Source of the DNA: an uncultured Pelagibacteraceae bacterium
Lineage (GTDB): Bacteria > Pseudomonadota > Alphaproteobacteria > Pelagibacterales > Pelagibacteraceae
NCBI GenBank assembly: GCA_902519445.1
Contig: CABYJR010000005.1
Coordinates: forward strand, 1 to 34,377
Reading direction: 5' to 3'
DNA length: 34,377 bases
The position numbers and the translations under genes were made by a program. The notes beneath the pieces were generated by a model. That model did no database searches and had not been told where the DNA came from. It was given only the letters and a program-made list of their open reading frames with translations. Shown in pieces: positions 1 through 34,377 of this stretch (position 1 is the first letter of the stretch; every line of letters begins with the position of its first letter).

Positions 1-2
1 TT

Positions 3-842
3 TTAGATAAAAATTATTCTCCAAAAAATTACATTACAGAAAGATTGGAATGTAAATCTCATGATGGAAGATTAATACCTTTAACCATAACTCGACATAA
101 AGATACCAAAATTGATGGAACCGCTAATGTTTTGTTATACGGATATGGGAGTTATGGCAATAGCCTAGGATTTGGCTTTTCAAATACCAGACTAACTTTA
201 CTTAATAGAAATATTATTTGGTGTGACGCATCAATCAGAGGTGGGCGTGAGCGTGGAGAAATCTGGCACGAGGAAGGCAAAATGTTAAATAAAAAAAATA
301 CCTTTGAAGATTATATATCTGCAGCAAAATTTTTGATTGAAAAAAAATATACCTACAAGGGCGGAATAGTAGGTTACGGCGGAAGTGCGGGGGGATTGCT
401 TTTGGGAGGAGTGGTAAATAAATCTCCAGAATTATTTTTAGGAATGGTTATTCAAGTAGGATTTTTGGATTCACTTACCACTAATCTAGATCACTCTTTA
501 CCACTTACATTAGGAGAATTAACTGAGTTTGGTGATGGAAAAAATAATAAAAAACATTTTGAATATATTAAATCCTATTCTCCTTATCATAATATTAAAA
601 AAATGGATTATCCAAATTTACTATTAGTGACCAACTTGAAAGATGTGAGAGTTATTTTTGATGAACCAACTAAGTTTACGGCTAAGCTTAGACTGCATAA
701 GACTGATAAAAATTTATTACTTTTAAAATGTGAACTAAAAGATGCAGGTCACGGTGGAAAATCTGGAAGAGATTCTGCTATTGAAGAAATAGCTTTCGAT
801 TATAGTTTTATTTTAAAAATCACAAATAAATTAAACACCTAA
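3..842 (+). CDS. ptrB: Oligopeptidase B / prolyl oligopeptidase family (S9A) serine peptidase, C-terminal part; 5' end lies outside the window
   Basis: Frame is open upstream of the listed TTG at 45 to the window edge (LDKNYSPKNYITERLECKSHDGRLIPL). GYGSYG, YGGSAGGLL (nucleophile Ser) and AGHGGKSGR (catalytic His) motifs are typical of S9A oligopeptidase B. Confidence 0.88.
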   Translation, partial: LDKNYSPKNYITERLECKSHDGRLIPLTITRHKDTKIDGTANVLLYGYGSYGNSLGFGFSNTRLTLLNRNIIWCDASIRGGRERGEIWHEEGKMLNKKNTFEDYISAAKFLIEKKYTYKGGIVGYGGSAGGLLLGGVVNKSPELFLGMVIQVGFLDSLTTNLDHSLPLTLGELTEFGDGKNNKKHFEYIKSYSPYHNIKKMDYPNLLLVTNLKDVRVIFDEPTKFTAKLRLHKTDKNLLLLKCELKDAGHGGKSGRDSAIEEIAFDYSFILKITNKLNT

Positions 843-843
843 T

Positions 844-872
844 CTTGAAATTTTTAAAAAAGCACCCATATA
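844..872 (+). promoter_or_regulatory. Sigma32 (RpoH)-type heat-shock promoter for hsp20
   Basis: CTTGAAA (844-850), 13-nt spacer, ACCCATATA (864-872). Compared with E. coli-type consensus CTTGAAA-N(13-15)-CCCCATNTA there is one mismatch in the -10. Located directly upstream of an Hsp20 gene. Confidence 0.75.
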
Positions 873-935
873 AACTTTTGTAAGTTGCCATTGTGGGACT
901 TATATAAATTAACCTTGCTAACAATGGAGGTAAAT

Positions 936-1376
936 ATGACAAGTAAGGATTTATCAATCTTTAATTCTCTTAAACCTTTTAGCATTGGGTTCGACAGTAT
1001 GTTCGATCAGTTTGAATCAATGTTAGGTAATGGCGGAATGGTACAAAGTAACTATCCCCCTTACAACATCAGAAAGGCCGGTAAAGACAAGTATGCTATC
1101 GAAGTAGCGGTTGCTGGTTTTAATAAAGATGATGTTGAAGTTGAGTTTGAAGATAATTTTTTAACAGTTAGAACTAAAAAAATTGATAAAACTGTTGAAA
1201 AAGATGGTGATGAGATAATTCATAAAGGAATATCTCAAAGATCGTTTTCTAGATCATTTACTATTGCAGATGATGTAAAGGTAAATGGCGCTCAGTTAAA
1301 AGATGGTCTTTTGACAGTAACTTGTGAAAAAATCATACCAGAACAAAAGAAAAAAAAACTAATTCCAATTAGATAA
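936..1376 (+). CDS. ibpA: Hsp20 / alpha-crystallin family small heat-shock protein (IbpA-like)
   Basis: FDSMFDQFESML...YPPYNIRKAGKDKYAIEVAVAGFNKDDVEVEFEDNFLTV...HKGISQRSFSRSFTIADDVKV...GLLTVTCEK. The listed ORF starts at TTG 885. ATG 936, preceded by GGAGGT (926-931), is the more plausible start (MTSKDLSIFNSL). Confidence 0.92.
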   Translation: MTSKDLSIFNSLKPFSIGFDSMFDQFESMLGNGGMVQSNYPPYNIRKAGKDKYAIEVAVAGFNKDDVEVEFEDNFLTVRTKKIDKTVEKDGDEIIHKGISQRSFSRSFTIADDVKVNGAQLKDGLLTVTCEKIIPEQKKKKLIPIR

Positions 1377-1388
1377 ATTGGAACCTTG

Positions 1389-1420
1389 CTTGCGGGAACT
1401 AAGGTTTCCGCAAGTATTTT
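1389..1420 (+). terminator. Rho-independent-like terminator hairpin between convergent genes
   Basis: CTTGCGG(GAA)...(TTT)CCGCAAG stem (1389-1395 / 1408-1414, extendable to ~10 bp with a G-U) followed by TATTTT. Confidence 0.65.
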
Positions 1421-1715
1421 AAAAACATCCCCTGCTTGATACCCCTATAACCATTTTGCTTTGATCAATTTCAAATTTTCTTTCGCAAGTAATTCCATAT
1501 TTTTTCTTGTTATAGATAAAAAATTTTGAGCCTTTATCGTCATACTTAACTTCGTCAGGTTCACCCATTACTATTTTCAATTCTGATTCGGGTTGTTGAA
1601 TAAATTTGCTTATTTCCTTAACTTCTTTCTTTCCTATTTTGTCCGTTTTATTTTCAATAGTTTGACAACCTGAAAGTAAAAAAAAAGATAGTAATATTGC
1701 AAAAAATAATTTCAT
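1419..1715 (-). CDS. Small predicted lipoprotein (SmpA/OmlA-like fold possible)
   Basis: Signal peptide with lipobox (FFLLSGC). The remaining 80 aa include IVMGEPDEVKYDDKGSKFFIY, resembling small outer-membrane lipoproteins. Confidence 0.6.
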   Translation of the reverse strand: MKLFFAILLSFFLLSGCQTIENKTDKIGKKEVKEISKFIQQPESELKIVMGEPDEVKYDDKGSKFFIYNKKKYGITCERKFEIDQSKMVIGVSSRGCF

Positions 1716-1858
1716 AAGTACAACTTAACATAGAATATCATAAATCTTATAAACAAAAATAGCCTGAAAGTTGTATTTTATTTTTTATTATCGTTGTGAC
1801 TTCTTTAATAAGGTTTATTAAGATCGACTTATTAATAATTTTATGGAGGAAAATATTT

Positions 1859-3145
1859 ATGATGGATAAATATTTCGACTATAGAAAACACAAAACCGAT
1901 TTTAAAACAGAAGTAATAGCCGGAGTTTCAACTTTCTTAACAATGGCTTACATTTTGTTTTTAAATCCTGTCATACTTGCAGATGGTGGTTTTGACTTTG
2001 GCGGTGTTTTCACAGCTACAGTTTTGGCGACAGCCATTGCTTGTTTCATAGCTGCATTTTACGCTAAGACATGGCCAGTAGGCTTGGCACCAGGAATGGG
2101 TATCAATGCTTTTATAGCTTATGGAGTTTGTTTGGGTATGAACTATACCCCAGCGGAAGCTCTTGGAGCTGTATTTGTCGCTGGTGTGGTCTTCTTAATA
2201 ATTTCACTAACTCCAGTAAGAGCTTGGCTAATCAACTCAATTCCAAAAAGTTTAAAACTTGGAATTGGTGCTGGAATAGGTTTGTTCTTAGCAATCATTG
2301 GTTTTGAAATTATGGGATTGACTGGTGACCATCCAGTTACACTTGTAACTCTTGGTGATCTTAGCAACCCATTACTTCTTTTAGGTGCTGGTGCATTTAT
2401 ATCAATGATCGTAATGGAAAAATATAAGATCAAAGGAAACATCATCATTGGAATCATTGCCTTTAGTATTATTGCTTGGGTATTTGGTTTAGCAAAATTT
2501 AATGGTGTTGCTTCTGCTCCACCTCCAATGACGCACTTGTTTGCATTTGATTTGGGTGCTGCACTTTCGGCTTCAATGGTAACAGTAGTCTTTACTCTGT
2601 TCTTCATTGACTTTTTTGATACTGCAGGAACTTTAACTAGCGTTGCAAATGTATCAGGGAAAATTGGAAAAGACGGAAAAATCCAAGATATCGACAAAGC
2701 TATGCTTTCAGACAGCGTATCAACTGTTGCGGGTTCGTTATTAGGAACAAGTACAGTTACTACATATGTAGAATCAGCTGCTGGAGTAAAAGCTGGCGGA
2801 AGAACGGGAATGACTTCTCTTGTAATAGGACTTTTATTCTTGGCTTGTATATTCTTAGCGCCGTTAGCAACAAGTCTTCCAAAAGAAATCGATGGAGCTG
2901 CATTAATTTATATTGCAACTCTTTTCGTTCGTAACATTGTAGATATTGAATGGGATGATATTGCTGAAGCAGGACCTGCTGTTCTGGCTATGATAGCAAT
3001 GCCATTCACTTATTCAATTTCTCATGGAATAGCTTTGGCATTTATTTCTTATGCAGCAATTAAAATCTGTACAGGAAAAACAAATGTTAGCCCCGCGATT
3101 TGGGTAATAGCAGCAGCGAGCGTAATAAGCTTCGTTGTAGCTTAA
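1859..3145 (+). CDS. NCS2-family purine permease, AzgA-type (guanine/hypoxanthine/xanthine)
   Basis: TDFKTEVIAGVSTFLTMAYILFLNPVIL, WPVGLAPGMGINAF, FFIDFFDTAGTL, SAAGVKAGGRTGMTS motifs of the AzgA subgroup. The listed start at 1796 is likely too long: ATG 1859 has GGAGGA at 1845-1850. Confidence 0.88.
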   Translation: MMDKYFDYRKHKTDFKTEVIAGVSTFLTMAYILFLNPVILADGGFDFGGVFTATVLATAIACFIAAFYAKTWPVGLAPGMGINAFIAYGVCLGMNYTPAEALGAVFVAGVVFLIISLTPVRAWLINSIPKSLKLGIGAGIGLFLAIIGFEIMGLTGDHPVTLVTLGDLSNPLLLLGAGAFISMIVMEKYKIKGNIIIGIIAFSIIAWVFGLAKFNGVASAPPPMTHLFAFDLGAALSASMVTVVFTLFFIDFFDTAGTLTSVANVSGKIGKDGKIQDIDKAMLSDSVSTVAGSLLGTSTVTTYVESAAGVKAGGRTGMTSLVIGLLFLACIFLAPLATSLPKEIDGAALIYIATLFVRNIVDIEWDDIAEAGPAVLAMIAMPFTYSISHGIALAFISYAAIKICTGKTNVSPAIWVIAAASVISFVVA

Positions 3146-3168
3146 CTAAAAAAATTAATTTTTTATAG

Positions 3169-3199
3169 AAAGGGGCCGGATTTATTCTGGCCCTTTTTT
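3169..3199 (+). terminator. Strong intrinsic terminator (possibly bidirectional) between the permease and the convergent phosphoribosyltransferase
   Basis: AAAGGGGCCGGA-tttat-TCTGGCCCTTTT: 12-bp stem with two G-U pairs, 5-nt loop, followed by T tract. Confidence 0.85.
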
Positions 3200-3722
3200 A
3201 TTTAGAGTGTTTCTTTTTTATATCTTCAATTCTTATTTCTTCGTAATGTTCAAAAGGTTGTACAATCCAAGGATTATCTGGCAATTTAACAGCACAATAA
3301 TCTGGTTCAAATGTTGATTTCTTTTTTTTCCATAAAGTGGCTGTCTTTATATCTTCAATTTTACCTTTAATTGTTTCATAATTCTTTAGCCAATCAACAC
3401 TTTTATTAAGAGTAATCCCAGTATCAGAAAGATCGTCACACAAAAGTATTTTGCCACCCATATTTTTTGCAATCGAACTCATTTCGCGAGAAAAGACTAT
3501 ATCTCCTTGTTCGTCTTCAACACCTTTGCCGCTATATGATTCTACCGCAAGGTAAGCACACTTTAGTTTAAAAACTCTGCTTAATAAATCTATCATAGGA
3601 GCACCTCCTCTCATTATACCAACTAGCAAGGTAGGTTTATAACCGCTATCGTGAACCATGATAGCTAACTTTTCTACAGTTTTGTTATATTCGTCCCAGG
3701 AAACAATTAATTTTTCTGACAT
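3198..3722 (-). CDS. Phosphoribosyltransferase, xanthine/guanine/hypoxanthine type
   Basis: PRPP-binding motif ILLCDDLSDTGITL; VGIMRGGAPMIDLLSR; adjacent to the purine permease. Exact base specificity not assignable. Confidence 0.75.
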   Translation of the reverse strand: MSEKLIVSWDEYNKTVEKLAIMVHDSGYKPTLLVGIMRGGAPMIDLLSRVFKLKCAYLAVESYSGKGVEDEQGDIVFSREMSSIAKNMGGKILLCDDLSDTGITLNKSVDWLKNYETIKGKIEDIKTATLWKKKKSTFEPDYCAVKLPDNPWIVQPFEHYEEIRIEDIKKKHSK

Positions 3723-3774
3723 ATTAATTCTGCTATCATAGTTAAAAAAAACTTAATTAAAAAGGAGAAAATTC

Positions 3775-4065
3775 ATGTCAAAAGGAATTTGGATAGCTGT
3801 ATATGAAAAAATAGAAAATATGGAAACTTTGAAAAAATATGCCACTAAAGCAACGGAAGCTATTGGTAAATATTCAGGTAAATTTCTAGTAAGAGGAGGA
3901 AAAAATATAACTCTTGAGGGAAATCAATCACCAAGAACAGTAATAGTTGAATTTCCATCTTTTGCAGATGCCGAAAAATGTTACAATTCTGACGAGTACC
4001 AAGAAGCTCATAATATATTAAAAGGCTCTGTAAAAAGAAATTTACAGATTATAGAAGGAGTTTAA
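3775..4065 (+). CDS. DUF1330 family protein
   Basis: 96 aa; GIWIAVYEKIENMETLKKYATKATEAIGKYSGKFLVRGG...RTVIVEFPSFADAEKCYNSDEYQEAHNIL is the DUF1330 (dimeric alpha/beta barrel) pattern; AAGGAGA ribosome-binding site upstream. Confidence 0.8.
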   Translation: MSKGIWIAVYEKIENMETLKKYATKATEAIGKYSGKFLVRGGKNITLEGNQSPRTVIVEFPSFADAEKCYNSDEYQEAHNILKGSVKRNLQIIEGV

Positions 4066-4904
4066 CTAGATTCTTTTTTATTTTTCCAGTTAACATAATA
4101 TTGAATTGTTCCAAAAATTATTGCCAATACAAAAAGAATTATCCAATTGTATTTACTATTCGAAATGAAGGATGCGTGTCCACTTAACATTATAAACAAA
4201 ACTAATAATGTAATAATATTGTTGTGAACTGATCTCACCTTTGCTCGAACTGAAAGATTTAAATCAATTTTTTCTTTTTTAGAAGCGGCTAACGCTATTT
4301 TTCTACCGTTTGGTGCTATTACAAAGAATACATTCATGGTCATTATACTTCCTAAAATAATACCTGATTGTAAAAAAGCAAATCGTTGGCCGTAGATTTT
4401 AGTTAAACCAAGTGAAATAGCTGTTCCAATAATTAAAAGTACAGCTGGAAAAATAATTTTGGAGTTTATTAATTTAGACTTACAAATAAAATCGTAAAGT
4501 AACCACGACCCTATTATAGATAATATTGAAATTGCTATAGCGATTGAAGGAGAAATATTTTCATTTACTCTTTTATCAACCATTAAAATATCTGCATTTA
4601 CAAAATAAATTAATATCAATAACGCTATACCTGATAAAAAAGTCAAATAGGAAGTGTACTTCCAAAGAATTACATTCTTTGGAACTTCCTGCGGTGCACC
4701 ATAATATCTGGTTAATTTATAATAATAACCGCTGTGTTGTAAAATTCCTTCAGCTTCAGCATCTTCTGCTTTTGAACTTTTTGGTAATTTGTTATCTAAA
4801 TAATTAAAAGTAAAAGATGTACCCACCCATAGTATGGCAAAAAAAACATGTCCCCATCTAAGTAAAGCTTGAGTCCATTTGGTAATATCAGGTAGGAATT
4901 CCAT
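4062..4904 (-). CDS. puuD: PuuD-type membrane-bound urate oxidase (urate hydroxylase), membrane domain only, no cytochrome c domain
   Basis: RWGHVFFAILWVGTSFTFNYLDN, YYGAPQEVPKNVILWKYTSYLTFLSGIALLIL, GSWLLYDFICKS, MNVFFVIAPNGRKI, RAKVRSVHNNIITLLVLFIMLSGH match the PuuD membrane domain. The ORF ends shortly after the last TM (NWKNKKESS) with no CxxCH. Linked to xdh/hiuH/uraD. Confidence 0.85.
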   Translation of the reverse strand: MEFLPDITKWTQALLRWGHVFFAILWVGTSFTFNYLDNKLPKSSKAEDAEAEGILQHSGYYYKLTRYYGAPQEVPKNVILWKYTSYLTFLSGIALLILIYFVNADILMVDKRVNENISPSIAIAISILSIIGSWLLYDFICKSKLINSKIIFPAVLLIIGTAISLGLTKIYGQRFAFLQSGIILGSIMTMNVFFVIAPNGRKIALAASKKEKIDLNLSVRAKVRSVHNNIITLLVLFIMLSGHASFISNSKYNWIILFVLAIIFGTIQYYVNWKNKKESS

Positions 4905-5369
4905 TTAATATTTAACCTTATCTGTTTTTTTATCCCACATTTCAAAAGCTTTTAAAGCTTCATTTCTCATCATTTGAATCATAGGAATTTTTCTTTTATC
5001 AATGTTTTTTTGTAATTCTGTATAAATTAATGAATCATCAAAATCAATTTTTCGAGCATCTTCTCTGGTGTTCGCATAATATATTTTATCAATCCTTGCC
5101 CAGTAAATTGCAGATAAACACATGGGACACGGTTCACATGTTGAATATAATTCGCAACCGTTAAGACTAAAATTATTTAATTTTTTACATGCCTCACGAA
5201 TAGCAACTATTTCGCCATGTGCAGTAGGATCGTTATTTGATGTAACTTTATTTGAACCTTCTGCTATAATTTTATCACCTTTAACAATAACACTTCCAAA
5301 AGGCCCTCCGCCATTATTTACACTTTTAATTGAAAGCTCTATGGCTTTTTTCATAAATTCATTTTTCAT
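4905..5369 (-). CDS. guaD: Guanine deaminase (cytidine/deoxycytidylate deaminase fold)
   Basis: Zn motifs AHGEIVAIREA and STCEPCPMCLSAIYWARIDKIYYA; FDDSLIYTEL...F.MWDKKTDKVKY C-terminus as in B. subtilis-type GuaD; coupled to xdhB. Confidence 0.83.
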   Translation of the reverse strand: MKNEFMKKAIELSIKSVNNGGGPFGSVIVKGDKIIAEGSNKVTSNNDPTAHGEIVAIREACKKLNNFSLNGCELYSTCEPCPMCLSAIYWARIDKIYYANTREDARKIDFDDSLIYTELQKNIDKRKIPMIQMMRNEALKAFEMWDKKTDKVKY

Positions 5370-7666
5370 AATTTAGCTTTCAAATTGTTTATACTCATAA
5401 GTATTTTTTCAGGTGTTGCAGGTGCATTAATAATTGGTGTTATATCGTAATTTCCTACAGAAGAAATAGCATCCTTAATAGCAAAAAAAACACTCATTGC
5501 ATTCATAAGCGGCGGTTCGCCTGTAGTCTTGGATTTGTTCACAACATTTTCCTTGTTTTTTCCTTCTTTAAAAATTTCTACAATAAAATTTTCTGGCATA
5601 TCATTAACCGCAGGAATTTTATAAGTAGAAGGTGAATGAGTTGTGATTTGACCATTTGTTTTCCATTTTACCTCTTCCATGGTTAACCAACCTGCACCCT
5701 GCAAAAATCCACCTTCAATTTGTCCAAGTTCTATAGCTGGATTGATAGCTCTTCCTGCGTCATGCAATATATCAACTCTTAAAATTTTATTTTCTCCAGT
5801 TAAAGTATCAATTATTACCTCAGAAACTGCTGCGCCATAACAGAAATATAAAAATGGTCTGCCATGAAATTTTTTTGGGTTGAAGCGTATTTTTGGAGTT
5901 GTATAAAAACCTGAAGAAGATAATGAAACTCTATTTAAATAAGCTTCTTTAATTAATTTATTAAATTTAAATGATTTTCCTTTAAACTTAACTAATCCGT
6001 TTTCATAAATAGCTTCTTCATTTTTAATTTTATATTTACGTTTTACAAATAAAAAAAGATTTCTTTTTATTTTCGCAATAGCATCAAGCATAGCAGCTCC
6101 ATTAAGATCAGTGGTTGAGCTTGCTGCTGAGGCCGATGTGTTTGGAACTTTATCAGTCCTAGTCGCTGAAACTTTAATTTTGTTAAGTGGCAAACCTAAT
6201 TCTGCTGCAGCTAGTTGCGCAATTTTAGTATATGTGCCTTGGCCCATTTCAATAGCACCTGTATTAATATGGCAGCTTCCATCATTACAGTAAATATGAA
6301 CTAATGCTCCCGCTTGATTGAGGTGCATGGTTGTAAAGCTTATTCCAAATTTAACTGGAGTTATTGCTATTCCTTTTTTTATATATTTATTTATTGAATT
6401 AAATTTTTTTATTTCTGATCTACGTACTTTATAATTTGAAGATTTTATCAATTTGTCAAAAATTACTTGGATCACGTTATCTTCTATTTTCATACCGTAG
6501 TGCGTGATATTTTTCTTATAATTTTGGTAAAAATTTCTTCGTCTTATTTCTGCAGGGTCTTTTTTTAGTGATTGCGCAATATTATCAATAATATTTTCTA
6601 TAACCATCATTCCTTGATTTCCTCCAAAACCACGAAATGCTGTATTTGAAGCAGTATTTGTTTTACATAAATAATTTTCTGCTAATATATTTTCTATATA
6701 ATAAGCGTTATCAAGATGCAAAAGAGCTCTCTGATTTATAGCTCCAGATAGATCTGGAGAGATTCCACATTTAGAAGCCAGTTTGATTTTTAATCCTTGG
6801 ATAACTCCTAGTTCGTCAAAACCTACTTCATATTCAGAATTAAAATCATGTCTTTTTCCTGTAATAATTATTTCATCATCTCTATCTACTCTAAGCTTTA
6901 CCGGGCGTTTAGTTTTTTTAGATAACAAGGTACAAATGGCTGCAAATATAAAAGACTGTGTTTCTTTTCCACCAAAACCGCCGCCGATTCTTCTTACTTC
7001 AACTGTAATAGTATTGCTTTTTTGGTTAAGCATTTTTGCTATTATTTGTTGAGTCTCGCTTGGATGTTGAGTTGAAGAATAAACTTTATAATCATTATCT
7101 TCCTCTGGAATCGTAAACGCCACATGACCTTCAAGTGCGAAATGTTCTTGACTACCGGTAGTAAAATTTCCTTTTAATTTATATGGAGCTTGATTAATTT
7201 TATTAATAGGCTCTCCTTTTTTAATTTTATTCTCTTTTAAAACAAATAATTTTTTTTTTAATGCTTCTTGAATGCTGTTAGTTACTTTCAATGACTTATA
7301 AGAAATTTTAGCCTTCAAAACTGCTTTTCTGGCAAGTTCCGTTGTTGTTGCCGCCACTGCAAATAGTGGTTGACCAAAATACTCGACCTTTTTAGGAAAT
7401 ATAGGATCACCATCATATACGGGCCCAACGTCATTTCGGCCGGGTATATCTTTTGATGTTATTACAGAAACTACCCCTTCACTTTTTTTAACTTCTTCAA
7501 GGTTCATTTTTTTAATTATAGCGTGAGCTCTTTTACTCCATCCAATTGCCCCATATAAAGTGTTGGGCACTTCAGGAATATCATCCGTATAATGAGCTTG
7601 ACCAGTTACATGTTTTATACCACTTTCATGAGGCCTTTCTTCGTTTATAAAAATTTCTTTATTCAT
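5366..7666 (-). CDS. xdhB: Xanthine dehydrogenase, molybdenum-binding subunit
   Basis: 766 aa; RIGGGFGGKETQ, NTAFRGFGGNQGMM, GAIEMGQGTYTKIAQLAA, TTGEPPLMNAMSVFFAIKDAI (conserved catalytic Glu context) as in XDH. Confidence 0.93.
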   Translation of the reverse strand: MNKEIFINEERPHESGIKHVTGQAHYTDDIPEVPNTLYGAIGWSKRAHAIIKKMNLEEVKKSEGVVSVITSKDIPGRNDVGPVYDGDPIFPKKVEYFGQPLFAVAATTTELARKAVLKAKISYKSLKVTNSIQEALKKKLFVLKENKIKKGEPINKINQAPYKLKGNFTTGSQEHFALEGHVAFTIPEEDNDYKVYSSTQHPSETQQIIAKMLNQKSNTITVEVRRIGGGFGGKETQSFIFAAICTLLSKKTKRPVKLRVDRDDEIIITGKRHDFNSEYEVGFDELGVIQGLKIKLASKCGISPDLSGAINQRALLHLDNAYYIENILAENYLCKTNTASNTAFRGFGGNQGMMVIENIIDNIAQSLKKDPAEIRRRNFYQNYKKNITHYGMKIEDNVIQVIFDKLIKSSNYKVRRSEIKKFNSINKYIKKGIAITPVKFGISFTTMHLNQAGALVHIYCNDGSCHINTGAIEMGQGTYTKIAQLAAAELGLPLNKIKVSATRTDKVPNTSASAASSTTDLNGAAMLDAIAKIKRNLFLFVKRKYKIKNEEAIYENGLVKFKGKSFKFNKLIKEAYLNRVSLSSSGFYTTPKIRFNPKKFHGRPFLYFCYGAAVSEVIIDTLTGENKILRVDILHDAGRAINPAIELGQIEGGFLQGAGWLTMEEVKWKTNGQITTHSPSTYKIPAVNDMPENFIVEIFKEGKNKENVVNKSKTTGEPPLMNAMSVFFAIKDAISSVGNYDITPIINAPATPEKILMSINNLKAKL

Positions 7667-9106
7667 TTAACTATATATTCCAATTATTTTTTTTTCATTT
7701 ATTTCTAAAAAACATTTTTCTAGAAGATTTTTTGCAATTATTTTTCGATACTTCCCGCTTGCTCTCATGTCGCTGATTGGAAGAAAATCTTTTTCTAAAG
7801 CATTTTTTGCTTTATTAATTACGTCTTTTGTAATTGAAGAATTTAAAAGGACTCTTTCGCAAGAAAGAGCTCGCTTAGGGATTTCGGCCATACCGCCATA
7901 TGCAATTTTTATCTTTTTAATTTTTTTGTTTTCAATTAATAAATTAAAAGCAGCACAGACTGAAGATATGTCATCATCAAAACGTTTAGATATTTTATAA
8001 GCTTTAAAAATATTTTTATCAAAAATAGGGATTCTAATAGAGTGAATGAATTGTCCTTCTTTTAACTTGGTTTTACGATAGTTAATAAAAAAATTGTTAA
8101 TTGGTAAAATTTTACTCTTTTTAATACCTTGTAATACTACCTGAGAATCTAAAGCTAACAATAATGGAAGATTATCACCTATTGGCGATGCGGTCGCTAT
8201 ATTTCCTGCTATAGTTGCTACATTTCTTATTTGTACCGATCCATAGCGTTTAAGAATTTTATTAAAATCTGGATAGAACTTTTTTATATATGTTTCAAAA
8301 CTGCTTAATGAAGTTGTAGCACCTACTTCAATATATTTATTATTATTTTTAATATAATTTAATTCCTCTATTGAATTCATATAAACAATAGACTCGATAT
8401 CTTTTCTATCTTTAGTTACAGCCAAAGATAAATCTGTGCCACCGCTAAGTAACTTTGAGTTAGAATTTTTTTTAAGAATTTTTTTAAGTTCCGAAACATA
8501 ACGTGGCGCAAAATATTTTTTATCTTTTTTGTAAATAGAAATACTTTTGTTTCCTATTTTTTTTAACAGAGCGATGGTATGCTTTTTATTTTTTACAAAA
8601 TGATCAATTTTATTTTTTGTACGTAAACTTTTTGCTGCTTTAATTATAGGTTTATATCCTGTGCAACGACACAAATTTCCTGCTATAGAATCCTTAATTA
8701 TTTCTTCTTTTAATTGTGAGTAATTTTTAAACATTGAAAATAAAGACATAACAAAACCTGGTGTGCAGAAACCACATTGCGAGCCATGACACTTAACCAT
8801 AGCTTCTTGAACAGGGTGCAATGAATTATCTTTTGAAATTAAATCTTCTACTAGTATAAGTTGTTTTCCAGTTAGAGTAGGTAAAAAAGTAATGCATGAA
8901 TTAACAGCTGTATAATTAATATTATTATCTTTTAATTCTCCCAAAACAACTGTGCAAGCTCCACAGCCTCCCTCAGCGCAACCTTCTTTTGTGCCAGTTT
9001 TTTTTAATTTATTTCTAACAAAATTAAGCAATGTTTCATTAGGATCAGGATTCCGAATTTCAACAACCTTTTCAGAATGAATAAACCTAATTGTGTTTGA
9101 AGACAC
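7667..9106 (-). CDS. xdhA: Xanthine dehydrogenase, small subunit (two [2Fe-2S] plus FAD domains)
   Basis: GTKEGCAEGGCGACTVVLGE, QCGFCTPGFVMSLFSMF, GNLCRCTGYKPI; FAD domain LLSGGTDLSLAVTKDRKD and TIAGNIATASPIGDNLPLLLAL. Confidence 0.93.
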   Translation of the reverse strand: MSSNTIRFIHSEKVVEIRNPDPNETLLNFVRNKLKKTGTKEGCAEGGCGACTVVLGELKDNNINYTAVNSCITFLPTLTGKQLILVEDLISKDNSLHPVQEAMVKCHGSQCGFCTPGFVMSLFSMFKNYSQLKEEIIKDSIAGNLCRCTGYKPIIKAAKSLRTKNKIDHFVKNKKHTIALLKKIGNKSISIYKKDKKYFAPRYVSELKKILKKNSNSKLLSGGTDLSLAVTKDRKDIESIVYMNSIEELNYIKNNNKYIEVGATTSLSSFETYIKKFYPDFNKILKRYGSVQIRNVATIAGNIATASPIGDNLPLLLALDSQVVLQGIKKSKILPINNFFINYRKTKLKEGQFIHSIRIPIFDKNIFKAYKISKRFDDDISSVCAAFNLLIENKKIKKIKIAYGGMAEIPKRALSCERVLLNSSITKDVINKAKNALEKDFLPISDMRASGKYRKIIAKNLLEKCFLEINEKKIIGIYS

Positions 9107-9453
9107 TAGCTACCTCTATAAGTAGAATAACTCCAAGGACTAACAAGTAAAGGTACATGGTAATGTTCTTTGGGATTAGAAACTCCAAACCTTATTATCA
9201 CTTCATTTAAAAAAGGTATTTTGGGTAAATTAGGTATATTTTTAAAATAATCCCCTACAAAAAAAACAAGTTCATACTCTCCTTCTTTAAAATTGCTTCC
9301 TTCAAGCAAAGCTTTGTCTGACCGTCCGTTATTATTCAGTATTGTTGAATTAATTTTTTCCTTTTTGCCAGAAACTGTATAAATATCTACTTTAATACCT
9401 TTTGCAGGCTTGCCGGAAAAAGTGTCTAGGCAATGTGTGGTTAATTTTGTCAT
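9106..9453 (-). CDS. hiuH: 5-hydroxyisourate hydrolase (transthyretin-like)
   Basis: LTTHCLDTFSGKPAKGIKVDIY ... YHVPLLVSPWSYSTYRGS; terminal YRGS is the HIUase signature. Confidence 0.93.
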   Translation of the reverse strand: MTKLTTHCLDTFSGKPAKGIKVDIYTVSGKKEKINSTILNNNGRSDKALLEGSNFKEGEYELVFFVGDYFKNIPNLPKIPFLNEVIIRFGVSNPKEHYHVPLLVSPWSYSTYRGS

Positions 9454-9478
9454 AAGATATTATATAAACTAAATAAAT

Positions 9479-9982
9479 ATGATCAATAAAATTAATAAAT
9501 TATCTAAAAGTGAGTTTGCTAAAGTTTTTGCCAATATTTTCGAAAATGCAAGTTGGATTGCCAATAAACTATACGATCTGAAACCATTTACCAGCTTTGA
9601 AGAGTTATCTTCAAAAATGATTAATATTTTTGAATCTTGTCCAAAAGAGAAAAAATTGGAAATTCTTAATGCTCATCCTGACTTAGCAGACAAAACAAAA
9701 ATTTCATCACTAACACCCGATTCTAAAAAAGAGCAAAATAGTGCAGGTCTCGATCAATGTACAGAAGATGAATTTAATGAATTTAAAAAACTTAATGATA
9801 CTTATAAAAAATTTGGATTTCCTTTTATACTTGCAGTAAAAGGAAAAAATAAAAATGAAATTTTAAATAACTTTAGAAAAAGAATTTCATCTGAACCTGA
9901 AATAGAATTTAACGAAGCTATAAAGCAGGTAAAAAAAATTGCTAGTTTACGTTTAAAAGATTTAAATAAAAATGGTATTTAA
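9479..9982 (+). CDS. uraD: 2-oxo-4-hydroxy-4-carboxy-5-ureidoimidazoline (OHCU) decarboxylase
   Basis: LNAHPDLADK (HPDLA) motif, NSAGLDQCTEDEFNEFKKLNDTYKKFGFPFILAVKGKN, typical UraD. Confidence 0.92.
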   Translation: MINKINKLSKSEFAKVFANIFENASWIANKLYDLKPFTSFEELSSKMINIFESCPKEKKLEILNAHPDLADKTKISSLTPDSKKEQNSAGLDQCTEDEFNEFKKLNDTYKKFGFPFILAVKGKNKNEILNNFRKRISSEPEIEFNEAIKQVKKIASLRLKDLNKNGI

Positions 9983-10605
9983 TATTCAACATCTTCTGAA
10001 TCAATATCCCTCCAAAGATACCACGTACTGACGGTTCTATAACCAGAATGAAGATTAGAAATTTTATTTAAAAATTTTTTGCTAGGAGGATAGAATGTTT
10101 TATAATTTTTTGAAAGAGATCTAAGTAAACCAATATCTTTAATTGGAAATATATCTGGTCTATTTAAATTAAACATGAGAAACATTTCGGCACTCCAAAC
10201 TCCTAAGCCTTTGAGTTTAGTAATATAACTTATAGCTTCAAGATCATTCATTTTTTTAAGTTTTTTAACATTAAAAGATCTAGTTTTAAAAGCTTTTGCA
10301 ATATTTTTTAAATAACTAACTTTTTGACGGGAAAGACCGGCACTTTTTAAATTTTGAGAAGATAATTTTAATACTATTTTGGGAACAATACGTTTTTTAC
10401 ATTTTTTTTCAAACTTAGACCAAATTGAATCTGCCGCTTTAGTAGAAATTTGTTGACCAACAATAGTTCTGCATAATGAGAAAAAAGGATCGTTTTTAGT
10501 TGTTAAAAAACCTCTTTTGTGTTTCTTAATTATTTTCCTTAGTACAGGATCTCTCTTGGACAATATCCTTTTCGCTTTTTCCCAATAAACTGGAACACGT
10601 TTCAT
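9979..10605 (-). CDS. DNA-3-methyladenine glycosylase II-like (AlkA, HhH-GPD superfamily)
   Basis: FFSLCRTIVGQQISTKAADSIWSKF, LKGLGVWSAEMFLMFNLNRPDIFPIKDIGLLRSL (HhH plus catalytic Asp context). Confidence 0.85.
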   Translation of the reverse strand: MKRVPVYWEKAKRILSKRDPVLRKIIKKHKRGFLTTKNDPFFSLCRTIVGQQISTKAADSIWSKFEKKCKKRIVPKIVLKLSSQNLKSAGLSRQKVSYLKNIAKAFKTRSFNVKKLKKMNDLEAISYITKLKGLGVWSAEMFLMFNLNRPDIFPIKDIGLLRSLSKNYKTFYPPSKKFLNKISNLHSGYRTVSTWYLWRDIDSEDVEY

Positions 10606-11495
10606 TGTTGTCTAGGCAATGTTGTTATTGGTTTTTTTAACTGATGCTCTCTCACAAAAATTATGGCAGAAGAAATAACAATTAAACTAGCGCCAACTAA
10701 AGTATAAACCGTTGGAATTTCATTAAAAAGATAGAAGCCAAAAATAATTGCAAAAACAAGAGATAAATATTTTAAAGGTGTTGTTAATGATACTTCAGCT
10801 AATTGATAGGATTTTGTAAGAAGCAAGTTCGCTATGCTGCCCAAAAGTCCTATTAAAATTAGTAAAACCAAATCATAACTTGTTGGCATTGACCATCCAC
10901 CAAAAGGTAAAGTAAAAAGACCGAAAATTGCTGAACAAACAGAAAAATAAAAAGCAATTAGATAAACTGGTTCACCAACAAGTGTAAGCTTGCGAATGAA
11001 TATAGATACTCCCGCAAAACCCAAAGTAAATATTACAGGGTAAATGTAATAAAAATTTAAATTATCAAAACCAGGTTTTGAAATTATAAGAACTCCCACA
11101 AACCCGAGGGCTACGGCAATCCAACGCTTTGCTCTTATTTTTTCACCTAAAAATAAAATTGAAAATATTACTACCCAAATTGGGCCAGAAAAAGCTAAAC
11201 TAGTAACTTCAGAAAGTTGTAAATTTCTTAGACCTACAAAAATTGCATACATTGCAACAGCACCAACAAAGGATCGATAAAAATGTAAAAGTTTATGTTT
11301 TGTTTTATAAAAATCTTTAATTTTATTTTTTGGTATTAAAAAAAAAATAGGAATAAGACCAAATATCGCTCGAGAAAACATGACTTGACCAACATCATAT
11401 TCATTAGTTATTTTTATTAGAACATCCATTAGTGAGAAAAAAAGCACACTTAAGATCATGCATATTCCACCTAGTTGATTTTGATTTTTGATCAT
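10602..11495 (-). CDS. DMT superfamily (EamA) transporter
   Basis: ~10 TM, two EamA repeats (FSLMDVLIKI...; EVTSLAFSGPIWVVIFSILFLGEKI; EVSLTTPLKYLSLVFAIIFGFYLFNEIPT). Confidence 0.85.
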   Translation of the reverse strand: MIKNQNQLGGICMILSVLFFSLMDVLIKITNEYDVGQVMFSRAIFGLIPIFFLIPKNKIKDFYKTKHKLLHFYRSFVGAVAMYAIFVGLRNLQLSEVTSLAFSGPIWVVIFSILFLGEKIRAKRWIAVALGFVGVLIISKPGFDNLNFYYIYPVIFTLGFAGVSIFIRKLTLVGEPVYLIAFYFSVCSAIFGLFTLPFGGWSMPTSYDLVLLILIGLLGSIANLLLTKSYQLAEVSLTTPLKYLSLVFAIIFGFYLFNEIPTVYTLVGASLIVISSAIIFVREHQLKKPITTLPRQQ

Positions 11496-11538
11496 TTTGG
11501 TATTTTAATTTATATTTATCATTAAATTAAAAAATATT

Positions 11539-11988
11539 ATGCAAAAATTTATAGGTGGAATTGGCTGCTTCTGGGATGAAACTGAATATCAAGGCGTTCC
11601 TGGTATTATTTCCACAGAATGTGGGTATTGTGGCGGAAAAGATCCGAAAGTAACTTATGAACAAGTTTGTGGTGGAGATACTGAACATATAGAAGTTGTT
11701 AAAGTTATTTTTGATCCTAAAATAATTTCTTATGAAAACATAACTAGACTATTTTTCAAAATTCATGATCCTACAACTCTTAATCGCCAAGGTCCCAATG
11801 TAGGTTATCAGTATCGATCAGAAATTTTTTATACAACTGAAAAGGAAAAAATATCTGCCCAAAAAGTATTAGATGAGGTTAATAAAAAACTTAATGGTAA
11901 AGTAGTTACAATTATCAGGAAAGAAAAAAATTATTGTAAAGCAGAAGAATATCATCAAAAATATTTTGAAAAACGAAATAAAAAATGA
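11539..11988 (+). CDS. msrA: Peptide methionine (S)-S-oxide reductase
   Basis: GCFWDETEY, STECGYCGG, VTYEQVCGGDTEHIEVVKVIFDP, HDPTTLNRQGPNVGYQYRSEIFY, KAEEYHQKYF. Confidence 0.9.
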   Translation: MQKFIGGIGCFWDETEYQGVPGIISTECGYCGGKDPKVTYEQVCGGDTEHIEVVKVIFDPKIISYENITRLFFKIHDPTTLNRQGPNVGYQYRSEIFYTTEKEKISAQKVLDEVNKKLNGKVVTIIRKEKNYCKAEEYHQKYFEKRNKK

Positions 11989-12800
11989 CTTTAGTTTCAA
12001 CAGATTGGCTAAATGAAAATTTAAATAAGGTAAAAATTATTGATGCATCCTGGCATTTAGATAAAAGTCGTAATGCTATTAAAGAGTATAATGAAGATCA
12101 CATAGAAAATGCAATTTTTTTTGATCTAGACAAAAATTCAAATCAGAAGAAAGATTTGCCGCATGGGCATTTTCTTCCGTCAGTAAGTGAACACGAAAAA
12201 ACTATTTCTGAAATGGGAATTTTGAATACCGATAGAATTATTATTTATTGTTACAGTAATTTAATTTCTAGTTGTCGTGCTTGGTTTCAATTTCTTTATT
12301 TTGGACATGACCCAAAGCTAGTTTCAGTATTAAATGGTGGTATGAAAAAATGGAAGTTAGAAGGTCGAAAAGTTACAAATGAAAAAACTGAAATAATTCC
12401 AACTAAATATAAAGCTACCGAAAATATAAATATGATTAAAGTAAAATATCAAATTAATGAAAATATAAAAAGAAAAGAGTTCACTGTACTTGATGCTAGA
12501 AGCAAAAAACGATTTTTAGGTCTAGAATCTGAACCAAGACCAGGAATTAAATCTGGCTCTATTAAAGAATCAAAGTCATTACCGCTAAGCGAAATTGTAA
12601 ATATTAAAGATAATACATTTTTAAATACAAAAAAATTGCGAGATATATTTAATTCGAGTGGAATTAATAGTAATAAAATAGTAATGAGCTGCGGAAGTTC
12701 AGTATCAGCGGCAAGTCTAGCTCTTGCATATTCTTTGATAAATGATGATTATATGCCAAAAATATATATTGGAAGTTGGACTGAATTTGGAAAAAAATAA
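11985..12800 (+). CDS. Two-domain rhodanese: thiosulfate/3-mercaptopyruvate sulfurtransferase
   Basis: LVSTDWLNENL...KIIDASWHL, HIENAIFFDLD, SSCRAWFQFLYFGH, VSVLNGGMKKWKLEG, RPGIKSGSIKESKSLPL, catalytic loop MSCGSSVSAASLALA; overlaps msrA by 4 bp (ATGA). Confidence 0.88.
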   Translation: MTLVSTDWLNENLNKVKIIDASWHLDKSRNAIKEYNEDHIENAIFFDLDKNSNQKKDLPHGHFLPSVSEHEKTISEMGILNTDRIIIYCYSNLISSCRAWFQFLYFGHDPKLVSVLNGGMKKWKLEGRKVTNEKTEIIPTKYKATENINMIKVKYQINENIKRKEFTVLDARSKKRFLGLESEPRPGIKSGSIKESKSLPLSEIVNIKDNTFLNTKKLRDIFNSSGINSNKIVMSCGSSVSAASLALAYSLINDDYMPKIYIGSWTEFGKK

Positions 12801-13670
12801 ATGAAAAGATCAAAAAAAATAACCATTGGTATAATAATATTTTTTTTAGTAATCGCTATAATTATAATTGGAAGATATAGCGTAGGACTTTATTTTAAAA
12901 AAAAATTTTCTAAACGCCCTCCTCCAGGAGTAATTGTAGAAATTGTTTCAAATAAAAATTTTAGCCAATCACTAGAAAGTTATTGCACATCGCTAAGTAG
13001 CAAAACTAAATCTTTTAAAATTAAAAAAAATGAATTACTGGAACCAATTGAATATAATAGAAATGTGAATAAAGGTGACATTATAGCAAAATTATCAACT
13101 AAAAGTATTACTGCACCCTTTTCTGGAATTATTGGTAAGAGAGGTATTAGCGGAAGTAGTTTGGGTTCTGAAAATACAATTATTCTAACATTAGACGATT
13201 CTCAAAAAGTTTTATGTGATTTAAAAATACCAGAAGTTTACGCTGCTATTTTAAAAAAAGATCTTAAATTAAATGCAAAATTTTCTGCATATAAAAATAA
13301 AATTTATGAAGGAAAAATTGAATCTGTAGCATCTCGTGTAGACGCCCAGACAAGATCGATATTGGCCAGAGCTAAAATTATTAATGATGCTTCTGAAATA
13401 ATTCCTGGCTCCCTTCTTGAAATAGAAATATTTTACAATGAAAAACAATCTCTGGGTATACCTGATACTAGTATTATGTATGAAGGAGGTAAAAAATTTA
13501 TCTATAAAATAATTGAAAATAATATGATTAAAAAGATCGAAATTGAAACTGGTATTCGAAACATGGGAAATATTGAAGTCTTGAAAGGTCTAAATAAAGA
13601 CGACCAAATAATTGCGGAAGGGTTAACTAAAGTTAGGCCAGGCATGAAAGTTAAGCCGATTATTAAATAA
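12801..13670 (+). CDS. RND efflux periplasmic adaptor (membrane fusion protein), apparently without coiled-coil hairpin
   Basis: N-terminal TM anchor; lipoyl half 1 (NVNKGDIIAKLST) is immediately followed by lipoyl half 2 (KSITAPFSGIIGKRGISGSSLGS); beta-barrel (KIESVASRVDAQTRSILARAKI...IPGSLLEIEI), membrane-proximal domain (GIRNMGNIEVLKGLNKDDQIIAEGLTKVRPGMKV). Confidence 0.85.
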   Translation: MKRSKKITIGIIIFFLVIAIIIIGRYSVGLYFKKKFSKRPPPGVIVEIVSNKNFSQSLESYCTSLSSKTKSFKIKKNELLEPIEYNRNVNKGDIIAKLSTKSITAPFSGIIGKRGISGSSLGSENTIILTLDDSQKVLCDLKIPEVYAAILKKDLKLNAKFSAYKNKIYEGKIESVASRVDAQTRSILARAKIINDASEIIPGSLLEIEIFYNEKQSLGIPDTSIMYEGGKKFIYKIIENNMIKKIEIETGIRNMGNIEVLKGLNKDDQIIAEGLTKVRPGMKVKPIIK

Positions 13671-13686
13671 CAGTAAAAAATTAAAA

Positions 13687-16600
13687 ATGTTTATTACCGA
13701 TCTATCAATTCGCAGACCAGTCGTATCAGCAGTTTTTTCAATGATATTAGTGGTTTTTGGATTGTTTGTTTTTTGGAAATTACCAGTAAGAGAATTGCCT
13801 GCAGGCCTGCAACCTCCTGTTGTCCAAATCCAAGTAGATTACGATGGAGCTTCATCTGAAATTATTTCAAGTGAAATAGTAGAGATAATAGAAGACGTCA
13901 TTGGTGGAGCGGAAGGAATAAAAAATATAGACTCAACTTCAGAAAATGGGAGAGCTACTATAAAAATTGAATTTGACACTTCTATTGATCTTGATGCAGC
14001 AACAAATGATATAAGAGACAGAGTAAGTAGAGTTAAAGATAACCTTCCAGAAGATTCTAATTCCCCAGAAATACTTAAACAAAGCGCTGGTTTTACAACT
14101 TCAATGTGGCTTTCCGTTTCTTCAACCACTTGGACTGATTTAGAACTTGGAGATTATACAAGGAGATATCTTGTAGATAATTTTTCAAATGTTAAAGGTG
14201 TAGGAAGAATTCTGGTTGGAGGGCTTCGCGAATTAAGCGTTAGAATTTATATTTCTCCAGCTAAACTAGCAGCTAATGATCTAACTGTTCAAGAAGTTGA
14301 GCAAGCTTTAAGAAAAGAAAATATTAGTCTCCCAGCTGGCAGTTTAGAAGCTACTAATATTGATTTTACAATCAATCTTGATAAAGCATATAAAGATTTA
14401 AGATCCATAAAACAGTTACCTATAAAAAAAATAAAAAATAGCGTTATTCGTTTAGAAAATATTGCTGAGGTAAAATATGGTCCTGTTTCCGAAAAAACTC
14501 TTTTTAAAGCTCAAAGTAAAGATGGAAAACCTAATGAAAAAGTTGTTGGAATAGGAATTTATGCAAAAAGTGGTGCTTCTACTGTAGAATTATCAAAAAA
14601 AATAAGAGAGCGGATTAAAATAGTTCAAAAAACTTTACCCGAAAATTTAAAACTAGGTGTTTCTTTTGATAGGGCTACTTATATAAATGCTGCAATAAAT
14701 GAAGTTTATAAAACTTTAGCAATTGCTTTTGTATTAGTAGTAATAATTATTTATCTATTTTTGGGAAATCTAAGAGCTGTAATTGTGCCTGCAGTTGCTT
14801 TGCCTGTTAGTTTAATTTCGGCAGCTTTGGGTTTATGGTTTTTTGACTTGTCTATAAACATATTTGTACTACTAGCTGCAATTTTGGCAATAGGAATAGT
14901 AGTAGACGATTCTATAATAATGACAGATGCAATTTACAATAGAGTGGAAAATGGAGAAACTCCCTTAGTGGCTTCTGTTAATGGAGCAAAAAGTGTAACT
15001 TTTGCTATTATTTCAACTACTCTAGTTTTGGTCGCAGTTTTTTTACCATTAATCTTTATAGAAGGACTATCGGGTACGCTCTTTAGAGAAACTGCAATTT
15101 CTTTAACTTTTGCTATTGTTGTATCTTCTTTCGTAGCCCTTACTCTTTCCCCAATGCTTGGAAGTAAATTTCTTAATAAAAATACAAAAAAATCTAAAAT
15201 TGTTTTAAAATTTGAAAAATATTATGAATCTTTTTTAGAATTTTATTCAGAAACTTTAAATTACTGGATAAATAAACAAAAAATCATAATTGGATTTATG
15301 TTTTTTATAGTAATAGCATCTATACTCCTTTTTAATTTTTCTCCTAAAGAATTACTTCCTCAAGAAGATAGGGGTGTATATTTAGTCATAGGTAAAACTG
15401 ACGAGGGAAGTTCTTTTCAATATACTGCTGATAAAGCCAAAGAAATAGAAAGAAGATTAATCCCTTTAATTAAAAAAGATGGAGAATCTTACAAAAGAGT
15501 TATTATGAGAGTGCCTGGCTTTGGAAGAGCAAGCAAATCTTATAATAGTTTTATTATTATAGCTTTGTTAGATGATTGGAAAGATAGAGATGAAAGCGCA
15601 ATAAAAATCATGAGAAAAGCTATAGGAAAAATTGTAACTGTGCCACAAGCTCTTGCTTTTCCTATTTCACCGCAAAGTATTCGGGTTAGTAGTTATAACA
15701 AACCTGTTCAAATGGTTTTATTAGGAAATAGTTACGATCAACTTGAAAAATGGCAAAAATCAATAATGATAGAATTAAGAAAAAATAGAAACTTAGCAGC
15801 AATCGAATCTGATTATTCAAAAAATAAACCAGAAATAAAGTTGGAAATAAATAGAAAAAAAGCTCAAGATTTAGGAGTCTCTGTTCAATCTATCGGTTCA
15901 ACGATTAGCACTCTTTTTTCTGGTAAAACTGTTACAAAGTTCAACAGGTTAGGAAAAGAATATCCAATAATTCTACAAGCTGACATAGAAAATAGAAAAA
16001 GAAGTGAAAGTTTAAGCAAAATTTTTGTACGTTCAGATACTACAGGAAAGTTAATATCAGTAGCAAATCTCGTTGAATTTAAAGAAGTGGGTTCTGCAAA
16101 AATTTTAGCACGTTATGACAGACAGCGTGCTGTTACAATTAGTGCAAGACTAGTTGGCGATTACACTCTTTCTGAAGCTTTAAGTTATTTTGAAAAAACA
16201 GTGAACAAAAATGTTCCAGATGCAAGAATTGAATGGAAAGGAAAATCAGAAGAACTTAAAGAAACAAGTAATGAATTATTTATTATATTTGGGTTGGCTT
16301 TGATTACTGCTTTTTTAGTAATGTCAGCTAACTTCAATAGTTTCATTCATCCTGCGGTAATTATGTTAACGGTTCCATTAAGTGTTTTTGGAGGAATTAT
16401 TTTTATTTTATTATTCAACTCAAGTGTAAATATTTTTTCACAAATCGCTTTGGTTATCTTAATTGGAATTTCCACAAAAAACTCAATTTTGATTGTAGAT
16501 TGGGCAAATCAATTGAGAAGAGCTGGAAAAAATATTCAAAGTGCAGCCTTGGAAGCTTGTAGAAGAAGATTTCGTGCAATTATCATGACTTCTCTTTCTA

Positions 16601-16815
16601 CTATGATCGCAATGATTCCCTTGCTAATTGGTAACATAGGTCCTGGCGCTGGTGAAGGAAGCCGTTTAGCTGTCGGAGCAACAATATTTGGAGGTATGCT
16701 TATATCAACTTTCTTTACACTTTATGTAACACCAACAATGTATGTCCTGCTTACAAAAAACACAAAAAGAATTGATGCTGTTGATATTCAGCTTAATAAA
16801 GAACTTAAAAGATAA
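13687..16815 (+). CDS. RND-family multidrug/hydrophobic compound efflux transporter (AcrB/MexB-like)
   Basis: 1042 aa; N-terminal FITDLSIRRPVVSAVFSMILVVFGLFVF; TM4 proton-relay GIVVDDSIIMTDAIYNRVE; TM10 GISTKNSILIVDWANQLRR; LSPMLGSKFL. Confidence 0.93.
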   Translation: MFITDLSIRRPVVSAVFSMILVVFGLFVFWKLPVRELPAGLQPPVVQIQVDYDGASSEIISSEIVEIIEDVIGGAEGIKNIDSTSENGRATIKIEFDTSIDLDAATNDIRDRVSRVKDNLPEDSNSPEILKQSAGFTTSMWLSVSSTTWTDLELGDYTRRYLVDNFSNVKGVGRILVGGLRELSVRIYISPAKLAANDLTVQEVEQALRKENISLPAGSLEATNIDFTINLDKAYKDLRSIKQLPIKKIKNSVIRLENIAEVKYGPVSEKTLFKAQSKDGKPNEKVVGIGIYAKSGASTVELSKKIRERIKIVQKTLPENLKLGVSFDRATYINAAINEVYKTLAIAFVLVVIIIYLFLGNLRAVIVPAVALPVSLISAALGLWFFDLSINIFVLLAAILAIGIVVDDSIIMTDAIYNRVENGETPLVASVNGAKSVTFAIISTTLVLVAVFLPLIFIEGLSGTLFRETAISLTFAIVVSSFVALTLSPMLGSKFLNKNTKKSKIVLKFEKYYESFLEFYSETLNYWINKQKIIIGFMFFIVIASILLFNFSPKELLPQEDRGVYLVIGKTDEGSSFQYTADKAKEIERRLIPLIKKDGESYKRVIMRVPGFGRASKSYNSFIIIALLDDWKDRDESAIKIMRKAIGKIVTVPQALAFPISPQSIRVSSYNKPVQMVLLGNSYDQLEKWQKSIMIELRKNRNLAAIESDYSKNKPEIKLEINRKKAQDLGVSVQSIGSTISTLFSGKTVTKFNRLGKEYPIILQADIENRKRSESLSKIFVRSDTTGKLISVANLVEFKEVGSAKILARYDRQRAVTISARLVGDYTLSEALSYFEKTVNKNVPDARIEWKGKSEELKETSNELFIIFGLALITAFLVMSANFNSFIHPAVIMLTVPLSVFGGIIFILLFNSSVNIFSQIALVILIGISTKNSILIVDWANQLRRAGKNIQSAALEACRRRFRAIIMTSLSTMIAMIPLLIGNIGPGAGEGSRLAVGATIFGGMLISTFFTLYVTPTMYVLLTKNTKRIDAVDIQLNKELKR

Positions 16816-17413
16816 TATAATTCTTATCTAAAATTGATTTGCATTCTTGTAATTGAATTCTATAAATCTTAGCTTGTTTCTCTACACTTTTTGCAAATAT
16901 TATAGCTTTCTTATCTTTCTCATAAGCTTTGTTTTTATAAGCGCCCCATCCTAAATAATAATTTAAATACATATTTCTGGTATCTTTAAGAGAAACTTTA
17001 TTAATTTTATTTGTTTTCCAAAAATACCATCCTATAAAATCAGAACTATTTTTAAAGCTTATACGCAGTGCCGCTGGTTTGTTGTTTTCTTTTTTATATA
17101 AATCCCATGTTTTGTTAACAGCCTGGCTAAATCCCAAGCTAGAGCTGGGACGCCGATAAGGAATTATTTTAAAAAGTTTTGTTCTTTTTGGTTTTGCAAA
17201 TCTTTTAAAACTGCTTTCCTTATTAATTACAGCCAAAATACTTGAAATTGGAACCCCCCATTTTTTGGATGATGCCCTGGTATATTTTAAATAAAAATAT
17301 TTTTCACTAAAAATTTTACATGCATTTTGAGGGTATTTAGGAACAGATGAACAGGCACTTAAAAAAAAGAAAATAACTAAAACAAATTTATTTATTTTAT
17401 AAAAATGAATCAC
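16805..17413 (-). CDS. Lipoprotein with SLT/lytic-transglycosylase-like domain
   Basis: Lipobox LSACSS; SSILAVINKESSF (catalytic Glu context) and SLGFSQAVNKTWDLYKK. Confidence 0.65.
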   Translation of the reverse strand: MIHFYKINKFVLVIFFFLSACSSVPKYPQNACKIFSEKYFYLKYTRASSKKWGVPISSILAVINKESSFKRFAKPKRTKLFKIIPYRRPSSSLGFSQAVNKTWDLYKKENNKPAALRISFKNSSDFIGWYFWKTNKINKVSLKDTRNMYLNYYLGWGAYKNKAYEKDKKAIIFAKSVEKQAKIYRIQLQECKSILDKNYIIF

Positions 17414-17433
17414 TTCTTATTTTATATAAGAAT

Positions 17434-17949
17434 TTAATTCATAATTCTTCTCCATTTTTCAGGTTCTACAAAAGCACCCCTCCATATTCCTAATTTATTT
17501 TCCTTAGCATATTGTTCTTCTAGTACATATTTTTTTGAATATCTTGTATAAGCTATTGCATAACCGTTTTTTACAAGCCAACTATTAATATCTTGATTTT
17601 TAATATAGCAAGTGCCAATATTTCTATTATATTTGTCCTTATTTTTTTTAATAACGCATTTAACTTTTTTGTCTTTTAATTTCTTTAATAATGCTAAAGT
17701 TGATTTTTCTCCACATTTATAATTTTTTTGAAAATTAAATATTAAAAAACTTATATATATTTTTTTACAAATTTGTTTTTTCTCTGGTGCATCAATACCA
17801 AAAAGTCTGATTTTTATTTTATTTATTTTTATTGTATCTCCATCAATAACCTCTGCTTGCCCTGAAATATTTCTTTCATTGGAAATAGATAGTGTTGTTA
17901 ATGAAAAAAAAATTAGTAAACTAAATAAAATCAGACTTAGCTTTTGCAT
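17434..17949 (-). CDS. Secreted thermonuclease (SNase-like) family protein
   Basis: Signal peptide; AEVIDGDTIKINKIKIRLFGIDAPEKKQICKK; DKYNRNIGTCYI; WLVKNGYAIAY; GIWRGAFVEPEKWRR. Confidence 0.85.
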   Translation of the reverse strand: MQKLSLILFSLLIFFSLTTLSISNERNISGQAEVIDGDTIKINKIKIRLFGIDAPEKKQICKKIYISFLIFNFQKNYKCGEKSTLALLKKLKDKKVKCVIKKNKDKYNRNIGTCYIKNQDINSWLVKNGYAIAYTRYSKKYVLEEQYAKENKLGIWRGAFVEPEKWRRIMN

Positions 17950-18232
17950 TTAGCTCGTCCATTTTTTTTCTGATATCTTGATCTGAAACATTTTGATCTT
18001 TTAAATCTTCTTTGATTTTCCTAAAAACGTCTTCATCTCCCGCTTCTTGAAAATCAGCTTTAATTACGGACTGTATATATTCTTTTTCTTTCTCTAAATT
18101 ATATCCAAATTTTTGCGAGACCCATTGACCAAGATATTTATTTCTTCTAGCGGCAATTTTAAACTGGAGTTCTTCGTCTCTTGCAAATTTTTTTTCAAAG
18201 CTTTTTTCTCTTTCTGTAAATTTATCACTCAT
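17921..18232 (-). CDS. DUF1476 family, F1-ATPase inhibitory zeta subunit
   Basis: FTEREKSFEKKFARDEELQFKIAARRNKYLGQWVSQKFG is the hallmark of alphaproteobacterial zeta/DUF1476. Confidence 0.88.
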   Translation of the reverse strand: MSDKFTEREKSFEKKFARDEELQFKIAARRNKYLGQWVSQKFGYNLEKEKEYIQSVIKADFQEAGDEDVFRKIKEDLKDQNVSDQDIRKKMDELNAKAKSDFI

Positions 18233-18612
18233 GGTTTATTAAAGAATAGATAAATCCTTATTACAAAATAAGCAACCATTACACCAAAAATATTAGCTAA
18301 CAAATCCTGTAATTGAAAAGAACGATTAGGTATTATGGAGTGGAAAATTTCAAGAGTTATTGATAAAAAAAACAACCCATACACTAAATTTTTAAAGTTT
18401 TCATTTTTTACATAAATAAAAAAACCCATTAAAGAAATGCACAGATAGCAAATAAAATGATTAATTGTTGTCCCAAAAGGATTTTTAATTAAATATGGTT
18501 GTAAACTCCAATCGTTATATAATAAAAAACCAATCAAACTTCCGGGCCAAAGTGAGATGACTATCAAAAATAATACGGAAATATGAAAAATAGATTTCAA
18601 AACTTTGTTCAT
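18229..18612 (-). CDS. VanZ-like small membrane protein
   Basis: Four hydrophobic segments with DWSLQPYLIKNPFGTTINHFICYLCISLMGFFI and SIIPNRSFQLQDLLANIFGVMVAYFVI (VanZ pattern). The listed start (TTG 18627) is likely extended; ATG 18612 is preferred. Confidence 0.65.
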   Translation of the reverse strand: MNKVLKSIFHISVLFLIVISLWPGSLIGFLLYNDWSLQPYLIKNPFGTTINHFICYLCISLMGFFIYVKNENFKNLVYGLFFLSITLEIFHSIIPNRSFQLQDLLANIFGVMVAYFVIRIYLFFNKP

Positions 18613-18638
18613 TTTAATAATATACAACTGTTATCAAA

Positions 18639-19334
18639 ATGAATAATTTAATACTAGTCCGTCATGGACAATCTAAGTTTAATTTAGAACGTAGATTTAC
18701 AGGATTCTACGATGTTAATCTGACCTCAAAAGGTGAATCTGAAGCAAAATATGCAGGTGAATTAATTAAAAAATTAAAAATTAAATTTGATGCACATTTT
18801 ACATCTGAATTAATGCGCGCTTCCAATACTTTAGATATAATACTAAAAGTTTTAAATACACCAAATGTCGAAATTAATAAATCATGGGAACTTAACGAAA
18901 GACATTATGGAGGACTTACTGGTTTGAATAAGGACGAAACAATAAAAAAATATGGAGTAGAACAAGTAAAAATTTGGAGAAGAAGTTTTGATATACCTCC
19001 TCCAAAAATGGAATCGGATCATCCACTTAAAAAAAAAATTAAATCTAAAATTTTGGGAGAATCGCTAAAAGACACTTTTGACCGTGTTGTACCTTATTTT
19101 GATGAAAAAATTAAACCACTTATCCTATCTAATAAAAATATTCTTATTGTATTTCACGGGAATAGCTGTAGAGCCTTATTAATGAAAATTTTAAAATTAT
19201 CTGAAAAAAAAATTGTGGATTTAGAAATTCCTACCGGCAATCCCTTGCTAATTAAATTTGAAAATAATCTTGAAGTTAAAGATTGTAAATACCTTGATAA
19301 AAAAAGGGAAAAAAAAATATTATTTAATATTTAA
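18639..19334 (+). CDS. gpmA: 2,3-bisphosphoglycerate-dependent phosphoglycerate mutase
   Basis: LVRHGQSKFNLERRFTGFYDVNLTSKG, WELNERHYGGLTGLNKDETIKKYG, FDIPPP, VFHGNSCRALLM. Confidence 0.92.
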   Translation: MNNLILVRHGQSKFNLERRFTGFYDVNLTSKGESEAKYAGELIKKLKIKFDAHFTSELMRASNTLDIILKVLNTPNVEINKSWELNERHYGGLTGLNKDETIKKYGVEQVKIWRRSFDIPPPKMESDHPLKKKIKSKILGESLKDTFDRVVPYFDEKIKPLILSNKNILIVFHGNSCRALLMKILKLSEKKIVDLEIPTGNPLLIKFENNLEVKDCKYLDKKREKKILFNI

Positions 19335-20009
19335 TTTTTTATAAATATCCAAAGTACTAACATGTAAAAAATTGATATTACTTTCTAGGGCAAGCAATTT
19401 CTCATTTTTAATTAATTCATTCCATACTTTATTCATTGAAAAAACTTGATCCTTAATATTTGAGAAAACTTTTGGGTTAATAATTTGTAACCCGGTGTAT
19501 ATATATTTTAAATTTTGATTTTCTGTTCTTGTGACTATAGTATTTTGCAAATTGAAATCTCCTTTCATATTTTTATCAAAACTTTTTTCCTTGTTTACAA
19601 TCAATAAATAACATTTTTCTTTATTCATAAAAAAATTATTTTCCATTTTTTTTAGTTCCTCTAAATAATTTAGATTCCAAATTGTGTCGGGGTTTATGCA
19701 AACAAAACTCTCTTTAAAATATTTTAATGCATTTAGTATACCTCCTCCTGTATCCAAAATTTTTTCTTTTTCATTAACTATCGTAATTTTTAAATTAAAC
19801 TTTTTTTTATTTACATATTCAGTAATTTGATCTGAAAAATAGTGTACGTTTATCACAGCTTCTTCGGTCCCATAATTTTCAAGAAAATTTATTGTATTAG
19901 ATAATAATGTTTCTCTTCCAATTTTAAGTAAAGGTTTGGGAATATTTAGTGTAAGAGGATTCAATCGCTTTCCAAAACCTGCTGCAAGGATCATTGCTTT
20001 TTTAATCAT
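19320..20009 (-). CDS. Sugar nucleotidyltransferase (MurU/mannose-1-phosphate guanylyltransferase-like)
   Basis: AMILAAGFGKRLNPLTLNIPKPLLKIGRETLL; CINPDTIWN. Confidence 0.8.
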   Translation of the reverse strand: MIKKAMILAAGFGKRLNPLTLNIPKPLLKIGRETLLSNTINFLENYGTEEAVINVHYFSDQITEYVNKKKFNLKITIVNEKEKILDTGGGILNALKYFKESFVCINPDTIWNLNYLEELKKMENNFFMNKEKCYLLIVNKEKSFDKNMKGDFNLQNTIVTRTENQNLKYIYTGLQIINPKVFSNIKDQVFSMNKVWNELIKNEKLLALESNINFLHVSTLDIYKKLNIK

Positions 20010-20027
20010 AATTTAGTTTAACAAATG

Positions 20028-21434
20028 TTAGAAATGAATTGGTCTTTTATCTACTGCCATGGCAGCTTCTTTAACTGCTTCACTGTGAGTGGGATGAGCA
20101 TGACATGTACGAGCAATATCTTCAGCGCTTGCACCAAATTCCATTGCTAAAGCCACCTCTCCAATCATAGTTCCGGCCAATGAACTAATTAAAGAAACTC
20201 CTAAAACCTTATCACTTTTTTCATCAGCTATTATTTTAACAAACCCTTCGGTTTCATTATTAACTTTAGCCCTTGAATTTGCCATAAACGGAAATTTTCC
20301 AACTTTATATTTAATATTTTCTTTTTTTAGTTCATTTTCAGTTTTACCAACCATAGCTACTTCAGGAGATGTATAAATTACTGCAGGTATAACATTGTAA
20401 TTCACATGACCTGCCTGGCCTGCAATGATTTCGGCTACTGCTATTCCTTCGTCTTCAGCTTTGTGCGCTAACATCGGCCCTTTATCTATTACATCACCGA
20501 TTGCATAAATATTTTTAATTGAAGTTTCAAATTTTCTATTAACTTGAATTTTTTTTTGATTGTTTACTTTAATGCCTAGTTTCCCTATATCCTCGCCAAG
20601 ATTTGGGGCTCTACCTGTTGCAATTAGAACTTTTTCGCATTCAACTTTTTCTTTTTTTTTACTCTTATTGTCAGTAAAATTTACAACGATTCTATCTTTT
20701 AAAATATTAGTTTCTGTAACCTTGCAGTCTAACTTGAAATTAATTCCTTGTTTATTTAGAATTTTTAAAAATTCACTTGAAATATCTTTGTCCATTCCAG
20801 GGAGGATATGATCTAAATATTCAATAACTGTAACGGTTGAACCTAACCTTTTCCAAACACTAGAAAGTTCTAATCCAATATATCCGCCGCCTATAACTAC
20901 CAATTCTTTTGGAGGGGTATCAAAAGATAATGCTCCTGTTGAAGAAACAACTCTTTTTTCATCAATTTTTATTCCTGGTAAAGATGTAGGGGTTGATCCG
21001 GTAGCAATTATTATATTTTCGGTTTTATAAGTTTCTTTTTTACCAGAATTATCTACGACTGCTACAGTATTTTTATCTAATATTAAACCCTTACCTTTTA
21101 AATGTGAAATTTTATTTTTTTTAAACAAAAATTCTATTCCCTTGGTAAGCGTAAGAACAGATTTATTTTTATTTCCCATCATTTTGGGCAAATTTAATTT
21201 TATATCTGCTGTTTCAATGCCTAAATTCTTAAATTCATTTTTTGTCTTATGATACATTTCAGAAGCATGAAGTAAGCTCTTTGAAGGTATACATCCAACA
21301 TTAAGGCATGTGCCTCCTAATGTTTTTCTAGATTCTACGCACGCTGTTTTGAGACCAAGTTGGGCGGATCTAATTGAAGCTACATATCCCCCTGGACCAG
21401 ATCCAACTACAATGACATCAAATTTATTATCCAT
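20028..21434 (-). CDS. lpdA: Dihydrolipoyl dehydrogenase (E3)
   Basis: GGTCLNVGCIPSKSLLHASE redox disulfide, GGGYIGLELSSVW, NIYAIGDVIDKGPMLAHKAEDEG, HAHPTHSEAVKEA. Confidence 0.96.
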   Translation of the reverse strand: MDNKFDVIVVGSGPGGYVASIRSAQLGLKTACVESRKTLGGTCLNVGCIPSKSLLHASEMYHKTKNEFKNLGIETADIKLNLPKMMGNKNKSVLTLTKGIEFLFKKNKISHLKGKGLILDKNTVAVVDNSGKKETYKTENIIIATGSTPTSLPGIKIDEKRVVSSTGALSFDTPPKELVVIGGGYIGLELSSVWKRLGSTVTVIEYLDHILPGMDKDISSEFLKILNKQGINFKLDCKVTETNILKDRIVVNFTDNKSKKKEKVECEKVLIATGRAPNLGEDIGKLGIKVNNQKKIQVNRKFETSIKNIYAIGDVIDKGPMLAHKAEDEGIAVAEIIAGQAGHVNYNVIPAVIYTSPEVAMVGKTENELKKENIKYKVGKFPFMANSRAKVNNETEGFVKIIADEKSDKVLGVSLISSLAGTMIGEVALAMEFGASAEDIARTCHAHPTHSEAVKEAAMAVDKRPIHF

Positions 21435-21444
21435 TATTAATTTT

Positions 21445-22794
21445 TTAGAGATCTAAAAATAATCTGCGAGGTTCTTCAAGACATTCTTTAACAGTTTTTA
21501 GAAAAGATACAGCTTCCTTTCCGTCAATTATTCTATGATCATAAGATAAAGCCAAATACATAATTGGTCTCACGATTATATTACCATCTTTTGCAATCGG
21601 TCTTTCAACAATATTATGCATACCTAATATACCTGTTTGTGGAGGATTTAGTATTGGAGTTGATAACATTGATCCATATATTCCTCCATTGCTTATTGTA
21701 AAAGTTCCTCCTTGAAGATCATTAATTGTAATTTTTCCTAATCTAGCTTTTTCAGAAAGCAAAAATATATTTCTTTCTATATCAGCAAAAGAAAGTTCAT
21801 CTGCTTTTTTAAGTACAGGAACTACCAACCCTCGATCAGTGCCAATAGCAATTGAAATATTATAATAGTTTTTATAAGTAATGTGATCTCCTGATATTTC
21901 TGCATTAACTGCTGGAAAGTTTTTTAAAGCCACAACAGAAGCCTTAACAAAAAAAGACATAAATCCTAATTTAACTGAATATTTTTTTTTAAAATCTTCT
22001 TTATAATCTTGCTTCATTTGCATTATGCTATGCATATCCACTTCGTTGAAAGTTGTTAGCATGGCGGCATTATCTTGAGCCTCTTTTAAACGTTTAGCAA
22101 TAGTAGCCCTTAATCTTGTCATTTTGACTCTCTCTTCTGGACCATGGCTAATTTTTCTTTTGGATGGTTGTGGAATATTTCCCATTAAGTTAATTAAATC
22201 CCCTTTAGATATTCTTCCAGATTTTCCTGTTCCTTCTATATTTGAAATATCAATATTATTTTCTTCAACCATTTTTCTCACTGCAGGAGATAAATTTTTT
22301 CTAGTTTTTGGAGGTATATATTTTTCTTCTTCTTTTTCACTGATATCTTCTTCAGTTTCTTTTTCACTGATATCTTCTTCGGCTAATGTTTCTAAAACTA
22401 AAGTTTGGCTAGAATTTTCTTGCTTAACATCTTTATCTAAAGTTAAAACTTCTTCATTTTTTTTTAATTTTTTTTCCTTAGATTTTTTTGGTGGTGTATA
22501 AGATTCTTTTTTTAAATCAGTTTGAGTTACTTTAGCAGCTTTTTTTGAAGCAATTTTGCTCTCATTAACTTCCCCTAACAATGCTCCAACCTCAACGGTA
22601 TCACCTTCTTTTACTTTAATTGATGTCAAAGTTCCGGCTAAAGGAGAAGGCACTTCTACATTAACTTTATCAGTTTCTAATTCTACAAGAGGCTCATCCG
22701 AATCAACTTTCTCACCCACTTGTTTAAGCCACTTTGATACTGTTGCTTCAGTTACGGATTCTCCCAAAGAAGGAACTATAATTTGATTCGACAT
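21445..22794 (-). CDS. sucB: 2-oxoglutarate dehydrogenase E2, dihydrolipoyl succinyltransferase
   Basis: Lipoyl domain [11 protein letters not shown]; peripheral-subunit-binding domain [31 protein letters not shown]; catalytic domain [14 protein letters not shown]. Confidence 0.95.
22331..22384. repeat. Two-copy 27-bp tandem repeat inside sucB linker
   Basis: tctttttcactgatatcttcttcagtt / tctttttcactgatatcttcttcggct encode EDISEKETE / EDISEKEEE-like acidic 9-mers. Confidence 0.9.
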
Positions 22795-22796
22795 GT

Positions 22797-25685
22797 TTAG
22801 CTAAGTACCTTATGCAAGATCTCATTCTGCTGTGCAAGATGTTTTTTTAGATATCCACTAGCAGGGGATGCGGCAGGTTTTCTACCAATATATTTAACCT
22901 CTCTGTTTTCTGCTTTTATTAAATCCAAGCTCCACTGGATATAATTTCTAGCTGTGTTCCAAGCTCCCATATTTTTAGGTTCTTCTTGACACCAATAAAA
23001 TTTGGAATTTTTTTTGAACCGTTTTAACTCTTTAGCAAGAGTTTTTACAGGAAAAGGGTATAATTGTTCTATTCTAATAATAAATACCTCTCTATTTTTT
23101 ATTTTTTCTCTAGCCTCGATTAGATCAAAATAAATTTTTCCTGAACATATAATTACTTTTTTTATTTTTTTATCTTCTTTAAGCTCAATTAAACCGTATT
23201 TTTTAAAATCCGCATGATCATTAAGAATCCTATGAAATGTATTTTTTTTAGTAAAATCTTCAATATTTGAAGTGCATCTTTTATTCCTTAACAAAGATTT
23301 TGGTGTCATAATAATTAAAGGTTTTCTAAAATCCCTATGAATTTGCCTTCTTAAAGCATGAAAATAATTTGCTGGTGTAGTGCAATTCATAACTTGAATA
23401 TTTTCCTGAGCACATAATTGTAAAAATCTTTCTAATCTGGCTGATGAATGTTCTGGTCCTTGTCCTTCATAACCGTGCGGTAGCAACATTACTAAACCAT
23501 TTGCTCTCGCCCATTTTCTTTCAGCAGATGTAATAAATTGATCTATTATAACTTGCGCTCCATTTGCAAAATCTCCGAACTGAGCTTCCCAAACTACTAG
23601 GGTAGTTGGTTCTGATAATGCATATCCGTATTCAAATCCAAGAACAGCCATTTCTGAAAGCAAACTATCAATTACTTCATATCTTTTTTGATTTTTTAAA
23701 ATATTGTTCAATGGGGTATAGTAAGAGCTATCTCTTTGATCCCTAAGAACAGAATGACGCTGGCTGAAAGTACCTCTGCCAGAATCTTGACCAGAAAGTC
23801 TAACTGGATAACCTTCTTCCAATAATGTTGCAAATGCTAATAGCTCAGCAGTGGCCCAATCAAATCCCTTACCTGAAAGAAACATCTTTTTTTTATTTTC
23901 AAATATTTTTTTTATTGTTGGATGAGGATTAAATTCTTTTGGAATTGTTGTAATTTTTTCCCCAATTTCTTTTATTTTTTCAATTGATACACCGGTGACT
24001 CCTCTTCTATCTTTTCCTCTTTCGGGTTTGTATCTTGACCAAACACCAGCGTACCATTCTAATTTTGGTTTATATTCTTTTGCTGTTTTAAATTGATTTT
24101 CAAGAAGATTTTTAAATTGCATTTTCATGCTATTAAATTCTTCTTTATTAATGGTTCCTTCTTTAATTAATTTATTAGCATAAATATTTAGTGCTGTTTC
24201 ATGTTTCTTAATATTTTTATACATGACAGGTTGAGTAAAAGATGGTTCGTCACCTTCGTTGTGACCAAATCTTCTATAGCAAATCATATCCAGTACCACG
24301 TCTCGATTAAATTTTTGTCTAAATTCCATTGCAATTCTTGCACAATGCACTACCGCTTCAGGATCGTCACCATTCACATGTAAAATTGGAGCATCAACCA
24401 TTTTTGCTAAATCAGATGGATAAGGAGAAGACCTTGCAAATTTTGGACTTGTGGTAAATCCTATTTGATTATTGACTATAATATGTATTGTTCCTCCAGT
24501 ATTATGACCTGGAAGTCCTGACATTGCAAAACATTCGGCAACAACGCCTTGACCAGCGAATGCAGCGTCACCATGAATCAAAATTGGAACTACCTGTCTT
24601 CTTTTTTTATCTTTATGAAAAAATTGTTTAGCACGTGTTTGCCCAAGAACTACTGGATTTACAGCTTCAAGATGTGAAGGGTTATCCGCCAAAGATATGT
24701 GAACTAAATTGCCATCAAATTCTCTATTTGATGAAGCTCCCAAATGATATTTTACATCTCCAGTAGAATCTGCGTTGAAAGAAGCATACTCGCCAGCAAA
24801 CTCATTAAACATTCTCTTGTAAGATTTTTGTAATACATTCGCCAAAATATTTAATCTGCCTCTATGCGGTTGGCCAATTTTAATTTCTTTAACTCCTAGT
24901 TGTCCACCTCGTTTTATTAATTGTTCTAAGGCTGGTATTAAAGATTCACCCCCATCTATACCAAATCTTTTTGTTCCAACAAATTTAACTGCTAAAAACT
25001 TTTCAAAACCTTCAGCCTGTATTAATTTATTTAATATGGCTTTTTTACCATTAGTAGTAAATTTTATTTTATTTTCCTCTTTTTCCATTCGTTCCCTAAA
25101 CCATATTTTTTCGATTGGATCTGAAATATGCATGTATTCTACTCCAATAGTTGAGCAATATGTTTTTCTAAAAAATGAAAGAATTTCATTAATCGTTGCA
25201 TACCCTTTATCCATATATGCGCCAATATAAATTTTTTTATTATAATCTTCTTTTTTAAAACCGTGGTCAGCTGGATGTAAATCCTCAAGATATTTTCGTT
25301 CCATCATTCCAAGAGGATCAAGATTTGCAATAAGATGACCTCTAATTCTATATGCTCTGATTAAGGCAATAGCTTTTACAGATTCTTCTTTTTCTTTTTC
25401 GTTGGTAATATCTGTAACTGTAGCAGGACTTTTATTACTTAAATTTTTTTGATTATAATTAATTTCTAAATTGCTTTTTTTTCTTGGCGCCCAACTTGGT
25501 CCCAGTATTTCCTTTTTAATAATTTCTTGATCATCATTAAGTCCATCAAAAAATTCAATCCAGCTTTGAGGAATAGATTTTGGGTTATTTAAATATTTTA
25601 AATACAATTCTTTAATAAATGGACTATTAACTCCATGCAAAAAAGAAGTTTTTTCAAAAATTAAATTATCTTTATTTGTTGTCAT
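22797..25685 (-). CDS. sucA: 2-oxoglutarate dehydrogenase E1
   Basis: 962 aa; [86 protein letters not shown]. Confidence 0.97.
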
Positions 25686-25726
25686 GAACTGAAAAATAAA
25701 TTTTCTTTATTATAAAATCGTTAAAA

Positions 25727-26602
25727 CTATCTTGCAAGTTTGTCATGCAAAGTTTTGCCAATTTCTGCTGGCGACTCTGCTATAAAAATACCACTAGACT
25801 TCATTTTTTCTATTTTTTCTTCAGCGCCACCCTTTCCGCCTGATATAATTGCTCCTGCATGCCCCATTCTTCTGCCTGGAGGCGCAGTTTTTCCTGCAAT
25901 AAATCCAACTATAGGTTTTTTGGTTTTTGAGGATTTGATAAATTCTGCCGCTTCTTCTTCTGAAGATCCTCCTATTTCTCCTATTAATAAAATTGATTCT
26001 GTTTTTTTATCTTTTAAAAAAAGCTCTAAACAGTCTATAAAGCTTGTTCCAAAAATAGGATCACCTCCAATACCTATTACCGTTGATTGACCTAATCCAT
26101 TTTCACTTGTTTGTGCAACAGCCTCGTATGTAAGTGTTCCAGAACGAGAAACAATTCCACATGTACCTTTTTTGTGAATATTTCCAGGCATAATTCCAAT
26201 CTTACATTCATCTGGAGTAATAATTCCTGGACAATTTGGACCAATTAAACGAGATTTTGATTTAACTAATTTTTCTTTAACTTTAATCATATCTAAAACT
26301 GGAATTCCCTCTGTTATACAAACAATCAAAGGAATTTCGCTTTCGATTGCTTCGATTATTGCCGATGCTGCAAATTTGGCGGGTACATAAATCATTGTTG
26401 CATTTGCTTTAGTTTTTTTTACGGCCTCTTCGACTGTATTAAAAACAGGTCTGTCCAAATGAACTTGCCCTCCTTTTTTAGGGGTGACGCCTCCAACTAA
26501 ATTAGTTCCATAGGAAATAGCTTGTTCTGAATGAAAAGTTCCATGAGAACCTGTAAAACCCTGACAAATTACTCTCGTATTTTTATCGATCAAAACAGAC
26601 AT
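25727..26602 (-). CDS. sucD: Succinate-CoA ligase, alpha subunit
   Basis: [43 protein letters not shown] (phospho-His). Confidence 0.97.
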
Positions 26603-26603
26603 T

Positions 26604-27764
26604 TTATTTTGTAGCCTCTACTATTTTTTTTGCAGCATCAGATAAATTGTTTGCTGATATAATTTTTAAATTTGATTTTTCTAAGATTTCTTTACCCAAT
26701 TTTGCATTTGTGCCTGATAACCTAACAACCAGGGGTACTGACAAATTAATTTCTTTTGCTGCATCAACTACACCTTGGGCAAGAACATCACACCTCATAA
26801 TTCCACCAAAGATATTGATTAAAATTCCTTTTACATTTTTATCTGACAGTATAATTTTAAATGCTGCTGATACTTTTTCCTTTGAAGCTCCGCCACCCAC
26901 ATCAAGAAAATTGGCAGGTTCAGACCCATATAATTTAATAATATCTAAAGTTGCCATAGCTAATCCCGCTCCATTCACCATGCAACCAATTGTTCCGTCT
27001 AATTTAATATAAGATAAATCATACTTGCTAGCTTCTAATTCTATTGGGTCTATTTCATTTGGATCTTTTAATAATAAAATATCTTCATGACGGTATAGTG
27101 CGTTATCATCAAAATTAATCTTAGCATCTAAACATATTAGTTCTTCTTTATTGGTTAAAACTAGTGGATTTATCTCAATTAAACTTGCATCTTTCTCAAT
27201 TAAAATTTTGTGAATTGCTTTAATAAGATTAAAAGCTTTGCTCTTTAATTTTTCTGGCAAATTAAATGGTTTTACTATCTTATTAATTTCTGAATCTTCA
27301 ATTAATTTAGAAAAATTTAACTTAACTGTAGTAATTTTCTCAGGATTTTTTTTTGCAACTTTTTCAATATCAACCCCACCTTCGAAACTGCTGATAAAGG
27401 CAATTTTTGAACTAGATCTATCAACCAAACAAGATAAGTAAAATTCTTTGTTTATTTCACAGGTTTCTTCAATATATATTCTTTTAACTTTTTTCCCAGC
27501 TGGACCGGTTTGATGGGTAACAAGCGTTTTTCCAAGCATATTTTTCGCTTCTTCATTTAGTTCGTTAAAATTTTTTATTATTTTAATTCCACCAGCCTTA
27601 CCCCTCCCTCCAGCATGAATTTGGGCTTTTAAAATAAAATTAGCAGAATTTAATTTTTTGATTTTTTTAGTTACTTCAGAAAGATCATAAATTACAACAC
27701 CATTTAAAATGGGTATACCAAATCTTTTTAGTATTTCTTTAGCTTGGTGTTCGTGAATATTCAT
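26604..27764 (-). CDS. sucC: Succinate-CoA ligase, beta subunit
   Basis: [59 protein letters not shown]. Confidence 0.97.
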
Positions 27765-27769
27765 AAATT

Positions 27770-29329
27770 TTAGTCATTAATTTCTTTACAATTTTTTATT
27801 TCATAGCTTGTTAATATTTTGTTTATTTTATTCTCTTGAAAACATTCATTATCAACATAGTCATATAAATTTGATGATTGTACAGGATGCACTATATAAA
27901 CAACTTTTATATTATTATTTTTTAATGAATTTATTATTAGTTTCTTATAACTCGTAAAATACTCGCTATTAACTTGAGGATAATCGGTTCCATCAAATAT
28001 ATGCCATCTCGTAGTGGAGAAAGTTTTGTTCTCTAAAATAGCAGAGAAAAAAGAGTAATTTGTCATAATCATTTTATTTCTATTGTCATTTTTAAAGTAA
28101 TTTTTCATTTCGTTAATTAAATTTATTTCTTGGTTAGGATTTTCGCTATATTCTGGACTAATCCATTTTAACCCTGAAAGTTTTTTATCTATTTGGTCAG
28201 CATTAACTGCTAGGTTCAAATCCGAGTAGGTTAACTCATGAAACTTTCTGTTTTCATTAAATCTAAGGTGATACTTGGTCGTGAGCCCCAAACAAAATAA
28301 TATAAGTACCACAGATATAATTAATTTATTTGAATTAATACTTATATGCGAAAATGCAATTAAAATTGGAATTAAAAAAAATATAAAAGTTTGATTTCTT
28401 GTAAGCAGTTGATGAAAAATCAATGAAAATGTTAATAAAACTAAAATTATGAAATAAAAAAAATCTTTACTTTTAAAATATTTTTTTTCTGAGAATAAAT
28501 TTTTAATATTAATATAAGCCAAAGGTAGTAATGATATGTAGATGAATTTAAAATGTGCAACTAAATTACTAAAATCAAGTCCTAGATTGCTAAATCTTTT
28601 GTTTCCTATTGTTTGTGGATACAAAATATATTGTTCTAAAAAAGAAGATAAGCTAATTCCCTGAAATTTTCCAAAAATTATTACAAATAATATTGTAAAA
28701 ATAAAGCTCAAAAATGAATAAAAAATCCATTTAAATTTTTTTAGAGATATAGAATAATAAATCAGAATTATAATTGCTGATATTATTACATATGTTGCGG
28801 GAACTTGTTTTGACAAAAATGCAAAAATAAAAGCAATAGGTAATAAAATCCAATAATAAATTTTATTGTTTTTAATTGCTAATATTAAAAAATAAATACC
28901 TATTAACGAAAAAAAAGCTGAATGGTGATCTACAAAAGGAGTGCCGCTAGAAGGATAAGCAAGTATAGAAAAAAACAAAGAATAAATAAAACTATAGATA
29001 GTATTTAGATTGAAATTTCTTAAAACTATATAAGTTATAATAGCTAAAATCGCATTAATAATTGAAGCGTGTAATATATAAATTTGCCAATTAACTCCGA
29101 ACAAATAAAAAAAGAGTGCTTGAAAATAATCTACAAATGGTCCAGAAACAATCCAGTAATCTTTAAAGGGATGCTCATTTAATAGAATTCTATATCCTGT
29201 ATCAAAATGAGAAAAACTATCAACGGGAAAAACTCCTATATTCCCATAGTATTGATTTATTAAAATAGAAAAAAGAAAAAGCGCAACAAATATAAAAAAC
29301 TTATTATTAAACAATATGATATTTTTCAT
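27770..29329 (-). CDS. Polytopic membrane protein, GT39/ArnT-like glycosyltransferase candidate
   Basis: 519 aa, many TM segments; first extracytoplasmic loop PVDSFSHFDTGYRILLNEHPFKDYWIVSGPFVDYFQALFFYLFG resembles acidic-residue loops of dolichyl/undecaprenyl-phosphate sugar-dependent transferases; soluble C-terminal tail. Confidence 0.5.
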   Translation of the reverse strand: MKNIILFNNKFFIFVALFLFSILINQYYGNIGVFPVDSFSHFDTGYRILLNEHPFKDYWIVSGPFVDYFQALFFYLFGVNWQIYILHASIINAILAIITYIVLRNFNLNTIYSFIYSLFFSILAYPSSGTPFVDHHSAFFSLIGIYFLILAIKNNKIYYWILLPIAFIFAFLSKQVPATYVIISAIIILIYYSISLKKFKWIFYSFLSFIFTILFVIIFGKFQGISLSSFLEQYILYPQTIGNKRFSNLGLDFSNLVAHFKFIYISLLPLAYINIKNLFSEKKYFKSKDFFYFIILVLLTFSLIFHQLLTRNQTFIFFLIPILIAFSHISINSNKLIISVVLILFCLGLTTKYHLRFNENRKFHELTYSDLNLAVNADQIDKKLSGLKWISPEYSENPNQEINLINEMKNYFKNDNRNKMIMTNYSFFSAILENKTFSTTRWHIFDGTDYPQVNSEYFTSYKKLIINSLKNNNIKVVYIVHPVQSSNLYDYVDNECFQENKINKILTSYEIKNCKEIND

Positions 29330-29349
29330 TATTGGGTTCTTTTAAATAT

Positions 29350-30291
29350 TTATAAATTTTTATCGATATTTTTTGCTGCTTGATATAAATCTTTTACTGC
29401 TTTTATTGATAAATTAAATTGTTCTTTTTCTTCACTTGATAAATCAATTTCTACAACTTTTTCAACACCGTTTTTTCCTATTATTACAGGAACTCCTGCA
29501 TATAAATGCTTTACTCCATACTCTCCATTAAGATAAGCAGCACAGGGCAATATTTTTCTTAGATCTTTTAGATATGATTCTGCCATTTCAACTCCTGAAG
29601 CTGCTGGTGCATAAAATGCTGAACCTTTTTGAAGAAATTTAATAATTTCTGCTCCACCTTTTCTTGTTCTCTCAATTATTAATTCTAGTTTATCTTTTTT
29701 TATAAAATCAGATAAAGAATTTCCATTAACAGTGGTATGATTTGGCATAGGAACCATTGTATCGCCATGACCGCCTAGTACTAAAGTTTCTATATTCTTA
29801 ACTGGAACTTTAAGTTCTTGAGAAAGAAAATATTTAAATCTTGATGAGTCCAAAATTCCAGCCATTCCAACAACTTTGTTAGTGGGCAATCCAGAATACT
29901 TTTGAAGCGCCATAACCATTATATCTAGTGGGTTTGTAATACAAATTACAAAAGCATTTGGAGATGTCTTTTTTATTTCTTGCCCGACTTGCTTTATAAT
30001 TTTTAAATTTGTTTCAAGCAAATCATCTCTTGTCATGCCCGGCTTTCTTGGAACGCCTGCGGTAATAATTATTACATCAGAATTTTCTGTATCTTTATAA
30101 CTGTTAGTTCCAATTAAATTTATGTTAAATCCATCAACTGAAGTTGATTGGGCTATATCTAATGCTTTTCCCTTTGCTAGGCTCTCCGCAACATCAAAAA
30201 GTACTACATCGCCAAGTTCTTTAATACTAATAAGATGCGCTAATGTGCCTCCAATTTGACCTGCTCCTATTAATGTAATTTTTTTTTTCAT
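29350..30291 (-). CDS. mdh: Malate dehydrogenase (LDH-like type)
   Basis: [60 protein letters not shown]. Confidence 0.96.
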
Positions 30292-30298
30292 TTATAAT

Positions 30299-31792
30299 TT
30301 ATTTCATTATTGGCATTACAAATTCTGGGTCTGATCTTATACCTGAAGGCCATTTAGAAGTAATAGTTTTTAATTTTGTATAAAATCTTACACCTTCTGG
30401 TCCATGCATGTGCTGATCGCCAAATAAAGATCTTTTCCAACCACCAAATGAATGGTACGCAACAGGTACTGGTATAGGAATATTAATTCCAACCATTCCA
30501 ATTTTAATTTTGCTTGCAAAAGTTCTTCCAACATCTCCGTCTCGAGTGTATATGCTTGTTCCATTTCCAAATTCATGTTCGTTTACTAAATTAACGGCCG
30601 ATTCAAAATCTTTAACCCTAACTATTGAAAGAACTGGTCCAAAAATTTCTTCTTTGTAAATTTTCATTTTTTTATCAACATTATCGAAAAGACAACCTCC
30701 AATATAGAAACCTTTTTCATAACCCTGTAATTTTATATTTCTTCCATCAACAACAAGATTTGCTCCTTCTTTAACTCCTAAATCTACATACCCTTTAACT
30801 TTTTCTAAATGTTCTTTTGTAACCAATGGTCCCATTTCTGAATTTTTATCTAGACCAGGACCAACTTTTAATGATTGAACTTTTTTTGAAAGTTTACTAA
30901 CAAGTTGATCTCCCACTTTACCAACAGCTACAGCAACCGATTGCGCCATGCATCTTTCTCCAGCTGAACCATAAGCAGCCCCCATTAAACCATTTACAGC
31001 TTGGTCTAGATCACAATCTGGCATAACTACGCAATGATTTTTTGCTCCACCTAAAGCCTGAACTCTTTTTTCATTTTTTGCAGCATTTTCATAAATATAT
31101 TTTGCAATTGGAGTCGAGCCAACAAAGCTTATGGCAACTACATCTTTATTTGTTAGCAAAGCATCTACTGCTTCCTTGTCCCCATTAACAACATTAAAAA
31201 CTCCATCGGGCAATCCTGCCTGTTTAAATAATTCTGCCAATTTAATCGAACATGATGGGTCTTTTTCGCTAGGTTTTAAAACAAATGTATTTCCGCATGC
31301 TATGGCCATTGGAAACATCCACATTGGAACCATTGCAGGAAAATTAAAAGGCGTAATGCCAGCACAAACTCCTAATGGTTGTCTAATTGACCAACTATCT
31401 ACATCAGTTCCAACATTCTCTGAAAATTCTCCTTTAAGAAGATGGGGTATGCCACAAGCAAACTCTACTACTTCTAATCCTCTGGTTAATGAACCCTTGG
31501 CGTCTTCATAAACTTTTCCATGCTCAGAAACTATAAGTTTAGTTATTTCATCTGAATTTTTTTCTATTAACTCTTTAAATTTAAATATTATTCTTGCTCT
31601 TTGTGCCGGCGGCTTTCTAGACCAATCTAGAAAAGCTTTTTTTGCTTTTTCTACAGCTAAATCTATATCAGCCTTGGAAGCTAAATTAACTTCAGCCGTT
31701 TGTTCACCAGTAGCTGGATTAAATACTTTGGATTTTTTCCTAGAAGATCCCTTAGTTATTTTGCCATCTATAAAATGTTCAATTGAATTCAT
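30299..31792 (-). CDS. mmsA: CoA-acylating methylmalonate-semialdehyde dehydrogenase
   Basis: FIDGKITKGSS...VFNPATGEQTAEV, WMFPMAIACGNTFVLKPSEKDPS, GGAKNHCVVMPDCDLDQA, GSAGERCMAQSVAVAVG, FGGWKRSLFGD. Confidence 0.93.
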   Translation of the reverse strand: MNSIEHFIDGKITKGSSRKKSKVFNPATGEQTAEVNLASKADIDLAVEKAKKAFLDWSRKPPAQRARIIFKFKELIEKNSDEITKLIVSEHGKVYEDAKGSLTRGLEVVEFACGIPHLLKGEFSENVGTDVDSWSIRQPLGVCAGITPFNFPAMVPMWMFPMAIACGNTFVLKPSEKDPSCSIKLAELFKQAGLPDGVFNVVNGDKEAVDALLTNKDVVAISFVGSTPIAKYIYENAAKNEKRVQALGGAKNHCVVMPDCDLDQAVNGLMGAAYGSAGERCMAQSVAVAVGKVGDQLVSKLSKKVQSLKVGPGLDKNSEMGPLVTKEHLEKVKGYVDLGVKEGANLVVDGRNIKLQGYEKGFYIGGCLFDNVDKKMKIYKEEIFGPVLSIVRVKDFESAVNLVNEHEFGNGTSIYTRDGDVGRTFASKIKIGMVGINIPIPVPVAYHSFGGWKRSLFGDQHMHGPEGVRFYTKLKTITSKWPSGIRSDPEFVMPIMK

Positions 31793-31820
31793 TTCTGCCT
31801 AAAATGATTTAATTAAGCTT

Positions 31821-32597
31821 CTAGCTTGTTGCAAGCATTTTTTTAATTGAACCTATTGCTCTTGCGGGATTCAAGCCTTTTGGGCAAGAACTGGTACAAT
31901 TCATTATGGTATGACACCTATATAATTTAAGTTTATCAGCTACCATTTTTAACCTTTCTTTTTTTTCATCATCTCTACTATCTGATATCCAACGATACGC
32001 TTGAAGTAAAACTGCGGGTCCCAGATAACTCTCCCCATTCCACCAATAACTCGGGCAAGAAGTTGAGCAGCAAGCACACATAATACACTCGTACAAGCCA
32101 TCAAGCTTTTCTCTATTTTCCTTAGATTGATTAATTTCATTTTTTTCAGATTTAGCTTTTTTTATTTTTAACCAAGGTTCTATTGATTCATATTGTTTAT
32201 ATAATGTGCTTAAATCTGGCACTAAATCTTTCACGACCTTTAAATGCGGAAGAGGAAAAATACGTAAATCTCCCTTTATATCTTTATGTGACTTCATGCA
32301 GGATAGTGTATTTTGGCCATCAACGTTCATAGCACAGGATCCACATACTCCATGGGCGCATGATTTTCTAAATGTCAAAGATGAGTCTATCTCGTTTTTT
32401 ATTTTATTTAGAATATCCAATACTTTATTTCCACATGTATTTAAATCTACCTCAAAGGTATCTTCTCTAGGATTTTCATTTTTTTCAGGATTCCATCTGT
32501 ATATGTGAACTATTTTTATATTTAAAGATCCTGTTTTATCTTTGAAGTATTGTCCTTTTAAAATTTTAGAATTTTTTGGAAGATTAAATTGTACCAT
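31821..32597 (-). CDS. sdhB: Succinate dehydrogenase iron-sulfur subunit
   Basis: [68 protein letters not shown]. Confidence 0.97.
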
Positions 32598-34372
32598 TAA
32601 TAAACTCTTTCTTTTGGTGGAAAAGTTTGAACATCATTTGTCAACGTTGATAAATTAACTTTGCGATAATTAATTTTAACTTCTTTTCCATTATGCCAGC
32701 TTAAAGTATGTTTCATATAATTTTCATCATCTCTTTTTGGAAAATCCTCTCTAGCGTGTGCACCTCGACTTTCCTTTCTATGATATGCAGATTCCATAGT
32801 TGTTATGGCTTGACGGATAAGATTATCAAATTCTAGCGTTTCCATTAAATCCGTATTAAAAATTAATGATTTATCTTTAATTGATATAGATTCCATCCCC
32901 TCAAAAGGTTTTTTAATTTCATCAATTCCCTGCTTTAAAGTTTTTTCAGTTCTAAATACAGCACATTTTGATTGCATTGTTTTTTGCATTGACAATCTAA
33001 GTTCTGAAGTTTTATTTGAACCATTTCCGTTTCTTAATTTATCAAATCTATCAAGAGACTTGTCGGTTTCGTTTTGTGAAATTTTTTCGTGTGGTGAATT
33101 TGGTTTTACCAGTTCAATAGCCCTCTTAGCTGCTGCTTTTCCAAAAACTACCAGGTCTATCAACGAATTTGAACCTAATCTGTTTGCTCCATGCACTGAA
33201 ACACAAGCTGCCTCTCCTATGGCCATTAATCCTGAAACAGTTTTATCATTACCATTTGATGTTATAACTTCCGCTTTATAGTTCGCGGGTATACCTCCCA
33301 TATTATAGTGAACCGTTGGAACAACTGGAATTGGATCCTTAGTAACATCTCGATGTACAAAAGTTTCCACGGATTCGGATATGCCTGGTAGACGACTTTC
33401 TATAATTTTTCTATCTATATGGTTAATATGCAAATGAATATGATCTTTATTTTTTCCTATTCCTCTTCCCTCGTTAATCTCTATTGCCATTGATCTGCTA
33501 ACCACATCTCTAGAGGCAAGATCTTTAGCTTTGGGTGCATACTTTTCCATGAAGCGCTCACCTTTAGAATTTACTAAATAACCACCTTCTCCCCTAACTG
33601 CTTCAGAAATTAAACATCCAATTCCATAAAGTCCCGTAGGATGAAATTGAACAAATTCCATGTCTTGCAATGGCAAGCCGGCTCTTAAGGCCATTCCGTT
33701 GCCGTCTCCAGTACAAGTATGTGCCGCTGTAGCTGAATAATAAATTTTACCATAACCTCCTGTAGCTAAAATTGTAATATGTGATCTAAATCGATGAATA
33801 GTTCCATCATTTAAATTCCAGGCTAACACACCTTTGCACTCTCCATTTTTCATTAATAAATCTAAAGCGAAATATTCGATGAAAAATTCTGTCTTATGTT
33901 TAAGTGCCTGCCCATATAATGTATGTAAAATTGCATGACCTGTTCTATCTGCAGCAGCACAAGTTCTTTGTACTGGTTCATTTCCATAATTTTTTGTCAT
34001 GCCTCCAAATGCCCGCTGGTATATTTTGCCGTCCTTAGTTCTACTAAAGGGAACGCCATAATGCTCTAGTTCTATAACTGCTTCAGGCGCCTCTTTACAT
34101 AAATATTCTATACAATCTTGATCTCCTAGCCAATCTGATCCCTTAACCGTATCATACATATGCCAACGCCAATCATCTTCACCAGCATTTCCTAAAGCGG
34201 CTGAAATTCCACCTTGGGCTGCAGCTGTATGACTTCTAGTTGGAAACACTTTTGATATGCAGGCAGTTTTTAAACCAGATTCGCTTAATCCAACAGCTGC
34301 TCGCAAACCTGACCCTCCAGCACCTACAACCAGAACATCGTATTCGTGATCAATTATATTATATGCACTCAT
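32597..34372 (-). CDS. sdhA: Succinate dehydrogenase flavoprotein subunit
   Basis: 591 aa; [18 protein letters not shown] (FAD-linked His), [56 protein letters not shown]. Confidence 0.98.
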
Positions 34373-34377
34373 TAAAT

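Follow-up and report, generated by a model that had tools for sequence, protein, structure and literature searches.

The cytochrome c urate oxidase PuuD, as described by Doniselli et al. in 2015, has eight transmembrane helices and a periplasmic C-terminus and carries a C-terminal cytochrome c domain with an invariant CxxCH and a distal Met; according to the same paper, full-length DUF989 proteins all carry this cytochrome (PMC4562309). The invariance of the fused cytochrome was taken at that time as a sign that it is essential, and the acceptor of PuuD electrons has been open since. A 34,377-base stretch of DNA from a SAR11 bacterium (the window) encodes a puuD-like protein in which the cytochrome domain is missing, and the question that this locus raises is how such a domain came to be absent and where the electrons of urate would go. 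The comparisons described below support a single loss of the fused cytochrome in the SAR11 lineage, and the presence of a small cytochrome gene in related purine clusters suggests that the fused carrier has been replaced by a free one.

A stand-alone membrane domain

The puuD-like gene (4062..4904, minus strand) begins with ATG and encodes a 280-aa, stand-alone Urate_ox_N membrane protein with seven predicted long helices and no cytochrome c domain, the C-terminus reading ...NWKNKKESS. In a Pfam scan PF06181 (Urate_ox_N) was the sole match (E = 4.4e-74), extending over residues 7-278 and profile positions 3-274 of 295, and with 250 bits against a gathering score of 26.9 the protein is a full-length member of this family. 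The motifs RSVHNN (224-229) and LSGH (240-243) are both present. The preliminary description of the locus had recognized a PuuD membrane domain that ends without CxxCH, and this holds; its wording of a "full" membrane domain is slightly generous, as nearly the whole PF06181 profile is covered but helix 8 of fused PuuD is missing. The predicted structure (mean pLDDT 73.6) has seven long helices, whereas the model of a fused control (L058) has eight helices followed by the cytochrome. The Pelagibacter-type SAR11 proteins (a second SAR11 genus, with PF06181 frames of 301-306 aa) retain a strong eighth hydrophobic segment at 283-301, and there is a series of architectures from fused, through unfused with helix 8, to unfused without helix 8. 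Under the published N-out topology, the C-terminus of the window protein would be cytosolic, with which its KNKK tail agrees. Because a Foldseek search of both models against the PDB gave no match below E = 1 and a profile search of PDB sequences gave no genuine match, no cofactor was deduced from the fold; on a model of middling confidence, H19/H227 came into view as a possible site for heme b.

The Pfam search that had been proposed for this protein recovered PF06181, but its silence on the cytochrome is a weak negative, since in the genuine PuuDs tested the Pfam cytochrome c models overlook the heme domain; for that reason, the absence of the heme domain was judged by CxxCH and by a purpose-built alignment. 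The motif CxxCH occurs neither in the protein, which ends at residue 280, nor in any stop-to-stop frame of at least 40 aa on either strand of the whole window. No heme domain is therefore hidden by a nearby frameshift, and the earlier observation that the window holds no separate cytochrome c gene is confirmed. The position of the stop is kept among relatives, with 280-aa frames in several genomes of the same genus, which together with the lack of CxxCH in the window speaks strongly against the frameshift or assembly error that had been named as a possible source of the truncation.

The purine cluster

Upstream of puuD, on the same strand, are a gene for a tadA-like purine deaminase (4905..5369, minus), which is the gene directly before puuD among SAR11 relatives as well and likewise at L097, the fused sister locus described below, xdhB for the molybdopterin subunit of xanthine dehydrogenase (5366..7666, minus; TIGR02965), xdhA for its small subunit (7667..9106, minus; TIGR02963) and hiuH for 5-hydroxyisourate hydrolase (9106..9453, minus; TIGR02962), followed, on the opposite strand, by uraD for OHCU decarboxylase (9479..9982, plus; TIGR03164). 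All of these exceed the curated cut-offs with the exception of the tadA-like gene. On the other side, a DUF1330 gene (3775..4065, plus) is convergent with puuD and, ending at 4065, produces the 4-base overlap reported earlier; beyond it are a purine phosphoribosyltransferase-type gene (3198..3722, minus), which adjoins puuD or lies one gene off throughout SAR11, and an NCS2 xanthine/uracil-type permease gene (1796..3145, plus). The xanthine-to-allantoin route around puuD is complete in the window. An accessory xdhC gene, which in L097 lies between xdhB and tadA, is absent from that place in the window (3198-9982).

Uox (PF01014) is absent from the 29 genomes searched, including that of the window (64% complete), and no HpxO scored above its cut-off in 23 genomes; the puuD-like protein of the window is therefore the best candidate for the urate step.

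Distribution and direction of change

In the family to which the window belongs, full-length PF06181 frames, those at contig ends aside, come in two lengths: about 280 aa in the window's genus and in genera close to it, and 301-306 aa in the Pelagibacter-type. The proposed survey of SAR11 homologs for domain loss gave a uniform result: CxxCH is missing in 56 of 56 SAR11 loci (some genomes were reached by two routes, and the loci are not 56 independent genomes) and present in all 98 complete non-SAR11 PuuDs inspected. Open frames outside SAR11 are at least 395 aa long in 89 of 91 class matches and in 117 of 118 phylum matches, and the three short-frame exceptions comprise two frames at a contig end and one genuine case, G423. 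The cytochrome-less form is lineage-specific and not an artefact.

The G423 protein (L216:1771-2682), which was read separately from the set of 98, is an independent stand-alone PuuD of a non-SAR11 alphaproteobacterium; it has 303 aa and no cytochrome, adjoins hiuH and carries N at the position equivalent to H243 (SKNYG). PuuD is fused in G525, a member of the same family. In another genome, G527, a divergent PuuD-like membrane domain (L217:1379-3850; E 5.8e-34) carries a fused CxxCH and is encoded next to an aminotransferase-like gene; no purine gene was recognized in the 7 kb fetched, and this protein possibly has a different substrate. Short four-helix DUF989 proteins (~200 aa) were matched in most SAR11 genomes of the family. 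They resemble the window protein in matching PF06181, albeit partially, and in having no cytochrome, but differ from it in lacking the histidine of RSxHNN and in being encoded, in two loci read, beside uvrA and secF, outside the purine cluster. Two such proteins (L218:1851-2450 and L220:2176-2778) have kept the helix I histidine and not H227.

A maximum-likelihood tree built from 117 rows of membrane domains unites the stand-alone SAR11 forms in a single clade (support 100/100) on a long stem branch of 1.22 changes per column, and the sister of this clade (support 100/98) is L097 from assembly AG-464-G03, a fused PuuD of 405 aa with CGVCH. L097 is AT-rich like SAR11, and the shared composition could favour their grouping. 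Among 59 non-SAR11 loci, L097 is also the only one with tadA directly upstream of puuD after hiuH-xdhA-xdhB. Since this sister is fused and has the gene order tadA-puuD uniquely in common with SAR11, we conclude that the domain was lost in SAR11; furthermore, fused forms are so widespread, with Bacteroidota, Myxococcota and members of several proteobacterial classes among their hosts, that a loss on the way to SAR11 is a more parsimonious account than repeated gains elsewhere. A lineage-wide loss of the fused cytochrome in SAR11, with a single origin, is well supported.

Selection and residue conservation

Purifying selection on SAR11 puuD continues, with pairwise dN/dS ranging from 0.05 to 0.23 within the window's group and from 0.03 to 0.21 among Pelagibacter-type sequences. 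Fused proteins have 60 membrane positions with a conservation of at least 95%; 39 of these are also kept in at least 95% of the SAR11 sequences, and the near-invariant residues retained include H19, H57, R224, H227, N228 and H243. Fourteen of the 60 are replaced in most SAR11 proteins; among the fourteen, W54, G60, K66, W80, E84, W89 and P234, invariant in fused PuuDs, differ in almost every SAR11 protein and are intact in L097. As the replaced residues are mostly on the cytosolic loop I-II and on helix II, the SAR11 protein may have changed at the substrate side or active site. A single stand-alone SAR11 PuuD (L028:1510-2352, genome G042), which sits on a long branch, reads RSIMNN for RSxHNN, with methionine at H227, and decay or functional change of this protein is possible.

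A SorU-like cytochrome in sister SAR11 clusters

A cytochrome c family search of SAR11 genomes returned, in many of them, a small match about 8 kb from puuD. This cluster cytochrome, apparently a secreted protein, has 102-124 aa, an N-terminal signal-like stretch and one CxxCH, and its best family is NCBIfam SorU (85.8 bits for L081 against a cut-off of 100). The SorU-like gene is present in 14 of the 17 Pelagibacter-type clusters with enough upstream sequence, the exceptions being L079, L092 and L096, whereas it was found near puuD in none of 59 fused non-SAR11 loci (a few of which have short flanks). It is on the strand of hiuH-xdhA-xdhB-tadA-puuD, upstream of hiuH-xdh-puuD, and is not in one operon with puuD, from which it is 5-8 kb upstream. 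Of the 99 listed genomes of the Pelagibacter-type genus, 19 have puuD and 80 do not; cluster-type copies are encoded by 15 of the former and none of the latter (Fisher p = 1.8e-14, ignoring shared ancestry), and any SorU-like gene by 18 and 7, respectively (p = 3.3e-13, likewise ignoring shared ancestry); the sole puuD-positive genome without one, G267, has a contig broken at puuD. The gene is under purifying selection (dN/dS 0.12-0.17), and a tree of small cytochromes (86 columns) is poorly resolved as to a single origin of the cluster copies. The SorU-like gene persists in clusters from which the allantoin genes puuE, allA and alc are absent (L084, L086, L087, L095), and it is absent from the L092 cluster, where those three genes are present; the pattern points to a role of the cytochrome at the urate step or before. 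SorT is absent from the purine cluster of the sister genomes, and a paralogous SorU-like type elsewhere in SAR11 adjoins a gene for a SorT-type sulfite dehydrogenase. DUF1330 genes, which recur beside puuD in the window's genus (3775-4065 in the window), also adjoin the SorU-like cytochrome gene in Pelagibacter-type clusters (L081:1864-2151, L158:1079-1366).

The preliminary description had envisaged a split version of the enzyme, which taken literally is not supported. A heme-domain profile built from 20 PuuD cytochrome domains, with their MPxxN, ER and W signatures, matched nothing in 23 SAR11 genomes but did recover the control, the genome of L097, at 3.2e-32; no SorU-like gene was found in the L097 genome. 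An hhalign comparison of the SorU-like and PuuD heme profiles gave a probability of 37% (8-row alignment A4, in which row L061 is out of frame), and the two profiles are similar only remotely. On these grounds, a PuuD heme domain that was split off and kept elsewhere is rejected: the SorU-like cytochrome is a recruited family, a replacement rather than a product of splitting.

Cytochromes in the window's own genus

No cluster cytochrome was found in the window's genus among the loci read (the window, L076, L077), and the stand-alone c-type cytochrome suggested earlier is supported by the purine clusters of sister SAR11 genomes. A single strong SorU-like gene, for a protein of 105 aa, is present in the genome of the window (contig C3:44437-44748; 92.8 bits against the SorU cut-off of 100). 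Its neighbours, a TauE-type exporter gene, a SuyB-like gene and aprBA, suggest a sulfite role for this cytochrome. The corresponding region (L176, G000 contig C3:38000-48568), in which aprB-aprA, the TauE exporter, the SorU-like cytochrome and SuyAB-like genes occur together, is likely a sulfonate/sulfite module. A PuuD-specific function of this cytochrome is not supported, given the TauE/AprBA context and the occurrence of SorU-like genes also in SAR11 genera without puuD. The most likely acceptor for the window protein would be a shared periplasmic cytochrome c, with quinone or O2 being possible.

Proposed mechanism and alternative explanations

On balance, we lean towards a PuuD-type membrane half that lost its fusion and gives electrons to a separate, diffusible c-type cytochrome of the periplasm. 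The window gene product would correspond to the membrane half, the catalytic one, of a urate oxidase of the PuuD type, which remained in use after the ancestor of the SAR11 purine degraders had lost the C-terminal cytochrome c domain. Urate would be converted to 5-hydroxyisourate at the cytosolic side, HiuH and UraD of the cluster would finish the route to allantoin, and the electrons would travel through the free cytochrome to a terminal oxidase. The probable carrier in Pelagibacter-type SAR11 is the SorU-like cytochrome of the purine cluster; for the window's genus, a respiratory cytochrome c from another part of the genome, SorU-like or not, would take that place. That the protein is active, how it is oriented in the membrane and that it passes electrons to the SorU-like cytochrome are what we infer from these comparisons, and a literature search found no assay of a SAR11 PuuD.

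The lack of a linked cytochrome in the window's genus and in three Pelagibacter-type clusters would also be compatible with a membrane domain that is in itself a complete urate oxidase, passing electrons to quinone or O2, in which case the fused cytochrome would be dispensable and the SorU-like gene of the cluster incidental or needed for another step. The window protein has, moreover, lost helix 8, which would position a tethered periplasmic domain, and the residue changes in SAR11 gather on the cytosolic loop I-II and helix II, not on the periplasmic face. We regard this explanation as possible but doubtful in view of the strict tie of the cluster-type cytochrome to puuD (15/19 versus 0/80), the presence of a SorU-like protein somewhere in 18/19 puuD-positive genomes of the Pelagibacter-type genus, and the impaired purine use of mutants in ccmC, a cytochrome c maturation gene, of a PuuD-encoding rhizobium (PMC4562309). 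A route free of cytochrome c in the window's genus in particular, on which the bare membrane protein oxidises urate and feeds the quinone pool (or O2) directly, seems to us unlikely; if it does exist, the catalytic core of PuuD would not include the cytochrome, which would then be an accessory.

Another explanation, that the SAR11 protein has ceased to oxidise urate and has drifted to a different role such as urate binding or transport, leaving the oxidation to another enzyme such as an FAD monooxygenase, would account for the long stem branch and for the loss of several residues that are invariant in fused PuuDs, and FAD monooxygenases distantly like HpxO are indeed encoded in these genomes (~96 bits against a cut-off of 500). 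None of them is within the cluster, however, and the four conserved histidines and the RSxHNN motif are retained, selection is purifying and the gene has a constant position beside xdhB-tadA in a urate-to-allantoin cluster, which makes such a drift quite improbable. Concealment of a cytochrome domain by frameshift, misassembly or pseudogene decay is hardly credible, being contradicted by the lack of CxxCH in any frame of the window, the concordance of 56 loci from many assemblies, and the absence of a PuuD-type heme domain from 23 SAR11 genomes when the same profile detects that of the control.

In SAR11, among the most abundant bacteria of the ocean, the fusion is not needed for the gene to stay under selection, and the finding bears on the coupling of purine use to respiration in these organisms. 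The variants found in nature (fused, unfused with a free cytochrome gene in the cluster, and unfused with none nearby) open the role of the cytochrome to direct testing.

Comparison with known systems

The window protein is a Urate_ox_N member and in all likelihood functions like PuuD. It shares with the PuuD of Doniselli et al. the Urate_ox_N/DUF989 domain, the conserved histidines, the HNN motif and, in genomes that lack Uox, a gene cluster with hiuH, uraD and xdh, but differs in having no C-terminal cytochrome c and, in the window's genus, no helix 8; because the defining fusion is missing, it is not a cytochrome c urate oxidase in the sense of 2015. Braakman et al. (2025) had already given the SAR11 gene the name PuuD, in a main text that mentions no cytochrome (PMC11698098). 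The gene they describe is this one, in a SAR11 purine cluster of the same type, and its presence and name are already published; what the present analysis adds is that the cytochrome domain was lost and that a SorU-like gene accompanies puuD in most Pelagibacter-type clusters. Full purine catabolism is reported for the isolate HIMB083 (PMC11698098). The SorT sulfite dehydrogenase has SorU as its cognate electron acceptor (PMC4760952), and this pair offers a precedent for transfer from an enzyme to a free cytochrome. The cluster cytochrome best matches NCBIfam SorU, and transfer from an oxidoreductase to a free, small c-type cytochrome is here a proposal. The SAR11 case differs in that the cluster and own-genome proteins score 86-93 bits against the curated cut-off of 100, no SorT is encoded in the purine cluster, and the partner proposed is a membrane urate oxidase.
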